The notes under the pieces are model-generated. The model made no database searches. It had not been told where the DNA came from and worked only from the letters and a program-made list of their open reading frames with translations. 64,000 nucleotides of DNA from Noviherbaspirillum sp. Root189. GTDB taxonomy: Bacteria; Pseudomonadota; Gammaproteobacteria; Burkholderiales; Burkholderiaceae_D. Shown here in pieces: positions 1-64,000 of this stretch. Position numbers and translations under genes: made by a program. The number at the start of each line of letters is the position of its first letter. The stretch's first letter is position 1. The stretch spans positions 90,751 through 154,750 of the forward strand of contig NZ_LMHZ01000089.1 of NCBI RefSeq assembly GCF_001428545.1, read 5' to 3'.

Positions 1-176
1 CCGTATTGCTGAATAAAACCGATTAAACTCATAGTTTTGTCGTCGCTTTCCAAGATGGCTAGATAGAGCGCGTACGACTCAGGAAGTTGCATTGTTGCCC
101 ATTGTTACCTTAACGCCGGAATCATTCGATTCATTCCAAAGATTACAGGTTTTGCAACTTTCCGGGAGTTGCTAGT

Positions 177-1121
177 TTAGCGGGACAGATAACGAGCAGT
201 TTGCGAGGCACACAGTTCCACTGCGGCATTAGCTTCATCAATCACTCGACCCATCGTAATAAATCCATGAATCTGGCGTTCGAAGCAAATATGCGTTGCC
301 CGATTTCCCGATTCGCTCAGGCGTTGCGAGTACATCAAACCCTCATCACGCAACGGATCGTATCCTGCTGTCAGCACAATTGACGGCGGCAGGTTGGTCA
401 GGTCAGGATGCAATAACGGCGATGCGCGCCAGTCAAGGTCATGGGTCGCGTCGTCGATGTAATGATCATGGAAATACGTAATCGTATCGCTGGTCAGCAA
501 GTAACCCTGACCGTTGGTGGTATGTGACGGTGCGCCGCGGCGCATGTCAGTGGCAGGATAAATCAGGAGCTGGAAGGCGATCGGGACATCACCCGCGTCA
601 CGCAAGGCAATCGCAACGACAGCGGCGAGATTGCCCCCCGCACTATCGCCGCCTACGGCAAGCCGCGATGCATCCAGGCCCAGCTTAGGTGCTTCCTTGT
701 GAATCCAGCGGGTTGCCGCAATGCTGTCGTCCACCGCAGCAGGAAAGCGATGCTCGGGACCGAGTCGATAATCAACGGACACAATTGCGCACTTTGAAGC
801 GTTCGCAAGCTGTCGGCACAACGAATCATGCGTATCAAGGTCACCAATGACCCAGCCTCCGCCATGGAAGTACACCAGCACCGGCAGCAAGCCTCTATCC
901 ATGTCGCCACCAAGCGGTTTATAGAGGCGTAATGGAATCGCTCCATGTGGCCCTTCGGCCTGAAGGTTACGAACTTCCGCAACTTCGACGGGGTCTGGCT
1001 GGGTAAAGCCGCGCCGTTCACGGTAGAAGGTACGTGCATCGGTGACGCTGAGCGTGTGCGTTGCTGGTACGCCGCGTTGTTCAATGAGATCGAGAAGCGC
1101 TTTTGCCTGTGGATGCAACAT
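177..1121 (-). CDS. Alpha/beta hydrolase, hormone-sensitive lipase (HSL) family esterase
   Basis: A 314-residue esterase of the HSL/GDXG family, expected to hydrolyse short-chain carboxylic esters. The oxyanion-hole motif HGGGW is at residues 86-90, the nucleophile Ser160 sits in GDSAGG, and the acid and base of the triad are probably Asp255 (YDPLRDEG) and His285 (IHGF). Length is normal for the family. There is no signal peptide, so it should be cytoplasmic. The ATG at 1121 is preceded by AAGGAG at good spacing, which fixes the start. It stands alone, with a Rho-independent terminator upstream at 1255-1281 isolating it. The natural substrate cannot be read from the sequence. Confidence 0.9.
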   Translation of the reverse strand: MLHPQAKALLDLIEQRGVPATHTLSVTDARTFYRERRGFTQPDPVEVAEVRNLQAEGPHGAIPLRLYKPLGGDMDRGLLPVLVYFHGGGWVIGDLDTHDSLCRQLANASKCAIVSVDYRLGPEHRFPAAVDDSIAATRWIHKEAPKLGLDASRLAVGGDSAGGNLAAVVAIALRDAGDVPIAFQLLIYPATDMRRGAPSHTTNGQGYLLTSDTITYFHDHYIDDATHDLDWRASPLLHPDLTNLPPSIVLTAGYDPLRDEGLMYSQRLSESGNRATHICFERQIHGFITMGRVIDEANAAVELCASQTARYLSR

Positions 1122-1254
1122 GTTGTCTCCTTAAATTGTCCGCTACTCTGTCGGCGCGTAGCGCTTGCAAGTATAGGACCCGATGGAAAATTTTGCAGGA
1201 GGCTGGATTGAAGGTCTTGCAATCAGTCGCAGCCTCATAATAAGGCCAAAAAAA

Positions 1255-1281
1255 AGCCCGCAAACAAAACCTTTGCGGGCT
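1255..1281 (-). terminator. Rho-independent terminator (minus strand)
   Basis: AGCCCGCAAA (1255-1264) pairs with TTTGCGGGCT (1272-1281). On the minus strand the hairpin is followed by a run of eight T. No recognisable gene feeds into it on that strand, so it either insulates the esterase gene or ends a small RNA from the 1282-1530 gap. Confidence 0.75.
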
Positions 1282-1450
1282 AAGCTTTTTCAAGCAAGAG
1301 AGGAGACAATCAGGATGCTACGCTGCTTTCATTGTGAAAGCCTGACAAGCAGCTGACACCACGGTGACTATGAATACATAGCCTAAAAAGGCCTGTCGCG
1401 TCAGCAATGGTATGCCGCCGTTGTCAAAAATACGCCTTAGGATTTGTGGA
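1282..1450 (-). ncRNA. Possible small RNA in the gap before the tRNA gene (weak)
   Basis: This stretch has no convincing open reading frame. Read on the minus strand it contains a local hairpin (GCTTTC 1325-1330 with GAAAGC 1336-1341) and then runs into the strong terminator at 1255-1281. A terminator with no upstream gene plus internal structure suggests a small transcript. I see no clear sigma-70 promoter, so the call and the 5' end are only tentative. Confidence 0.2.
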
Positions 1451-1536
1451 ATACCCTACACAGGATCGAAGTCGTTTCGTCATTTGGCAAAGATCAAGAA
1501 CGGCCAACGGGATCTGATTACACTAATAATCACGAT

Positions 1537-1612
1537 GCCGGCTTAGCTCATCTGGTAGAGCGGTTCAACTGTAATGAACAGGTGGGGGGTTCGAGGCCTT
1601 CAGCTGGCACCA
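1537..1612 (+). tRNA. tRNA-Thr (anticodon TGT), with a divergent T arm
   Basis: A 76-nt cloverleaf can be drawn: acceptor GCCGGCT/AGCTGGC (one G-U), D stem GCTC/GAGC, anticodon stem GTTCA/TGAAC with loop ACTGTAA giving anticodon TGT, T loop TTCGAGG, discriminator A and an encoded CCA (1610-1612). The T stem GGGGG/CCTTC has two G-U pairs and the last two loop bases are both G, unlike the usual TTCGATT. It may be a second, decaying copy. A terminator follows directly. Confidence 0.75.
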
Positions 1613-1624
1613 GATATTCAGTAA

Positions 1625-1658
1625 AAAAGGGTTGCGACTTCCTTGTCGCAACCCTTTT
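1625..1658. terminator. Bidirectional terminator between the tRNA gene and tctA
   Basis: A perfect 14-bp stem AAAAGGGTTGCGAC / GTCGCAACCCTTTT with a 6-nt loop. T runs are present on both strands, so it can end the tRNA transcript rightwards and the tctBA transcript leftwards. Confidence 0.85.
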
Positions 1659-1753
1659 CATTTCTTGCTATGCAGTGTCTGGCGATATGCGACGACGTAT
1701 ACAAGCTCGTCCGGATAATCCACCTGTCTTTGCGAAAGGCTGAGCCGGGCTTA

Positions 1754-3253
1754 TCACTCCACAAACGCCTCTTCACGTTTCTGGCGCAAGGAAGGCAGCA
1801 ACACCACCGCAAGGGCAAGCGCCGACATCACCAGCATGGTGGCGCTGATCGGCCGCTGCAGGAAAACTAACGGATCGCTGCGCGACAACAACAGTGAGCG
1901 ACGCAGATATTCTTCCATCATCGGCCCGATAATGAAGGCCAGCATCATCGGTGCGGCTTCCATCTTAAGCTTGGCGCAGATATAGCCGGCCAGGCCAAAG
2001 CCCGCCATCAGGAACACATCGAATTCGCTGTTGTTCAGACTGAACACACCGATGGCGCAGAACACCAGGATGCCAGGGAACAGGAAGTGGTACGGCACCA
2101 TGATCATGCGCACCCACAAGCCGATCATCGGCAGATTCAGCACGACCAGGAAGAAGTTACCAATCCACATCGAGGCGATGATGCCCCAGAACAGGGTAGG
2201 CTGTTCCGTCATTACCGCAGGTCCCGGCTGAATGCCCTGGATGATCATTGCACCAATCATCAGCGCCATCACTGGATTCGATGGGATGCCAAGCGTGAGC
2301 ATCGGGATGAAGGATGTCTGTGCACCGGCATTGTTGGCCGATTCCGGCGCAGCCACGCCTTCGATGGCGCCTTTGCCGAACTGTGCCGAATTCTTCGACA
2401 CCTTCTTCTCGATCGAATAAGCAGCAAACGACGAGAGCATCGCGCCACCGCCGGGCAGGATGCCCAATGCCGAGCCGAGGACAGTGCCGCGCAGGACTGG
2501 GGCGACCATGCGTTTGAAGTCGTCCTTGTTCGGCATGAGGCTGCCGACTTTCATCGACAGCATCGAGCGCGTCTCTTCATTGTCCAGATTGGAGATGATT
2601 TCTCCAAGGCCGAACATACCCATGGCAACGACGACGAAGTTAATACCGTCGGCGAGTTGCGGCACATCGAAGGTATAGCGCGGCGTGCCTGAATTGACGT
2701 CGGTGCCGATCAGGCCCAGCAGGAGACCGACAATGATCATGCCAATCGCGCGCAGCAGCGAACCGTGCGCCAGCACCACCGAGGCCACCAGGCCCAGCAC
2801 CATCAGTGAAAAGTATTCGGCAGGGCCAAACTTCAATGCCAGTTCTGCCAGCGGGGGCGCAAACATGGCAAGCAGAAAGGTGGCGACTGTCCCGGCGAAG
2901 AAGGAACCGAGAGCGGCGGTGGCAAGTGCCTTACCCGCCCGACCCTGGCGCGCCATCTGGTAGCCGTCGATGGCGGTGACCACCGACGATGATTCTCCCG
3001 GCAGGTTGACCAGAATCGCGGTGGTGGAACCGCCGTACTGCGCGCCGTAATAAATGCCCGACAACATGATCAGCGAAGCGATCGGGGGCAGCGAGAAGGT
3101 GGCAGGCAATAACATCGCGATGGTTGCTACCGGGCCAAGACCGGGCAGCACACCAATGGCCGTACCGAGAAACACGCCGATCAGGCAATACAGCAGGTTA
3201 TTGAGCGACAGCGCGGTTTCGAAACCGAGTGCAAGATGACTGAGGATTTCCAT
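1754..3253 (-). CDS. tctA: Tripartite tricarboxylate transporter, large membrane subunit TctA
   Basis: A 499-residue, very hydrophobic protein with about a dozen membrane segments, the size of TctA-family permeases. It carries the family's glycine-rich motifs ([13 protein letters not shown] near the N-terminus and a GGGAMLS stretch mid-protein). TctA forms the proton- or sodium-driven pore of the TTT family, taking up citrate-like or other carboxylates handed over by a periplasmic TctC/Bug protein. It lies 9 bp downstream of tctB and divergent from the tctDE regulatory genes. No tctC lies next to it, so the substrate is unknown; an aromatic or dicarboxylic acid is as possible as citrate. Confidence 0.93.
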
Positions 3254-3262
3254 GGTAGTTCC

Positions 3263-3736
3263 TTAATATCCAAACCAGGAGCCGAGGATCGGCATTGGCA
3301 GGCCAAGCCCTACCACGAAGACCAGGGCGCTGAACGCCGCGAGGCCAACCGCCACAGTGAGGAACGGCAGTACACGGAATTTCTGGCTTGCGAAGCCGCT
3401 CAGCATCACCAGGACGATGACGGCAATTACCAGCCCGGCGCCGCGGATCAGCAGGCCGAACAACACGACGGCCACGAGAATAATGAGGAGATTCTTGATC
3501 GCGATGCGCTCAATCGGTTCGCCGGAGCGGAACATCGACCGACCGACCGAAATGGCACCAATCACTGCAAGTAATCCGCCGAGAAAGCTAGGGAAGTATG
3601 CAGGGCCCATTCGGCCCGCGCTTCCCATTGCATATTCGCGACCGATCAGGACTGCGGCAAGTCCGAGAACAAGAAAAATGACACCCGACCAGAAATCCTG
3701 GGGGTTCCTTATGAAGTTAGGCACACCGGTCTCCAA
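3263..3736 (-). CDS. tctB: Tripartite tricarboxylate transporter, small membrane subunit TctB
   Basis: A 157-residue protein with about four membrane segments, matching TctB, the small partner of TctA. The N-terminal IRNPQDFWSGVIFLVLGL stretch is typical of the family. No ATG is in a suitable place: the best start is the TTG at 3736, nine bases behind an AGGA Shine-Dalgarno sequence; the next Met would remove the first membrane helix. It is the first gene of a two-gene tctB-tctA unit. The usual tctC in front of it is missing. Confidence 0.88.
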   Translation of the reverse strand: METGVPNFIRNPQDFWSGVIFLVLGLAAVLIGREYAMGSAGRMGPAYFPSFLGGLLAVIGAISVGRSMFRSGEPIERIAIKNLLIILVAVVLFGLLIRGAGLVIAVIVLVMLSGFASQKFRVLPFLTVAVGLAAFSALVFVVGLGLPMPILGSWFGY

Positions 3737-4142
3737 TGTTGTTAATCCTGCCTTCGTTGAGGAGGATAGGTTTTAAAATTGCATCGCACAGTCGTACGCG
3801 ATCGCATTGAACCGCTTCAAAACGCGGCCGGCAAAACCCGCCGGTTTCCGAACGTCTTTACCTGCCTGCGTCTCAATGGGATTCAGCCTTTTGCACACGA
3901 CACTATCCGGCGATACGCTCCTGGGAGCCGTGACTATAAGTACCGCTGCTGTCAGCAACCTGAAGAATTCCTGACAACAAGCTGACATGGGGTGGGTCTT
4001 CACTAAGGAAAATATTTCTTCAAGGGCCCGCATTGCCCGATTTTCCAATACCATTAGCCGCAAGAGAAAACCTTATCCAATCCAGGACGCGCTATGACAT
4101 GCACAACGGTAGTGCGATGGATGTAACCGAACGTTAACAACA
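3737..4142. promoter_or_regulatory. Divergent tctB / tctD control region with TGACA repeats
   Basis: A 406-bp gap between divergently transcribed tctBA and tctDE with no convincing gene. It holds two TGACA direct repeats exactly 11 bp apart (3972-3976 and 3983-3987), the one-turn phasing typical of OmpR-family regulators such as TctD, and a GCTGTCAGC palindrome about 20 bp upstream. A GCCGGC/GCCGG hairpin lies in what would be the tctB leader. The assignment to TctD is inferred from position and spacing. Confidence 0.4.
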
Positions 4143-4811
4143 ATGCATGTTTTACTGGTAGAAGACGACGCGGTGCTCGCCGATGGCATCTCCCGTATCC
4201 TCAAGGGCTACGGGATGGTGGTCGATGTGACGTCCAATGGTTCGGATGCCGATGCACTACTCAAACGCAGTGAACTGGCGGTCGTGGTGCTCGACATCGG
4301 GCTGCCGGGCATTGATGGCTTTGAAGTTGTCCGCCGCCTTCGGGCGCGGGGAAGCAATGTTCCGGTACTACTGCTTACCGCGCGCGACGCCATCGAGGAT
4401 CGGGTAAGGGGTCTTGAACTCGGCGCCGACGATTACCTGGTGAAGCCTTTTGCCGCGCCAGAACTGGCCGCACGCATCCGCGCCCTGGTCCGGCGCAGCA
4501 GTCCACGCCCATCGGAGCTGCAATTGATGGGGCTGACGCTCGACATGCATGCGAAGCGCGCGAGGGTTAACGACAAAGTGATCGAATTGTCAGCGCGAGA
4601 GTGGGCAGTGCTGGAATACCTGCTACAGCAAGCAACCCGAGTCGTGTCGAAAGAACAGATCCTGGATGCCATCCTTCCCTGGGGTGAAGAGCTTACCCTG
4701 AATGCGGTCGAGGTGTATGTTTCGCGCATCCGCATCAAGATCGCGGGAGCGGGAATCGTGATCCGGACCATACGCGGCTTCGGCTACATGCTCGACGCGA
4801 GCAAGGAATGA
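4143..4811 (+). CDS. tctD: OmpR-family response regulator TctD
   Basis: A 222-residue DNA-binding response regulator. The receiver domain (about 1-115) has the acidic pocket VEDD near the N-terminus, phospho-acceptor Asp51 in VVVLDIGLPG and the conserved Lys in LVKPF. The C-terminal half is a winged helix of the OmpR/PhoB type, ending in RTIRGFGYML. It overlaps the kinase gene tctE by 4 bp and lies divergent from tctBA, so it most likely turns on the transporter when its substrate is present. The ATG start lacks a strong Shine-Dalgarno sequence. Confidence 0.9.
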   Translation: MHVLLVEDDAVLADGISRILKGYGMVVDVTSNGSDADALLKRSELAVVVLDIGLPGIDGFEVVRRLRARGSNVPVLLLTARDAIEDRVRGLELGADDYLVKPFAAPELAARIRALVRRSSPRPSELQLMGLTLDMHAKRARVNDKVIELSAREWAVLEYLLQQATRVVSKEQILDAILPWGEELTLNAVEVYVSRIRIKIAGAGIVIRTIRGFGYMLDASKE

Positions 4812-6169
4812 CGACCAGCATCCGGGCGGACCTTCTGAAATGGCTGATCGCACCACTTTTTGTCATCAGTCTGGTCGGTGCCTTGCTGATTTATATGCTG
4901 GCGTGGTCACCTGCGCAAGATGCGCTTGATCGAAATCTGGTGGATACCGTGCATGACCTGAGTGAGCACATCGAGCTTGTCGATGGAAAGATCACGCTGA
5001 ATCTTTCGGATCAGGCGGAACGCATGTTGCGCGTCAATCAGACGGATTCGGTGTTTTACGCAGTGCGGGACCTCGCCGGCGTCACCTTGGCCGGTGATAC
5101 GGATTTTCCACCCTTTCTTCTCTTCGCCGGCAGAAATAATGAGCCGATTGCCTACATGGCCAATCTACGGGATCTGCATGTCCGTGTCGTTGCAATGAAG
5201 GTCGTGGTGGCGGGAGAGCATCTATGGATCGGCGTTGCGGAAACCCTCACTGCGCGGCGACAGATTCAGTCGCGCATCCTGTTTGCCCTGATCGGACTGG
5301 AAACCATATTGTTCATCGCGTCACTGGCAATCGTATGGTTTGCGGTCACTGAAGGTCTCTTTCCTTTACAAAAAATCCGTAGTCGTCTCGACACGCGTCA
5401 TGTCAATGATCTGGCACCAACCGAAGAGCACGATATGCCGGCTGAATTACGTCCACTGGTGCGCGCGATCAACGGCCTGCTGGCGCGCGCGCAAGACGAT
5501 AGCCGCGCCCGACAGTCCTTCCTTGCCGACATTGCACATCAGTTGCGCACGCCGCTCGCAGGTTTCAAGACTCAGCTTGAGCTACTGCGCACGAGCCATG
5601 GATTGAGCCGGGAAGCAGAACAATCGGCACAACTCATGACAGACTCTGTCAACAGGATGATCCGGCAGACCAATCAATTGTTGTCGCTGGCGCGTGCCGA
5701 GCCGGGACAGGTTGAAAACAGGCGTTTCGAGATTGTCGAACTCGACAAATTGATGACGGAGTCGATCCAATATTTTGTGCAGGAAGCAGACAAGAAGAAT
5801 ATTGATATTGGTTTCGAACTGCAGCCGGCCAGAATCATGGGGGATCGCTTTCTGTTGCGCGATCTGATTGAAAACCTCGTCGACAATGCCGTGCGCTATT
5901 GTTACGCCAACGGCAGAATCACGGTGAAGTGTTTTCAGGAAATCGACATCGTGACAATCGTGGTTGAAGATTCAGGTCCCGGCGTGCCCGTGGCAGACCG
6001 GGAAAAGATATTCAAGCGTTTCATACGTCTGGACGATAAAACCAGCGGTACAGGACTGGGGCTTGCGATCGTGCATGACATCGCGAAAATCCACGATGCC
6101 AGTATCGTGGTTGACACCGGCCCGGAGGGCAAGGGTACGCGCTTTGCCGTGCACTTCAAGACAGCATGA
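4808..6169 (+). CDS. tctE: Sensor histidine kinase TctE
   Basis: A 453-residue membrane sensor kinase. Transmembrane helices at about 12-32 and 157-180 flank a periplasmic domain of some 120 residues of the TctE/2CSK_N type. A HAMP-like linker follows, then the dimerisation domain with His244 in DIAHQLRTPL, and an ATPase domain with N box (ENLVDNAVRY) and G boxes (GPGVP, GTGLGLAI). The start overlaps the tctD stop, so the two are translationally coupled. It probably senses the carboxylate imported by TctBA, or its binding protein. Confidence 0.92.
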   Translation: MTTSIRADLLKWLIAPLFVISLVGALLIYMLAWSPAQDALDRNLVDTVHDLSEHIELVDGKITLNLSDQAERMLRVNQTDSVFYAVRDLAGVTLAGDTDFPPFLLFAGRNNEPIAYMANLRDLHVRVVAMKVVVAGEHLWIGVAETLTARRQIQSRILFALIGLETILFIASLAIVWFAVTEGLFPLQKIRSRLDTRHVNDLAPTEEHDMPAELRPLVRAINGLLARAQDDSRARQSFLADIAHQLRTPLAGFKTQLELLRTSHGLSREAEQSAQLMTDSVNRMIRQTNQLLSLARAEPGQVENRRFEIVELDKLMTESIQYFVQEADKKNIDIGFELQPARIMGDRFLLRDLIENLVDNAVRYCYANGRITVKCFQEIDIVTIVVEDSGPGVPVADREKIFKRFIRLDDKTSGTGLGLAIVHDIAKIHDASIVVDTGPEGKGTRFAVHFKTA

Positions 6170-6172
6170 GGG

Positions 6173-6201
6173 AAAAAACCGCCCGGCTTTATGCCGGGCG
6201 G
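6173..6201 (-). terminator. Terminator of the DUF4142 gene
   Basis: CCGCCCGGC (6179-6187) pairs with GCCGGGCGG (6193-6201). On the minus strand the hairpin is followed by TTTTTT, so it ends the DUF4142 transcript immediately past its stop codon. Confidence 0.85.
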
Positions 6202-6229
6202 CCAGTCCTTGTTTCGCCTCTTGCTTGAC

Positions 6230-8281
6230 TCAGGTACCAGTTGTTGCAGTGTCAGTTACAGCGGTGTCAGTCGCTGCACCATCGGTTGCAGTGGTAGTGG
6301 TATCCGCAGCGGATCCTGTACCGGAGGTGGGAGTATCGGTACCAGTAGTACCCGTCGCGCCTGCATCAGCACCGGCTGTGGTGTCCGCATCAGCACCGGT
6401 TGTGGCGCCTGTACCGGTTTCTGTCGTGCCGGTTCCGGTAGTGTCGGTAGGCCCGGTCGTTCCAGTCGAGTTCGGGATCGTTGAGCTACCTCCAACGCTT
6501 GCGCTGATTGTTTGCGATTGCGTCAGGTGTCCCTGCAGTATTGGCAGAGTCGACTGTGCAAACTGTTTCTGTTCGGGGTCGGTTTCATTCTGCGCACGAT
6601 CCGTGAACAAGTTGACAGTAGCCGTATGGGCTTCCACATTCGTCGTCATGTAAGCACGGTCGAACTCTTCACCGCTCAGGGGCCAGAGGGTACGGAACGC
6701 TAGAACCGCTTCTGCGGGCAGGACTTCCGGCAGCCGGACATTTTCTTGCGCTGCCAATGTGGCTACCAGTGCGTTGGCATTGGCATGGTCAGTAATCATT
6801 TGCTGTGCAAATGAAAGAACCGCCGCGTTAGTTGCCCTTGGTATGGTTGCTGGACTCTGGGCTTGGCCCTGTGGTGCGCCTGTGCCTGTAGTTGTACCTG
6901 TGCCCGTGGCGGTGGCTCCGGCGTCGCTCGGTGCCGCTGGTTGGGATGATGTCGCGAGTTTAGCCAGCAGAATTTCAGTGATGTTGCCCTGATAGGCCGA
7001 AACCAGGAACGATGCGCTTAGCGTTTGATAGAGTTGCTTGGCACTGTCAAAGTGCATTGTCAGCCGAGGCAGGGACTCTGTTGCCAATGCCCGTACTTCA
7101 GCATCGGCTCCCGATTGGGACTGTATCGTCGTGGCGTTCACGTCGGCAAGATGAACGATGACGTTGTGGCTCATATACGCCTTGTCGAAGTCGTTGCCAG
7201 TAAGCTGCAACAAGCTGTTCTGTACAATCTGATGTTCGGCCGGCAATGCGGTCGCGGCATTGTCGGCCGGGAGAGTGACACCTTTCGCAGTCGCCAGGGT
7301 TTTAATCGTGTTGTTCAGCGCGGTATGTTCGTTCACCATCATCGTTGCAAATGCCTTCACTTCGGCATTGCTTGCCTTCTGCGCGGCGAGCTGTCCTAGC
7401 GCGATTTCAGCCAGTCCATCTTCATACGCGGCAAGGAGATAGGCGGCGGGATCGATCGAGCCGCTGATTTCCTTAGCCAGCAGTAAATGTGTATTGAGCA
7501 CAGGTAATGCGTTCATGGCAAAGGTTTGCGTCTGCGTTTGCGCAGCGCTGGTCGCAGTGGCGGGGCCGGCCCCGGCTGTCGGTGTAGCTGTCAGGCTGCT
7601 CGGTGTTGTCGTTCCAGTGCCGGTGGTAGTGCCTGTACCAGTTGTACCAGTTGTACCAGTAGCACCAGTCGTCCCTGTCCCAGTAGCCGTGAGTGTCGAA
7701 TTCAGGTTTGCCTGCTGCTGGAATAGCGCAAGGTCCTGGCGATGTGCACCGAGATGATGTTGCATGTACAGCCGATCAAAATCGGCTGCTTGTACAGAAG
7801 TCAGTGATGTCAGCAACGCCGCATCCTCCGCATTTGCAGCTGACGGCAAAGCAATGGCATTGGCCTGTGCAAGCTGCGAGAGCGTTGCCTTCATTTGCGT
7901 ATGGTGGTCAATTAGCGTCTGCGCAAAACGACGTACATCCGGATTCGTTGCGCGTTGTAACGCTAATTGAGCGAGCTGCAATTCGCCAACTCCCGATTGG
8001 TATACTTCAGAAAGGAAAGAACTGCCTGGATTAGCATTGTCAGTTGTATCGAAGTTAGCAACTGGTGGCGTTGTAGCAGCCGGTGTTGGCGGAGCAGCTG
8101 ATGGAGCAGGTGTGGTATCTGTCGCGCCTGGCGTTGCCCCTGTCGTTATAGCTGAATCTGCGGGAGTAGCGCCGGCAGCTGGAGTATTAGTCTGCGCATT
8201 CGCGACCGTTGCATCATCGTTATTGTCTCCGCCGCAAGCTGCAAGAAACGCCGTCAACACGATAGGTATCACCTTTTTCAT
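6230..8281 (-). CDS. Lipoprotein with three DUF4142 domains and Gly/Thr-rich linkers
   Basis: A 683-residue secreted lipoprotein. The N-terminus is a lipoprotein signal with lipobox LAAC, giving a lipidated Cys16. DUF4142 domains are ferritin-like four-helix bundles, and the repeated pattern (a helix such as SGVGELQLAQLALQRATNP, then HHTQM or NEHTA and later DFDRLYMQHH) occurs three times, at about residues 85-190, 275-390 and 425-610. The domains are joined by long, almost pure Gly/Thr/Ala linkers (TGTTGTG-like), and the C-terminal 70 residues are the same low-complexity type. Single-domain DUF4142 proteins are common; a triple one is unusual. Function is unknown; membrane anchoring towards the periplasm or surface is likely. 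Confidence 0.85.
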   Translation of the reverse strand: MKKVIPIVLTAFLAACGGDNNDDATVANAQTNTPAAGATPADSAITTGATPGATDTTPAPSAAPPTPAATTPPVANFDTTDNANPGSSFLSEVYQSGVGELQLAQLALQRATNPDVRRFAQTLIDHHTQMKATLSQLAQANAIALPSAANAEDAALLTSLTSVQAADFDRLYMQHHLGAHRQDLALFQQQANLNSTLTATGTGTTGATGTTGTTGTGTTTGTGTTTPSSLTATPTAGAGPATATSAAQTQTQTFAMNALPVLNTHLLLAKEISGSIDPAAYLLAAYEDGLAEIALGQLAAQKASNAEVKAFATMMVNEHTALNNTIKTLATAKGVTLPADNAATALPAEHQIVQNSLLQLTGNDFDKAYMSHNVIVHLADVNATTIQSQSGADAEVRALATESLPRLTMHFDSAKQLYQTLSASFLVSAYQGNITEILLAKLATSSQPAAPSDAGATATGTGTTTGTGAPQGQAQSPATIPRATNAAVLSFAQQMITDHANANALVATLAAQENVRLPEVLPAEAVLAFRTLWPLSGEEFDRAYMTTNVEAHTATVNLFTDRAQNETDPEQKQFAQSTLPILQGHLTQSQTISASVGGSSTIPNSTGTTGPTDTTGTGTTETGTGATTGADADTTAGADAGATGTTGTDTPTSGTGSAADTTTTATDGAATDTAVTDTATTGT

Positions 8282-8536
8282 TACGAAATCTCCGAGGTAG
8301 AATCAATCAGGACGGTTTCGACGATAAGTAAATGACACATGTTTCAACGGATTCGCCTTCATTCCCTTTCGCTTGGTCTATATCAAACATCTTTGCAATG
8401 CACGAAATCAATCGACGACATGTGGAATCAAGTCACAAATGTGCTGGTACATGCCGGTATAGGCAAAGCGGCCAAAGCCCATGCTTACAGTGTGAATGCA
8501 AGGGGATATCCTCAACGATGTAACGATGCAGCCGCG
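8282..8536. other. Gap between DUF4142 gene and LysR gene
   Basis: A 255-bp non-coding stretch upstream of the DUF4142 lipoprotein gene and downstream of the LysR gene, both on the minus strand. It must carry the lipoprotein promoter; I see no strong consensus boxes, repeat or small gene. Confidence 0.4.
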
Positions 8537-9424
8537 TTACGACGTTTGCAAAGTACGCAAAAACTCTTCAAACGCCGGGGTGCGAAATCCTGCCCGAGTG
8601 ACCAGCAAGGTGTCGACCTCCATCAATGGTACTGCCTGCAATCGCAGTGGTTCGCTGCGCAGATCGAGCACCGACTGCGGTACGATGCCGACACACGAGC
8701 CCGAGGCGACACAGGCCAGAATCGCGTGATAGGAATTAACCGGAAGCACCCTGAGTTTTTGATCGGGTGTTGTTGTCGCGCCGGCGAACCAGTCTTCCGC
8801 GATTTCGCGATAGGTACATCCTTGCCCGAAGCCCGCAAGCGTCCGCACCTTTATCTTTTCAGGCGCGCTTACCGGCTCATGGTGTGCCGGCAGTACAAGC
8901 ATCAACTGTTCGGTGTACAAGCGGATCCAGTCGAGGTTCTCTTCTTTGACAGTATGGGCAAAGCTGCAGGATGGCAGGGCCGCCGGGTCCGCCACAAGCG
9001 CACAGTCCAGGCGGCGATCACGAACCGCATCAATCAGGTCTTCCGAGGTGCCGGTCGTAATTGCGAGACTTACTTCCGGCCAATGCGCGTGGAATGCTGC
9101 AAGAGGTTTCGGCAACCGCGTCGCGGCGGTACTCTCCATGGCGCCTATCCTGAGGGTGCCATGCGGCTGTCCGGGATGCAACGACTGCTTCGCCTCTTCG
9201 GCAAGCGAAAGCAGTTTGTCCGCATAACTAAGGAAACGCTTGCCTTCAGCGGTCAGCAGCATACGCTTGCCTTCACGCAAAAAAAGCGCCGCACCCAACT
9301 CTTCCTCAAGCTGCTTGATGCGTGTAGTGACGTTCGACTGCACACGGTCGAGAAGTTGCGCGGCGCGCGTGACGCTTTTCTCCTGCGCAACGGCACGAAA
9401 TATTTCGAGGACAGCCAGATCCAT
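8537..9424 (-). CDS. LysR-family transcriptional regulator
   Basis: A 295-residue LysR-type regulator. The N-terminal winged helix-turn-helix (about 1-60) contains the typical AVAQEKSVTRAAQLLDRVQS stretch, followed by a linker helix and a type 2 periplasmic-binding-fold effector domain. It is divergent from a nitronate monooxygenase gene with a 126-bp gap holding a dyad (9445-9471) of the kind LysR proteins bind. By this arrangement it probably controls that gene and itself. The effector is not evident. Confidence 0.9.
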   Translation of the reverse strand: MDLAVLEIFRAVAQEKSVTRAAQLLDRVQSNVTTRIKQLEEELGAALFLREGKRMLLTAEGKRFLSYADKLLSLAEEAKQSLHPGQPHGTLRIGAMESTAATRLPKPLAAFHAHWPEVSLAITTGTSEDLIDAVRDRRLDCALVADPAALPSCSFAHTVKEENLDWIRLYTEQLMLVLPAHHEPVSAPEKIKVRTLAGFGQGCTYREIAEDWFAGATTTPDQKLRVLPVNSYHAILACVASGSCVGIVPQSVLDLRSEPLRLQAVPLMEVDTLLVTRAGFRTPAFEEFLRTLQTS

Positions 9425-9444
9425 CGGATTTTTAATCTTAAAAA

Positions 9445-9471
9445 GAGAATGATATGGTTAAAATCATCTTC
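9445..9471. promoter_or_regulatory. Candidate LysR operator
   Basis: An imperfect dyad, AGAATGAT (9446-9453) against ATCATCTT (9463-9470), with core arms ATGAT and ATCAT nine bases apart. It sits between the divergent LysR and nitronate monooxygenase genes, the standard place for a LysR box. Confidence 0.5.
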
Positions 9472-9550
9472 TTTTGGAATAGAATAGTCAAGCAGGCAGT
9501 AAAGAAATCGTCGTCGAATTCAGTCAACCCGGAAACCAGAAAGGTGAAGT

Positions 9551-10618
9551 ATGACAAGCGCGCTCTTTTCCAAGCTCGGGATTCGTATTCCCATCATTCA
9601 GGCGCCGATGGCAGGCGTCTCGACCGTCAGACTTGCCGCAGAGGTTTGTAACGCTGGCGCGCTTGGTTCGCTGCCGCTCGGTACCAGCACGGCCGAACAG
9701 GCGATGACCCAGATTGCCGAGATGCGCGCACTGACGGACAAGCCTTTCAATGTGAATGTGTTTTGCCACCGCCCGGCGCAATCTGACGCCGAACGCGAAG
9801 CACGATGGCTCGCGCATTTGAGGCCGCACTTTGACAAGTTGGGCGCTGCTCCGCCGGAAAGCCTGAAGGAAATTTACAAGAGTTTTGTCGAGGATGAAGC
9901 CATGCTCGAGGTTTTCTTGTCACAGCGTCCGGCGATTGTCAGCTTTCATTTCGGCCTTCCGTCGCAGCGCTATATCGAAGCACTCAAGGCCGCAGGCATC
10001 ATCCTGATGGCGAGCGCAACAACGCCGGCGGAGGCGAGGCTGATCGAGCAGGCAGGCATTGATGTCATCGTGGCGCAGGGCGTGGAAGCCGGTGGGCATC
10101 GAGGAGTTTTCGATCCTGAGCAAGGCGATGCTGGTATCGGAACCTTTGCACTGGTGCGCCTGTTGGCCAAATCTTCGACACTGCCGATCGTCGCTGCAGG
10201 CGGCATCATGGACGGCCAGGGCATCGCCGCCGCCATGGCCCTGGGGGCAAGTGCGGTGCAATTGGGGACGGCCTTCGTGCTCTGTCCCGAATCGTCCGCC
10301 AATGCGGTTTACCGCGGCCTGTTCAGGAGCGAGCATGTCCATCGGACCGAACTGACGGATGCTATCTCAGGCAGATCTGCGCGAGGTTTCATGAACCGCT
10401 TTGTTACCGACATCGGCGCAAGCGGCCATCCGCCGATTCCCGATTACCCAATTGCTTATGATGCCGCCAAGGCCTTGACCGCTGCTGCAGCGCAAAAAGG
10501 CGTACAGGGCTATGCAGTGACGTGGGCCGGGCAGGGCGCGGCGCTGGCACGGGAGTTACCTGCGGCGGACCTGGTCAATGTGCTTGCGGAAGAGCTTGCC
10601 GCGGCGCGGCGACATTGA
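9551..10618 (+). CDS. Nitronate monooxygenase (2-nitropropane dioxygenase family)
   Basis: A 355-residue FMN-binding TIM-barrel protein. Conserved stretches include [13 protein letters not shown] at the N-terminus, the EAGGHRG segment with the catalytic His, and the phosphate-binding [17 protein letters not shown] motif. These enzymes oxidise alkyl nitronates such as propionate 3-nitronate to carbonyl compounds and nitrite. The ATG at 9551 follows AAGGTG. It is divergent from a LysR regulator and just upstream of the anthranilate operon, although the two units look separate. Some family members are enoyl reductases, so the exact substrate is open. Confidence 0.88.
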
Positions 10619-10645
10619 TTCGCTACTGATTCACTACTGATTCAT
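10617..10645. repeat. Short tandem repeat after the nitronate monooxygenase gene
   Basis: Two and a half copies of an 11-bp unit of the form GATTC(G/A)CTACT, beginning at the stop codon of the upstream gene. No function is apparent. Confidence 0.6.
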
Positions 10646-10822
10646 TGAGCGAGGCGGCTCGTCATCAACAGGCCGCTCATGTGAGCAGAACGCTTCGTTA
10701 CTTCTTCTGCGCGCTTCATGATGCACAAGACCGCGGATGACGCTGCGCCGTCTTCCCTTTCTTCCATTCAACACCTTCCATCATTCTCAAGACTTCGCGC
10801 AAAAATCGGCCGCAAATAATCC

Positions 10823-10851
10823 TTGAAGTTAAAATAGTTTAGGTTTAAAGT
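10823..10851 (+). promoter_or_regulatory. Predicted sigma-70 promoter of the anthranilate operon with an overlapping dyad
   Basis: A -35 box TTGAAG (10823-10828), a 17-bp spacer and a -10 box TAAAGT (10846-10851) lie about 65 bp before the ligase start. The spacer contains an inverted repeat, TTAAA/TTTAA, in an AT-rich stretch. This is a natural site for the MarR regulator encoded in the operon, by analogy with other MarR-controlled CoA-aromatic pathways. The remaining 10646-10822 sequence shows nothing else clear. Confidence 0.55.
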
Positions 10852-10916
10852 AATTTCGCAACGACGCGGCGACACAATCGCTTGCGTTTTTCCGGCCGGT
10901 GACCGAAGGAGCGGAT

Positions 10917-12530
10917 ATGAATGAAACTGCGCATGTGGACAGCTTTGCCAAAGACAATCTCCCTCCGCGCGAACAATGGCCGACGCTTGTTTTTGAATTG
11001 CCCGAACTGCAGTATCCACCCCGAGTGAATTGCGCTGTCGAATTGCTCGACAAGATGGTGGAGAATGGGTTTGCGGATAAGCCAGCGGTGTGTAACCGCA
11101 CTGTTGCCTGGACCTACCGCGCACTGCTTGAAAATGCGAACCGCATTGCCGCCGTATTACAGGATGACATGAAGCTGGTCCCTGGTAATCGCGTGCTATT
11201 GCGCGGGGCAAACCATCCCATGCTGGCGGCGGCGATACTTGGCGTCTGGAAGGCTGGATGCATCGCCGTGCCTACCATGCCTCTGCTGCGCGCCAAGGAA
11301 CTGTCGGTCATCATCGACAAGGCGCAAGTCGGCGCCGCGTTATGCGCATCCGAGCTCAAGGAAGAAATGGCGCTCGCGAGAGAGCAGTCGCCGGTGCTGC
11401 GTCAGGTCATGTATTACGGCGGCACGCAGGGTGCGCTGGAGCAGGCGATGGCATCCAAATCCGGCGTTTTCCGGTCCGTTGATACTTCCGCCGAAGATGT
11501 TTGCCTGATCGGGTTTACGTCGGGTACCACTGGTAGACCAAAGGGCACGATGCATTTCCATCGTGACATCCTAGCCGTCTGCGATTGCTTTCCACGTTCC
11601 ACACTGCAATCGAGCGCCGACGATGTTTTTATCGGTACGCCTCCACTGGCGTTCACGTTCGGTCTCGGCGGTCTTCTGTTGTTTCCGTTGCGCGTCGGTG
11701 CGTCAACCATCCTGCTGGAAAAGCTGACCCCGGAAACCCTGATGCAGGCGATCCAGGAGTTCAGGCCGACAGTATGCTTTACCGCGCCCACCTTTTACCG
11801 ACAGATGGCACCCCTCGCGTCAAAGTACGATATCAACAGCCTGAAGAAAACCGTATCCGCAGGCGAAGCCTTGCCCACCGCTACGCGCGATGCCTGGCAA
11901 CGCGCAACGGGAATCTCCATGATAGACGGCATCGGCGCAACGGAAATGCTGCATATCTTTATCTCCGCCGCCGGCGATGCGGTCCGGCCAGGTGCGACCG
12001 GCAAGCCCATTCCCGGATATCGTGCGTGTATTCTCGATGACGACAGCCGTCCGGCTGGTCCAGGTGTCGTTGGCCGGCTGGCCGTCATGGGGCCGACCGG
12101 TTGCCGTTATCTTGCCGACCCGCGGCAGGCCGATTATGTCCATGACGGCTGGAACCTGACCGGCGATGCCTTCGAGATGGATGCCGATGGTTATTTCTGG
12201 TACCGCGCCCGTACCGACGACATGATCATCTCTGCTGGCTATAACATAGCTGGTCCGGAAGTCGAGGACGCCTTGCTTAAACATGAGGCCGTCGCGGAAT
12301 GCGCGGTGATCGGCGTGCCGGACGACGAACGCGGTCAGATCGTCAAGGCGTTTGTCGTGCTGAAGCCGGGTATCGAGCCGGGCGATGCGACAACGAAACA
12401 ACTACAGGAATTCGTCAAGCAGAGTATCGCTCCTTACAAATATCCTCGCGCGATTGAATACCGCGATTCACTGCCGCGCACGGAGACCGGCAAGTTGCAG
12501 CGGTTTAAGTTACGTGAACAAGCGACGTAG
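10917..12530 (+). CDS. abmG: 2-Aminobenzoate-CoA ligase
   Basis: A 537-residue AMP-forming acyl-CoA ligase. The P-loop FTSGTTGRPKGTMHFH, the motif IDGIGATEMLHIF and the C-terminal YRARTDDMIISAGYNIAGPE place it with benzoate/2-aminobenzoate-CoA ligases. It is followed by the fused monooxygenase/reductase specific for 2-aminobenzoyl-CoA, so anthranilate is the likely substrate, activated to 2-aminobenzoyl-CoA with ATP in the cytoplasm. I start at ATG 10917 because AAGGAG lies five bases before it; a GTG at 10899 in the same frame would swallow that site. First gene of a long plus-strand operon. Confidence 0.88.
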   Translation: MNETAHVDSFAKDNLPPREQWPTLVFELPELQYPPRVNCAVELLDKMVENGFADKPAVCNRTVAWTYRALLENANRIAAVLQDDMKLVPGNRVLLRGANHPMLAAAILGVWKAGCIAVPTMPLLRAKELSVIIDKAQVGAALCASELKEEMALAREQSPVLRQVMYYGGTQGALEQAMASKSGVFRSVDTSAEDVCLIGFTSGTTGRPKGTMHFHRDILAVCDCFPRSTLQSSADDVFIGTPPLAFTFGLGGLLLFPLRVGASTILLEKLTPETLMQAIQEFRPTVCFTAPTFYRQMAPLASKYDINSLKKTVSAGEALPTATRDAWQRATGISMIDGIGATEMLHIFISAAGDAVRPGATGKPIPGYRACILDDDSRPAGPGVVGRLAVMGPTGCRYLADPRQADYVHDGWNLTGDAFEMDADGYFWYRARTDDMIISAGYNIAGPEVEDALLKHEAVAECAVIGVPDDERGQIVKAFVVLKPGIEPGDATTKQLQEFVKQSIAPYKYPRAIEYRDSLPRTETGKLQRFKLREQAT

Positions 12531-12600
12531 CAAAGCAGGCAGCTAAATTTGACGACGCAGCAAAAAAGTCAGAAAAAGTCAGCAAGGAACGAGGCAAGCA

Positions 12601-15000
12601 ATGAAGATTGTATGTATAGGTGGAGGCCCCGCCGGTTTGTATTTCGGCCTGCTGATGAAGAAGCGGAATCCCGCACACGATATCACTATCATTGAACGCA
12701 ACCGGCCCTACGACACCTTTGGCTGGGGCGTGGTTTTTTCCAATCAGACGCTGGGTAACCTGAGCGTGGCCGATGAAGAAACGGCACGCACCATCCTGCA
12801 GTCCTTCAATCACTGGGACGACATCGACGTGCACATCAAGGGCAAGACCGTGACGTCGGGCGGTCATGGCTTTTGCGGTATCGGGCGCAAGCGGCTTCTC
12901 AACATCCTGCAAGAACGCTGCGAACAGCTTGGCGTCAAGCTCGTATTCGAAACCGATGTCGTCGACGATCAGACGGTCACGGCAGAATACGGTGCCGACC
13001 TTGTCATTGCCAGCGACGGACTGAACAGCCGCATCCGCACCCGTTATGCGGACACCTACCAGCCCGACATCGACATGCGCCAGTGCCGCTTTGTCTGGTT
13101 AGGCACCAAAAAGATGTTCGATGCCTTCACTTTCGCATTTGAACAAACCGAGCATGGATGGTTCCAGGCGCATATTTATCAGTTTGATGGCGACACCTCG
13201 ACTTTCATTATCGAGGCGCCGGAAGAAACCTGGCAAAAGGCCGGCATCGACAAGATGAGCCAGGAAGAAGGCATTGCTTACTGCGAAAAACTATTCGCCC
13301 GTTATCTTGACGGCTATCCTTTGCTAAGCAACGCCAAGCACCTGCGTGGTGCGGCCATCTGGATCAAATTCCCGCGCGTGATCTGCAACGCATGGGTGCA
13401 CTGGAATCAGATCGATGGCAAGAATGTCCCCGTCGTACTGATGGGGGACGCCGCCCATAGTGCGCATTTTTCGATCGGATCAGGAACCAAGCTTGCGCTC
13501 GAAGACGCGATCGAACTGGCGCGCTGCTTCGACATGCACGGCAAGGATGGCATGGAGAAGGTACTGGACGCGTACCAGGAGTTGCGTTCGGTCGAGGTTC
13601 TCAAGATCCAGAGTGCGGCGCGCAATTCAATGGAATGGTTTGAAAACGTGCAGCGCTATGCTTATCTGGAACCTGAACAACTTGCGTATTCCATGCTGAC
13701 GCGCAGCCAGCGCATCTCCCACGAAAACCTGCGCTTGCGCGATCCTGACTATGTACAGCGTTATGAGCAATGGATTGCCGAGCGTTCTTTCGCGCAGGCC
13801 GGATTACCCATGCCGGACAATGGCAAGCAGGCGCCTCCGCCGATGCTGACGCCGTTCAGATTGCGTGGAACCGTACTGAAGAATCGCATCGTTGTGTCAC
13901 CGATGGCGCAGTACTCCGCCGTGGACGGAACGGTCGGCGATTACCATCTCGTGCATCTCGGCAGCCGGGCGATGGGTGGCGCAGGCATGGTGTTTGCGGA
14001 AATGACTTGCGTCTCCGCCGATGCGCGCATCACGCCAGGATGCCCGGGCTTGTATGCGCCCCAACATGTCACTGCATGGAAGCGTATCGTCGACTTCGTC
14101 CATACCAATACCGATGCAAAAATTGCCGTCCAGTTAGGACATGCCGGCCCCAAAGGTTCCACTCGCTGCGCATGGGATGGCATCGACCTGCCGCTGGAAT
14201 CCGGAAACTGGCCCTTGGTGGCCGCCTCCGAGATGCAATATCTGGACGGCGTATCCCAGGTCGCCCGCGCGGCGACGCGTGATGACATGGAGCGCATCCA
14301 GGCCGATTTCGTCATGGCGACGCGTGCCGCTGCGGAAGCGGGATTCGACTGGCTGGAACTGCATTGCGCGCACGGCTACCTGTTGTCGAGTTTTATTTCA
14401 CCTCTGACCAATCGACGCGAGGACGAGTATGGCGGGTCGCTCGAAAACCGTTGCCGTTATCCGCTGCAGATATTTGCCGCGATGCGCGAGGTGTGGCCGC
14501 AAGACAGGCCAATCAGTGTGCGCATTTCGGCGCATGACTGGGTGGAAGGCGGCATCACGCCGGACGATGCCGTGGCGATCGCGCGCTTGTTCAAGCAGGC
14601 CGGCGCCGACATGATCGACTGCTCGTCAGGCCAGGTCAGCAAAAAGGAGCAGCCGGTGTATGGCCGGATGTTCCAGACGCCTTTTGCCGATCGGGTCCGC
14701 AATGAGGCACGCATTCCTACTATTGCCGTCGGAGCGATCTATGAAGCCGACCATGCCAACAGTATCATCGCCGCCGGCCGTGCCGACTTGTGCGCGATTG
14801 CGCGACCGCATCTGGCCAATCCGGCCTGGACCCTCAATGAAGCGGCAAAGATCGGTTATCAGGACATGCCGTGGCCGAAACAATATCGTCCGGCCAAGGT
14901 GCAACTCGAACGCAATCTTGAACGCGACAGGCAGATGGCGGCCGCCAACAGCGGTCTTTCGCCGCAACAGATTGCCGCTCGCCTGATGGATGGATCATGA
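12601..15000 (+). CDS. abmA: 2-Aminobenzoyl-CoA monooxygenase/reductase (fused hydroxylase and old-yellow-enzyme domains)
   Basis: A 799-residue fusion. The N-terminal part (about 1-395) is an FAD-dependent aromatic hydroxylase with the dinucleotide motif [15 protein letters not shown] and the [14 protein letters not shown] flavin motif. The C-terminal part (about 415-770) is an old-yellow-enzyme barrel ([34 protein letters not shown]). This two-domain layout is that of 2-aminobenzoyl-CoA monooxygenase/reductase of Azoarcus evansii, which hydroxylates and then reduces the ring to dearomatise it. Databases also label this family salicylyl-CoA 5-hydroxylase/oxidoreductase; the adjacent 2-aminobenzoate-CoA ligase favours anthranilate. 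Its stop overlaps the next start (ATGA). Confidence 0.9.
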
Positions 15001-15782
15001 GCGGACTTGGACAGCCACTGGAAGGCCGGCATGCGCTGGTGACCGGCGGAGGCCGGGGCATCGGTGCGGCGATTGCGAAGGCGCTGCTCGAAAAGGGCGC
15101 GAAGCTGACCTTGCTGGGCCGCAGTGAAGCGACACTTGCCGATACTGCTGATGCGCTCGCTTCTTGGGGGGATGTGCATTACGTCACGGCGGACGTTGCA
15201 GATCCCGGATCAATTGCGCAAGCCTTTAGCCAGGCGACCATGAAGCATGGGGAAGTCAGTATCCTGGTCAACAATGCGGGCCAGGCAAGTTCCGCTCCCT
15301 TCCTGAAAACGGATAACGAACTCTGGAACCAGATGCTGTCAGTCAACCTGAACGGAACCTTTCACTGCACGCAGGCCGCCTTGCCCGGCATGCTGCGCGC
15401 GGGTTGGGGGCGGGTAGTCAATGTCGCGAGTACCGCCGGCCTGACCGGCTATGCATATGTCTCCGCCTATTGCGCGGCAAAGCATGGCGTGATCGGTTTG
15501 ACCCGCGCGCTGGCGCTTGAGCTTGCGACCAAGGGCATTACCGTCAATGCCGTCTGTCCGGGTTATACCGATACCGATATCGTGAAGGAGACGATCGCAA
15601 ACATCGTCAGCAAGACCGGGCGCAGTGCGGATGCCGCGCAGGCCGAACTCACTGCCGGTAACCCGCAGAAGCGGCTTGTAACCCCGGAAGAGGTTGCTGC
15701 GACGGTCGCCTGGCTTTGTCTGCCACAGTCGGCCGCGATGAATGGCCAGGCCATTGCCGTTGCCGGCGGCGAAGTCATGTAA
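14997..15782 (+). CDS. SDR-family 3-hydroxyacyl-CoA dehydrogenase-like oxidoreductase
   Basis: A 261-residue classical short-chain dehydrogenase. The cofactor motif is TGGGRGIG near residue 17, NNAG follows at the usual place, and the catalytic Ser-Tyr-Lys are in [21 protein letters not shown]. Its start overlaps the stop of the monooxygenase/reductase gene. In this operon it probably oxidises a hydroxyacyl-CoA formed after ring opening, as in beta-oxidation. SDR substrates cannot be read from sequence alone, so the role rests on context. Confidence 0.85.
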
Positions 15783-15790
15783 GGAACACC

Positions 15791-16330
15791 ATGCCCCGCA
15801 AGCCCATCAATGCCGCGGACGAAGCACCCGACCAGGAATCGGCGCAGGTCTTCGATCTGGAGAGTCGTCTTGGCAAAGACCATCATCAGTCCCTGCGCGT
15901 CTGGTTGCGCATGCTGTCCTGCACCGTGCTGATCGAAGACCAGATCCGTTCACGACTGCGCAATGAATTCGGCATTACCCTGCCGCGCTTTGATCTCATG
16001 GCGCAACTGGAACGTCATCCCGAAGGCTTGCGTATGGGTGAGCTGTCCAAGCGCATGATGGTCACCGGCGGCAATATCACCGGCATCACCGATCAGCTTG
16101 AACAGGAAAAACTTGTGGTGCGCGTACCCGACCCCAATGACCGCCGTGCCTACAGCGTAAAACTGACCGCAGCGGGCCGACGCGCTTTTGAGCGCATGGC
16201 GTCGGTCCATGAAGGATGGATCGACGAACTGCTGGGCGGGCTTTCCAGTACTGAAAAAAGCACGCTGACCGAATTGCTGTCCAAAGTTAAACAACATCTG
16301 AACGGTCCGATGACCGACAAAGAGGAATAA
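15791..16330 (+). CDS. MarR-family transcriptional regulator of the anthranilate operon
   Basis: A 179-residue MarR protein with a winged helix-turn-helix ([22 protein letters not shown], then the wing with [13 protein letters not shown]). The correct start is ATG 15791, five bases behind AAGGA; earlier in-frame starts lie inside the SDR gene. It sits eight bases after the SDR stop inside the operon. MarR proteins usually repress and are released by the pathway's acid or CoA ester; 2-aminobenzoyl-CoA is a reasonable guess for the ligand. The likely operator is near the promoter at 10823-10851. Confidence 0.88.
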
Positions 16331-16331
16331 C

Positions 16332-17186
16332 ATGCGCTATTTACCGGGAGAGCCGCAGCAGTTGCCGGGCAATCGTCAGGCTCTTGCAGATTACAAAGCC
16401 AGGCATTTCGATTTTTCTGTCAGGGAGCGCGTCGCGACGCTGACCTTGAACCGGCCGGAGCGCAAGAATCCGCTGACCTTCGATTCCTATGCCGAACTGC
16501 GTGACCTGTTTCGCGCACTGGCCTACGCGGACGATGTGAACGCGGTGGTCGTCACCGGTGCGGGTGACAATTTCTGTTCCGGCGGCGATGTCCATGAAAT
16601 CATCGGCCCGCTCACCAGGCTCGACATGCCCGGCTTGCTGGCATTCACCCGCATGACCGGCGATGTAGTCAAGGCCATGCGAGCCTGTCCGCAGCCGGTC
16701 ATTGCCGCGATCGATGGCGTCTGTGCGGGTGCCGGCGCCATCCTTGCCTTAGCTTCCGATATTCGTTTTGGTACGGCACGCAGCAAGACAGCCTTCCTCT
16801 TCACGCGGGTTGGCCTTGCCGGATGCGATATGGGGGCGTGTGCCATCCTGCCAAGGATTATCGGACAGGGCAGGGCATCGGAGCTGTTATACACCGGTCG
16901 TGCCATGAATGGCGAGGAAGGGGAGCGCTGGGGATTCTTCAATCGACTGAGCACGCCGGAAACGGTACTGGCCGACGCCCAGCAGTTCGCGACCGATCTG
17001 GTCCGTGGTCCCACCTTTGCACACGGCATGACCAAGAAGATGCTGCAGCAGGAGTGGAATATGGGCATCGATGAAGCGATCGAGGCGGAAGCGCAGGCAC
17101 AGGCCATCTGCATGATGACCAATGACTTCCATCGGGCATACCACGCCTTCGTTGCCAAACAGAAGCCGACATTTGAAGGCGACTAA
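16332..17186 (+). CDS. Enoyl-CoA hydratase family protein
   Basis: A 284-residue crotonase-fold protein. Oxyanion-hole segments are seen in [16 protein letters not shown] and [18 protein letters not shown]. It starts one base after the MarR stop, so it is translationally linked. Within the operon it most likely hydrates an unsaturated CoA ester or takes part in hydrolytic ring opening of the dearomatised 2-aminobenzoyl-CoA product. The first 25 residues form an extension compared with a typical 260-residue hydratase. Confidence 0.87.
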
Positions 17187-17201
17187 AAATAAGGAGCAGC
17201 A

Positions 17202-18377
17202 ATGGCGGATAAGAGCTATCTCGACTGGCCCTTCATGGCCGCGCAGCACAGGGAGCTGGAAGCGGCGCTCGACCGCTGGGCCAGCGCAAACATCAGTCAG
17301 GAGCATGACGCCGATGTCGATGCCGCATGCCGCCATCTGGTCCGCCAGCTTGGCGAGGCAGGATGGTTGCGACATGCGATTGGCGGTACACGCTACGGTG
17401 GCGCGTTGGATGTTATCGACACTCGCGCCATCTGCCTGATTCGCGAAACCCTGGCTCGCCATTCAGGCCTCGCCGATTTTTCCTTTGCCATGCAAGGCCT
17501 CGGTTCGGGCGCTATTACGCTGTTCGGGTCAGAGGAACAGAAAGAGCGTTACCTTACCCGTGTCGCGAAAGGCGAAGCAATTGCGGCGTTTGCCTTGTCG
17601 GAACCGGATGCCGGGTCCGATGTCGCCGCCATGCAGTGTGCGGCTGTGGAAGACGGGCAAGACTATGTCCTCAATGGCGAAAAGACATGGATTTCCAATG
17701 GCGGTATTGCTGACTTTTATGTGGTGTTTGTGCGCACCGGCGAAGCGCCCGGAGCACGCGGCATTTCAGCCTTTGTGGTCGATGCCGATACACCGGGCTT
17801 CGAGATCGCCGAACGGATCAATGTCATTGCGCCCCATCCACTGGCGCGATTACGCTTTTCCAATTGCCGCGTTCCTGCTTCACGCCGGCTGGGACAGCCA
17901 GGACAGGGCTTCAAGGTCGCGATGGCAACACTCGATATTTTCCGCACCTCGGTTGCCGCCGCTGCGCTCGGCTTTGCGCGGCGCGCCATGGACGAGGCGC
18001 TCGGGCGCGCAACGTCACGAAAAATGTTTGGCCGGGCCTTGGCGGATTTTCAGTTGACGCAGGCTAAACTGGCCCAGATGGCGACCGGCATCGATGCGTC
18101 GGCCTTGCTCACCTATCGCGCCGCATGGCAGCGCGATCAGGGACAGAAAGTCACCAGGGAAGCCGCGATGGCCAAGATGACCGCCACGGAGACGGCGCAG
18201 CAGGTGATCGATGCGGCGGTACAACTGTTTGGCGGGCTTGGCGTCGTGAGCGAGCAACCGGTGGAACGCCTTTACCGTGAAATCCGCTCGCTGCGTATTT
18301 ATGAAGGAGCGACCGAAGTGCAGCAGCTCATTATCGCGCGTGAATTGCTGCGTGAGGCGGCAGGTCCCGAAGCATGA
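17202..18377 (+). CDS. Acyl-CoA dehydrogenase
   Basis: A 391-residue FAD-dependent acyl-CoA dehydrogenase with the family signatures [11 protein letters not shown] and [11 protein letters not shown], and the C-terminal [17 protein letters not shown] containing the catalytic Glu. It would introduce or remove a double bond in a CoA thioester during lower-pathway oxidation. It is 15 bp from the hydratase gene and overlaps, by ATGA, the remnant of a thioesterase gene, evidence that a further gene was once co-translated here. Confidence 0.9.
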
Positions 18378-18457
18378 ATCCGGACCGCGGCCGACTATTT
18401 GCCACGCGCATTCCGGTACGCTTTGGCGATTGCGACCCGGCTGAGCCGACGAATTGA
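18374..18457 (+). pseudogene. Remnant of a 4-hydroxybenzoyl-CoA-type thioesterase gene
   Basis: An ATG overlapping the acyl-CoA dehydrogenase stop opens a 27-codon frame whose residues 14-23 read PVRFGDCDPA. This is the N-terminal active-site motif of hotdog-fold acyl-CoA thioesterases (consensus VRFGDCDPAG, with the catalytic Asp). The frame then loses similarity and stops at TGA 18455. No more of the ~140-residue gene is left before ridA starts at 18475. The simplest reading is an in-operon deletion that left the first codons. Confidence 0.7.
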
Positions 18458-18474
18458 TAAAGAAAGGAATCGTA

Positions 18475-18879
18475 ATGAAAATCCTGCAACCGCCGGACTG
18501 GATGCGCCCCAAGGGTTACTCAAACGGCATCGCGGCGAAAGGCACCATGGTGTTTGTCAGCGGCATGATCGGCTGGGACAAGGAGTGCCAGTTCCGCACC
18601 AGCGACTTTGCGGGTCAGGCAAGGCAGGCGTTGCAAAACGTGGTCGATGTATTACGGGAAGCGAATGCGCTTCCGGAACACATTGTCCGCATGACCTGGT
18701 ACGTGGTTGACAAACAGGAATATGTATCGGCTTACAAGGAAATCGGCGACGCCTATTGTGACATCATTGGAAAGCACTATCCGGCAATGACGGCGGTGCA
18801 AGTCGTGGCATTGGTCGAGGACAAGGCGCGCGTCGAAATTGAAGTAACTGCGGTGGTCCCCGACGGACGGAATGATTAA
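18475..18879 (+). CDS. RidA family protein (enamine/imine deaminase)
   Basis: A 134-residue RidA/YjgF-family protein, the usual length. RidA enzymes hydrolyse reactive enamines and imines to the ketone and ammonia. The start is the ATG at 18475 behind AAAGGA; a longer TTG start at 18454 lies in the thioesterase remnant. As last gene of the anthranilate operon it may release ammonia from the imine-containing product of 2-aminobenzoyl-CoA reduction, or protect PLP enzymes from it. That link is an inference from position. Confidence 0.85.
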   Translation: MKILQPPDWMRPKGYSNGIAAKGTMVFVSGMIGWDKECQFRTSDFAGQARQALQNVVDVLREANALPEHIVRMTWYVVDKQEYVSAYKEIGDAYCDIIGKHYPAMTAVQVVALVEDKARVEIEVTAVVPDGRND

Positions 18880-18924
18880 GCACCGGCCAACACGGCGCGG
18901 CAACCGATGGACGTCGATGCCTTC

Positions 18925-19962
18925 TTAATGATCGGCGATGTTGATCGCCACCTTGCCAAACTGGCGGCCGGAGTCCAGATGGTCCAGCGCCGCATGCACA
19001 TCGTCCAGCGCGTATCGCGCCGAAATGATCGGTCGCAGCGAGGTCTTGTCGACAAAACTGATCAGGTCGCGAAACTCATTGAAATTGCCAAGCGTTGAAC
19101 CAATAATCTGCAGCTGCCGGATGAAGATGCGACGGATATCCGCAGGCGGCTGGTCGCCGGTGGTTGCGCCGCAAGTCACCAGGCGTCCACCACGCACCAG
19201 CGACTTCATTGCGCTCGACCAGACGGCTTGTCCTACATTTTCAATCACCACGTCCACACCGCGTCCGGCAGTGAATTCCATCACCGTCTTTGCCACGTCC
19301 TGTGTCGCGCTGTTGATGACATGATCCGCGCCGACGGTGGCCGCGTTTTTTAGTTTCTCATCATCCCGCGACGTGACGATCACGGTCGCTCCGGTCAGCT
19401 TTGCCAGCTGCAATGCCGCCAGCGATACGCCGCCGCCGACACCGAAGATCAGTACGGTTTCCCATGGTTTCAGCTGGGCCCGCGTAAACAGCATGCGCCA
19501 CGCAGTCAGGTAGGTGACGCCAAGCGACGCTGCTTCATCCGGAGCAAGCCTGCCAGGCATCGGAAATACATTGGCAGCGGGTACGGAGACGTACTCCGCC
19601 AGTGTGCCGTCTCGATGTTCTCCCAGAAAGCTCACCTTGGTGCATAGGATGATCTCACCGCGCTGACAGAATTCACAGCGTCCGCAGACGACCGTGGGAT
19701 GAATCAGGACGCGCTGGCCGACCGACAGAAATCTGTCGGCCGCATCCATTTCTTCCACTACGCCCATGCCGTCCAGGCCCATGATCTGTGGCAGGCGGTG
19801 CGTGATTCCCGCTCCGCTGTCGCGCATGTAAAGATCGACCCGATTCAGGGTGGCAGCGTGAAGCTTTACCAGCACCTCACCGGGCTGACGCGCTGGATCG
19901 GGGCGGTTGCCGATTTCAACAACTTCATTGCCGCCGTGGCCGGTGATATAGGCTGCTTTCAT
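18925..19962 (-). CDS. Zinc-binding alcohol dehydrogenase (MDR family)
   Basis: A 345-residue medium-chain dehydrogenase. The structural-zinc cysteines are in CGRCEFCQRGEIILC, and the cofactor motif GVGGGVSLAALQLAK marks the Rossmann domain. The catalytic-zinc region is not the classical GHE type, so it may act as a quinone-oxidoreductase-like enzyme. It converges with ridA (45-bp gap) and lies downstream of livF on the same strand, so it could be the last gene of the benzoate transport operon. An alcohol or aldehyde of an aromatic catabolite is a possible substrate. Confidence 0.82.
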   Translation of the reverse strand: MKAAYITGHGGNEVVEIGNRPDPARQPGEVLVKLHAATLNRVDLYMRDSGAGITHRLPQIMGLDGMGVVEEMDAADRFLSVGQRVLIHPTVVCGRCEFCQRGEIILCTKVSFLGEHRDGTLAEYVSVPAANVFPMPGRLAPDEAASLGVTYLTAWRMLFTRAQLKPWETVLIFGVGGGVSLAALQLAKLTGATVIVTSRDDEKLKNAATVGADHVINSATQDVAKTVMEFTAGRGVDVVIENVGQAVWSSAMKSLVRGGRLVTCGATTGDQPPADIRRIFIRQLQIIGSTLGNFNEFRDLISFVDKTSLRPIISARYALDDVHAALDHLDSGRQFGKVAINIADH

Positions 19963-20043
19963 GTTGGCTTTCAGTTAGTGCCGATGCAGTTAGTGCTCAT
20001 GTGCCTGGCAAGGTGGTTCGGCCCTGAACGGCCAAGGTCGCGA

Positions 20044-20745
20044 TCACACGCCGAGATATTTCATGAGCAGTTCCGGTGACTGCATGAGCTCGCTCGATTC
20101 CCCTTGCAAAACGATCTTGCCCTTTTCCAGCAGGACTGCCGAATCAGTGTGCTCCAGCACCACACGATAATTACGATCGACGATCAGCGTGCTGATGCCG
20201 GTCTCGCGGATAGTGGAAATCACTTTCCATATTTCCTGCACGATCAGGGGCGCCAGGCCCTCGGTTGCTTCGTCAAGAATCATCAGGTCCGGGTTGGTCA
20301 TCAGCGCACGACCGATCGACAACATCTGCTGCTCGCCACCAGAAAGTTGCTGTCCACCATGGTCAAGACGCTCCTTGAGGCGCGGGAAGGTGTCGAGTAC
20401 GCGTTCATAGGTCCAATCGTTCCGTCCACCGGGGCCGGGACGGGCGCTCATCAGCAGATTTTCGCGTACGGACAGGTTGGGAAAAATGCCGCGTCCTTCC
20501 GGCACATAGCCAATCCCGAGGCGTGCCATTTTTTCCGGTGGCTGCCCGCCGACCGGCTTGCCTTGCCATGACACTTTTCCGCTTGCGGCCGGCACGTAAC
20601 CCATCAGCGAACGGATCAGGGTTGTCTTGCCCATACCGTTACGTCCGAGCAGGCCGACCGCTTTACCACGCGGTATGTGCAGGTCCACGCCATGCAGAAT
20701 GTGACTGTCGCCGTAGTAGGTATTGAGTGAAGTAATCTGAAGCAC
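20044..20745 (-). CDS. livF: Branched-chain-type ABC importer ATPase LivF
   Basis: A 233-residue ABC ATPase with Walker A GRNGMGKTT, signature LSGGEQQMLSIGRAL and Walker B LMILDEATEGLAP. I start it at the GTG at 20745 (LQITSLNTYYGD follows), which gives the normal LivF length; a longer frame to 20793 adds unrelated residues. One of two ATPases of a complete Liv-type (HAAT) importer whose genes lie in the order binding protein, livH, livM, livG, livF. Given the benzoate-CoA ligase upstream, the importer most likely carries benzoate or a related aromatic acid rather than amino acids. Confidence 0.88.
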   Translation of the reverse strand: MLQITSLNTYYGDSHILHGVDLHIPRGKAVGLLGRNGMGKTTLIRSLMGYVPAASGKVSWQGKPVGGQPPEKMARLGIGYVPEGRGIFPNLSVRENLLMSARPGPGGRNDWTYERVLDTFPRLKERLDHGGQQLSGGEQQMLSIGRALMTNPDLMILDEATEGLAPLIVQEIWKVISTIRETGISTLIVDRNYRVVLEHTDSAVLLEKGKIVLQGESSELMQSPELLMKYLGV

Positions 20746-20818
20746 AGCTGTCCCGATAAGTGAAACCCATCCTGACCCCGGACGCAATTCCATCTTGCGT
20801 TATGGGTGGTGGATGGTA

Positions 20819-21580
20819 TTAATGGTTGCCCAAATAAGCGACTTGCACATCGGCATTGCTGCGTATGGCAGCCGGAACGTCACTGGCAATGACTTCGCCG
20901 TTCACCATCACGGTGATCCGGTCCGCGACACGGAACACGGCGTCCATGTCATGTTCGACGAGCAGAACGGCGTGTCCGCGTTTCAGGTTTTCCAGCAGTG
21001 CGAGCATGCGTTCCGTCTCTTCGGCCCCCATGCCTGCCAACGGTTCGTCGAGCAATAACACCTGCGGCGCCGTCGCCAGGCACATGGCGATCTCCAGTTG
21101 TCGCTTCTTGCCATGGCTCATGCTGCCTGCCGGAAGATTGGCCGCATCCGACAGACCGGCATCATCCAGTGCGCGTCGTGCGACTGCGACCGTTTCCTTG
21201 CACTGCGCCGCAGCTTCCCACAGTGCCCAAGGCCGCTGCCGCGCCGCCTGCGCAGCCAGCCTGCAGTTTTCCAGCACAGTGAAGGAAGGGAAGATCGTGG
21301 TGCGTTGATAGCTGCGCCCGATGCCTGACCGCGCACGCTTAGGCTGTGGCAGATGCGTGACGTCCGCGCCCTTGAGCATGATCGTTCCGCTCGACACCGG
21401 GATCTCGCCGGACAGCATGTTGATCAGCGTTGACTTGCCTGCACCGTTGGTGCCGATCACCGCATGGACTTCTCCCACGTGCAGGTCGACCGAGACGTTA
21501 TTGACGGCCTTGAGACCGCCAAATCGCCTGGTGAGTCCACTTGCTACCAGCAAAGGTGCGTCGCTTGCCTGGTCCATCAT
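20819..21580 (-). CDS. livG: Branched-chain-type ABC importer ATPase LivG
   Basis: A 253-residue ABC ATPase with Walker A GTNGAGKSTLINML, the LivG-type signature SHGKKRQLEIAMCLA and Walker B VLLLDEPLAG. It overlaps livM by 4 bp (ATGA). It supplies ATP hydrolysis for the aromatic-acid importer together with LivF. Confidence 0.9.
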   Translation of the reverse strand: MMDQASDAPLLVASGLTRRFGGLKAVNNVSVDLHVGEVHAVIGTNGAGKSTLINMLSGEIPVSSGTIMLKGADVTHLPQPKRARSGIGRSYQRTTIFPSFTVLENCRLAAQAARQRPWALWEAAAQCKETVAVARRALDDAGLSDAANLPAGSMSHGKKRQLEIAMCLATAPQVLLLDEPLAGMGAEETERMLALLENLKRGHAVLLVEHDMDAVFRVADRITVMVNGEVIASDVPAAIRSNADVQVAYLGNH

Positions 21581-22638
21581 TTTTCCGCTCCCGCCTGAAT
21601 GCTGCCGCTCATCCTGCCTTTACCCGCTCGCTTGCCAAAACGAAGGGAAGCAAGTCCGATCAATCCCTTGGGAAGCAGCGCAACAAAGAAGATCATGGTC
21701 AGGCCCAGCGTCAGTTGCCAGCGCGCGGCAAACTCACCGAATATCGCTTCCGATGAATAGAATTCTTTGAGGAGCACGAACGCGATGGCGCCAATCACGG
21801 CGCCGCGCAACGAGCCGAGGCCGCCAAGGATAATCATCAGCAATACCGCGCCGGATTCATGCCAGGACAACATCTCAGGATTGACCACGCCGTTCTTGGT
21901 ACCCATCAGGAAACCGGCCAGTCCCGCCAGCGTACCCGCAAGGACGAAGGCCGCAAGTTTGTACCAATAGGTCTGGAAGCCCGCTGCCCGCATGCGCTGC
22001 TCGTTGATGCGAATCCCGGCGAGGGCATGGCCAAAACGAGAACGCTGGACGAGAGCAAGCAGGGCAAAGGTAAATACCAATGCACCCAGTGCCGTGAAAT
22101 ACAAATGCCGTGAATTGTCCAGGTCGATCAGCGTCGTCGATCCGAGTGTCAGTGCCGGACGCAAGGTGATATACATGCCGTCACTGCCGCCGCCGATGCC
22201 GGTGTCATGGAATACATAATAGGCCATCTGTGCAAAGGCCAGGGTTACCATGATGAAATACACACCCTTGGTGCGGAGACTAAGCGCGCCGACAATCAGT
22301 GCATAAGCGCCGGCCGCCAGCATCGCAAGCGGTAGCAGAATCAGGATGGACCCTGCCTCGGTTTCAGGCGATGCCAGGCCTGTGACATAGGCGGCAATGC
22401 CGAAGAAGGCGGCATGACCAAGGCTCACCAGGCCGGTTGTGCCCACGAGCAGTTCCAGGCTGAGCGCAAAGATCGCATAAATGATGATCTTGACCGCCAG
22501 GTCCTGAAAATAAGAGGAAAGGAACATCGGCAAGGCAGCCAGGATGATCAGGAATGCCAGCGGCGCAAGCCATCCGAAACGCGGCGTGTCGGCCGGCAGT
22601 ACCGGTGTTGTTGCAACAATCGTCGTGCTAGTGCCCAT
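21577..22638 (-). CDS. livM: Branched-chain-type ABC importer permease LivM
   Basis: A 353-residue polytopic permease with about ten membrane helices. The family segment AGTLAGLAGFLMGTKNGVVNPEML and the coupling region ILGGLGSLRGAVIGA are clear. It starts three bases after the livH stop. With LivH it forms the inner-membrane channel. Confidence 0.92.
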   Translation of the reverse strand: MGTSTTIVATTPVLPADTPRFGWLAPLAFLIILAALPMFLSSYFQDLAVKIIIYAIFALSLELLVGTTGLVSLGHAAFFGIAAYVTGLASPETEAGSILILLPLAMLAAGAYALIVGALSLRTKGVYFIMVTLAFAQMAYYVFHDTGIGGGSDGMYITLRPALTLGSTTLIDLDNSRHLYFTALGALVFTFALLALVQRSRFGHALAGIRINEQRMRAAGFQTYWYKLAAFVLAGTLAGLAGFLMGTKNGVVNPEMLSWHESGAVLLMIILGGLGSLRGAVIGAIAFVLLKEFYSSEAIFGEFAARWQLTLGLTMIFFVALLPKGLIGLASLRFGKRAGKGRMSGSIQAGAEK

Positions 22639-22641
22639 GAC

Positions 22642-23514
22642 TTAGTATCCTTTGCTCCTGAGGCCTTCCGGACGCCAGATCAGGATGATGGCCATCAGCA
22701 CGTAGATGCCGATACCGCTCAACTGGGCGAAAAATACCTTGCCAAAGGTGTCGACGAAACCGACCAGCAGGGACGCGATCAGCGCGCCGGAAATGGAGCC
22801 AATCCCGCCGATCACGACGACCACGAAACAGACGATAAGGACATGCCCGCCCATGCCGGGATACACCGAGGTCATCGGCGCCGCAATCATCCCGGCCAGT
22901 GCGGCGAGCGCCACGCCGGCGGCGAAAACGATGCGATAGAGCAGGCGAATGTTGATACCCAGGCCGCGTACCATATCGCGGTTACTGGCCCCGGCCCGGA
23001 TCATCATGCCGAGACGTGTGCGGTTGACCACCAGGTACAGGCCGATAGCCACGACGATGCAGGCCGCCGACGCAAACAGGTTGTAAACGGGATAGGTCAT
23101 CACATCGCCGAGCGCCACGCCGCCTGACAACCATTCAGGCGCTTTTACGCCGTGCACGTCATTGCCGATCAGCATGCTGCGCAACTCTTCGAACACCAGG
23201 ATCAGCGCATAGGTCATCAACACCTGCTGCAGGTGATCGCGCTGGTACAGGTAGCTGAAGAAAACCCACTCAAGGATAAATCCGAACAGCGCCGACAAGG
23301 CAACACCGGCGAGCAGCATGATGATGAACCGATCGCCGAAAAACGGTGCAATCGAAAACGCCAGATACGCACCGATCATGTAGAAACTGCCGTGGGCCAG
23401 GTTGATCACACCCATGATGCCGAAGATCAGCGTCAGGCCGCTGGCAACCAGGAAAAGCAGCAATCCGTACTGGATGGAATTGAGGCACTGCACCAAGAAG
23501 GTGGAAATGTCCAT
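22642..23514 (-). CDS. livH: Branched-chain-type ABC importer permease LivH
   Basis: A 290-residue permease of the LivH type with about eight membrane helices; the N-terminal FGIMGVINLAHGSFYMIGAY and the coupling motif VVIGGIGSISGALIASL are typical. It follows the binding-protein gene after a 73-bp gap with a strong hairpin. Confidence 0.92.
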   Translation of the reverse strand: MDISTFLVQCLNSIQYGLLLFLVASGLTLIFGIMGVINLAHGSFYMIGAYLAFSIAPFFGDRFIIMLLAGVALSALFGFILEWVFFSYLYQRDHLQQVLMTYALILVFEELRSMLIGNDVHGVKAPEWLSGGVALGDVMTYPVYNLFASAACIVVAIGLYLVVNRTRLGMMIRAGASNRDMVRGLGINIRLLYRIVFAAGVALAALAGMIAAPMTSVYPGMGGHVLIVCFVVVVIGGIGSISGALIASLLVGFVDTFGKVFFAQLSGIGIYVLMAIILIWRPEGLRSKGY

Positions 23515-23543
23515 GACGATCTTTGCGTGAAGAAGAGAAGAGC

Positions 23544-23570
23544 GCCGCCTCGCTGTCGCGGGCGGCGCGG
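23544..23570 (-). other. Intercistronic hairpin between the binding-protein gene and livH
   Basis: A perfect 8-bp stem GCGCCGCC/GGCGGCGC with an 11-nt loop and no T run. Hairpins here commonly protect the 3' end of binding-protein mRNA, giving more binding protein than permease. That role is inferred. Confidence 0.55.
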
Positions 23571-23587
23571 TACTACGGTGTCAACGC

Positions 23588-24772
23588 TCAGGACTGCTTG
23601 CAACCACGGGCCGGGTCTGCCAATGCCTTGATGGCCACGCCCTTGACTTCGTTGTTGATACCCTTGACTTCACGCAGGTAGATGTCCTGGATAGGATTGT
23701 GCGCGGGTGACAGGGTGAACTTGCCGCGCGGACTGTCGATCGTTGCGCTACCCATCGCCTTCAGCATCTGGTCACGCTTGCTGAAATCGCCGTTGACCGA
23801 CTTCAGCCCGGTTGCCAGCAGTTGCGCCGCGTCGTAACCTTGCACCGCATAGACATCCGCATTGGTCTTGTAGGCCTTGGCAAAGTTGAGACGGAAGGTG
23901 TTGTCACGCGGTGTGTTCAGATTATCCGCATAGTGCAGGGTAGTGATCATTCCTTGCGCAGCCTGTCCCTGCGCTTCAAGCGTACCGTCCGTCAGGAAGC
24001 CCGGACCATACAACGGGATGGTTTTGTTCAGACCTGCAGCGACATAGTCCTTCACGAACTTGACCGCACCACCACCGGCGAAGAATGCATACACGGCATC
24101 CGGTTTCTGCGATGCAATCTGTGTGAGCAAGGCCTGGTATTCGACATTGGGGAATGGCAGCGTCAGGCTCTCGGTCACTTTGCCGCCAGCCTTTTCAAAG
24201 CCTTCCTGGAAGCCCTTGACCGATTCATTACCTGCTGCGTAATTCCAGGTAATGGTCATGATTTTCTTGTGGCCGCGGTCAGCTGCAACCTTGCCCATCG
24301 CGTATGCCGGCTGCCAGTTGGTAAAGGAGGTACGGAAGATATTCGGTGCGCACATCGCGCCGGTAATCACGTCGGCGCCGGCGTTCGGGACGATCAGCAG
24401 GGTCTTGGTTTCACGCGCGACTTTCGCCATCGCGAGTGCGACGCCGGAGTGGACTGTACCGACCACCACATCAACCTGATCGCGCTTGATCAGCTTGTTG
24501 ACGTTGTCGGTCGCTTTTGCCGGGTCGGATTCATCATCGACTTTGAAGTACTGGATTTCGCGCCCGCCCAGTTTTCCGCCTTGTTCATTCACGTACATCT
24601 TGAAGCCGTTCTCGATCATGTTGCCGAGATTGGCGTAGGTGCCGGTTGCCGGCAGCATGAAGCCGACCTTGATCGGCGCCTGGCTTTGCGCGGCGGCGGG
24701 CACCGCGGCAAAGATGCCGGCGACTGCTGCGGCCAGACTGAGGGTAATGGCTGGCTTGATGGAATTCTTCAC
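23588..24772 (-). CDS. ABC importer periplasmic substrate-binding protein (benzoate-type)
   Basis: A 394-residue type I periplasmic binding protein with a signal peptide ending near AAVPAAAQ (about residue 29). Motifs such as PIKVGFMLPATGTYANLG and the later YDAAQLL are those of Leu/Ile/Val-type (HAAT) receptors. It is the first transporter gene after benzoate-CoA ligase and its hydrolase, so the ligand is probably benzoate, anthranilate or a similar aromatic acid. Confidence 0.9.
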   Translation of the reverse strand: MKNSIKPAITLSLAAAVAGIFAAVPAAAQSQAPIKVGFMLPATGTYANLGNMIENGFKMYVNEQGGKLGGREIQYFKVDDESDPAKATDNVNKLIKRDQVDVVVGTVHSGVALAMAKVARETKTLLIVPNAGADVITGAMCAPNIFRTSFTNWQPAYAMGKVAADRGHKKIMTITWNYAAGNESVKGFQEGFEKAGGKVTESLTLPFPNVEYQALLTQIASQKPDAVYAFFAGGGAVKFVKDYVAAGLNKTIPLYGPGFLTDGTLEAQGQAAQGMITTLHYADNLNTPRDNTFRLNFAKAYKTNADVYAVQGYDAAQLLATGLKSVNGDFSKRDQMLKAMGSATIDSPRGKFTLSPAHNPIQDIYLREVKGINNEVKGVAIKALADPARGCKQS

Positions 24773-24806
24773 GGCTTGTCTCCTTATTTATGATGACGTA
24801 CAGGTA

Positions 24807-25628
24807 TTACCGACGTATTACTGACGTATTGCTTTTGATGAATTGAGCGACTTCTTTGGTGAGCGCTTCAGGTTGATCGCGGTGCGGCGAATGGCCGCAT
24901 CGGGGCAGGATAACCAGTCGGGTTTGAGGTGCCTTTCGTTGAATTCCACGGATCTGTTCTAGCGTACCATATTCGTCATCTTCTCCCTGCACAGCCATGA
25001 CCGGACAGGTAATACGGGGCAACTCGCTTTCGATGTTCCATGAGCGGAAGGCGGGATCGAGCCAGATAGTATTCCAGCCCCAGAACGCGGAGTCGGCATC
25101 GGCGTGATATCGCCCGAGCTTGCTCGGGAAGTCGGTGGAGAGGTAGGTTTCCCGCGCTTGTTCGATGCTGGTGATGCTTACATCTTCAACAAGGATATGC
25201 GGGGCGACCACGGCAATGCCGCTGACCGATTCGGGAAAATGCGCTGCATGCAACAGGGCAATCGAGCCGCCGTCACTATGGCCGAACAACCATGGTTTAT
25301 GCACGCCGAGCGCGGCAAAAAACATCGGCAGCACTTCATCCGCCTGCGCATGCATGAAGCTCACCGGCCAGCGCTCGTCATGCGGTCGCGGCGTCGAATT
25401 GCCATAGCCGTAGCGTGAAAATACCAGGCCGGTAAAGCCGTTGGCTTCACAGAAACGTTGCGGATAGTCCTTCCACAAAGCGATCGACCCCAAGCCTTCA
25501 TGCAGGAAAACTATCACCGGATACGCGGACTTGGCCGCGCCGACCCACTGGTACTCCATGCGCAGCGGCTTGTCACGCCAGGTCAAATCGATAAACTCGG
25601 TTTTCGGTTCATGCAGCATGACTGTCAT
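24807..25628 (-). CDS. Alpha/beta fold hydrolase of the benzoate cluster
   Basis: A 273-residue alpha/beta hydrolase with nucleophile Ser118 in GHSDGG, oxyanion segment FLHEGLGS, and a C-terminal CGHSPHRDQ with the catalytic His. The start codon overlaps the stop of benzoate-CoA ligase by 4 bp. Such hydrolases accompany many box clusters. It may hydrolyse stalled CoA esters or a ring-opened lactone; neither is shown by the sequence. Confidence 0.85.
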   Translation of the reverse strand: MTVMLHEPKTEFIDLTWRDKPLRMEYQWVGAAKSAYPVIVFLHEGLGSIALWKDYPQRFCEANGFTGLVFSRYGYGNSTPRPHDERWPVSFMHAQADEVLPMFFAALGVHKPWLFGHSDGGSIALLHAAHFPESVSGIAVVAPHILVEDVSITSIEQARETYLSTDFPSKLGRYHADADSAFWGWNTIWLDPAFRSWNIESELPRITCPVMAVQGEDDEYGTLEQIRGIQRKAPQTRLVILPRCGHSPHRDQPEALTKEVAQFIKSNTSVIRR

Positions 25629-27214
25629 ACCGCCTGTTCCTGCAAGGCGCGCAATTTAAAGCGCTGGATTTTTCCTGTAGCCGTTTTTGGCAACTCCTGG
25701 ACAAAGATGATTTCGCGTGGATATTTGTGGGGTGCGAGCTTGCCTTTGACAAAGCTCTTGAGCTCTTCGGCAAGCGCTGGCGTTTCGGATTGGCCTTTGC
25801 CAAGCACGACGTAGGCGACGGTCTTGATGAGACCATCGCTGCCGGTCTTGCCGACCACTGCACATTCAAGGACGGCGGGATGTTCGATCATGACGTTCTC
25901 AATTTCGACGGGGGATACGTATTGTCCACTAACTTTCAGCATGTCATCACTGCGGCCAGAATACGAATAATAACCATCGGCGTCCACGACATATTTATCG
26001 CCGCTCTTGAGCCAGTCGCCGATAAACGTGGTGCGGCTCTTTTCCCGGTTACACCAGTACAGCAGGGCTGCACTGGGGCCACGGATGTAAAGATCGCCGA
26101 TCTCGCCGATCGATACCGTCTGGCCTTTTTCGTCGCGCAGTTCGACGTCATATCCCGGTACTGGCTGCCCCGTCGTTCCGTAACGCACGTTGCCGACGCG
26201 ATTGGACAGGAAGATATGCAGCATTTCTGTCGAACCGATGCCGTCGAGTATGTCGCAGCCAAAGCGGTTACGGAATTTTTCACCGACTTCGCGCGGCAAC
26301 GCTTCGCCTGCGGAGGTGCACACGCGCAGCGCGACATCTTCCCTGGCTGGCAATTCCTCCGACGCGAGCATGGCGACATACAGGGTCGGCACCCCATAGA
26401 AGATCGTCGGCTTATGTTCGGTCAGGCGCTTGAACACCGCTGTTGGTGTCGGCCGTTCCGCCATCAGGATGACGGTGGCACCGACGCTCAGCGGGAAAGT
26501 CAAGCCGTTGCCGAGGCCATAGGCGAAGAACAACTTGGCAGCCGAGAACACGATGTCGTCCGTCTTGATGCCAAGAATCGGCTTGCCGTATAGTTCCGCC
26601 GTCCAGAACAGGTTGGCATGGGAATGCACGGTGCCTTTCGGACGCCCGGTCGATCCGGAAGAATAAAGCCAGAATGCAAAATCATCGCCATGCGTGTTGG
26701 CCGCGGCGGTTGCAGGAAGGGGCTCGGATGCCAGCAGACTGGCGAATGTGCGCAAGCCTTCGCTGCCATTGGCGAGTTCTGCGGCAAGCGCAGGTGCGCA
26801 AACAATCAGTTCAGGCTGTGCGTCCGTTTTGCCGAGCGCTTCCTTGACGCAGGAAAGTAAAGTCTGGGATACCAGTACGGCTTTGGCTCCGCTGTGTTCG
26901 ATCATGTAAGCATAGTCGTCCGCGGGGAGCAAGGTATTGACCGGAACAGGGATGATTCCGGCAAACAGGGCGCCGAGGAAGGCAACCGGCATGTCGTTGG
27001 TGTCTTGCATCACCAGAAGAATGCGCTCTTCGCGATGGATGCCGCTGGCGAGCAGACCGGCAGCGAAGCGCCTCACGCGCTGGTCAAGTTCACCATACGT
27101 CATCGCATCCTTGTCGTCGATATACGCAGTCTTGTCCGCACGTCCGGCATTGATTTCAAGAATGTGCCGCGCAAAATTGAAGCGCTGGGGCAGCACCGTC
27201 GTTGGCTGATTCAT
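25625..27214 (-). CDS. bclA: Benzoate-CoA ligase
   Basis: A 529-residue AMP-forming ligase of the benzoate/4-hydroxybenzoate-CoA ligase family: P-loop YSSGSTGRPKGTVHSH, the EMLHIFLSN motif and the C-terminal YSYSGRSDDMLKVSGQYVSP hinge, with the catalytic Lys in KTATGKIQRFKL. It converts benzoate, ATP and CoA to benzoyl-CoA, the substrate of the Box enzymes encoded on the other strand from 29.6 kb. It is followed by the hydrolase and ABC importer genes in one minus-strand unit. Confidence 0.93.
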   Translation of the reverse strand: MNQPTTVLPQRFNFARHILEINAGRADKTAYIDDKDAMTYGELDQRVRRFAAGLLASGIHREERILLVMQDTNDMPVAFLGALFAGIIPVPVNTLLPADDYAYMIEHSGAKAVLVSQTLLSCVKEALGKTDAQPELIVCAPALAAELANGSEGLRTFASLLASEPLPATAAANTHGDDFAFWLYSSGSTGRPKGTVHSHANLFWTAELYGKPILGIKTDDIVFSAAKLFFAYGLGNGLTFPLSVGATVILMAERPTPTAVFKRLTEHKPTIFYGVPTLYVAMLASEELPAREDVALRVCTSAGEALPREVGEKFRNRFGCDILDGIGSTEMLHIFLSNRVGNVRYGTTGQPVPGYDVELRDEKGQTVSIGEIGDLYIRGPSAALLYWCNREKSRTTFIGDWLKSGDKYVVDADGYYSYSGRSDDMLKVSGQYVSPVEIENVMIEHPAVLECAVVGKTGSDGLIKTVAYVVLGKGQSETPALAEELKSFVKGKLAPHKYPREIIFVQELPKTATGKIQRFKLRALQEQAV

Positions 27215-27538
27215 TTCGTCTCTCCATATCCCGCTGTGCTACGGCTCGCGGTTGAATTGAACATCTTGTTCAGGCGACGTGTACGCCGCTCTTGTTCTTT
27301 CGTGCTTGCCCTCTTAATCAGCCCTGTCCATCGCCTGTCGCCAGCCAGTTCCGATAGAACGCTGTAACGCGTTCGCTGAAGGTTGTAATGATGGCTCCAT
27401 GTTTCCGGCAGGTGGCAGAAGCAGGCCCCGTGCTTGCGCTCCTCCACACGGCTTGAAGGAAGCCGCAAAGTTGATCGAGAGAAGAGGGCACCAGTATTCT
27501 GCAGGTTGGCTTCGCCATCGTTAAGCGAAACGACGCGG
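27215..27538. other. Gap between benzoate-CoA ligase and DUF4863 genes
   Basis: A 324-bp stretch where all open frames look random (Arg/Ser-rich shadow frames). I see no terminator with a T run, so read-through from the DUF4863 gene into the ligase gene is possible. It may hold a second promoter or be eroded sequence. Confidence 0.4.
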
Positions 27539-28012
27539 TCACGCAGCGGCTGCCGTGAACTTGATCGCGCCTTCCGGCAGCAGATAGAGCACCAGCGCAC
27601 GGCCTTTGGCGACCGTTGGACGATGTGCGCTTCCTGGTTCATAAACACACCAGCCAGCAGGATGCCCATCGAAGCTCGCACCGGCAGTCAGCGGCATGAT
27701 CAAGTCGATTTCACCATTGGGATGGACATGATGCGGACCGGCGATGTCTTCCATTTCCACCACGTCGACGCTGAAGCCGTGGGTGGCTTCAGTGGCCTTC
27801 AATACGCGCCCGTAGCGAATGCCATCTGCTTCGCGATTGCACAGCCAGCCATCGCGTACACCCACTTTGCAGGCTTCAAAGAGTTGGTCATACAGATACG
27901 TGCCAGCCCCGTGCTGAGCATTTAAATGTGATTCAAGAGAGGAATCCAGGGGCACCGAAGCGATTTCTTCGGTGAGCTGACTGATGAGGCTTTGAAAACG
28001 TGTGACGTCCAT
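27539..28012 (-). CDS. DUF4863 family protein (4-hydroxylaminobenzoate lyase-like)
   Basis: A 157-residue cupin-like small protein with the segments HHVHPNGEIDLIMPLT and GWCVYEPGSAHRPTV. I recognise it as DUF4863, the family that includes 4-hydroxylaminobenzoate lyase (PnbB). Members often accompany box benzoyl-CoA genes without nitrobenzoate genes nearby, so the role here may be different. First gene of the minus-strand unit, divergent from boxR, with TGCA repeats in the shared promoter region. Confidence 0.75.
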   Translation of the reverse strand: MDVTRFQSLISQLTEEIASVPLDSSLESHLNAQHGAGTYLYDQLFEACKVGVRDGWLCNREADGIRYGRVLKATEATHGFSVDVVEMEDIAGPHHVHPNGEIDLIMPLTAGASFDGHPAGWCVYEPGSAHRPTVAKGRALVLYLLPEGAIKFTAAAA

Positions 28013-28220
28013 GACTTACCTCGCTTCGATGCACTACAGTGCATTAGTGTGGTGAATTGGATATTTAATGCTTCTGCGGCGAGTTTAGGTGTACTATCTT
28101 GCATGTGTCAAGCGCTATCCGTAACTATATTTCATTTGGCTTGACGCCACATGCATTCGTTTTTTGAGATAATCCGCGCTGGCATATAGGCCGCGTTTAA
28201 CCCCGGAGAATCGAGCTCGC
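28013..28220. promoter_or_regulatory. Divergent DUF4863 / boxR promoter region with TGCA repeats
   Basis: The 208-bp gap contains four TGCA tetramers (28030, 28040, 28100, 28152); the first two form TGCA-N6-TGCA. TGCA repeats are the reported core of operators for BzdR/BoxR regulators. On the minus strand TTGACA (28106-28111) and CTAAAC (28083-28088) are 17 bp apart, with a TGCA in the spacer, a good repression site. On the plus strand an extended -10, TGAGATAAT (28165-28173), can serve boxR. Confidence 0.6.
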
Positions 28221-29123
28221 ATGACTGCGCAAAATGTATTAGCGGAAAACCTTGAAGAGGAAAAGGATCCTTTCCTGGTTGCATTAGGCGAACGCCTGCG
28301 CGCATTACGTTCCCGTCGCGGCTTTACCCGAAAGGCCCTTGCCAGACTCGCCAATGTGTCGGAGCGCCATCTTGCCAACGTCGAGTCCGGTGTAGGCAAT
28401 GCCACGATCCAGTTTTTGCGGCAACTCACCACGGTTTTAAATTGCACCCTTGCCGAAATGATCGGCGACGAGACCGCGACGTCGCCGGAATGGCTGATGA
28501 TCCGCGAAATTCTGCGTGGTCGTTCTGACGAAGAACTCGCCAAGGCACGCTCTACGCTGGCAGGCATTTTTGATGCGCCTACCAGCGAAACCGCCCGCAG
28601 GCAAAGGGTGGCGCTGATTGGCTTGAGGGGCGCCGGTAAATCGAGCCTCGGCCGGATGCTTGCCGATCAATGGATGGTGCCCTTCATTGAATTGAGTCGC
28701 CATGTGGAAACCGTGGCGGGTTGCAGTGTCGCCGAGATCCATGCACTCTACGGTCCCAGCGCATATCGCCGTTATGAGTATCGGGCACTGGAAGACATCA
28801 TCCAGCGTTTTCCGCGCGCAGTGATCGCAACGCCCGGCGGTATCGTGTCCGATCCGGCGACATTCAATCTTCTCCTTTCCCATTGCTATACCGTATGGTT
28901 GCAGGCTTCGCCGAAAGACCATATGGAGCGCGTTCTCGCCCAAGGCGATACCCGGCCGATGTCGGGCAACCGGGAAGCGATGGAAGACTTGAAAAGCATT
29001 CTGGAAAGCCGGGCTGCCTTCTACTCCAAGGCGGACCAGACATTTAATACCAGCGAGATGACACAAGAGACGGCTTTCTTTGGTCTCATGGACCAGTTGC
29101 GGGAAGTGATTCAACCGCACTAG
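28221..29123 (+). CDS. boxR: BoxR: HTH regulator with shikimate-kinase-like benzoyl-CoA-sensing domain
   Basis: A 300-residue regulator. The N-terminal XRE-type helix-turn-helix (about 22-82) contains RGFTRKALARLANVSERHLA. The C-terminal half resembles shikimate kinase, with P-loop GLRGAGKS at residues 134-141. This two-domain layout is that of BzdR and BoxR, in which the kinase-like domain binds benzoyl-CoA and relieves repression. It is divergent from the benzoate ligase unit and upstream of boxCBA, so it probably controls both. Confidence 0.93.
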   Translation: MTAQNVLAENLEEEKDPFLVALGERLRALRSRRGFTRKALARLANVSERHLANVESGVGNATIQFLRQLTTVLNCTLAEMIGDETATSPEWLMIREILRGRSDEELAKARSTLAGIFDAPTSETARRQRVALIGLRGAGKSSLGRMLADQWMVPFIELSRHVETVAGCSVAEIHALYGPSAYRRYEYRALEDIIQRFPRAVIATPGGIVSDPATFNLLLSHCYTVWLQASPKDHMERVLAQGDTRPMSGNREAMEDLKSILESRAAFYSKADQTFNTSEMTQETAFFGLMDQLREVIQPH

Positions 29124-29145
29124 GCAATTCGCACCAGGCAGCTAA

Positions 29146-29301
29146 TACTAATCCCAACCCATAACTCGCCATGAGATCGCGTCTTTTTCTGCCTGCCGGC
29201 GTTGCACTCGTCGTCAATAGCCCGCTATTGACTCCTCCTGCGCCTTGTCAGTCAAAAAAATCCATCGATCTCATTTGTCATGTTACAGGTCGGGATTGAT
29301 A
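29146..29301. repeat. MITE-like long palindromic repeat, copy 1
   Basis: First of three copies of a dispersed element (others at 37543 and 44762). Ends are TACTAATCCCAA and the slightly decayed TCGGGATTGATA; copy 2 has perfect 12-bp ends TACCAATCCCAA/TTGGGATTGGTA. Inside, nested inverted repeats (ATGAGATCG/CGATCTCAT and GTCAATAG/CTATTGAC, here with one change in the loop) make the whole element a long imperfect hairpin. No coding capacity. It lies between boxR and boxC. Confidence 0.85.
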
Positions 29302-29403
29302 TCACTTGTTTTCGCGAGCCGTTCCAGGCGCTCGCCAACAAAATTTTCCGGTGCGATTTCTTTCGCGACCCGGGTTCTCTACGGCAGCGCTTTATTCTTG
29401 CCT

Positions 29404-29508
29404 TTACTTGCTGAGCCGTTTCAGGATCAGCATGCCAATTCCCCACATCCATCCTTTGACGGCGACGGCCGAGTGTATTGACGTTAAAGGAAAACCGGCA
29501 TCGCGCAT
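29404..29508 (-). CDS. Possible 34-residue membrane peptide or gene remnant
   Basis: An ATG-initiated 34-codon frame on the minus strand ends in KGWMWGIGMLILKRLSK, a short hydrophobic helix with a basic tail. It lies in the otherwise non-coding boxR-boxC gap and would be divergent from boxC. There is no good Shine-Dalgarno sequence. It could be the tail of a vanished gene. I do not recognise the family. Confidence 0.25.
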   Translation of the reverse strand: MRDAGFPLTSIHSAVAVKGWMWGIGMLILKRLSK

Positions 29509-29519
29509 CTGAAAATTAA

Positions 29520-29584
29520 TGCAGTTTACATCTTGACACGGGGGTATGGCGGCAATATAGTGCGTTTAATATCACTCGAATGCA
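29520..29584 (+). promoter_or_regulatory. Strong sigma-70 promoter of boxC flanked by TGCA sites
   Basis: Consensus -35 TTGACA (29533-29538), a 17-bp spacer and -10 TATAGT (29556-29561) lie about 45 bp before boxC. TGCA tetramers occur at 29520-29523 and 29581-29584, on both sides of the promoter, where BoxR binding would block RNA polymerase. Promoter quality is seen; BoxR control is inferred. Confidence 0.75.
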
Positions 29585-29605
29585 TCATATTTCACCGAGG
29601 AGCCC

Positions 29606-31264
29606 ATGCCTACCGCACCCCAGATCCATTACGCCACTTCGCCCGACCAGTACCGGCACTGGACGCTGGCCGTCGACGGCCCGATTGCCACCCTCACCAT
29701 GAACGTCAACGAGGACGGCGGCATCAGGGATGGTTACAAGCTCAAGCTCAATTCCTATGACCTCGGCGTCGATATCGAACTTTACGACGCCGTCCAGCGC
29801 ATCCGCTTCGAGCACCCGACCGTCAAGACCGTAGTGATTACCAGCAGCCGCGACCGCATCTTCTGTTCCGGCGCCAATATCTTCATGCTGGGCAAATCGT
29901 CCCATGCCTGGAAAGTCAACTTCTGCAAGTTCACCAATGAAACCCGCAACGGCCTGGAAGACTCCAGCCGTCATGGCGGCCTGAAGTTCGTCGCCGCGGT
30001 CAACGGCGCCTGTGCCGGCGGCGGCTATGAACTGGCGGCAGCCTGCGACGAGATCATCCTGGTCGACGACCGCTCCTCATCGGTAAGCCTGCCGGAAGTG
30101 CCGCTCTTGGGCGTCTTGCCCGGCACCGGTGGCCTGACCCGCCTGACCGACAAGCGCAAGGTACGCCACGACCATGCCGACATCTTTTGCACCACTTCCG
30201 AAGGCGTGCGCGGCCAGCGGGCCAAGGACTGGAAACTGGTCGATGAAGTGGCCAAGCCGGCCCAGTTTGCCGATACCGTGCGCCGGCATGCATTGGCACT
30301 GGCCGACAAGAGCAGCCGGCCCGACCAGGCCGCCGGCGTCAAGCTGACCCCCTTGCAGCGCGAGCTATCGGACAGCGGTGTTGCCTACGAGTTTGTCAAT
30401 GTGGCCATCGACCGCGCCAACCGCACCGCAACCGTCACGGTCAAGGCGCCAACTGCGGCGCAGCCGACCGAGATGGCCGCGATCGAAGCCGCCGGGGTGC
30501 GCTGGTGGCCGTTGCAGTTTGCGCGTGAACTCGATGATGCGATATTGCACCTGCGCACCAATGAGCTCGAGATCGGCACCTGGGTCCTCAAGTCGGCAGG
30601 GGACCCGCAAGCGGTGCTGGAGATCGATGCCACGCTGGCCGCCCATCAGGACCACTGGCTGGTGCGGGAAACGGTCGGTTACCTGCGCCGCACGCTGGCC
30701 CGGCTGGACGTGACGTCGCGCTCGCTGTTTGCCTTCATCGACGAAGGTTCCTGTTTTGCCGGCACCCTGCTCGAAGTGGCGCTGGCGGCCGACCGCAGCT
30801 ACATGCTGGCCTTGCCCGACGATGCCGACAAGACACCGAAAATCGCCGTGTCGCACCTCAACTTCGGCACCTATCCGATGGTCAGCGGCGAATCGCGCCT
30901 CGCGCGCCGCTTCTATGGCGATGACGCGGCGCTGGCCGCCGTGCACGAGCGCCAGGGACAACTGCTCGATGCCGATGCGGCCATGGCGCTGGGCCTGATC
31001 ACCATGAATCCGGACGACCTGGACTGGCCGGACGAAACCCGCCTGGCGCTCGAAGAACGCGCCAGCATGTCGCCCGATGCGCTGACCGGGATGGAAGCGA
31101 ACCTGCGCTTCAATGGCCGCGAAACCATGGAAACGCGCATCTTCGGCCGCCTGAGCGCCTGGCAGAACTGGATCTTCATCCGCCCCAATGCGGTCGGCGA
31201 GCTCGGTGCCTTGAAGGTGTATGGCTCCGGCAGCAAGGCCCAGTTTGATCTGAACCGCGTCTAA
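29606..31264 (+). CDS. boxC: 2,3-Epoxybenzoyl-CoA dihydrolase BoxC
   Basis: A 552-residue crotonase-superfamily protein, the length of known BoxC, clearly longer than ordinary hydratases because it holds two crotonase-like regions. Conserved stretches include NVNEDGGIRDGYKLKLNSYD near the N-terminus and NGACAGGGYELAAACDEI. BoxC opens the ring of 2,3-epoxybenzoyl-CoA by adding two waters, yielding 3,4-dehydroadipyl-CoA semialdehyde and formate. It starts at ATG 29606 after GAGGAG and leads the boxC-boxB-boxA unit. The gene is visibly richer in GC-ending codons than the surrounding genes. Confidence 0.96.
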   Translation: MPTAPQIHYATSPDQYRHWTLAVDGPIATLTMNVNEDGGIRDGYKLKLNSYDLGVDIELYDAVQRIRFEHPTVKTVVITSSRDRIFCSGANIFMLGKSSHAWKVNFCKFTNETRNGLEDSSRHGGLKFVAAVNGACAGGGYELAAACDEIILVDDRSSSVSLPEVPLLGVLPGTGGLTRLTDKRKVRHDHADIFCTTSEGVRGQRAKDWKLVDEVAKPAQFADTVRRHALALADKSSRPDQAAGVKLTPLQRELSDSGVAYEFVNVAIDRANRTATVTVKAPTAAQPTEMAAIEAAGVRWWPLQFARELDDAILHLRTNELEIGTWVLKSAGDPQAVLEIDATLAAHQDHWLVRETVGYLRRTLARLDVTSRSLFAFIDEGSCFAGTLLEVALAADRSYMLALPDDADKTPKIAVSHLNFGTYPMVSGESRLARRFYGDDAALAAVHERQGQLLDADAAMALGLITMNPDDLDWPDETRLALEERASMSPDALTGMEANLRFNGRETMETRIFGRLSAWQNWIFIRPNAVGELGALKVYGSGSKAQFDLNRV

Positions 31265-31286
31265 CCGACTTCAACAAGGATTCCCC

Positions 31287-32714
31287 GTGAGCACCATCAA
31301 CTACAGCGACAAGATCCCCAACAACGTCAACCTGTCCGAAGACAAGACCCTGCAGCGCGCGCTCGAACACTGGCAGCCCAACTACCTGCAATGGTGGCAA
31401 GACATGGGCCCGGACGGCTCGACCAACTTCGATGTCTACCTGCGCACCGCGATCAATGTGACGCCCGAAGGCTGGGCCCATTTCGGCCATGTCAAGATGC
31501 CCGACTACCGTTGGGGCATTTTCCTGGCGCAGCAGGAAGAGGGACGCAAGGTTAATTTCGGCGAGAACAAGGGCAGCGCTGCCTGGCAGGATGTGCCGGG
31601 CGAACACCGTGCCAACCTGCGCCGCATCATCGTCACGCAAGGCGACACCGAACCGGCGTCGGTGGAGCAGCAGCGTCATCTGGGCCTGACCGCGCCGTCG
31701 CAGTACGACATGCGCAACCTGTTCCAGATCAACGTCGAAGAGGGCCGCCACCTGTGGGCGATGGTGTACCTGCTGCATAAATATTTCGGCCGCGATGGGC
31801 GCGAGGAAGCCGAAGCGCTGCTGCAGCGCAATTCCGGCAACCAGGATAATCCGCGCATCCTGGAAGCGTTCAACGAGGAAACGCCGGACTGGCTGGCGTT
31901 CTACATGTTCACCTACTTTACCGACCGCGACGGCAAGTTCCAGCTGAATGCGCTGGCCGAATCGGGTTTCGATCCCTTGTCGCGCACCTGCCGCTTCATG
32001 CTGACCGAAGAAGCGCACCACATGTTCGTCGGCGAATCGGGCATTTCACGGGTGATCCAGCGCACCGTCGACATCATGAAGCAGCACAGGATCGAGGACC
32101 CCAATGAAGTGCGCAAGCATGGGGTGATCGATTTGCCCACCATCCAGCGCTACCTGAACTTCCATTTCAGCGTGACCGTCGATTTGTTCGGTGCCGACCA
32201 GTCGTCGAATGCGGCGACCTTCTATAGTTCGGGGCTGAAGGGCCGTTATGAAGAAACCAAGCGCGACGACGACCATGTATTGAAGAACCACCAGTACCGA
32301 ATCCTGGAGATCCAGGGCGACCGCATTGTCGAGAAGGAAGTGCCGATGCTCAATTCGCTCAATGAAGTGCTGCGCGATGACTACATCCGCGATTCGATTG
32401 CCGGTATCGGGCGCTGGAACCGCATCATCGACAAGGCGGGGCTGGCGTTCCGGCTGCAGGCGCCGCACAAGGCGTTCAACCGCCATATCGGCAGCTTTGC
32501 CGGCCACAAGGTGTCGCCGGACGGGCGGGTGATTTCGGACGCCGAATGGGCAGCCAATGTGCGCAACTGGCTGCCCAGTGAAGAGGACCGGGCCTATGTG
32601 GCATCGCTGATGGGACGGGTGATCGAGCCGGGCAGGATGGCCAACTGGATTGCGCCGCCGCCGGTGGGCATCAACCGCCAGCCGATCGAGTTTGAGTATG
32701 TGCGGTTTAATTGA
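31287..32714 (+). CDS. boxB: Benzoyl-CoA 2,3-epoxidase, oxygenase subunit BoxB
   Basis: A 475-residue di-iron oxygenase, the usual BoxB length. Iron-ligand motifs EEGRH (residues 151-155) and EEAHH (241-245) are present. BoxB inserts one oxygen atom into benzoyl-CoA to form the 2,3-epoxide, using electrons from BoxA. It starts with GTG at 31287 behind AAGGA, 22 bp after boxC. A palindromic intergenic repeat separates it from boxA. Confidence 0.96.
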   Translation: MSTINYSDKIPNNVNLSEDKTLQRALEHWQPNYLQWWQDMGPDGSTNFDVYLRTAINVTPEGWAHFGHVKMPDYRWGIFLAQQEEGRKVNFGENKGSAAWQDVPGEHRANLRRIIVTQGDTEPASVEQQRHLGLTAPSQYDMRNLFQINVEEGRHLWAMVYLLHKYFGRDGREEAEALLQRNSGNQDNPRILEAFNEETPDWLAFYMFTYFTDRDGKFQLNALAESGFDPLSRTCRFMLTEEAHHMFVGESGISRVIQRTVDIMKQHRIEDPNEVRKHGVIDLPTIQRYLNFHFSVTVDLFGADQSSNAATFYSSGLKGRYEETKRDDDHVLKNHQYRILEIQGDRIVEKEVPMLNSLNEVLRDDYIRDSIAGIGRWNRIIDKAGLAFRLQAPHKAFNRHIGSFAGHKVSPDGRVISDAEWAANVRNWLPSEEDRAYVASLMGRVIEPGRMANWIAPPPVGINRQPIEFEYVRFN

Positions 32715-32734
32715 GCTGAAGCATCACGCATCGT

Positions 32735-32870
32735 TGGACGGCTCCTTCCTCCTGTTAGAGGGAAGGTTGGGATGGGGCGGGCCGCGTAGGCTGATGCGGT
32801 CGAGCCAGCGCAGCAGGACGATCAACCTTCACACCCCCACCCTAACCCTCCCCTAGAAGGGGGAGGGAAC
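32735..32870. repeat. Palindromic GC-rich intergenic repeat between boxB and boxA
   Basis: Two halves face each other: GGGAAGGTTGGGATGGGG near 32760 and its near-reverse complement CACCCCCACCCTAACCCTCC near 32832. Each contains its own hairpin; the right one pairs CCCTCCCC (32846-32853) with GGGGGAGGG (32859-32867). The CCCTAACCCTCCC...GGGGGAGGG unit is a repeat type seen in many proteobacterial genomes. It lies inside the box operon and may reduce or process the transcript before boxA. Confidence 0.7.
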
Positions 32871-32966
32871 CCGACGGAGAAGAGGGGACCTGACGGAGCA
32901 CGTTGTGAACTCATCAGATCCATCGGAACGAAGCGGTAATCTCATCCCATACCTGAGTCAACCACC

Positions 32967-34211
32967 ATGAACGCCCCCGAACCGATCGCCATCATCCGCC
33001 AGCACCTGATCGACCCCGAGGTTTGCATCCGCTGCAACACCTGCGAAGAAACCTGCCCGGTCGATGCGATCACCCACGACAGCCGCAACTACGTGGTCAA
33101 GGCCGATGTCTGCAATGCCTGCGGCGCCTGCATCTCGCCGTGCCCGACCGGCTCCATCGACCACTGGCACCTGGTGCCCAAGGCATCGGCCTACACCATC
33201 GAAGAGCAACTGGGCTGGGATGAACTGCCGCCGCCGCAGGACCTCGACACTGGCGTGCTCGATCAGGCCGCAAGCGACAATGCCGCCGAGGCCGCCGGCG
33301 AGGAAGTGCAGGTCAATGCGGCCACCTCGACCACCTCGCCGACACCGCCCTGGTCGGCCGCGCATCCCTATGTGAACCTGTACACGCTCAAGAACCCGAT
33401 CACCGCCACGGTGGCCGGCAACTACCGGCTGACCGATCCCAGTGTCGAGAGCGACATCCACCATATCGTGCTCGACTTCGGCACCCAGGTGTTTCCGATT
33501 CTCGAAGGCCAGTCGATCGGCATCATTCCGCCGGGGACAGATGCCAATGGCAAGCCGCATTACCTGCGCATGTACTCGGTGGCCAGTCCGAGAAGCGGCG
33601 AGCGCGAGGGCTACAACAACCTGTCGCTGACCGTCAAGCGGGTGGTCGAGGACCATGAGGGTAGGCCGACGGTGGGCGTGGCATCGAACTATCTGTGCGA
33701 TCTGCCCAAGGGCGCCACGGTGCAGGTGACTGGCCCGTTCGGCGTCAATTACCTGATGCCCAACCATGCGGGTTCGAACCTGCTGATGATCTGCACCGGC
33801 ACCGGTTCGGCGCCGATGCGGGCAATGACCGAGCACCGGCGGCGGCTGGAATCGACAGCCGGCAAGGTGGGCGGCAAGCTGATGTTGTTCTTCGGTGCGC
33901 GCAATGCGCAGGAACTGCCGTATTTCGGGCCGCTGCTGAAGCTGCCGGAGCACTTCATCGACAAGCACTTTGCGTTCTCGCGGGTCGACGGCCAGCCGAA
34001 GACGTATGTGCAGGACAAGATCCGTGCGGCCGGAGCGAAGGTGGCGGAGTTGCTGCGGGGCGATACCTACATTTACATCTGCGGCCTGAAGGGCATGGAG
34101 ATGGGCGTCATGGACGCGTTGCGTGAAGTATGTGCGGCCGAGGGACTGGACTGGACCGCACTGCTCGACAGGATGGTCAGGGAAGGCCGTTTCCATGTCG
34201 AGACGTATTAA
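32967..34211 (+). CDS. boxA: Benzoyl-CoA 2,3-epoxidase, reductase subunit BoxA
   Basis: A 414-residue iron-sulfur flavoprotein. Two [4Fe-4S] motifs lie at the N-terminus: Cys20/23/26/30 in [12 protein letters not shown] and Cys49/52/55/59 in [13 protein letters not shown] ferredoxin-NADP reductase module follows (about 125-414) with the FAD motif YSVASP and NADP-binding [13 protein letters not shown]. It transfers electrons from NADPH to BoxB. It is 252 bp from boxB, an unusually long gap for partners of one enzyme, and is followed by a clear terminator. Confidence 0.95.
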
Positions 34212-34239
34212 ACCGGCTATTGAACTGATGCCCATTTCA

Positions 34240-34264
34240 AACAGGACCTCCGGGTCCTGTTTTT
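34240..34264 (+). terminator. Rho-independent terminator after boxA
   Basis: AACAGGACC (34240-34248), loop TCCG, GGTCCTGTT (34253-34261), then further T residues. It closes the boxCBA operon. Confidence 0.88.
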
Positions 34265-34405
34265 ACATCTTCCAGCCGTTATGCAGAAAGTACTCGCAAG
34301 GGTATCGATTTTCCTTCTACCTATTCCAATCCAAACGCTATCCGATATTCCGATGGCATTTTTGCGGTAATACAAGAAGCTGACCGCGAACGGTCGAAGC
34401 TGAAA

Positions 34406-34454
34406 AAATATACTATCGAATATGTTTAATGTAGAAGTTATCTATAGTATATTT
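34406..34454 (+). promoter_or_regulatory. 11-bp perfect inverted repeat at the promoter of the second aryl-CoA cluster
   Basis: AAATATACTAT (34406-34416) and ATAGTATATTT (34444-34454) are exact inverted repeats 27 bp apart in a very AT-rich stretch of this GC-rich genome. The right arm overlaps a good -10 box TATAGT (34443-34448) without a good -35, as at activator-dependent promoters. It may be the operator of the second BoxR-type regulator. The remainder of the 34265-34526 gap shows nothing clear. Confidence 0.5.
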
Positions 34455-34526
34455 GTCTCGCAGCGGCACAAAACGCGATGACTACAACAAGCGGCTGCCC
34501 ATCCAACCACTATCGTAGGAGGAGAC

Positions 34527-35678
34527 ATGCGCAACAAGTTCAAGGTAACCGCAGTGACGGCAGCACTTGTATTCGTCGGTATCGCCGCTCCGGCAATGGC
34601 CGATATCAATGTCGGCATTTCTGTCTGTGCGACGGGCCCAGGCGCAGCGCTGGGCATCCCCGAAAAAAACACCGTGGCGCTGCTTCCCACAACCATCGCC
34701 GGCGAGAAGGTAAATTACATCGTGCTGGACGACGGCACGGATGCCACCATGGCCAGCAAGAATGCCCGCAAGCTGGTCAGTGAAAACAATGTGGACATCA
34801 TTATTGGTTCTTCTTCGGTGCCGCCCGCCATGGCGATCGTCGAAGTCGCCAATGAAACAAAAACGCCGCAGATTTCCCTTTCGCCGATTGAATTGGCCGG
34901 CGACAAGAATACTTGGGTTTTCCGCACGCCACAGCACAATTCCGTGATGGCTAAGGCGCTCGCCGAGCATATGCAGGCCAACAAGGTCAAGACCCTCGGC
35001 TTTATCGGTTATAGCGACGGCTACGGCGAAAGCTGGCTCAAGGAAATGACCAAGGCAGCAGAGTCAGTCGGCATCAAGGTGACTACCGTCGAACGCTTCA
35101 ACCGGACCGACACCAGTGTCACCGGGCAAGCCGTCAAGCTTGCTTCGGCCAAGCCAGATGCCATCCTGGTCGCTGCGTCCGGCACGCCCTCCGCGCTGCC
35201 TCAGCTCAGCATCCTGGAGCGTGGTTACAAAGGTCAGATCTATCAGACTCACGGCACCGCAACCAAGGAATACATTCGTGTCGGCGGCAAAGCGGTGGAC
35301 GGCACCATCCTGCCGGCGGGTCCAGTGGTCGTCGCAGCTCAACTGCCGGACAGCCATCCGTCGAAAAAGGTTGGCATGGACTACAGCCGCCAGTACGAGG
35401 AAAAGTATGGGCCTGGCTCGTTATCTTCCTTCGGTGCGCATATGTACGACGCTTATCTGGTGTTTGCCGCTGCAGTGCCGACCGCGATGAAAAAAGCCAA
35501 ACCAGGCACACCCGAATTCAGGCAAGCGTTGCGCGATGCCCTTGAGACGGGCAAGGAAGTCGTCGGCACGCACGGCGTCTTCAATATGAAGGCGAGTGAC
35601 CATTTCGGTCATGATGACCGCGCACGTGCGCTGGTGCGGGTGGAGCAGGGCGACTGGAAACTGCTCAGCGACAAATAA
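34527..35678 (+). CDS. Orphan ABC-type substrate-binding protein (HAAT/Liv type)
   Basis: A 383-residue type I periplasmic binding protein with a signal peptide ending at APAMA (about residue 29). Typical segments are DINVGISVCATGPGAALG and TLGFIGYSDGYGESW. No permease or ATPase genes are adjacent, so it must use another importer, perhaps the livHMGF set about 12 kb away. It is followed by a feruloyl-CoA synthase-like gene 13 bp later, so the ligand is probably a phenylpropanoid or related aromatic acid. Confidence 0.88.
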   Translation: MRNKFKVTAVTAALVFVGIAAPAMADINVGISVCATGPGAALGIPEKNTVALLPTTIAGEKVNYIVLDDGTDATMASKNARKLVSENNVDIIIGSSSVPPAMAIVEVANETKTPQISLSPIELAGDKNTWVFRTPQHNSVMAKALAEHMQANKVKTLGFIGYSDGYGESWLKEMTKAAESVGIKVTTVERFNRTDTSVTGQAVKLASAKPDAILVAASGTPSALPQLSILERGYKGQIYQTHGTATKEYIRVGGKAVDGTILPAGPVVVAAQLPDSHPSKKVGMDYSRQYEEKYGPGSLSSFGAHMYDAYLVFAAAVPTAMKKAKPGTPEFRQALRDALETGKEVVGTHGVFNMKASDHFGHDDRARALVRVEQGDWKLLSDK

Positions 35679-35691
35679 CAGCGAGGCAATC

Positions 35692-37536
35692 ATGAATGCA
35701 ACCATTGCGGGCACTGCGCTCTTCGCCGAGCCGCGGATGCTTGTCGAGCGCCGTGAGGACGGCGCTATTCTTCTGACTTCGCCGATCCCCCTCGAGGAGC
35801 ATGAACGCTGTATCGGCATGTACCTTGAGAAGTGGGCGGCACGCGCGCCAGAACGCCCGTTTCTGCTTGAGCGAGACCGGGAAGGCCAATGGGTCGGCGT
35901 GACGTATGCCGAAGCCTTGCAAAAGGTACGCCGCATTGCGACGTGGCTGTTACAGCATGGCGTGACGGCGGAACATCCAGTCGTTGTCCTGTCGGATAAC
36001 AGCGTTGAGCACGGACTGCTGATGCTTGCCTGCATGCATATCGGCGTGCCGTATTCGGCAATATCACCCGCCTATTCGCTTGTATCCAGAGATCACGCAA
36101 AGCTGAAAAGCTTGATTGCGCGGCTTGATCCCAGCGTGATTTACGTCTCGGACAGCGAAAAATTCTCCGCACCGCTTGAAGCGATCAAGGATCTGCACCA
36201 GGCCACGCTTGTCACATCAGCGAGTACGGCACCGTCCGAAGGCGGGGTATCGTTTTCTTCTTTGCTGGAGTCACTCGATGCAGACCGCGTCGCCGAGGCT
36301 TTTGCGCGGATCGACGGCGACACCGTGGCAAAAATCCTGTTTACCTCGGGATCGACCAGCGAGCCAAAGGGAGTCATCAACACGCAACGCATGCTGTGTT
36401 CCAGCCAGCAAGGCAAAACACAGCTCTGGCCCTTCCTGACAGAGACGCCGCCCGTGCTGCTGGACTGGCTGCCATGGAATCACACCTTTGGCAGCAATCA
36501 CAATTTCAATCTTGTCCTGATGCACGGCGGCACCCTCTATATCGACGGCGGAAAGCCGATGCCGGGAATGTTCGACGCCAGCATTCAGAATCTGCGTGAC
36601 GTTGCACCGACGCTTTACCTGAATGTGCCGCGCGGCTTCGACATGCTGGTGCCGGCCCTGCGTAGCGACGCCGCGTTGCGAAAGGCATTCTTCTCAAGAC
36701 TGCAAGTCATTTTCTATGCAGCCGCAGCATTACCGCAGTATTTGTGGGATGCATTGATCGAACTTTCCCGGCAGGAGTTAGGCCACGCCTTGCCCATGGT
36801 GACGGCATGGGGCTCGACCGAAACTTCGCCGCTCGCCACCGACTGTCATTACCAGGCCGAGCGTTCCGGTGTCATCGGGCTGCCGATTCCCGGCGTGTCG
36901 CTCAAGTTGCTGCCGAACGGAGACAAGCTGGAGGTGCGCGTCAAGGGACCGATCGTCACGCCCGGTTACTACAAGCAGCCGGACATCACCGCCAAGGCAT
37001 TTGATGAAGAAGGGTTTTACCTGATCGGAGACGCGGTGCGCTTTGCCGATCCGGAGCAGCCGCATCTTGGGCTGGTATTCGATGGCCGGGTCGCAGAAGA
37101 TTTCAAGCTTAGCACCGGCACCTGGGTCAGCGTCGGTACCTTGCGGATGAAGGCAATCGAGAAGCTCGCGCCGGTAGCGCAGGATATCGTCGTTGCCGGC
37201 CACGACCGCGATAGCGTTTCCCTGCTGATCTTCCCCAATGCGGCGGCCTGCAAACAGCTGGCGGGACTTCCTGCGGACGGAGCGTTCGCCGACGCGCTGA
37301 ACCATGAAGCGGTACGCCATCATGTGAAGCTCGCCCTGGACGAACTGCGCAGGATGGGTAGCGGTACGTCGACCTTTGCGCAGCGTGCCTTGCTGATGAC
37401 GGAACCGCCCGCGGTCGATGGTGGCGAGATTACCGACAAGGGTTATATCAATCAGGCCGCAGTGTTGAAGAACCGGGCGCATCTGGTCGAAAGGCTATAC
37501 GCGGTCACGCCGGATGCACAGGTAATCTGCCTTTAG
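35692..37536 (+). CDS. fcs: Feruloyl-CoA synthase-like acyl-CoA ligase
   Basis: A 614-residue AMP-forming ligase. P-loop LFTSGSTSEPKGV, the WLPWNHTFG segment typical of feruloyl-CoA synthases and the TAWGSTETSPLAT motif are present. It would activate ferulate or a related hydroxycinnamate with CoA. I start at ATG 35692, just after the binding-protein stop and GCGAGG; an upstream in-frame extension lies inside the preceding gene. No vanillin-forming hydratase-lyase of the Pseudomonas Ech kind is evident; instead a hydroxyacyl-CoA dehydrogenase and a crotonase follow. Confidence 0.85.
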   Translation: MNATIAGTALFAEPRMLVERREDGAILLTSPIPLEEHERCIGMYLEKWAARAPERPFLLERDREGQWVGVTYAEALQKVRRIATWLLQHGVTAEHPVVVLSDNSVEHGLLMLACMHIGVPYSAISPAYSLVSRDHAKLKSLIARLDPSVIYVSDSEKFSAPLEAIKDLHQATLVTSASTAPSEGGVSFSSLLESLDADRVAEAFARIDGDTVAKILFTSGSTSEPKGVINTQRMLCSSQQGKTQLWPFLTETPPVLLDWLPWNHTFGSNHNFNLVLMHGGTLYIDGGKPMPGMFDASIQNLRDVAPTLYLNVPRGFDMLVPALRSDAALRKAFFSRLQVIFYAAAALPQYLWDALIELSRQELGHALPMVTAWGSTETSPLATDCHYQAERSGVIGLPIPGVSLKLLPNGDKLEVRVKGPIVTPGYYKQPDITAKAFDEEGFYLIGDAVRFADPEQPHLGLVFDGRVAEDFKLSTGTWVSVGTLRMKAIEKLAPVAQDIVVAGHDRDSVSLLIFPNAAACKQLAGLPADGAFADALNHEAVRHHVKLALDELRRMGSGTSTFAQRALLMTEPPAVDGGEITDKGYINQAAVLKNRAHLVERLYAVTPDAQVICL

Positions 37537-37542
37537 AGGTAA

Positions 37543-37713
37543 TACCAATCCCAACCCATAACGCCACATGAGATCGCGTCTTTTTCCGGGGGGCGCCGAG
37601 CGGCCTGCCTGCGTTGCACTCGTCGTCAATAGCTCGCTATTGACTCCTCCTGCGCCTTGCCAGTCAAAAAAATCCATCGATCTCATTTGCCACGTTATAG
37701 CTTGGGATTGGTA
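37543..37713. repeat. MITE-like long palindromic repeat, copy 2 (most complete)
   Basis: 171 bp with perfect 12-bp ends TACCAATCCCAA (37543-37554) and TTGGGATTGGTA (37702-37713). Inward, CATAACG/CGTTATAG and ATGAGATCG/CGATCTCAT extend the pairing to roughly 30 nt per side. The centre holds GTCAATAG-CTCG-CTATTGAC. No protein is encoded. It sits directly after the ligase stop and before the second boxR-like gene. Confidence 0.9.
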
Positions 37714-37818
37714 TAAGGCGCTGAAGCATGCGGTCGCTGCGCGGTTCTCAACACGAAATGTTGAAGCAGGCTTTGAGATAATGCTGCCGTTTATGTGTAG
37801 AGTTTAAGGAATTCCCTC

Positions 37819-38811
37819 ATGCCGAGGAAAAAAAACGCGCCTGCCGACCAGCCCGATGTAACGCCATCCGTTACCGGAAAAACATCGAGGGTCCGACGCA
37901 AACCTGCGGAAGCACGGGCTGAACCGGGAAATACTGGCGATGATGTAGGCAGTGCGCTTTCCATGCGCCTGGGACAACGGGTGCGCTCCGCCCGGGCGGC
38001 CCGGGCGATGACGATGAAGCAGCTCGCCACCGAGTCCGGCATTTCGCTGCCTTATCTGTCGCGAGTGGAAAAGGGGGACGGTAATATATCCATCGCCGTG
38101 CTTCACAAGCTCGCCACGGCGCTCAATCTGCCGCTTGAAAACCTGTTGTCTGACAATGAGCGCTATGGAGCGGACTATGCGTTGATCGTCGAATTGCTCA
38201 AGCGGCAATCGCATGAACAGTTGAGCGAGATTCGACAATGGCTCGCCGATTACACAAGCAGTCGGGCCGATCCTTGTGCGGCGCCAATGCGGATTGCCTT
38301 GATTGGTTTGCGCGGCGCAGGAAAGTCGACGCTGGGACCATTGCTGGCCCGGCAGCTGGACGTTCCCTTCGTCGAACTCAATCGCGAGATCGAAGCAGAA
38401 GCCGGGGTCAATCTCAAGGAAATTTTCTGGCTGTATGGCCAGGCCGGATATCGCCGGCTCGAGCGTCGTTGCCTGGAACGCGTGATCGCCACCTACCCGG
38501 AAGTCGTGCTGGCAACCGGCGGTGGTATCGTCGCGGCTGCGTCCACCTACGAACTGTTGCTGCATTCCTTTTATAATGTCTGGTTGAAGGCCGAACCGGA
38601 AGAGCATTTTGCCCGCGTCATGGCGCAGCACGATGCACGTATCGCGAGCCCGCAGCTGCAAAAGGAAGCGATGGAAAATATCCATTATGCCCTCGAGGCA
38701 CGTGCGGAGCTTTATGGTCTGGCCCATGCGACGGTCAATACATCCGGCAAGACAGTGGAGCAGACAGCGAAGGAACTGGCGCGTCTGTTAAGCAGGAAGA
38801 AGGCAGCATGA
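37819..38811 (+). CDS. Second BoxR-type regulator (HTH plus shikimate-kinase-like domain)
   Basis: A 330-residue paralogue of BoxR. A basic, Pro-rich tail of about 45 residues precedes the helix-turn-helix (about 50-112, with MKQLATESGISLPYLSRVE). The shikimate-kinase-like domain has P-loop GLRGAGKS at 163-170 and LATGGGIVAAAS later. Being inside a feruloyl-CoA synthase cluster, it probably senses a different aryl-CoA than benzoyl-CoA. No TGCA tetramers are found in the short gap before it, unlike boxR, so its operator probably differs. Confidence 0.88.
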   Translation: MPRKKNAPADQPDVTPSVTGKTSRVRRKPAEARAEPGNTGDDVGSALSMRLGQRVRSARAARAMTMKQLATESGISLPYLSRVEKGDGNISIAVLHKLATALNLPLENLLSDNERYGADYALIVELLKRQSHEQLSEIRQWLADYTSSRADPCAAPMRIALIGLRGAGKSTLGPLLARQLDVPFVELNREIEAEAGVNLKEIFWLYGQAGYRRLERRCLERVIATYPEVVLATGGGIVAAASTYELLLHSFYNVWLKAEPEEHFARVMAQHDARIASPQLQKEAMENIHYALEARAELYGLAHATVNTSGKTVEQTAKELARLLSRKKAA

Positions 38812-38877
38812 AACCTGTGGCGCGTTAAGACAGGCGCGCGAGTGCTCCGATTCACCGAAGAAGGACGAAGGTAAGAC

Positions 38878-39825
38878 ATGACGGAAGTTAACAAAATAAA
38901 GTGCGTTGCCGTTGTCGGCACGGGTGTCATCGGCGCAAGCTGGGCAGCTTATTTTCTGGCGCACGGCATGGACGTCAGGTGCACTGATCCCTCTCCGGGC
39001 GCAGAAGAAAAATTGCGTGCGGCGGTCGGCAGGCACTGGCCCATCCTGGAAGGACTCGGTCTCGCCGAAGGGGCGTCGCAGGAGCGCCTGACGTTTCACG
39101 CCGATCTCGAGGTGGCTCTCCAGGGAGCGGCTTTCGTTCAGGAAAACGGCCCCGAAAATGAGCAGTTGAAGATTGAACTGTTTCGACGCATGGATGCGGT
39201 GCTGCCTGCCAATGTCATCCTGGCCTCCAGTTCGTCCGGCCTGCTCATGAGTAAAGTGCAATCGGCATGTCGCCATCCCGAGCGTGTGCTGCTCGGACAT
39301 CCTTTCAACCCGCCGCACATGATTCCGCTGGTCGAAGTGATCGGTGGTGAAAAGACGTCCGAACAGGCCGTCGCGCAGGCAATGGACTTCTATACCGCGA
39401 TCGGCAAGCGCCCGATCCATCCACGCAAGGAAGTCAAGGGACACATCGCCAACCGATTGCAGGCGGCACTGTGGCGCGAAGCATTCCATCTGGTCGAGCA
39501 AGGAGTGGCAACAGTCAGTGATATCGATACGGCGATTGCGCATGGGCCCGGTCTGCGCTGGGCATTATTGGGTCCGTTCATGAACCTGCATCTATCCGGC
39601 GGTGACGGAGGGTTGCGGCATTTGCTTGACCATCTCGGTCCTCCCATAGAGAGCTGGTGGGCCGATCTGGGCGCGCCATCAATCACCGAAGCGCTGAAGG
39701 AAAAGATCGTGAAGGAAATGGATGCTGAACTCGCCGGCAAGGAGCAGGGCATGCTGACCGCCGAACGTGACCAGCTGCTGGTCGATTTGATTCAGGCGAA
39801 AACCACTGCGAGGAACCTGCCATAA
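38878..39825 (+). CDS. 3-Hydroxyacyl-CoA dehydrogenase family protein
   Basis: A 315-residue NAD-dependent dehydrogenase with N-terminal Rossmann motif VVGTGVIGASWAAYFL and the family segments SSSSGLLMSK and GHPFNPPHMIPLVEV. The length fits single-function 3-hydroxyacyl-CoA or carnitine 3-dehydrogenases. In this cluster it would oxidise the beta-hydroxyl of a hydrated phenylpropanoyl-CoA. A hairpin follows at 39831-39848. Confidence 0.86.
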   Translation: MTEVNKIKCVAVVGTGVIGASWAAYFLAHGMDVRCTDPSPGAEEKLRAAVGRHWPILEGLGLAEGASQERLTFHADLEVALQGAAFVQENGPENEQLKIELFRRMDAVLPANVILASSSSGLLMSKVQSACRHPERVLLGHPFNPPHMIPLVEVIGGEKTSEQAVAQAMDFYTAIGKRPIHPRKEVKGHIANRLQAALWREAFHLVEQGVATVSDIDTAIAHGPGLRWALLGPFMNLHLSGGDGGLRHLLDHLGPPIESWWADLGAPSITEALKEKIVKEMDAELAGKEQGMLTAERDQLLVDLIQAKTTARNLP

Positions 39826-39830
39826 GATCC

Positions 39831-39848
39831 GGCGGAATATTTTCCGCC
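39831..39848 (+). other. Hairpin between dehydrogenase and crotonase genes
   Basis: GGCGGAA/TTCCGCC with a 4-nt loop directly after the dehydrogenase stop. There is no clear T run, so it is more likely an mRNA-stability hairpin or weak terminator. Confidence 0.45.
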
Positions 39849-39894
39849 GCGTTACAACAATCCGCCTATTGCCAAGCGACATGAACGATCCACT

Positions 39895-40677
39895 ATGAGC
39901 GACACCTCGACCACACTAACAATCGAACAGACAGGCCCGATCGCCATTGTGTCGATCAACCGAGTCGCCAAGCGCAATGCGCTTAACGACGCCGCCATCC
40001 AAGCGTTGCAACTTTACTTCAATAACCCGCCGCCAGACGTGAAAGCGGTCATCGTACAGGGCTCCGGAGAGCATTTCTGCGCTGGCCTGGACCTGTCAGA
40101 GGTACGGGGGCGAAACGCAGTAGAGGCGATGCATCATTCACGGTCCTGGCATCACGCATTTGAACGCATACAGTTTGGCCGCGTTCCGGTCATCAGCGTT
40201 CTCAAAGGCGCAACTGTGGGCGGTGGGATGGAACTCGCAGCGTCCACCCATATCCGGGTCGCGGAGGCATCGGCTTTTTACGCGCTGCCCGAAGGACAGC
40301 GCGGCCTGTTCGTCGGCGGTGGCGGTTCAGTACGGATTCCCCGGCTGATCGGCGTTCCGTGCATGATGGACATGATGCTCACCGGACGGGTGCTGAATGC
40401 CGAAGAAGGGCATCGCGCCGGCATGTCGCAATATATCGTTGCAGTGGGCGAGGGCATGCGCAAGGCTATGGAACTGGCAAATAAAATTGTCGCCAACGCC
40501 GCAACCACTAACTACGGGGTCATCAATGTCTTGCCGCGCATTGCGGAGCAGTCTGTACAGGATGGTTTGATGACCGAGGCCCTGATGGCCGCGGTGGCGC
40601 AGAGCGATCCCGATACCCAGGAGCGCCTGACCGCGTTTGTAGACCGAAAGCAAAACAAGGTACAGGCAGGCAACTGA
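39895..40677 (+). CDS. Crotonase / enoyl-CoA hydratase family protein
   Basis: A 260-residue crotonase-fold protein with the oxyanion-hole segments SGEHFCAGLDLSEV and KGATVGGGMELAAST, which includes one catalytic Glu candidate. With the ligase and hydroxyacyl-CoA dehydrogenase it forms a plausible activation, hydration and oxidation route for a hydroxycinnamate side chain. A thiolase is missing from the window. It could equally be a hydratase-lyase; the sequence does not decide. Confidence 0.85.
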   Translation: MSDTSTTLTIEQTGPIAIVSINRVAKRNALNDAAIQALQLYFNNPPPDVKAVIVQGSGEHFCAGLDLSEVRGRNAVEAMHHSRSWHHAFERIQFGRVPVISVLKGATVGGGMELAASTHIRVAEASAFYALPEGQRGLFVGGGGSVRIPRLIGVPCMMDMMLTGRVLNAEEGHRAGMSQYIVAVGEGMRKAMELANKIVANAATTNYGVINVLPRIAEQSVQDGLMTEALMAAVAQSDPDTQERLTAFVDRKQNKVQAGN

Positions 40678-40843
40678 ATAAAACCGTGCGCAGCCGTGCA
40701 GGCATGGAGTAGTTCCTGTGCTTTGCCTCCGGAACCAAAGCCAGCAAGGGCCCTTCTTATTGCAAGGGTTGCTAAAGGCGAAAGAGCGTTGAGCCTCCGC
40801 AACAATGTACCCGACCCCGAGCGGTATCGGCGACTTATAGGCC

Positions 40844-41950
40844 ATGCTTGCTTGCATCAAAAAAAATACCATGAAAAAGTTTGTGACAGACCTGCCGGCG
40901 AGTTCCGTATTGGCCGTTATGCTGATGTGTGGCTCCATTGAGGGTCACGCTGCCGGTGCGCCTGCAGGACTTCAGGATTGCGCGGGAATCGTATCGGATT
41001 CCGCGCGCCTGCTTTGTTATGATCGTCTCGCCGGCAAGCCGGATACACAAGGCACGCCTGCTGCGCAGCCATCGGCTATCCGCCCCGATGCCGCGATGGT
41101 GTTGCCTGCATCCGGCGCGGAAAATGAAGGCGGCATGGCGAACCGTGCAGCAAGTGAATCGTCGCACCTCTCGGAGCACTGGGAGCTCGGGGCATCGAAC
41201 AAGCGCGGGATTTTCAGATTCCGCCCGCATCACGAAAATTATCTGGTAGCTACCTACAATTCTGCGCCGAATCAGGATCCCTATCGCCCGTTCCGCGCAT
41301 TCACACCTGAAGCAAAAGGATTGGCGCACGCGGAACTGGCCTTCCAGCTCGGCTTTAAACTAAAATTTGCGGAGAATGTGGCGGACAAACCTATCGATCT
41401 GTGGTTTGGCTATACGCAACGCAGCTTCTGGCAGGCCGGCAATGCCGCGGCATCCAGTCCGTTCCGCGAAACCGATTACCAGCCAGAGGTGATGGCAGTC
41501 GTTCCCGTTGACATCAATCTTCTTGGCCTGAGGTTGCGCATGTTGAATCTGGGCCTGTTGCATCAGTCAAACGGGCAGGCCTCCACGCTTTCACGCAGCT
41601 GGAATCGCGCTTATCTGCAAGCGGCCTTCGAGCATGGCAATTTCGACCTCTCTGCACGTATCTGGAAACGCTTCAATGAGGCGGCCAGTGACGATAACAA
41701 TCCACGCATCGTTGATTACATGGGACGGGGTGACCTGGTCGGCACTTATCGCAGGAACGGTCATGAGTATTCGCTGCTGACCCGCTATAACTTCCATACC
41801 GACAAGGGGGCGGCACAGGTTTCCTGGGCCTTTCCACTGACGTCGAAGCTCAAGGGGTATGTGCAGTACTTTACCGGGTACGGTTATACCTTGATCGACT
41901 ATGACGACTTCCAGCGCGTCCTTGGAATTGGTTTTCAGGTAGATTATTAA
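40844..41950 (+). CDS. pldA: Outer-membrane phospholipase A (PldA/OMPLA)
   Basis: A 368-residue outer-membrane protein. After a signal peptide (ending near EGHAAG) comes a short soluble segment with DSARLLCYDRLAGK, usual in beta-proteobacterial PldA. The beta-barrel follows. Catalytic residues are seen as His240, Ser242 (LLHQSNGQ) and Asn254 (SWNR), with the same +2 and +14 spacing as E. coli His142/Ser144/Asn156. It hydrolyses phospholipids that reach the outer leaflet. A second possible start, ATG 40871, gives a more typical signal peptide; neither has a good Shine-Dalgarno sequence. Confidence 0.92.
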   Translation: MLACIKKNTMKKFVTDLPASSVLAVMLMCGSIEGHAAGAPAGLQDCAGIVSDSARLLCYDRLAGKPDTQGTPAAQPSAIRPDAAMVLPASGAENEGGMANRAASESSHLSEHWELGASNKRGIFRFRPHHENYLVATYNSAPNQDPYRPFRAFTPEAKGLAHAELAFQLGFKLKFAENVADKPIDLWFGYTQRSFWQAGNAAASSPFRETDYQPEVMAVVPVDINLLGLRLRMLNLGLLHQSNGQASTLSRSWNRAYLQAAFEHGNFDLSARIWKRFNEAASDDNNPRIVDYMGRGDLVGTYRRNGHEYSLLTRYNFHTDKGAAQVSWAFPLTSKLKGYVQYFTGYGYTLIDYDDFQRVLGIGFQVDY

Positions 41951-42156
41951 GTCGGCCTCCCCTGGAAACGTCCGTGTACATCATGCCCCGCGTGGCGTCA
42001 TTTAAACAGTTTTAGCCCGGTTTTTCTCCCACTCGGAGGGAGGTTCCCCTTTAGTGCGTCGAAATGGTATCCTTGCCTAAGAGCAATCTTCTGCCGGAGT
42101 AAAGTGGCGTCTCTCAAAGGCGCAGCCGCAATCTGGAAAACATAAGTGGGCCAGCC

Positions 42157-44721
42157 TTGTTCAAGCATGCACAATCCAATCCGCTAGGGCGGCGGGTCAT
42201 CGCGGCAATCCTGATCTGCAGCACCTGTCTGGCTATTCTTGCAACTGGCGCACAGCTGGTGTTCGATTACTACCAGGGCGTCTCTGGTATTGACGCGAGG
42301 CTCGACGAGATCGAACATGCGTACGCGGAAAGCATCGCCACCTCGCTGTGGACAATGGATGAGCAACAAACGCGTAAGCAGATCGAAGGCATTGCGCGCC
42401 TGCCCGATGTCATGACAGCTGAACTGCGCGATCCCGCAGACAAGTTTCTGATGCGTGCCGGCGTTCCTTTATCAAGCGTTGCCGCCGCTAATACAATACG
42501 GCGCCATATCCCGATCAAATTTACAGAGCGTGGCACCACGGACAATAAGTTCCAGGTCGCTACCCTGGAAATCACGGCGAGTATTGATGGCGTCTATGCC
42601 GAACTGCGCAACAAGGTACTCCTGATCCTGGTGACGCAGACAACCAAGACGGCGATCGTCGTCCTGTTCACTTTGTTTATATTCCGACGACTCGTCAGCC
42701 GCCATCTGTCGTCGATCGCCACGTATGCCCAGCGCCTGGACCTGAACAGATTGGGCGAAACCTTAACACTGAATCGTCAAAGCACACCGCATCCCGATGA
42801 ACTCGATATCGTCGTTACCGCGTTTAACGACATGACGGCTTCCATCCGGCGCGACGTGGATGAGCTTGCGCTGTATCGCCAGGGGCTGGAACGACTGGTC
42901 GAAGCGCGCACTGTGGAACTGGCGCAGCAGGTGACTGAACGGGAGGACGCGATTCGCCGGCTGAACCTTGAAATAACTGACCGTTTACACGCGGAGCAGA
43001 CCGCACGTGAAAACGAAGACCGCTATCGGCAGGTTGTTGAAATGTCGCCGGACGCCATCACGATTGAAAGGGACGGGCGTATCATCTTCGTCAATCGGGG
43101 TACGCTGAATTTGCTTGGCGCACGGAACGAGGAACAGGTCAAGGCCGTCACTCTGTTCGATATGGCGCCGCCTGAAGAGCAAGCGGTCATGCGCCAGCAG
43201 CTGGATGCGATCTTGCCTTCCGACGGCGAACCGCACAGCTTTGAAGTAAAGATGCGACGCTTCGATGGAACACTGATCGATGTCGAAATCCGCCGGGCGA
43301 TATTCCAGTATGACGGCGCTTCGGCGATTCAGACCGTGATTCATGACATCACGCACCGCAAAAGTTACGAGGAACAGTTGCGCAGGCAGGCCTTGCACGA
43401 TGCATTGACTGGCTTGCCGAATCGCCTGCTCCTGCTTGACCGCATGGAGCAGGCGATCGCTGCGGCGCAGCGGGACGGCAGTACGGTTCATGTGATGTTC
43501 TTCGATCTGGATCGTTTCAAGTATGTCAATGACACGCTCGGACATGATGCCGGCGACGAATTGCTCAAAACGATCACGCGCCGGATGTCCCTCTGTGCGC
43601 GCAAGTCCGATACGCTGGCGCGGCTGGGTGGCGACGAATTTGTCCTGATGCTGGAAGGAGTCGACTGCGAGGACACCATATATCGTCTCGTGCAGCGCCT
43701 GATGGCCACCATCTGCGAACCGGTTGTGTTGGGTGGCCAGGATGTGGCCGTCACTTGCAGTATTGGCATCAGTGTTTATCCGCATGATGCGGACGAGGCA
43801 GGAACTCTTCTCAAGTACGCCGATGCCGCCATGTATCACGCCAAGGAAAAAGGACGCAATGGTGTCGAGCGTTATACCGCCGAGATGGACAAACGCGCGA
43901 ACGAGCACCTGGTCATGGAAGCGCATTTGCGCCGCGCGCTTGAACGAAATGAATTTCGCCTGGTGTATCAGCCACTCCTGGATTTGCGGAGTGGACGCAT
44001 CGCGGGTGCCGAAGCCCTGATTCGCTGGCAGCATCCTCAGCTGGGTATGCTGGCACCGGTCCGGTTTATTTCACTGGCGGAGGAAACCGGCCTGATTAAC
44101 GGTATTGGCGAATGGGTGATACGGACCGCCTGCTTGCAGGCGAAGGCATGGATGGATGCCGGCGTGTCGCATCTGCCCGTATCGGTTAACCTGTCCACGC
44201 AGCAATTGATACGCCCGCATTTCGACGCGGAAGTCGCGTCGGCGCTGAAGAACAGCGGTTTGCCGGCGCACAGCCTCGAACTGGAGATTACCGAGAGCGC
44301 CTCCATGCGCGATCCGGAGCGTACGGTGCAGCTCTTGCACACGCTGACCGCAATGGGCGTCGGTATCGCTATTGACGACTTCGGGACGGGATATTCCAAC
44401 CTGTCCTATTTGAAGCGTTTCCCGGTAAGGCGACTCAAGCTCGACCGTTCATTCATTTCCGATATCAGCACCAGTGCGACTGACGCGGCACTTACGCAAT
44501 CCATCATCGGCATGGCGCATAGCCTTGGACTGGCCGTGGTCGCCGAAGGTGTGGAAAACGTTAACCAGTTGAGGCAGCTTGTCGCATATGGCTGCGATTA
44601 TTTACAAGGTTATTATTTCAGTCCGCCGGTTGCACCAGAATCATTGCTGGCGATGGTGCGCGCAGGCCGGGCCATTGACATGCGATCGCTCGCCGTCACG
44701 GAGGCCTCCGTTTCCGTATGA
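42157..44721 (+). CDS. Membrane PAS-GGDEF-EAL cyclic-di-GMP protein
   Basis: An 854-residue inner-membrane protein. A transmembrane helix at about 13-35, a periplasmic sensor of about 120 residues, a second helix at about 160-180 and a HAMP-like region come first. A PAS domain (about 285-400), GGDEF (GGDEF at 491-495, with an RxxD inhibitory site five residues before it) and EAL (EAL at 619-621, with DDFGTGYSNLSYL later) follow. Both catalytic signatures are intact, so it may make and break c-di-GMP. The only start that keeps the first helix is the TTG at 42157. Confidence 0.9.
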   Translation: MFKHAQSNPLGRRVIAAILICSTCLAILATGAQLVFDYYQGVSGIDARLDEIEHAYAESIATSLWTMDEQQTRKQIEGIARLPDVMTAELRDPADKFLMRAGVPLSSVAAANTIRRHIPIKFTERGTTDNKFQVATLEITASIDGVYAELRNKVLLILVTQTTKTAIVVLFTLFIFRRLVSRHLSSIATYAQRLDLNRLGETLTLNRQSTPHPDELDIVVTAFNDMTASIRRDVDELALYRQGLERLVEARTVELAQQVTEREDAIRRLNLEITDRLHAEQTARENEDRYRQVVEMSPDAITIERDGRIIFVNRGTLNLLGARNEEQVKAVTLFDMAPPEEQAVMRQQLDAILPSDGEPHSFEVKMRRFDGTLIDVEIRRAIFQYDGASAIQTVIHDITHRKSYEEQLRRQALHDALTGLPNRLLLLDRMEQAIAAAQRDGSTVHVMFFDLDRFKYVNDTLGHDAGDELLKTITRRMSLCARKSDTLARLGGDEFVLMLEGVDCEDTIYRLVQRLMATICEPVVLGGQDVAVTCSIGISVYPHDADEAGTLLKYADAAMYHAKEKGRNGVERYTAEMDKRANEHLVMEAHLRRALERNEFRLVYQPLLDLRSGRIAGAEALIRWQHPQLGMLAPVRFISLAEETGLINGIGEWVIRTACLQAKAWMDAGVSHLPVSVNLSTQQLIRPHFDAEVASALKNSGLPAHSLELEITESASMRDPERTVQLLHTLTAMGVGIAIDDFGTGYSNLSYLKRFPVRRLKLDRSFISDISTSATDAALTQSIIGMAHSLGLAVVAEGVENVNQLRQLVAYGCDYLQGYYFSPPVAPESLLAMVRAGRAIDMRSLAVTEASVSV

Positions 44722-44761
44722 TCGACAACGCGTATGACAGGATTGCGCAAGCGAGTATCTT

Positions 44762-44893
44762 ATACCAATCCCAACCCATAACGCACCATGAGATCGCGTC
44801 TTTTTCTGGGGGCGCCGAGCTGCCTGCCGGCGTTGCACTCGTCGTCAATAGCTCGCTATTCTCATTTGTCACGTTACAGATTGGGATTGGTAT
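44762..44893. repeat. MITE-like long palindromic repeat, copy 3 (internal deletion)
   Basis: 132 bp with perfect ends TACCAATCCCAA (44763-44774) and TTGGGATTGGTA (44881-44892). Compared with copy 2 it lacks about 40 bp starting inside the central CTATTGAC arm, as expected for slippage at a hairpin. It lies between the c-di-GMP gene and a binding-protein gene. Confidence 0.88.
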
Positions 44894-44930
44894 TATCGGC
44901 TGACGCTATCGAAAAGAAAAATGGAATAAC

Positions 44931-45746
44931 ATGCGCAACCGCAGTTTTAGTATAAATCGCCGTCAATTCGGCCTCCGTATGACAACACTCGGTGCCGCAA
45001 TGGCAACCGGTCTCTATTCATTGGACGCTGCAGGCCAGACGCTCGACGCCCTGACGCTGATCACGGAAGATTATCCGCCATTCAATTTCGAAAAGAACGG
45101 CCGCCGTCAAGGCATTGCCGTCGACGTTCTGATGGAGATGCTGGACCTGTCCGGTTCCAAAAAGAGCAGGGAGGATATCCGGATATGGCCATGGGCACGC
45201 GGATATGAAACTGCGCTGAAGGAAAAGGACATTGTGCTATTTTCTACGACGCGCACCGAACCGAGGGAGAACCTGTTCAAGTGGGTTGGGCCTATCCTGC
45301 CATCTCGTATCGTACTGGTTGCCAAGAAAAAGAATGGCATCCAGCTCGCCAGCGTCGAGGAACTTGGTCGCTCCGGTTATCGTATCGGTGTAGTACGCGA
45401 GGATGTCGGGGAAAAGCTGCTCGACAAAGTGGACCGCGTGCGTGACAAAGTTGTCTTGCTGAACTCGGGCATCAGCGTCGCCAAGATGCTTCAGGCCGAC
45501 CGGGTCGATATGTGGGCATATGACATCCAGGTTGCGATGTGGAACCTGAAGGAATTGGGGTACGATCCTGCCGAGTATGAAGAAGTCCTCACGTTGGCGG
45601 AGACGCATAGTTATTATTTCGCGCTCAGCAAAAAGACGGACGACAAGGTCGTCTCCATGCTGCAATCCGCCCTTGATCAGATTAAGTCCAAGGGGCGGTT
45701 CAATGAAATTGTCGCACGGTATAGAAGATCAAAGGCCGAACGTTAA
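44931..45746 (+). CDS. Tat-exported family 3 substrate-binding protein
   Basis: A 271-residue SBP_bac_3-type protein. The N-terminus has a twin-arginine signal (NRRQFGLRM followed by a hydrophobic stretch), so it should be exported folded. The mature part has the amino-acid-binding fold (ITEDYPPFNFEKNGRRQGIA, RIGVVREDVG). No permease genes are nearby, and such stand-alone proteins are often sensors or share another transporter. The ligand is unknown. Confidence 0.85.
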   Translation: MRNRSFSINRRQFGLRMTTLGAAMATGLYSLDAAGQTLDALTLITEDYPPFNFEKNGRRQGIAVDVLMEMLDLSGSKKSREDIRIWPWARGYETALKEKDIVLFSTTRTEPRENLFKWVGPILPSRIVLVAKKKNGIQLASVEELGRSGYRIGVVREDVGEKLLDKVDRVRDKVVLLNSGISVAKMLQADRVDMWAYDIQVAMWNLKELGYDPAEYEEVLTLAETHSYYFALSKKTDDKVVSMLQSALDQIKSKGRFNEIVARYRRSKAER

Positions 45747-45822
45747 GCCTGACTCCCGCAATCAGGCATCTCATGCTCGCCGAGACAGTGCTTGTGCCAT
45801 TGCGGCATGGCGCCTTTAAGCC

Positions 45823-46014
45823 TTATGCCGCCGTATTCTCGCTGTTTGCATCCGCCAGATAGATAACAAAAACCGGTTCGCTCAGATAGGGCTCATCGAG
45901 TACGATAATGGAAACAGACTCACTTAATACCGAATCGCAGTCATACATGATCTGCAGGTCACCGTGTATGGCGATCAGGTTCGCTAATTCGGAAACCAGT
46001 CCGGATGCCCTCAT
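45823..46014 (-). CDS. Small hypothetical protein, 63 residues
   Basis: A 63-residue acidic protein preceded by AAGGA five bases before the ATG, which supports translation. The layout (SELANLIAIHGDLQIMYDCD, then a strand-rich DEPYLSEPVFVIYL) resembles small phage or plasmid proteins that begin with a helix followed by a GDL-V strand. I do not know a function. It converges with the Tat-exported binding protein gene. Confidence 0.6.
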   Translation of the reverse strand: MRASGLVSELANLIAIHGDLQIMYDCDSVLSESVSIIVLDEPYLSEPVFVIYLADANSENTAA

Positions 46015-46189
46015 GATTGTCCTTATTTTGTCTGTATGAAGTGTACTCGTCAGCGAACAGACAAAAAGTAAAATTTTTCGATGAATCCGGTCGGCCGTAA
46101 AGTCGATACATCATAAACCTTGATATAAACGCAGCGACAAGCTATGCCGTTGTATTTTCGATCTTTGGTTTGTCACGCGATGCCTGAAC

Positions 46190-47200
46190 TTATCGCAGAA
46201 AAAAACCTGTCGGAAACGGATCGGTGTCTTCCAGTAACCACTGGTTGAATCCCATGATATGGGCTTCACCGGTCACTTCGGTAATAGCCGCAGGTAAGGC
46301 GCCAACTTGCGTTGCTTCGACCACCCGAACTTCGAACACGCTACCAACGATACTGCCATTACGGTACGCTTGATTAAGCCCGAGCTTTCCACGCAAAAAT
46401 AATTGTGCCGCGCGACCGGACGTTCCGGTGCCTGTCGGCGACCGATCGACTTCACGATCAGCAAAGATGCAGACATTCGATTGGTCGATGCCAGTCCGGT
46501 TTGGTGCGCCATCAATGATGGTCCCATACAAGCTATCAAGCCCTGTCACCAGAGGATGTTGAATCCGTACCTTTGCTTTCACAGCCTGTTTGGTTTCAGC
46601 GCCAAGCTGAATCAGCGGTCGGACCATTTCGGGACGGATTTCAAGTCCGGTTTGGCCGACATGGATGTAATAGTAAAAGGCACCGCCGAAAACGATATCG
46701 CCCGTGACTTTGCCGAAGCTTGGCGTATCGACTTCAAGATCGCGCAGGTAAATGAACGAAGGCACATTACGAAAAGTGACCCGTCCCGCACGCACGCCGT
46801 CCCACTCCACCTGTGCTTCGATGAATCCGGCAGGCGAATCGAAGGCGATGCGCGTTACAGGAATTTGCCGCTCGACATGTCCCAGTTCCACCAGGACCTT
46901 GCCGAGCGCAATAATCCCGTGGCCGCACATGTCGCTATAGCCTTCGTTATGAATAAAAATCACGCCGAAATCAGCATTGGGGCTAACCGGAGGCAATAGA
47001 TAAGCGCCATACATGTCCGCGTGCCCGCGCGGCTCGTTCATCAGGAACATCCGCAAGTCGTCGCGATTTGACTTGAGCCACGAGCGCTTTTCCAGAATGG
47101 TATTGCCCGGGACATGCGGCATGCCTGACAACAGGACACGTAAGGGTTCGCCGCCGGTATGTGCGTCGATGGTATGTAGTGTGCGGGTGAAGCTCAGCAT
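46190..47200 (-). CDS. Trans-3-hydroxy-L-proline dehydratase (proline racemase family)
   Basis: A 336-residue member of the proline racemase superfamily. The first active-site residue is Cys92 (SDMCGHG); the second position is Thr256 (DRSPTGTGTSG), where racemases and 4-hydroxyproline epimerases have Cys. The Cys/Thr pair is the signature of trans-3-hydroxy-L-proline dehydratase, which yields pyrroline-2-carboxylate. No other hydroxyproline genes are adjacent. The assignment rests on these two residues. Confidence 0.82.
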   Translation of the reverse strand: MLSFTRTLHTIDAHTGGEPLRVLLSGMPHVPGNTILEKRSWLKSNRDDLRMFLMNEPRGHADMYGAYLLPPVSPNADFGVIFIHNEGYSDMCGHGIIALGKVLVELGHVERQIPVTRIAFDSPAGFIEAQVEWDGVRAGRVTFRNVPSFIYLRDLEVDTPSFGKVTGDIVFGGAFYYYIHVGQTGLEIRPEMVRPLIQLGAETKQAVKAKVRIQHPLVTGLDSLYGTIIDGAPNRTGIDQSNVCIFADREVDRSPTGTGTSGRAAQLFLRGKLGLNQAYRNGSIVGSVFEVRVVEATQVGALPAAITEVTGEAHIMGFNQWLLEDTDPFPTGFFLR

Positions 47201-47280
47201 CTTCTGGTTTTTCGTTTGTTTCTATAGGGTGAAGCGATGTCTTTGTGCAGACCGGGAATTTCTTGTTGTTAATGTTGCTT

Positions 47281-48390
47281 CTATCCTTCTGTTTTTTCTT
47301 CCATGCGCGTCAATGTCGGTAGCTTCACATCTTCAAGCCAGGTACGCATGCGGTTTGCATCGGCCGCTCGCGAGTATTTTCCTTTTGAGTCAAGGAACAC
47401 CATGACGACCGACCGTCCATCAATGACGGCGTTCATGACGAGGCACCGTCCGGCCTCGGCAATGTACCCAGTCTTCTGCAGGACGATATCCCAGTTGGAG
47501 TTCCTGACCAGCCGATTCGAGTTGCGATACTGTAGGGCTCGTCCTCCTGGCTCGACTGAAAATGCTTCATGCGTGGAAAATTTCCTGATCAGTGGATGTT
47601 CGCGCGCAGCAACCACCAGCCTTGCAAGGTCGTTTGGGGTCGAAACATTCTTGCTCGACAGTCCTGTCGTCTCGACGTAATGGGTATTGGTCATCCCGAG
47701 AAGCTTGGCGCGCGCATTCATTGCCTCCACAAATGCAGGCAGTCCGCCGGGGTAGTGGCGCCCAAGCGCGGATGCCGCGCGGTTTTCAGAACTCATCAGG
47801 GCGATATGGAGCATCTCTCTGCGTGTCAGCTTTGCACCAACTGGCAATCGTGAAGAAGTATATTTAATCCGGTCGACGTCGGCAGTTGTCACGGTCAATA
47901 TCTCATTGAGGTCCTGCTTGGCTTCAAGCACTACCAGTGCGGTCATCAGTTTGGTGATCGACGCGATCGGAAGAACCGCTTCGGGATTTTTTGCAAAGAG
48001 CACCGACGAAGTGGATTCATCGAGCACCAGCGCGGCGTTGGAAGCAAGGCCAAGAGGATTGGCTGTTTCGTTCAGACCCGCGAGGTCGCCGACACTCAGC
48101 ACCGGTGGAGAGGGTGTCGCTCGCATCCGGCGGGGATGGAACGCTACCAGGCGTTTGTGTCCGGCATGGGATGATTTCGCGGATAAACGTGCCTTGGTGC
48201 GTACCTTGTTTTTGGTTTTTGCACTAGCGCGCGATTTTAGTGCACTGGCTTTCTGGCGTTTTCTGGTTGTGGTGATCGAAACCTTTTTTGCCTTGGATGC
48301 GGCGGGTACTTTACTTCTTGCACTTGCCGGCTCTGCGCCGAAAAAGAAGTGAAGAAAAACGAACAGAAGTAGTAAAGAAACCTTCTTCAT
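47281..48390 (-). CDS. pbpG: D-alanyl-D-alanine endopeptidase (PBP7/8, PbpG type)
   Basis: A 369-residue low-molecular-weight penicillin-binding protein. A signal peptide is followed by an unusually basic Lys/Arg/Ala/Ser tail (about 24-95), then the serine-peptidase domain: SxxK at Ser144-Lys147 (SITK), SxN at Ser201-Asn203 (SEN), KTG at 306-308. It cleaves peptidoglycan cross-links in the periplasm. The basic tail is much longer than in E. coli PBP7 and may bind the wall or teichoic-like anions. Confidence 0.9.
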   Translation of the reverse strand: MKKVSLLLLFVFLHFFFGAEPASARSKVPAASKAKKVSITTTRKRQKASALKSRASAKTKNKVRTKARLSAKSSHAGHKRLVAFHPRRMRATPSPPVLSVGDLAGLNETANPLGLASNAALVLDESTSSVLFAKNPEAVLPIASITKLMTALVVLEAKQDLNEILTVTTADVDRIKYTSSRLPVGAKLTRREMLHIALMSSENRAASALGRHYPGGLPAFVEAMNARAKLLGMTNTHYVETTGLSSKNVSTPNDLARLVVAAREHPLIRKFSTHEAFSVEPGGRALQYRNSNRLVRNSNWDIVLQKTGYIAEAGRCLVMNAVIDGRSVVMVFLDSKGKYSRAADANRMRTWLEDVKLPTLTRMEEKTEG

Positions 48391-48695
48391 GCTTAATCCT
48401 TGTCATCCAGTGCAGTCTATTGTACCTCGGCAAGAGGATTTAATGCACTGAAGAATTAGGCACTTATAGATAAAAGTTAAAGAGGTTTCTAGAAGTTTGA
48501 CAGTTTAATATGATCCCCGGTGAGCTGGTACCGAAATCAATGGTTGCTGTGCGGATTGGGATTTTCTAATGCGTATAAAAAAATCTGCCGGGATTGCAGG
48601 AGACATCTCAGTCTCTATCGACACGTTCAAGTTGGAAGACGGATTGAAGAATCGGCATCGATACCGCAATGTTTGATCACAAGTCACGCTATTGA

Positions 48696-48795
48696 AAAAA
48701 AATCCCGCAGCTGGGGCAAGCTGCGGGCAAAGCTCTCTTGAAAGGATCAGGAACAAGACGCAATGCCTTGGTTCCAGAGCTTCATGGTAGCCCGT
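48696..48795 (-). ncRNA. Candidate small RNA with own terminator
   Basis: On the minus strand, AAGCTCT pairs with AGAGCTT, enclosing a second hairpin (GGAA/TTCC and CAAG/CTTG), and then comes a perfect terminator: CCCGCAGC (48704-48711)/GCTGCGGG (48720-48727) followed by TTTTTTTT. A -10-like TATCTA lies at 48802-48807; no clear -35. No convincing open frame feeds the terminator. Size would be about 100 nt. Strand and 3' end are well supported, the 5' end is not. Confidence 0.5.
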
Positions 48796-48932
48796 CATTC
48801 TTAGATAGGACTTAAATGCAGGAAAACTCTTTGTTGACTTGATCAAACTAAAATTGGGGCCTGATCAGGAAAGGCCGAGTGCCATGCATGAACCGGGTAA
48901 GCCCACATGCTTGAATTAAAACGATTCACATA

Positions 48933-48960
48933 AAAAAGGCGGGATCGCTCCCGCCTTTTT
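48933..48960. terminator. Bidirectional terminator after the KADAKA-repeat gene
   Basis: GGCGGGA/TCCCGCC with a 4-nt loop, flanked by A and T runs on both sides. On the minus strand it ends the gene at 48982-49311. Confidence 0.88.
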
Positions 48961-48981
48961 ATTTGAGCCTATCTCTATCTG

Positions 48982-49311
48982 TTACTTGACGGCGTCAGCC
49001 TTCTTTTCGGCCGCATCCTTATTGGCTTCCGCCTTGTCCTTACGTGCCTTTGCATCGGCTTTGGCAATCTTCTTCTCTGCCTTGGCATCGGCCTTGGCCG
49101 CCTTCTCGTCAGCCTTGGCGTCCGCTTTGTCAGCCTTCGCCTGCGCCTTTGCATCAGCCTTTGTGACGGGAGTGTCGACCGTGGCGGAAGCACCTGAGGT
49201 CACCCCGGCCGGTGTGGTCGCGGGGACTGTCGTGGTGGTGCTTGTCGACGCTTGTGCGAACACGGACGTTGCAAACAAACCTGTGAGGAGAGTGGCGATC
49301 AATTTATTCAT
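48982..49311 (-). CDS. Secreted Ala/Lys-rich KADAKA-repeat protein
   Basis: A 109-residue protein with a signal peptide (cleavage after SVFA, about residue 19), a Thr/Ala/Val-rich spacer, then about 60 residues made of KADAKA-like heptad-length repeats rich in Lys, Ala, Asp and Glu. This predicts a long charged alpha helix or coiled coil in the periplasm. Similar small proteins are common in Oxalobacteraceae, but no function is known to me. A terminator follows. Confidence 0.75.
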   Translation of the reverse strand: MNKLIATLLTGLFATSVFAQASTSTTTTVPATTPAGVTSGASATVDTPVTKADAKAQAKADKADAKADEKAAKADAKAEKKIAKADAKARKDKAEANKDAAEKKADAVK

Positions 49312-49529
49312 TAGGTTCCTTTCAGAGAGAATAAAGGTGACATCAACGTGTCATTGATTCAGACCACGCTGCTCCTAAAGATTCCTTGCCATTATGTTAT
49401 TAATTGTAAGCTTTGCAACCAGACGCAAGTGCGGAAATTAAATCGTCTTGCCTAAAGCAACCATCTTCTGCAACAGCAACAGTGCTCGCCCGCAACCAGG
49501 TTACTTGTTCATTCTTTGCGCAATGAACC

Positions 49530-52500
49530 TCACGCGGCTTCAACGCCGACGACACTCTTGCCGCCCGCGACCCGACGCACAATCACTTTGGTTCCTATGC
49601 GCTCCGTCATTTCCTGTACATGGGATATGACGCCGACCTTGCGCCCCATGGACTGCAATCCATCGAGTGCCTGCATGGCGACAGCCAGCGTGTCCGCATC
49701 AAGGCTTCCGAAGCCTTCATCGATAAACAGGGATTCCACCCGTACGCGATTCGACGAAAGCGATGCGAGTCCTAACGCGAGGGCGAGAGACACCAGAAAA
49801 GACTCGCCGCCCGACAGCGAATGCACCGAGCGGATCTCTTCTCCCATATCCTGATCGACGACCATGAGCGCCAGCGAGTTCGGCACGCGCTCCAGGCGGT
49901 AGCGGCGTGCCAGTTCCATCAGATGACGATTGGCATAACCCAGCAGGACATCCAGCGTGAACTGCTGTGCATAGTTGCGAAATTTTTTCCCGTCTGCTGA
50001 TCCGATCAGTTCGCCGAGTTGGCCCCACAGGCGCGCGGTGGCCTGCTGCCGTTCGAGTTCCGCCTGTACGGCTTCGCTACGCGTGCGCCGGGCTTCGTCA
50101 TCGGCAAGCGCCAGCCGCAATTGTGTGGTGCGTGCGCTCGCGGTCTCATGGTCGGATGACAGTGTTGCCAGTGCACTTTGCAGCACCTCGCGAGCTTGTG
50201 CCGATGGCCGCAATAACTCGTGAGCGACCCGGCGGTCCTGTCGCTCCTGCAGCACAGCCTTGGCGGTATGCAAGGCACTATCCGCGTGCTGGAGATAAGA
50301 TCGTTCGCCGCCATGCCAGTCCGCGTCATGTGCCAGCATATCCTTGAGGCTTGATTCATCGAGTGGACCGGTTTGCTGGTCGGCATGCTGGTTGTAATCC
50401 TTAATCCAGGCGTTGACGCGCTCATGTGCCGACGCGATTTCCTGTTCGGCGTTTGACAGTCGTTGCAGGGCCTGGTCACGCGACTCGCGGCAACGCGTTG
50501 CACCCATGGCCTTCTCCTGCAACGTCTGCATCTGACGTTCGCATTGTGCTCTTGCCTGCTCCATCTTGGCGGCAAGCTCTTCCTCGACCTTTCTGACCGC
50601 ACGTCCGTCAAACAGCATTGCACGTGCGGCGCGTTTCTCGTCGAGGCGTTCGCGACTGGCGGCCAATTGCGCAGTGCGTGACTGCACTTCAGCGATAAGT
50701 TTAGTCGCGTTTTCAGCGAGCGCTGTTACGGTAATATCCAGTTCGTGAAGGCGGGTGCCGAGCCGCGCATGCTCTGTGACATTGACATTCCACTGTGCGA
50801 CCCGTTGTTCGCATTTCTCACGGAAATCGGCAGGCGACTTCAGCCAGCTATCTTTCCATTTGGGATGGGCGAAGGCTTCCTCGAGCTGGTCGAGTGCTGT
50901 CGACAGCCGACGTTCCAGGTCTATGAATTTCTCATTTAATTTCGCTGATTCAGCTTCGGCCTTATTTGCCTGCGCAGTCGCGCTTGCAAGGGTTTCACTG
51001 AGTTGCGAGCGGCGGAGCAGGGCGGCATCGAGCGCTTGCTGGGCGCTGTCCTTTTCTTTCTCCGCGGCCGTCGCTGCGTTCTCGGCGACCGACAAATCGA
51101 GCAGTTGGGCTTTGATCGCCTGGCGCAGATCCGCAAACCATGCGCTGCGGTCTGCCGGACTAACGCTCATCACTTCTGCCGCGACTGGATGCACCTGCCA
51201 GGCACCAAGTTTGTCCTCGATGGACGCCAAAACGACCTCGTTGTCGCGCATGGCTTCGTCAAGCTGGCGCCGCAATTCCGTGATGGAAGCTTCTTCCCGT
51301 GCATACTGCTGGAACAGTGCTTCAGCTTCCGTGCGTTTTGCCGAGACCTCGCGGTCCATGGTCGACAGCACCGTTTGCAGGCGGTCGTCCTCTCCGGCGT
51401 AGGGATGCTCAACCGAACCGCATACAGGACATGGCTCATCCTGTACCAGCGATGCCCGCATTTCCTCCACGCTGGTACTGCAGGCGTCGTGTGCCATCTG
51501 CTGCATGCGCTGGGCCTGCTCAAGAGCGCTTCTGGCTGATGTCAGAGACTGTGATAGTTGTGCATGCCTGGCTGCTCCTCCTTCGAGCGACTGGGTTATA
51601 TGTGCAATGCGCGCGGCAAGTTCTTGTGCCCGGGACTGGGACGTGAACAGGAGCTTCCAGCAAGCGTCCGCATCTTCAATTAAATCGCGCCGTGTTTCAA
51701 GCGCATGGCGTCGCTCGCGGATACCTGCAATGTCGACCTGCGTCAAAGCGCGCACCGCCAGTTCGCGCCGCGCTTCGGCCCTAGTGACCGATTCGACCGC
51801 AAGTAAAAGCTGTGCCTGCGCTTCTTCGCCAGCCTGTCGTTTGATCCGGAAGTCGGCCTGAAGCATGTCTAACGACTGCTTCGCCATATTCCGTTCGGCC
51901 AGCAACGCGCCGGCCTGACCCAGCAAGGTGTCCCAGCGCGCCCAGTGCAGCGCCAACGATTTGGTCGACGCGTGGTCGCTCAGCCAGGCATCGGCCTTTT
52001 TCTGCTGGTCTGTGATAACGGCATGCTCTTGCCGCAGGTTTGCAAGTTTCCGATTCGCTTCCGATTCGTTTTTCCGCGCCTCTTCCAGTGCGTCGATTAA
52101 TCGTTGATATTCCGGTTGCAGCGCCTCGATCTGTGCGTCGAGAGTCTTGGCTTTGTCCAGATTGATTGTTGCGGCATTACGCGCGATATCGGCGTTATGG
52201 ACAGCGGTTTCCGCTTCCTTCAGCGCCAGCCGCGCCTGCGAATGCGCCATCACTGCGGCATCGAGTCTCTGTTCGGCGGCTTGCAGCTCGCTGCGCAGGC
52301 TGGTCGTTGCGGCCTGCGCGCGGTTCCATTCATGCATGAGCGGACGGGCCGCCTGAATGCTATCGACACGCGCAAGGTATCGACGTCGCGTTACCAGTGT
52401 GAGCTGTTCGGCTACCAGGCGTTCCACTTCCTCCCGGGCATGCTGCTCATCCCGCTTGAGATTTTCCCATGCGTGGTGCCAACGTAGTTCTTCGTCGAGC

Positions 52501-53273
52501 TTTTGCTTTTTCTGGTCCAGTAATGCGAGGGACTCGCTGGCAAGCTGCACCTCTTTCTCGAGGTTTGCCCGCGCTTCCGGGTCGAGCGGCGCATGGTCCG
52601 CCAGGCGGCTGCTCAGCTGGTTCAGCTTCTCGGTTTCGGCCTTGGCGCGTGCAAACGCACGCTTTGACATTTCGCTGTAGATTGTGCTCCCGGAAAGCGT
52701 TTCGAGCAGTTCGCCGCGTTCGCCATCATCGGCTTTCAGAAAAGCGGAAAACTCATTCTGCGCCAGCAGTACCGCGCGGGTGAACTGTTCGAAACTCAGA
52801 CCTATGCGACGTTCGATCTCGGCCTTTACTTCAAGCTTGGTGCCGCCGATTTGCTGCAGTTCCGGCAGTTGCCAGAATGCCATGGTCACCGGTTGCAAGG
52901 CGCCATCCTCTCTGGAACGCGCCCGGCGCACACTCCAGCGCGCACGGTACGTCAGGTTGTCGTTTCCGATGAATTCCACCTCTGCATACGCTTCCGCGCA
53001 GCCGCGACGCAGCAGATTACGGGTGTCCTGCTGCGTCAGTGTTTCATCACGCACGTCGGGCAGGCCGATGCCTTTGCCGACAGCTCTGGACAGACGTGGC
53101 GTCGCATCGTAGAGCGCGAGGCAGAGTGCATCCAGCAAGGTACTTTTTCCGGCACCGGTAGGCCCGCAGATGGCAAACAGGCCGGTTGAAAGCAGGGGCT
53201 CGCTCTGGAAATCGAGAGCGAATTCGCCGCCCAGCGAGGCGAGGTTCTTGCCGCTGACCTTGAGTATTTTCAT
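49530..53273 (-). CDS. sbcC: Exonuclease SbcC, ATPase subunit
   Basis: A 1247-residue SMC-like protein. N-terminal Walker A is CGPTGAGKSTLLDALCL, long coiled coils run through the middle, a zinc hook CPVC is found in DEPCPVCGSVEHP, and the C-terminal end has SLSGGESFLVSLALALG and Walker B FIDEGFGSLD. With SbcD it cuts hairpin and cruciform DNA. The true start is ATG 53273 (KILKVSGKNLAS follows), 19 bp after sbcD; a longer frame to 53468 overlaps sbcD out of frame. Confidence 0.94.
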   Translation of the reverse strand: MKILKVSGKNLASLGGEFALDFQSEPLLSTGLFAICGPTGAGKSTLLDALCLALYDATPRLSRAVGKGIGLPDVRDETLTQQDTRNLLRRGCAEAYAEVEFIGNDNLTYRARWSVRRARSREDGALQPVTMAFWQLPELQQIGGTKLEVKAEIERRIGLSFEQFTRAVLLAQNEFSAFLKADDGERGELLETLSGSTIYSEMSKRAFARAKAETEKLNQLSSRLADHAPLDPEARANLEKEVQLASESLALLDQKKQKLDEELRWHHAWENLKRDEQHAREEVERLVAEQLTLVTRRRYLARVDSIQAARPLMHEWNRAQAATTSLRSELQAAEQRLDAAVMAHSQARLALKEAETAVHNADIARNAATINLDKAKTLDAQIEALQPEYQRLIDALEEARKNESEANRKLANLRQEHAVITDQQKKADAWLSDHASTKSLALHWARWDTLLGQAGALLAERNMAKQSLDMLQADFRIKRQAGEEAQAQLLLAVESVTRAEARRELAVRALTQVDIAGIRERRHALETRRDLIEDADACWKLLFTSQSRAQELAARIAHITQSLEGGAARHAQLSQSLTSARSALEQAQRMQQMAHDACSTSVEEMRASLVQDEPCPVCGSVEHPYAGEDDRLQTVLSTMDREVSAKRTEAEALFQQYAREEASITELRRQLDEAMRDNEVVLASIEDKLGAWQVHPVAAEVMSVSPADRSAWFADLRQAIKAQLLDLSVAENAATAAEKEKDSAQQALDAALLRRSQLSETLASATAQANKAEAESAKLNEKFIDLERRLSTALDQLEEAFAHPKWKDSWLKSPADFREKCEQRVAQWNVNVTEHARLGTRLHELDITVTALAENATKLIAEVQSRTAQLAASRERLDEKRAARAMLFDGRAVRKVEEELAAKMEQARAQCERQMQTLQEKAMGATRCRESRDQALQRLSNAEQEIASAHERVNAWIKDYNQHADQQTGPLDESSLKDMLAHDADWHGGERSYLQHADSALHTAKAVLQERQDRRVAHELLRPSAQAREVLQSALATLSSDHETASARTTQLRLALADDEARRTRSEAVQAELERQQATARLWGQLGELIGSADGKKFRNYAQQFTLDVLLGYANRHLMELARRYRLERVPNSLALMVVDQDMGEEIRSVHSLSGGESFLVSLALALGLASLSSNRVRVESLFIDEGFGSLDADTLAVAMQALDGLQSMGRKVGVISHVQEMTERIGTKVIVRRVAGGKSVVGVEAA

Positions 53274-53292
53274 GCGTAATTCTGGACGACGT

Positions 53293-54528
53293 TTAGGACG
53301 ACTGTTGATCAGGAGCCAGGAGAAGTTCGGCGAAGGCAGCCAGTTGTTCCGACGGCGCCTCGACCTGGTATTTGGCCTGGTAGAGACGCTTGAATATTTC
53401 GTCGGGCTGCAGCGCATCCAGATCATCGACCGACACGGGAACAGCATGCTCCTGAACGCGGACAGCATAGCTTGTGTCGATTTTCGCCAGCCTTACCGGC
53501 TTGCCTTCAATCGCTGCTTCAATACGGGCCCGCAAGCCGGGTTCCGGCCCGTCAAGGCGCACGCGCACTTCAAGATAAGCGTGCAAGTGGGCATCCGTCT
53601 CGGGCAAATCCAGCGCATGCAATGCCGCGAGCGCTTCCTCGATCCCTGCGGGGCGGCGTGGGATGCGTAACAGTTCCACGGTTCTCGGCACCCGGATTTC
53701 GCGAATGTCGGCGACCTTCTCGCCATCGAGGTCGATGCAGAGTACCTGGTGTGCATAATCGACTTCCGTGAACGACATCGGCAAGGGGCTGCCGCAATAA
53801 CGGATGTGTTCGCGACCGCCGACGCGCTGCGCCTTGTGCAGATGACCGAGCGCCACGTACGCAACCGACGCATCGAACATCTGGTCGGACAGCGCCTCGG
53901 ACCCGCCGACGACGATACGTCGCTCGGAATCGGCGGAGACTTCTCCGCCAGTCATGTGGCAATGCCCGAGCGCGATGATGGCCTGGCGGGCATCGCGCTT
54001 TTCGGCTGCGCGATCAAGCGCCTGCCGGTACAGAAGGGCAATGCCTTCCATGTAAGGATCGCCGTCGGTTTCAACGCGCGGTACGTCGCCAGGACGAAGA
54101 AAGGGCACGGCCAGGCACCAGGCGCCGACAGAACCATCCCGGCGGTGAAGCGGGACGAGCAACTGATCCAGATCGGTTTCACCCGCGTCCAGGGGGCGCA
54201 CATGGCCGACGACAGTGACATTCATCCCCTCCAGCAGCGGGCGCGGGGCTTCCAGGCGGCCTGGTGAATCGTGGTTGCCAGCAATGACGACGATTTGCAG
54301 ATGCGGTGCCCGCTGTTTGACCTTCTGAAGAAACTGATAAAACTGGCGCTGAGAGGCGGCCGAGGGGTTGGCGTTGTCAAAAATATCGCCGGCGATCAGC
54401 AGCACGTCGACGGACTCGCTGGCCACCGTGTCGACAAGCCACGCAAGGAACTGCTCGTGTTCATGCGTGCGTTCATAATTATGAAGAAACTGGCCGAGAT
54501 GCCAGTCCGAGGTGTGCAACAGGCGCAT
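53293..54528 (-). CDS. sbcD: Exonuclease SbcD, nuclease subunit
   Basis: A 411-residue Mre11-type phosphoesterase with the metal motifs TSDWHLG, AGDIFD, AGNHDSP and, later, GHCHM and LGHLH. It forms the SbcCD nuclease with the next gene. The start is ATG 54528, where MRLLHTSDWHLG begins, behind AAAGGA. SbcCD acts on long palindromes, of interest since this window holds several palindromic repeats. Confidence 0.94.
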   Translation of the reverse strand: MRLLHTSDWHLGQFLHNYERTHEHEQFLAWLVDTVASESVDVLLIAGDIFDNANPSAASQRQFYQFLQKVKQRAPHLQIVVIAGNHDSPGRLEAPRPLLEGMNVTVVGHVRPLDAGETDLDQLLVPLHRRDGSVGAWCLAVPFLRPGDVPRVETDGDPYMEGIALLYRQALDRAAEKRDARQAIIALGHCHMTGGEVSADSERRIVVGGSEALSDQMFDASVAYVALGHLHKAQRVGGREHIRYCGSPLPMSFTEVDYAHQVLCIDLDGEKVADIREIRVPRTVELLRIPRRPAGIEEALAALHALDLPETDAHLHAYLEVRVRLDGPEPGLRARIEAAIEGKPVRLAKIDTSYAVRVQEHAVPVSVDDLDALQPDEIFKRLYQAKYQVEAPSEQLAAFAELLLAPDQQSS

Positions 54529-54637
54529 TCCTTTCCTTTCTTGAAGACGCCGTGTGAATGACCGGGATGAAGGCGAATATAGCATTTCCGCCACGATCCA
54601 CGATCTGCGGCGGCAAGATGGCGTCCCGAAAAGCTTG

Positions 54638-55579
54638 TCAGGCAGGCTCGGCGAGCGCAAGTCTGGCCATATGCAAGGCGCTTTCGTAAGAGCCCGCTGC
54701 AGCAATGAAGAGGTTGTTATGGCAAAAGCCGGCATCGGGCACGCCGGTCACTGCGGAAAGCTCCTGTCCTTGCAGTCCGGCCCAGGCGGCCGGCAGGTCT
54801 TTGCGTGACTCGAAGGTATCGGGCGCCGCCGGAACGGTATGCAGCATGAACCGCTGTTCCGCCAGATTGTGGCTGATGACGAACAAGACCTTGGGCATTT
54901 CATTGCGGACCACCGAGGCCCATGGCAGCGCGCTGTTGGCGATGAACAGCACCGTGCCGTTTTCGAGCAAGGTGGAGTTGCGTACCTGTTCGACGGCAAA
55001 CTGGCTGCCGACCCGGTACTTCACTGCATTAACGATGATATCCGCCATGAAGCTCATCGCGCGCCGGAACTGCGCAAGGCGCACGGCATCCGCGGCGGCG
55101 GGACCGCCGGCCTCCTGCTCATCGAGCCAGGTCGGATTGAAGCCGGAGACCACGGCGGACAAGCCATACCCGCCAGGTGCATTTTTGGCTGCACCGGTGT
55201 CCGACATGTCCAGGTATTGAACCAGATCACTATCGATGGCGTAAGCGATCTGCTGCGCCTGCTCGTCGGGAAGCTGCACATTCATGCGTGACTTTGCAAC
55301 CAGGGCAACACATTGCGCGCCATGGGTTTTCCAGACCAGACCGGCGCTGGCATAGACGACGCCGGTCTCGCGGGCGCCGGCAAAGCCTTTCTGGTGGTGA
55401 TCGAAACGCCCGGTTTGCGGATCCCAGATGCCGCCCACATCGACCGCGAAGTCGGCGGCACGAATCTTTTCCGGATCGCGGGTACGAATCAGGTCGCTGT
55501 GGGGAAACAGCATGTCGAGGACGGTCGCTGCCCAGACATCGTCCGCGTGAAATTTTCCTGAATGAGTTGCAATGATCAT
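54638..55579 (-). CDS. MYG1 family protein (DHH-like phosphoesterase)
   Basis: A 313-residue protein of the MYG1/UPF0160 family. Metal-binding motifs are HSGKFHADDVWA at the N-terminus and FDHHQKGF; NPTWLDEQ and ALPWASVV follow. Eukaryotic MYG1 is a 3'-5' RNA exonuclease; the bacterial role is unknown. The start is ATG 55579, giving IIATHSGKFHADD at the N-terminus; an upstream in-frame extension is not conserved-looking. It lies upstream of sbcD on the same strand. Confidence 0.88.
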   Translation of the reverse strand: MIIATHSGKFHADDVWAATVLDMLFPHSDLIRTRDPEKIRAADFAVDVGGIWDPQTGRFDHHQKGFAGARETGVVYASAGLVWKTHGAQCVALVAKSRMNVQLPDEQAQQIAYAIDSDLVQYLDMSDTGAAKNAPGGYGLSAVVSGFNPTWLDEQEAGGPAAADAVRLAQFRRAMSFMADIIVNAVKYRVGSQFAVEQVRNSTLLENGTVLFIANSALPWASVVRNEMPKVLFVISHNLAEQRFMLHTVPAAPDTFESRKDLPAAWAGLQGQELSAVTGVPDAGFCHNNLFIAAAGSYESALHMARLALAEPA

Positions 55580-55670
55580 GTAGAGGGTAGCGTGTAATGG
55601 TCTGGAATCCGGAATCCGGATTCCGGAAACCCGCCATTCTACCGGGGTATTGCCCGGCGATATCGGCATC

Positions 55671-56729
55671 TCATGTATTTCCCTTCAGTGAGGCCATATC
55701 GATGACAAAGCGATACTTCACATCGCTTTTCAGCATGCGCTCATACGCGTCATTGATCTGCTGGATGGGAATCATCTCGATGTCCGAGGCGATGCCATGC
55801 TCGGCGCAAAAATCGAGCATTTCCTGGGTTTCCGCGATGCCGCCGATCAGTGAGCCGGCGAGATGGCGCCGTTTCATGATGAGGTTGAATACCTGCGGCG
55901 ACGGATGCGGCTCGGCGGGAGCACCGACCAGGGTCATCGTACCTTCGCGCTTGAGCAAGACGAGAAACGCGTCGAGACTGTGCGGAGCCGCCACGGTATT
56001 CAGAATGAAATCGAAGGAGTTTTCGTGTGCCTGCATCTGTTGCGCATCACGGGAAACAACAACTTCGTCCGCACCGAGGCGCATGGCATCCTCCTTTTTT
56101 CCCGGGGAGGTAGTAAACAACACCACATGCGCGCCGAGCGCATGGGCCAGCTTGATACCCATGTGACCAAGTCCGCCCAAGCCAACGATGCCAACCTTCT
56201 GACCCTTGCCGACTTTCCAGTGCCGCAGCGGGGACCAGGTGGTGATGCCTGCACAGAGGAGAGGCGCTGCGGCAGCCGGGTCAAGCTTGTCGGAAATACG
56301 CAGGACAAACTTTTCAGTCACCACGATATTGCTCGCATAGCCGCCATACGTCATGCCGCCGGAATGCATTTCCTCACCGTTATAGGTGCCGACGAAGCCG
56401 TTTTCGCAATACTGCTCCAGTCCTTCGGCGCAACTGCGGCAGTGCTGGCAGGAATCGACCATGCAACCGACACCAACGACATCTCCTGGTTTGAAACGGG
56501 TTACCTTGTTGCCGACCGCGCTGACGCGTCCGACAATTTCATGGCCAGGTACCACCGGGTACACGGTATTTCCCCACTCGTTGCGGGCCGTGTGCAAATC
56601 CGAATGGCAGACGCCGCAGTAGAGGATGTCAATCTGTACATCCGTCGGACCGGGATCACGGCGTTCAAAGCGAAGTTCATGCAGGGGCTTATGGGCATCG
56701 GTGGCGCCGTAGCCAAGAGATTGCAACAT
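55671..56729 (-). CDS. NAD(P)-dependent zinc alcohol dehydrogenase (YahK/CAD type)
   Basis: A 352-residue medium-chain dehydrogenase. The catalytic zinc motif is CGVCHSDLH with PGHEIVG, the structural zinc cysteines are in CMVDSCQHCRSCAEGLEQYC, and the cofactor motif is GLGGLGHMGIKLA. It resembles broad-range aldehyde reductases of the cinnamyl alcohol dehydrogenase type (YahK, AdhC). A role in reducing aromatic aldehydes would suit the neighbourhood but is not shown. Confidence 0.9.
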   Translation of the reverse strand: MLQSLGYGATDAHKPLHELRFERRDPGPTDVQIDILYCGVCHSDLHTARNEWGNTVYPVVPGHEIVGRVSAVGNKVTRFKPGDVVGVGCMVDSCQHCRSCAEGLEQYCENGFVGTYNGEEMHSGGMTYGGYASNIVVTEKFVLRISDKLDPAAAAPLLCAGITTWSPLRHWKVGKGQKVGIVGLGGLGHMGIKLAHALGAHVVLFTTSPGKKEDAMRLGADEVVVSRDAQQMQAHENSFDFILNTVAAPHSLDAFLVLLKREGTMTLVGAPAEPHPSPQVFNLIMKRRHLAGSLIGGIAETQEMLDFCAEHGIASDIEMIPIQQINDAYERMLKSDVKYRFVIDMASLKGNT

Positions 56730-57298
56730 AGTGGTCCTCCAGTTGATTTGTTCGGCCGCTTCTGCGGATTGAGAAAGCTGGATGTTGATTGACTGACATG
56801 CGGTAGCACAGTTCCAACCCTGGCCTCGCGATGCGTCTTTTAGCCTGGTCCCAATACCGGAAATCCGTCATGCAGCTTTCAGACAACGAAATGCTTGCGC
56901 TAAGTCAACGATGTGTAAATTCCCGATGGAACCAGATTCTGGCTCGCTAAAATTTTCTATGAAAAATCTTTAGAAACAGCGCAAACGAGGCGATCGCGAT
57001 AACCAGCGAAACCGCAGCCGATTCATCGACACGAACTTCAGCTCAGAGCCCCTTTCTCAGGATTAAGAGCCAGCCTCAGCTGATGTCGAAGACATTGAGC
57101 TAAGACAGGCTCCGATGCTCCCGCACTCTTACTAATGCCGGCAATGCGGTAGATAATGTGTCAGTGGTTTTCCGGCGAATCATCCCGGACCCAACACTTC
57201 GGCATTTCACCACTGCACTATTGCAACAGTCGTAGTGCCTGTCACTATGACGCGCACTGCCGCATCGGCGTTCATCTTCACTTCGAGGAGCAGATGCA
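56730..57298. other. Gap before the peptide-export locus
   Basis: 569 bp between divergent genes. No convincing gene. I looked for a sigma-54 -24/-12 pair on the plus strand and found none, so the parvulin/exporter genes may use another sigma factor. GAGGAG stands at a suitable distance before the ATG at 57299. Confidence 0.45.
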
Positions 57299-58051
57299 AT
57301 GACGGATATTGTAAGAATCGATGATGAAGTCATCAGCGTCGACGACTTCGTCAGGACACTCAAGCTCAGCGGCCAGTTTGAAAGCCTGGTCGAACAGATG
57401 GTGCGCGACCGGCTCACGGTCAACGCCGCGAAGAAGCAGGGTATTCCGGTGCTGACCGAAGAAATCCAGGAACGGGCTGATCAGTTTCGCCGGGTGCAGG
57501 GTCTGCATCGCGCGGCCGACATGAATCAGTACCTGAGCGCACTCGGGGTCTCGCTGGACGAATTTGAAGAATTCATCACGGACGCGCTATATCAGGAAAA
57601 GATGCTGGCCAAGGTCTGTAATGATCGTGCCGTAGAAGAATATTTCAAACTTAACTCTCCCAAGTTCGACAGCATTGAAGTCAGTCACATCGTGCTCGAT
57701 GCCGAAGGCAAGGCGAAAGAAATGATTTCGGTATTGCAGGACGATCCGGACTGCTTCGCGGAAATGGCGATGGAACATTCCGTCGCCGATACACGCGACA
57801 AAGGTGGCCTCATTGGCAAGGTAATGCGCGGCTCGCTCAAGTCCGATATCGAAGCCAAAGTCTTTAACGCCAAGGTGGGCGACCTGCTTGGTCCTTTCCC
57901 GTCGCCTGATCGCACCGTGTTCGAAATTTTCATGGTCAACGCCAAGCATCCAGCGACACTGGACGAAGAGTCGACTGCGGAAATCCGACGCTTGCTGAAG
58001 GAAGAATGGCTTCTCGGCCGGGCGCAGGAACATATCATCGAAGCGTGCTAA
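57299..58051 (+). CDS. Cytoplasmic parvulin-like peptidyl-prolyl isomerase
   Basis: A 250-residue protein with a SurA/PpiC-like helical N-terminal part (about 1-115) and a parvulin-type domain (about 125-215: VSHIVLD, FAEMAMEHSVADTRDKGGLIG, GDLLGPF). There is no signal peptide, unlike SurA or PrsA, so it should work in the cytoplasm. It precedes the C39 exporter gene by 90 bp. The likely job is to hold the precursor peptides unfolded or to isomerise prolines before export; related PpiC-like proteins occur in other peptide-maturation loci. That role is inferred. Confidence 0.8.
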   Translation: MTDIVRIDDEVISVDDFVRTLKLSGQFESLVEQMVRDRLTVNAAKKQGIPVLTEEIQERADQFRRVQGLHRAADMNQYLSALGVSLDEFEEFITDALYQEKMLAKVCNDRAVEEYFKLNSPKFDSIEVSHIVLDAEGKAKEMISVLQDDPDCFAEMAMEHSVADTRDKGGLIGKVMRGSLKSDIEAKVFNAKVGDLLGPFPSPDRTVFEIFMVNAKHPATLDEESTAEIRRLLKEEWLLGRAQEHIIEAC

Positions 58052-58141
58052 ACCTGTCGTGAATCGTGCCAGGGGCCGAGCAAGCCCTCGCTGCCATCCC
58101 CCCGACAGCCGACAGCCTAGCGAAGCGAGAGTGGCAAGCCC

Positions 58142-61100
58142 ATGGACGCTCCATCACAGTCACAACTTCAGCCGGTCACGGACTTCCTTGCGTCGGTAGA
58201 AATTCTCTCTCCCTTTACCCGCGATGAACTGGAAGCCATCGCGCCGCACGTGGAATCGCGTTTCTTCGCATTCGGCGATACGGTGTGCAATGCCGGTGAT
58301 CCGGCTGATGGGCTGTATGTCATCAAGAGTGGCACCGTTCGTTTCTTTACCGAAGTGCAGGGTAAGGAAGTGAGTATGGGCGTACGCAAGACAGGGGAAG
58401 TCTTCGCCGACATTGCCATGCTGCGGGACTACCGGCACGAGGCGTCAGTGCGCGCTTCGGTCAAGACCGAGCTGCTTTTCATTCCGCGCCGTGTGATCGA
58501 ACCGATCATTCTGAAAAATCCAGCCGCGTATGCTTTCGTCACCAGCTATGTTGCGATCAGCTCCGCCGGAGGCTTCGTTGCGCGCCTTTTTGATTTGAAA
58601 GGGAAGGTCGACAAGAAAGAGCTGGAAGAATTCGTCCGTAGCGTTGGCGTCAAGCGCATTGCCGCAGGCAAGGAAATCCTCAAGCAAGACTCACGCGACG
58701 ATCGACGGCTATACGTTGTCCGTCACGGTGAAGTACGCATCGTCCGCAAGGAGGCTGGTGAGGAATATCCTCTGGCGACGTTGCGCGATGGCGAAATATT
58801 CGGCGAGAAAGCCTGCGTGCTGCGTCAGGAACAGATGGCATCGGTCACTGCCAACGAAGATACGACGTTGCTGGTCATTCCGGAAAAGACCGTGCATCAG
58901 CTCGTCGAGCGCAACCCGAAATTGCGTGAAGCGCTGGAAGAGCGCATCCAGTTCATCGAGCGGGAGTTGCACCGGCAAAAGAAACTTGCCGACCGCCGCA
59001 AGCGCCCCGTCACGCTGGACATGCGTTCGCAGCCGGAACTTGGCGAAAAAATCATCAAGCGTTTTCCGCTGGTGGAGCAGGCCGAAGAGATGGACTGCGG
59101 CGCGGCCTGCCTTGCGATGTTGTGCCGGCACCATGGCATTTCCATGACCCTCGGAAAGCTGCGTGAGCTTGCCAATGTCACTACCCAGGGCGCGACCATG
59201 GACAGCCTCGCAAGGGTCGGGGAATCGCTGGGATTTACCACGCGCGGCGTGCAATGCACCTATGAGGCACTGCTGGGTTTCGAGCTTCCCTTCATCGCAC
59301 ACTGGGAGGGGTACCACTATATTGTGATTTACGGCGTATCCAAACGGAACGTCTGGATAGCGGACCCGGCGCTCGGCTTCAGGAAGATGACGGTTGAAGA
59401 ATTCGAACGCGGCTGGAGCGGTACCTGTCTGTTATTCACGCCCGGGCAGGACCTGGCGCAGTTGACGACGACCCGTTCTCCGTGGATACGCTTTATCGCT
59501 TACCTGAAACCTTATAGGAAGATCCTGCTGCACCTGTTCCTCGCGACGTTCATCATCCAGATGCTGGGGCTGGTGCCGCCGCTCATCATCCAGAACATCC
59601 TCGACGGCGTCATCGTGCATCATAACGTCGGCCTGCTGCATTTACTGATCGCCGGACTGATTATCTCGAATGTATTTACGCAACTGATGACGACGATCCG
59701 GGCGTACCTGGCGAACTTCATGGTACGTAACATGGACTTTTCGATGATGTCGCATTTCTTCCGGCATACGATGTCGTTGCCGTACTCCTTCTTCGCCAAA
59801 CGCAAGACCGGCGACATCCTCGCCCGCTTCCAGGAGAACCAGACGATCCGGGGCTTTCTCACCGAATCGACGGTGACCACCATGCTGAACCTGCTGATGG
59901 TGTTCATCTATTTTTCGATCATGTTCCTGTACAACGCGAAGATGACGCTGGTCCTGATCGCCTTCGTGATTCCGATCATGGTGTTGACCGTCGTCGTCAC
60001 GCCGAGGATCAAAAATTATGCGCGGGAAGCATTTTCCACGTCGACCGAGGCGCAGGCCTACCTGATGGAAACGCTGGGCGGCGTGGAAACCATCAAGGGT
60101 ATGGGCATCGAAAGACCCGTGCGCCTGAAATGGGAAAAGAAGTACGCCAAGTCACTGGATGTGCAATACCGGATGCAGTCGTTCAGTATCCTTGTCTCGC
60201 TCGCCAGTCAGATACTGAACGCTGCCACCACAATCGCGATTCTGTGGGTTGGCGCAAACCTGGTGCTGAGCCGGGAGCTGAGCGTGGGACAGCTGATCGC
60301 CTTCAATGCCTTGATGGGAAGTGTGCTGGCACCGCTGATGGGCCTTGTCGGCCTTTGGGGTCGGTTGAACGATGCAGGCGTGGCGATGGAGCGTCTTGGG
60401 GACGTGCTCGACATGGAGCCTGAGCAAAAGCCGTCCGACCTGCCTTCACGCATCGTGCTGCCCGACCTGCAAGGTTCCGTACGATTCGACAACGTGTACT
60501 TTCGCTATGGCGGCAACGAAACGTCTTATGTGCTGGAAAATATCAGCTTCGACATTAATCCCGGTGAACTGGTCGCCGTTGTCGGGCGCAGCGGTTCGGG
60601 CAAAACCACGTTGGCCAAACTGCTGGTCGGCTTCTATCCGCCGAGTGAAGGAAAAATCATCGTCGACGGCTATGACATGGCGATGCTCGACAAGGATTAT
60701 TACCGTGCCCAGGTTGGCTATGTCATGCAAAGCAACCTGGTTTTTTCCGGGACGATTGCCGAAAATATTGCGAGCGGCGACGACAGTCCGGACAGGCGGC
60801 GTATCGAGGAAGTCGCAAAGATGGCGGATGCGCATGGTTTCATTGCCAAGATGCCGCTCGGCTACGAACAGGTCGTCGGCGAGCGTGGCGTCGGCCTGTC
60901 TGGCGGCCAGATCCAGCGCTTGTGCATTGCCAGGGCGCTGTATCACGATCCGCGCCTGCTGGTCTTCGATGAGGCAACGTCGGCGCTCGATACCCAGTCG
61001 GAAAGTAACATCATCACCAACATGCACGAAATCCTGAAAGGGCGTACCGCCGTCATCATCGCCCACAGGCTTAGCACCATCATGCGCGCCGACAAGATTC

Positions 61101-61207
61101 TCGTGCTGTATGAAGGAGCGATCGTCGAACAGGGCAAGCATGAAGAACTGGTCGACCGACGAGGCATGTATTTCCAACTTGTCCAGAAACAGTTGAGCGC
61201 CGCATGA
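58142..61207 (+). CDS. C39-peptidase ABC exporter with tandem cyclic-nucleotide-binding domains
   Basis: A 1021-residue fusion. Two cNMP-binding domains come first (about 15-125 and 160-275). A C39 bacteriocin-processing peptidase follows (about 305-440) with Cys319 (MDCGAACLAM), His392 (GYHYIVIYG) and Asp408 (WIADPALG). Then come six membrane helices (about 455-745) and an ABC ATPase with Walker A GRSGSGKTT (from about 815), signature LSGGQIQRLCIARAL and Walker B LLVFDEATSAL. All catalytic residues are present. It should cut leader peptides and export the product. The order recalls cyanobacterial HetC-type exporters. It overlaps the sigma-54 activator gene by 4 bp. Confidence 0.92.
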   Translation: MDAPSQSQLQPVTDFLASVEILSPFTRDELEAIAPHVESRFFAFGDTVCNAGDPADGLYVIKSGTVRFFTEVQGKEVSMGVRKTGEVFADIAMLRDYRHEASVRASVKTELLFIPRRVIEPIILKNPAAYAFVTSYVAISSAGGFVARLFDLKGKVDKKELEEFVRSVGVKRIAAGKEILKQDSRDDRRLYVVRHGEVRIVRKEAGEEYPLATLRDGEIFGEKACVLRQEQMASVTANEDTTLLVIPEKTVHQLVERNPKLREALEERIQFIERELHRQKKLADRRKRPVTLDMRSQPELGEKIIKRFPLVEQAEEMDCGAACLAMLCRHHGISMTLGKLRELANVTTQGATMDSLARVGESLGFTTRGVQCTYEALLGFELPFIAHWEGYHYIVIYGVSKRNVWIADPALGFRKMTVEEFERGWSGTCLLFTPGQDLAQLTTTRSPWIRFIAYLKPYRKILLHLFLATFIIQMLGLVPPLIIQNILDGVIVHHNVGLLHLLIAGLIISNVFTQLMTTIRAYLANFMVRNMDFSMMSHFFRHTMSLPYSFFAKRKTGDILARFQENQTIRGFLTESTVTTMLNLLMVFIYFSIMFLYNAKMTLVLIAFVIPIMVLTVVVTPRIKNYAREAFSTSTEAQAYLMETLGGVETIKGMGIERPVRLKWEKKYAKSLDVQYRMQSFSILVSLASQILNAATTIAILWVGANLVLSRELSVGQLIAFNALMGSVLAPLMGLVGLWGRLNDAGVAMERLGDVLDMEPEQKPSDLPSRIVLPDLQGSVRFDNVYFRYGGNETSYVLENISFDINPGELVAVVGRSGSGKTTLAKLLVGFYPPSEGKIIVDGYDMAMLDKDYYRAQVGYVMQSNLVFSGTIAENIASGDDSPDRRRIEEVAKMADAHGFIAKMPLGYEQVVGERGVGLSGGQIQRLCIARALYHDPRLLVFDEATSALDTQSESNIITNMHEILKGRTAVIIAHRLSTIMRADKILVLYEGAIVEQGKHEELVDRRGMYFQLVQKQLSAA

Positions 61208-62541
61208 AACTCTTCCAGCAAGGCGTGCCAGGCAGCACCACGATGTCGTATGCAGGGCTGATCGAAAAGATTGAGATCTTGCGTACGACACTGCGCTGGG
61301 CATCCAAACTCGAACGCCCCGACATCGAGAAACTGTTACGCCAGTCGAATGCCCTGCGCGAAGAAGTGATGCAACTGTCGCACAAGGAACGCTTTGTGAA
61401 GGCGGCAGCGCAGGAACCGGAGAAGCTCGATCAGCTGCCCGGACAGCGCAAGCAGGCACTGCTGGCACGAAGCTTTGTGTTTGAAGGGACTTTCGGCGAT
61501 AACCCGGATTTGCTCGATGCACTTGAAGTCGCCGAAAAAGCCGCGCCAACCGATTTGCCTGTGCTGATCGACGGCGAGAGCGGAACCGGCAAGGAATTGA
61601 TGGCCAAGGTTATCCATGCCAATGGTTCACGCGCCGACAAGCCATTCATCTCGGTCAATTGCGGTGCGATACCCGATAACCTGCTGGAATCCGAGTTATT
61701 TGGCCACAAGAAAGGCTCCTTTACCGGTGCCGCAAATGACAGGAAAGGCAAGTTTGAAAGCGCGCACAAAGGGACCATTTTCCTGGACGAGATTGGCGAG
61801 TTGCCGCTGGTGGGACAGGTCAAGCTGCTGCGGGTGCTAGAGTCGCACGAAATCCAACGCGTCGGTTCGGATGAGCTTATTTCGGTGGATGCGCGTATCG
61901 TTGCGGCGACCAACAAGAACTTGCGCAAGCTCAGCGAGCAGGGTGTGTTCAGGGAAGACTTGTTCTACCGGCTCAGCGTGATCCATGTCAGCCTGCCAGC
62001 CCTGCGTGACCGCAAGGATGAGATTCCCATACTGTTTTCCTATTTCTGTGATGAAGCGGCCGAGGCATTGAAGCGTCGTCCGGTAAAGATGTCGCCCGCA
62101 TTGCGCAGCTTCCTGCTCGACTATGCGTATCCGGGGAACATTCGCGAACTGCGCAACATCATTTATCGATTGTCATGCCTTGCCGGTGAAACCGCGGACA
62201 TCGTTCATCTTCCGGTTGACATCCGTCCCAAGCCGGGCGGTCAGGCGGCGCCCAATGCTTATGGTAGTGCGGCTGCCGGTCCATCCCCGGGCGGTACATT
62301 GGCCGGGATACCGAATACGGCTTCGCTGAGCGATGCCAGACGGATTGCCAGCGACGAGGCAGAGAAGGCATTTCTGGAAAAAGGACTGAGGGAAGTTGGC
62401 GGAACGGTCGCAGAACTGGCCCGTCGCTGCGACATGAACCGCTCGCACCTGCAAATGTTATTGAAGAAGCATGGCATTCATTCGAAGGATTTCCGCAAGC
62501 ATGCAGGGCACTCGGATGCAGGTGGAGACAAGCACGCTTGA
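61204..62541 (+). CDS. Sigma-54 enhancer-binding activator without receiver domain
   Basis: A 445-residue AAA+ activator. The N-terminal ~90 residues are helical and match no sensor domain that I recognise. The AAA+ domain has Walker A GESGTGKE (124-131), a GSFTGA loop at 171-176 in place of GAFTGA, and Walker B TIFLDE (191-196). A Fis-type helix-turn-helix at the C-terminus holds GGTVAELARRCDMNRSHLQ. It starts inside the exporter stop (ATGA), so the two are co-translated. Its obvious target is the sigma-54 promoter at 63798-63813. Confidence 0.92.
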   Translation: MKLFQQGVPGSTTMSYAGLIEKIEILRTTLRWASKLERPDIEKLLRQSNALREEVMQLSHKERFVKAAAQEPEKLDQLPGQRKQALLARSFVFEGTFGDNPDLLDALEVAEKAAPTDLPVLIDGESGTGKELMAKVIHANGSRADKPFISVNCGAIPDNLLESELFGHKKGSFTGAANDRKGKFESAHKGTIFLDEIGELPLVGQVKLLRVLESHEIQRVGSDELISVDARIVAATNKNLRKLSEQGVFREDLFYRLSVIHVSLPALRDRKDEIPILFSYFCDEAAEALKRRPVKMSPALRSFLLDYAYPGNIRELRNIIYRLSCLAGETADIVHLPVDIRPKPGGQAAPNAYGSAAAGPSPGGTLAGIPNTASLSDARRIASDEAEKAFLEKGLREVGGTVAELARRCDMNRSHLQMLLKKHGIHSKDFRKHAGHSDAGGDKHA

Positions 62542-62565
62542 TACGCTTCTAAAGTGTCAGTTGCT

Positions 62566-63336
62566 CTACAGCGCCGGATTCAATGCGGTCATTTCGTTCC
62601 GATGAAAATCATCAGCACGCACGACAACGGCAGAAATGTTGTCCCGTCCGCCCCGATACAGCGCCATGCCGATCAGTGTCTCGGATGCATGTTCGCAATC
62701 GCCTGGTGCAAGCGCATTGCACATTTCATCTTCACTCACGGCATTACTGAGTCCGTCGCTGCATAACAGGAACATGTCGCCGTCATCCACCTCGACACGA
62801 TCTTCGTCGATTTCCAGCGTGTCGGCGGCGCCCACCGCGCGAGTAATCATGTTTTTCGGTACGTGCAGCAGCGCATCCTCGGCGCTCATGCCGGCCTTGG
62901 CCTTGAGTTCTTCAAGCTGGCTGTGATCGCGTGTCAGCAAGCGAAGTTCGCCTTGCCGGAAACGATAAATGCGGCTATCGCCGGCCCATAGATAGCCGCA
63001 GTGGCTATCCCAGGCCAGTAGCACAACCGCAGTGCTGCCGATGATGTAGACGTCGCGAACAATCGCTTCTTGCCGGAGGTCGTGGTTTGCCAGCTGCAAC
63101 TGATTTCTTGCATGGCCGACAAACGCTTCCAGACTATCCGGAGGAGGAACCTCCTGCAGCCGGTCTACCACGGTGCGGCTCGCGTAGTCGCCCAGGGAAT
63201 GGCCGCCCATGCCGTCGGCCACTGCCCACATGCCGCGCTCCGGTCGGTCGAGAAGAGCGTCCTCATTGAGATCACGGATCAGGCCCACATGAGTGCGGGA
63301 CGAAGACGTCCATCGAAAATGTGTTGGATTAGTCAT
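62566..63336 (-). CDS. PP2C-family serine/threonine phosphatase
   Basis: A 256-residue PPM phosphatase with metal-binding motifs RDLNEDALL, VADGMGGH, GDSRIYRFR, CSDGLSN and GGRDNISAVVV. The start is ATG 63336 behind GGAGG; an earlier GTG frame would include that site. It converges with the activator gene (24-bp gap) and lies 103 bp downstream of the small exported protein gene on the same strand, so it may be transcribed from the sigma-54 promoter. No serine/threonine kinase is in the window; the partner is unknown. PP2C enzymes of this size also occur in type VI secretion loci, but no such genes are here. Confidence 0.9.
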   Translation of the reverse strand: MTNPTHFRWTSSSRTHVGLIRDLNEDALLDRPERGMWAVADGMGGHSLGDYASRTVVDRLQEVPPPDSLEAFVGHARNQLQLANHDLRQEAIVRDVYIIGSTAVVLLAWDSHCGYLWAGDSRIYRFRQGELRLLTRDHSQLEELKAKAGMSAEDALLHVPKNMITRAVGAADTLEIDEDRVEVDDGDMFLLCSDGLSNAVSEDEMCNALAPGDCEHASETLIGMALYRGGRDNISAVVVRADDFHRNEMTALNPAL

Positions 63337-63439
63337 CACAACCTCCACGAATCACGCATTGATTACGACACCCTGCGAGTCATGCTGAGCGTACGGGCCG
63401 GACAAGTATCGTACAACCAAAGTGACAGCGCCTGTGTGC

Positions 63440-63730
63440 TTAATGCTTCTGGTTTGTGCTGTGTTCATTAAGGATAACGTTGATATTCGAATTTGCCGCC
63501 GAATTATTGATGTCAACGTTCTGTATCTGGTTATTCATCTGGTCGGCGATATAGGTGTTGTTGATCTGGAAGAAGTTAAACACGGTTCCAAGACCTGAAT
63601 TGGGATTCGATGCCACGTACGGACGGATCCAGCCAAAGACCCATGGTGCACCCGAACCCCGGATCACCGACATGGCCTTGCGGTCGAGAGCACGGTTCAA
63701 GGGCAAATCTTTGATAGCGAGTACAGTCAT
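63440..63730 (-). CDS. Small exported Asn/Gln-rich protein with RG-type leader
   Basis: A 96-residue protein. Residues 1-26 form a leader: IKDLPLNRALDRKAMSVIRG then Ser, of the kind cut by C39 peptidases (helix, Leu and Met at spaced positions, small residues at 25-26). The mature part begins GAPWVFGW and ends in an Asn/Gln-rich core, NQIQNVDINNSAANSNINVI. The start is ATG 63730 with GGAG upstream. It sits behind a consensus sigma-54 promoter and next to a C39 exporter locus. I recognise no family; bacteriocin, signal or surface-fibre roles are possible. Confidence 0.75.
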   Translation of the reverse strand: MTVLAIKDLPLNRALDRKAMSVIRGSGAPWVFGWIRPYVASNPNSGLGTVFNFFQINNTYIADQMNNQIQNVDINNSAANSNINVILNEHSTNQKH

Positions 63731-63797
63731 GGTGAATCTCCGAAGTGTTGGGTGAAATGCGGCACAGTGTGCGTTAAGTGAGCTATATCTCCTATAG

Positions 63798-63813
63798 AGC
63801 AATCAGCGTGCCA
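63798..63813 (-). promoter_or_regulatory. Sigma-54 promoter of the small exported protein gene
   Basis: Read on the minus strand the sequence is TGGCACG-CTGA-TTGCT, an exact match to the consensus -24/-12 promoter (TGGCACG-N4-TTGCW). Transcription should start near 63786, about 56 bp before the ATG at 63730. I noticed no comparable match elsewhere in non-coding parts of the window. The activator encoded at 61204-62541 is the obvious partner. Confidence 0.9.
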
Positions 63814-63832
63814 TCACCCGATCATTGTCGGG

Positions 63833-64000
63833 CTAGAGTGCGGCGCTGATATTGCCCCATTGGGACGGGTTGACGGCGATATTAGGTGGAATGAAGCCGG
63901 CACCGATGACGCCGACATTGTTCAAGGTGTTGACGTCCACATTTTGTAACTGGTTCAGGTTCTGGGTGATCCCCACATTGACATTGGCAATCGGGCCCAG
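63833..64000 (-). CDS. Second Asn/Gln-rich small protein, C-terminal part (runs off the window)
   Basis: The last 55 residues of a gene whose start lies beyond the window end. It has the segment NQLQNVDVNTLNNVGVIGAG, matching the NQIQNVDIN core of the neighbouring small protein, and ends in NPSQWGNISAAL. Its stop TAG is at 63833-63835, 20 bp before the sigma-54 promoter of the next gene. The two are evidently paralogues; more may follow outside the window. Confidence 0.75.
   Translation of the reverse strand: MGPIANVNVGITQNLNQLQNVDVNTLNNVGVIGAGFIPPNIAVNPSQWGNISAAL

What the first reader, a model, noticed from the sequence alone, without database searches (positions are those of the whole stretch)
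57299..64000. A putative undescribed sigma-54-controlled peptide export system
Seen: parvulin-like protein, cNMP2-C39-ABC exporter, receiver-less sigma-54 activator (overlapping the exporter gene), PP2C phosphatase and two paralogous small Asn/Gln-rich proteins, one with a complete export leader, in 6.7 kb. Known: C39 exporters cut Gly-Gly-type leaders; sigma-54 activators need dedicated promoters. Inferred: the small proteins are the cargo, made under sigma-54 control, kept export-ready by the cytoplasmic isomerase, with phosphorylation as an additional switch. I know of no described system with this set. No HlyD adaptor or TolC is present, so the route across the outer membrane is open.
Basis: partly seen in the sequence, partly recalled or inferred. 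Interest (0 to 1): 0.93.

Follow-up and report, generated by a model that had tools for sequence, protein, structure and literature searches.

The report
Phospho-regulated sigma-54 peptide export system
The window holds most of a conserved gene set of Burkholderia-related bacteria (a peptide-cutting exporter, a sigma-54 activator, and small proteins with matching export tags behind a sigma-54-type promoter) that likely forms an undescribed, switchable peptide-secretion system, with adaptor, channel and kinase genes elsewhere in the genome.

Summary
In the 64 full-flank loci among the 80 closest relatives, parvulin, exporter and sigma-54 activator are always together; in 55 an outer-membrane efflux protein, tandem-FHA protein and HlyD adaptor precede them in order, and PP2C is near in 58. 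A Ser/Thr kinase lies 6-15 kb from the exporter in 20 of 22 genomes tested. The window's genome has these missing parts on another contig. The small proteins form an array of at least five with one leader. Of 294 family genomes, 29 have the exporter and 29 a class-A profile match, 28 shared. The window's peptide gene has an exact -24/-12 promoter. Relatives add an upstream dyad, TGTTGG-N7-CCAACA. Dyad plus promoter, searched in 15 genus genomes, gave 25 hits (0 control hits), 22 before double-glycine peptide genes; the window's own genome gave none. Export, cleavage and phosphorylation gating remain inferred. Eight open-access full-text searches listed no paper on this combination.

The parts
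57299..58051 (+). parvulin/SurA-like protein; no N-terminal signal sequence by eye; predicted cytoplasmic chaperone of the precursors
   Evidence: Rotamase PF00639 6e-10; SurA_N_3 just under its cut-off; TIGR04500 at 87.7 bits against a cut-off of 180; present in 64 of 64 full-flank loci; last active-site motif diverged
58142..61207 (+). exporter: two cNMP-binding-like domains, C39 peptidase, ABC transmembrane and ATPase domains (peptidase-containing ABC transporter)
   Evidence: C39 Gln, Cys and His and ABC motifs kept in 95 aligned sequences, some of them one genome reached twice
61204..62541 (+). sigma-54 activator (enhancer-binding protein) without a receiver domain, GSFTGA loop
   Evidence: Sigma54_activat 3e-69; GAFTGA in 89 and GSFTGA in 6 of 95 aligned sequences
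62566..63348 (-). PP2C-type Ser/Thr phosphatase, convergent with the activator
   Evidence: homologue in 58 of 64 full-flank loci, in 53 of them convergent next to the activator
63440..63730 (-). class A export peptide precursor (96 aa, 26-residue leader ending Gly-Ser, mature part 70 aa, N+Q 29%)
63798..63813 (-). exact sigma-54 -24/-12 promoter TGGCACG-N4-TTGCT, its first base 83 bp before the class A start codon
   Evidence: one exact match; shuffles mean 0.07, 7 of 100 have one; conserved before class A genes
63833..64000 (-). 3' part of a class C export peptide gene; its leader half lies beyond the window on the same contig

Best explanation
This locus encodes a C39-peptidase ABC exporter and an adjoining sigma-54 activator, and the exporter is predicted to cut the double-glycine-type leaders of a likely co-regulated family of small Asn/Gln-rich peptides and to send them out through an HlyD adaptor and an outer-membrane channel, probably gated by threonine phosphorylation. 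Proposed order of events: (1) the activator binds the dyad TGTTGG-N7-CCAACA, mostly 104-130 bp upstream of -24/-12 promoters, and switches on the peptide cassettes (DNA signals shown in relatives; binding inferred); (2) the parvulin/SurA-like protein holds the precursors (inferred); (3) the exporter's C39 domain recognises L(-12), M(-7), V/I(-4) and the Gly-Gly-type end and cleaves (motif and catalytic residues shown; reaction inferred); (4) HlyD and OEP partners carry the peptide across the outer membrane (genes shown; assembly inferred); (5) a Ser/Thr kinase, the PP2C phosphatase and FHA proteins license the machine, and the cNMP-like domains sense a small ligand (genes shown; function inferred).
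For: Synteny: of 64 full-flank loci (from the 80 best of 276 relatives), 64 have parvulin, exporter and activator; 55 have OEP, FHA, HlyD, parvulin, exporter and activator in that order on one strand; 58 have PP2C. Kinase in 22 of 22 genomes tested, 6.1-15.1 kb from the exporter in 20. Co-occurrence: of 294 family genomes 28 have both exporter and class-A profile match, 264 neither; order sample: the same 2 of 200, one of them the window's own genome. Leaders of 197 peptides: L-12 98%, M-7 98%, G-2 100%; D-19, not used in selection, 99%. Promoter with at most 2 mismatches upstream of 49 of 52 class A and 48 of 73 class B cassette-heading genes against 47 of 860 long open frames. Dyad at least 10 of 12 in 100 of 109 promoter upstreams against 163 of 6000 random 250-mers. 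Pattern search: 25 hits, 0 reversed-pattern controls; 22 precede double-glycine peptide genes, 1 lies 0.5 kb upstream of the parvulin gene. 15 of the 25 had no part in defining the motif; 12 of those precede peptides. Exact promoter in the window: 0.07 expected.
Against: No experiment shows export, cleavage or phosphorylation. Four of 15 genus genomes, the window's own among them, gave no dyad-plus-promoter hit; no dyad scoring 11 or more is in the window or L012. The array head of the own genome lies beyond the contig end. Two of the 25 hits (copies in one genome) precede nothing recognised. 25 of 73 class B heads lack a site with at most 2 mismatches. With 1 or 2 mismatches allowed, site counts in the window and L012 do not clearly exceed shuffles. 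The dyad was defined on the set in which it was first counted. Eight of 80 named loci show no class A or B peptide. In one of the 28 co-occurrence genomes (G014) the profile match is a class B peptide. Two of 22 kinases lie 99 kb and 2.6 Mb away. Fifteen of the 29 exporter genomes are one genus, and copied cassettes carry their promoters, so independent events are fewer than the counts. Kinase, PP2C and FHA are tied to the exporter by gene position alone.
Confidence: 0.75

Rival explanations
1. The peptides are antibacterial (class II microcin-like) and the locus is a bacteriocin cluster with an elaborate switch.
For: Double-glycine leader, C39 exporter and HlyD adaptor are the usual class II microcin export set (recalled); peptides come in multi-copy variable arrays.
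Against: No immunity gene was recognised among the neighbour families that I annotated; class A of seven loci from other genera keeps 47-53% identity to the window's instead of diversifying.
Confidence: 0.2
2. The peptides are cell-to-cell signals, as discussed for the HetC exporter.
For: HetC shares cNMP + C39 + ABC architecture and its cNMP domain binds ppGpp (PMC10986499, passages read); class A is single copy in 67 of the 69 named loci that have it.
Against: Ten precursor genes with different cores over 10 kb in L140 fit a bulk product better than one signal; no cognate receptor was recognised or specifically searched for.
Confidence: 0.2
3. The peptides are structural: exported N/Q-rich chains that assemble into an extracellular fibre or coat.
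For: N+Q 20-21% of class A and B mature parts with few charges; multi-copy arrays.
Against: No Pfam match for the window's peptides; AlphaFold2 models are unusable (pLDDT 47 and 51); four further precursors behind the same promoter have cores that are not of this type by eye.
Confidence: 0.35
4. The phosphatase, kinase and FHA genes are independent neighbours, and only exporter, activator and peptides form the system.
For: HlyD and FHA genes are about 20 kb or more from the exporter in the two Noviherbaspirillum genomes laid out, and the kinase is 99 kb and 2.6 Mb away in two of 22 genomes.
Against: The tandem-FHA gene sits between OEP and HlyD genes directly upstream of parvulin and exporter in 55 of 64 loci.
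Confidence: 0.25

Closest known systems
Peptidase-containing ABC transporters (PCAT1, ComA, microcin exporters)
   Same: C39 + ABC architecture; HlyB, PCAT1 and ComA are among the solved relatives; double-glycine-type leaders with hydrophobic -12, -7, -4
   Different: two N-terminal cNMP-like domains; sigma-54-type promoters on the cargo genes; FHA, PP2C and kinase genes nearby
HetC of Nostoc PCC 7120
   Same: N-terminal cNMP-type domain + C39 + ABC in one chain (PMC10986499, passages read)
   Different: the paper says that HetC's substrate is not identified and that no leader-peptide gene was found near hetC, while here the predicted cargo is adjacent; HetC is described with one cNMP domain
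Type I secretion (HlyB-HlyD-TolC)
   Same: ABC + HlyD + OEP set in 55 of 64 loci
   Different: C39 catalytic residues kept and N-terminal leaders, instead of the degenerate C39-like domain of HlyB (PMC8277102, one passage read)
Threonine phosphorylation pathway of type VI secretion (PpkA, PppA, Fha)
   Same: Ser/Thr kinase, PP2C and FHA genes beside a secretion machine (PMC3953482, abstract read; other papers seen in the listing)
   Different: here beside an ABC peptide exporter; type VI genes were not searched for
PpiC-like partner protein MirC of the graspetide rosaritide (TIGR04500)
   Same: weak TIGR04500 match of the parvulin; MirC is encoded with a PCAT and a peptide precursor, and the authors hypothesise a chaperone role (PMC13097080, passages and section 9 read)
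   Different: score below the family cut-off; no ATP-grasp or other maturase recognised among the annotated neighbours

Membership tests
Peptidase-containing ABC transporter (PCAT) | C39 domain with catalytic Gln, Cys, His, Asp | tested here: met
   PF03412 1e-40; Gln, Cys and His in 95 of 95 aligned sequences, Asp in the 86 whose motif is shown
Peptidase-containing ABC transporter (PCAT) | cognate double-glycine leader substrates nearby | tested here: met
   197 peptides, G-2 100%, G-1 93%, positions partly used in selection; 72 of 80 named loci
Peptidase-containing ABC transporter (PCAT) | cleavage and export of the substrate | not testable with these tools
   needs an experiment
Tripartite type I secretion | HlyD-type adaptor and outer-membrane factor with the ABC protein | tested here: met
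   directly upstream in 55 of 64 full-flank loci; in the window's genome on contig C18
NHLM/NHLP bacteriocin exporters (TIGR03796) | score above the curated cut-off | tested here: not met
   559.8 bits against 853.3
HetC-type exporters | N-terminal cNMP-type domain fused to C39-ABC | tested here: met
   two cNMP stretches by Pfam
HetC-type exporters | ppGpp binding | not testable with these tools
   needs a binding assay
Sigma-54 regulon with dedicated activator | -24/-12 promoters and upstream activator sites before target genes | tested here: met
   in relatives; in the own genome the promoter only
T6SS-type threonine phosphorylation pathway | kinase, PP2C and FHA protein encoded with the secretion machine | tested here: met
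T6SS-type threonine phosphorylation pathway | kinase phosphorylates a secretion component that FHA binds | not testable with these tools
   inferred from gene content only
Curli / Fap amyloid systems | recognisable curlin or Fap domains | tested here: not met
   no Pfam match for the window peptides; no precomputed Pfam domain on the 88 and 120 listed homologues
Class II microcins | immunity gene next to the peptide gene | tested here: inconclusive
   none recognised among annotated neighbour families; a novel immunity protein would be missed

The most novel reading that the evidence does not exclude
A distinct Gram-negative secretion machine: a C39-ABC exporter licensed by a type VI-like kinase/phosphatase/FHA switch and a nucleotide-sensing domain, fed by a sigma-54 regulon of peptide cassettes scattered round the chromosome, building a self-assembling extracellular peptide material in Burkholderiales and Rhodocyclales.
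Probability: 0.35. Interest if true: 0.92.

Novelty: new variant of a known kind. Interest (0 to 1): 0.8.

Why it matters
It would add a regulated peptide-secretion system to many soil and plant-associated bacteria whose peptides are today named only 'hypothetical protein'. It offers predicted cargo beside a cNMP-C39-ABC exporter, which is what is missing for HetC, and would link phosphothreonine signalling to an ABC exporter. The promoter-plus-dyad pattern is a ready way to list candidate peptides in related genomes, including cores unlike the founding ones.

Tried and rejected
A first sigma-54 pattern had the wrong spacer length and found one irrelevant site (2.28 expected); replaced by the 16-base consensus. 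With 2 mismatches L012 has 4 sites against 2.21 expected, with 1 mismatch the window has 1 against 1.23 expected; only the exact match stands out (0.07 expected). AlphaFold2 of class A (pLDDT 47) and class B (pLDDT 51) gave no usable model, so no fold search was run. The C39 protein Azo1746 of Azoarcus BH72 (PMC3262810, passages read) was considered and dropped: a weak domain match in that paper, not shown to be this exporter. Curli-like membership rejected for want of any domain match. HlyB-family and NHLM names rejected on curated cut-offs. Four large replicons of the plasmid collection carry the exporter, not followed. First class assignment by regular expression left 37 of 180 peptides unclassified; two profiles replaced it. 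In one search, 193 of 197 peptides were used; 4 were dropped for short or ambiguous upstream DNA. In one search, 98 of 109 promoter upstreams were non-redundant; one search counts all 109. The kinase search was given 22 of the 80 named loci. The ten outlying cassettes were picked by me from the matches.
Full report
Pfam and NCBIfam place a parvulin/SurA-like protein, a protein with two cNMP-binding stretches, a C39 peptidase and ABC domains, a sigma-54 activator and a PP2C phosphatase at the stated coordinates, and no family for the small proteins. The exporter misses the curated cut-offs of the HlyB family (624.6 against 725.55 bits) and of the NHLM exporters (559.8 against 853.3).

The contig runs 1,486 bases past the window and shows that the small genes are an array of at least five with the same leader, roughly MxxLxIKDLxxxxxLDxxAMxxVRGG. 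That stretch carries N bases and a repeated segment that looks like an assembly fault, and the contig ends inside the array. Window peptide A ends its leader in Gly-Ser.

Relatives. One scan of named genomes found 276 relatives of the exporter and kept the 80 best, from Noviherbaspirillum, Caballeronia, Paraburkholderia, Cupriavidus, Aromatoleum, Duganella and others, at 77-86% identity; what follows speaks of these closest ones. Of the 64 loci with full flanks (at least 22.5 kb), parvulin, exporter and activator are present in 64; in 55 OEP outer-membrane protein, tandem-FHA protein, HlyD adaptor, parvulin, exporter and activator follow one another in that order on one strand; PP2C is in 58, in 53 of them convergent right after the activator. 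By tblastn, caspase/FGE and DUF4399 homologues are in 53 each and an LRAT homologue in 46 (Pfam of examples). A Ser/Thr kinase homologue (Pkinase by Pfam in two genus genomes) was found in 22 of 22 named genomes given to the search, 6.1-15.1 kb from the exporter in 20, 99 kb in one and 2.6 Mb in one. HlyD and FHA homologues exist in 15 of 15 genus genomes. In the two genus genomes that I laid out they lie on the exporter's contig about 20-25 kb off, with the kinase between. In the window's own genome HlyD, tandem-FHA, OEP and an FHA-GAF-HD protein lie on contig C18 at 68.5-76.1 kb and the kinase at 79.7-81.7 kb of 82.5 kb. C18 may join C89 across the unassembled array; this is inferred from the order in the relatives.

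Peptides. Two profiles built on the loci found class A or B peptides in 72 of the 80 named loci and in the three others given. The eight without are L027, L030, L031, L036, L050, L077, L085 and L105; L027, L050 and L077 are short contigs. Over 294 family genomes the exporter is in 29, a class-A profile match (E up to 1e-5) in 29, both in 28. In one of the 28 (G014) the match is a class B peptide. The exporter-only genome (G009) has other double-glycine peptides behind the same promoter pattern; the peptide-only genome (G299) is 86% complete and its match is partial. In an order-wide sample both are in the same 2 of 200, one of them the window's genome. Fifteen of the 29 genomes are one genus, so the events are fewer than the counts. 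Leaders of 197 peptides: L-12 98%, M-7 98%, V or I at -4 98%, G-2 100%, G-1 93%. These positions, and loosely -18, were used to select the set; D-19 (99%) was not. Mature class A and B parts have 20-21% N+Q. Of the 88 class A and the 120 listed class B homologues (239 found), those with a readable name are called hypothetical or uncharacterised protein, apart from one automatic label.

Regulation. The window's class A gene has an exact TGGCACG-N4-TTGCW match whose first base is 83 bp before the start codon; it is the window's only one, and 7 of 100 shuffles have one. Over relatives, sites with at most 2 mismatches lie within 300 bp of 49 of 52 class A and 48 of 73 class B genes that head a cassette, against 47 of 860 long open frames of the same loci and 730 of 20,000 random 300-mers; of genes inside a cassette 3 of 10 (A) and 3 of 58 (B) have one. 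A dyad TGTTGG-N7-CCAACA turned up by word counting in 98 non-redundant upstream regions. It scores at least 10 of 12 in 100 of 109, against 163 of 6000 random 250-mers; 80 of the 100 start 104-130 bp before the -24 box. As it was defined on this set, dyad, spacer and promoter were then used as one DNA pattern on 15 genus genomes: 25 hits in 11 genomes and none for the reversed pattern. By script (18) and by eye (4), 22 hits precede a double-glycine peptide gene; one (G011) lies 0.5 kb upstream of the parvulin gene; two, copies in one genome, precede nothing recognised. Ten of the 25 lie in sequence that helped define the motif; of the other 15, 12 precede peptides. Four peptides (L184, L185, L194, L195) have cores unlike classes A-C by eye, so leader and promoter rather than core define the set. 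The window's own genome and three others (G004, G005, G007) gave no hit. Ten cassettes from six genomes lie on other contigs or at least 380 kb from the exporter; seven have a site with at most 3 mismatches 83-89 bp before the first gene, and an eighth (G003, 1779493) appears. In the named loci, 78 of 107 joint dyad-promoter sites have a recorded peptide start within 200 bp; of the other 29, eight lie next to an open frame of the LRAT-domain family (Pfam of one member).

Mechanism. The C39 Gln, Cys and His, the ABC motifs and the activator's GAFTGA-type loop are kept across 95 aligned sequences, some of which are one genome reached twice; the C39 Asp is in the 86 shown. The second cNMP-like domain lacks the usual arginine context of cAMP binders (sequence reading against recalled consensus), which recalls HetC, whose domain binds ppGpp (PMC10986499, passages read). 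The parvulin's last motif is diverged (against recalled consensus), and its weak relative MirC is hypothesised by its authors to be a chaperone in a pathway with a PCAT (PMC13097080, passages and section 9 read), so I favour a chaperone role. FHA, PP2C and kinase genes recall the type VI threonine phosphorylation pathway (PMC3953482, abstract read); here the link is gene position only.

Novelty. Full-text searches of the open-access library (one search listed 10 of 23) showed no paper on this combination, judged from titles, abstract starts and the passages read. Subscription papers and preprints are mostly not covered. The parts are known kinds; the combination and its regulon appear undescribed.

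Noticed in passing
L059 1-1554, L067 1-1376 (minus strand); homologue L143 3796-5976: A protein joining a caspase domain to an FGE-sulfatase domain (Pfam) lies near the peptide cassette or kinase; homologues in 53 of 64 full-flank loci. Role unknown.
   Followed up: partly
L098 15567-16451 and homologues: An LRAT-domain gene (Pfam) beyond the class A peptide; eight joint dyad plus sigma-54 sites lie next to open frames of this family, so it may belong to the regulon.
   Followed up: partly
L138 16259-16741; L098 1521-2147 and 2155-2637: DUF4399 proteins (Pfam) accompany the system; homologues in 53 of 64 full-flank loci.
   Followed up: no
L012 7200-8000 (beyond window end): Draft assembly shows N bases and a repeated stretch of the peptide array; the contig ends 12 bases before the first peptide gene seen.
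   Followed up: partly
L034, L035, L038, L086, L140 2587-2787, L142 2685-2885: A short basic peptide class (leader then GGAR) shares the leader but not the N-rich core.
   Followed up: no
L138 14154-16091; L034 1300-3552: An FHA-GAF-HD protein sits beside the adaptor genes in this genome and in Aromatoleum (Pfam), a possible cyclic-dinucleotide link.
   Followed up: no
L140 5088-5716 and 10506-11134: Two stretches with identical or near-identical peptide genes suggest recent duplication of the cassette.
   Followed up: no
L078 4709, L079 4778, L088 4731, L091 4763, L096 4756: In Cupriavidus loci a perfect dyad TGTTGGCGGTCCACCAACA sits roughly 0.3 kb before the tandem-FHA gene; whether a sigma-54 promoter belongs to it was not settled.
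   Followed up: partly
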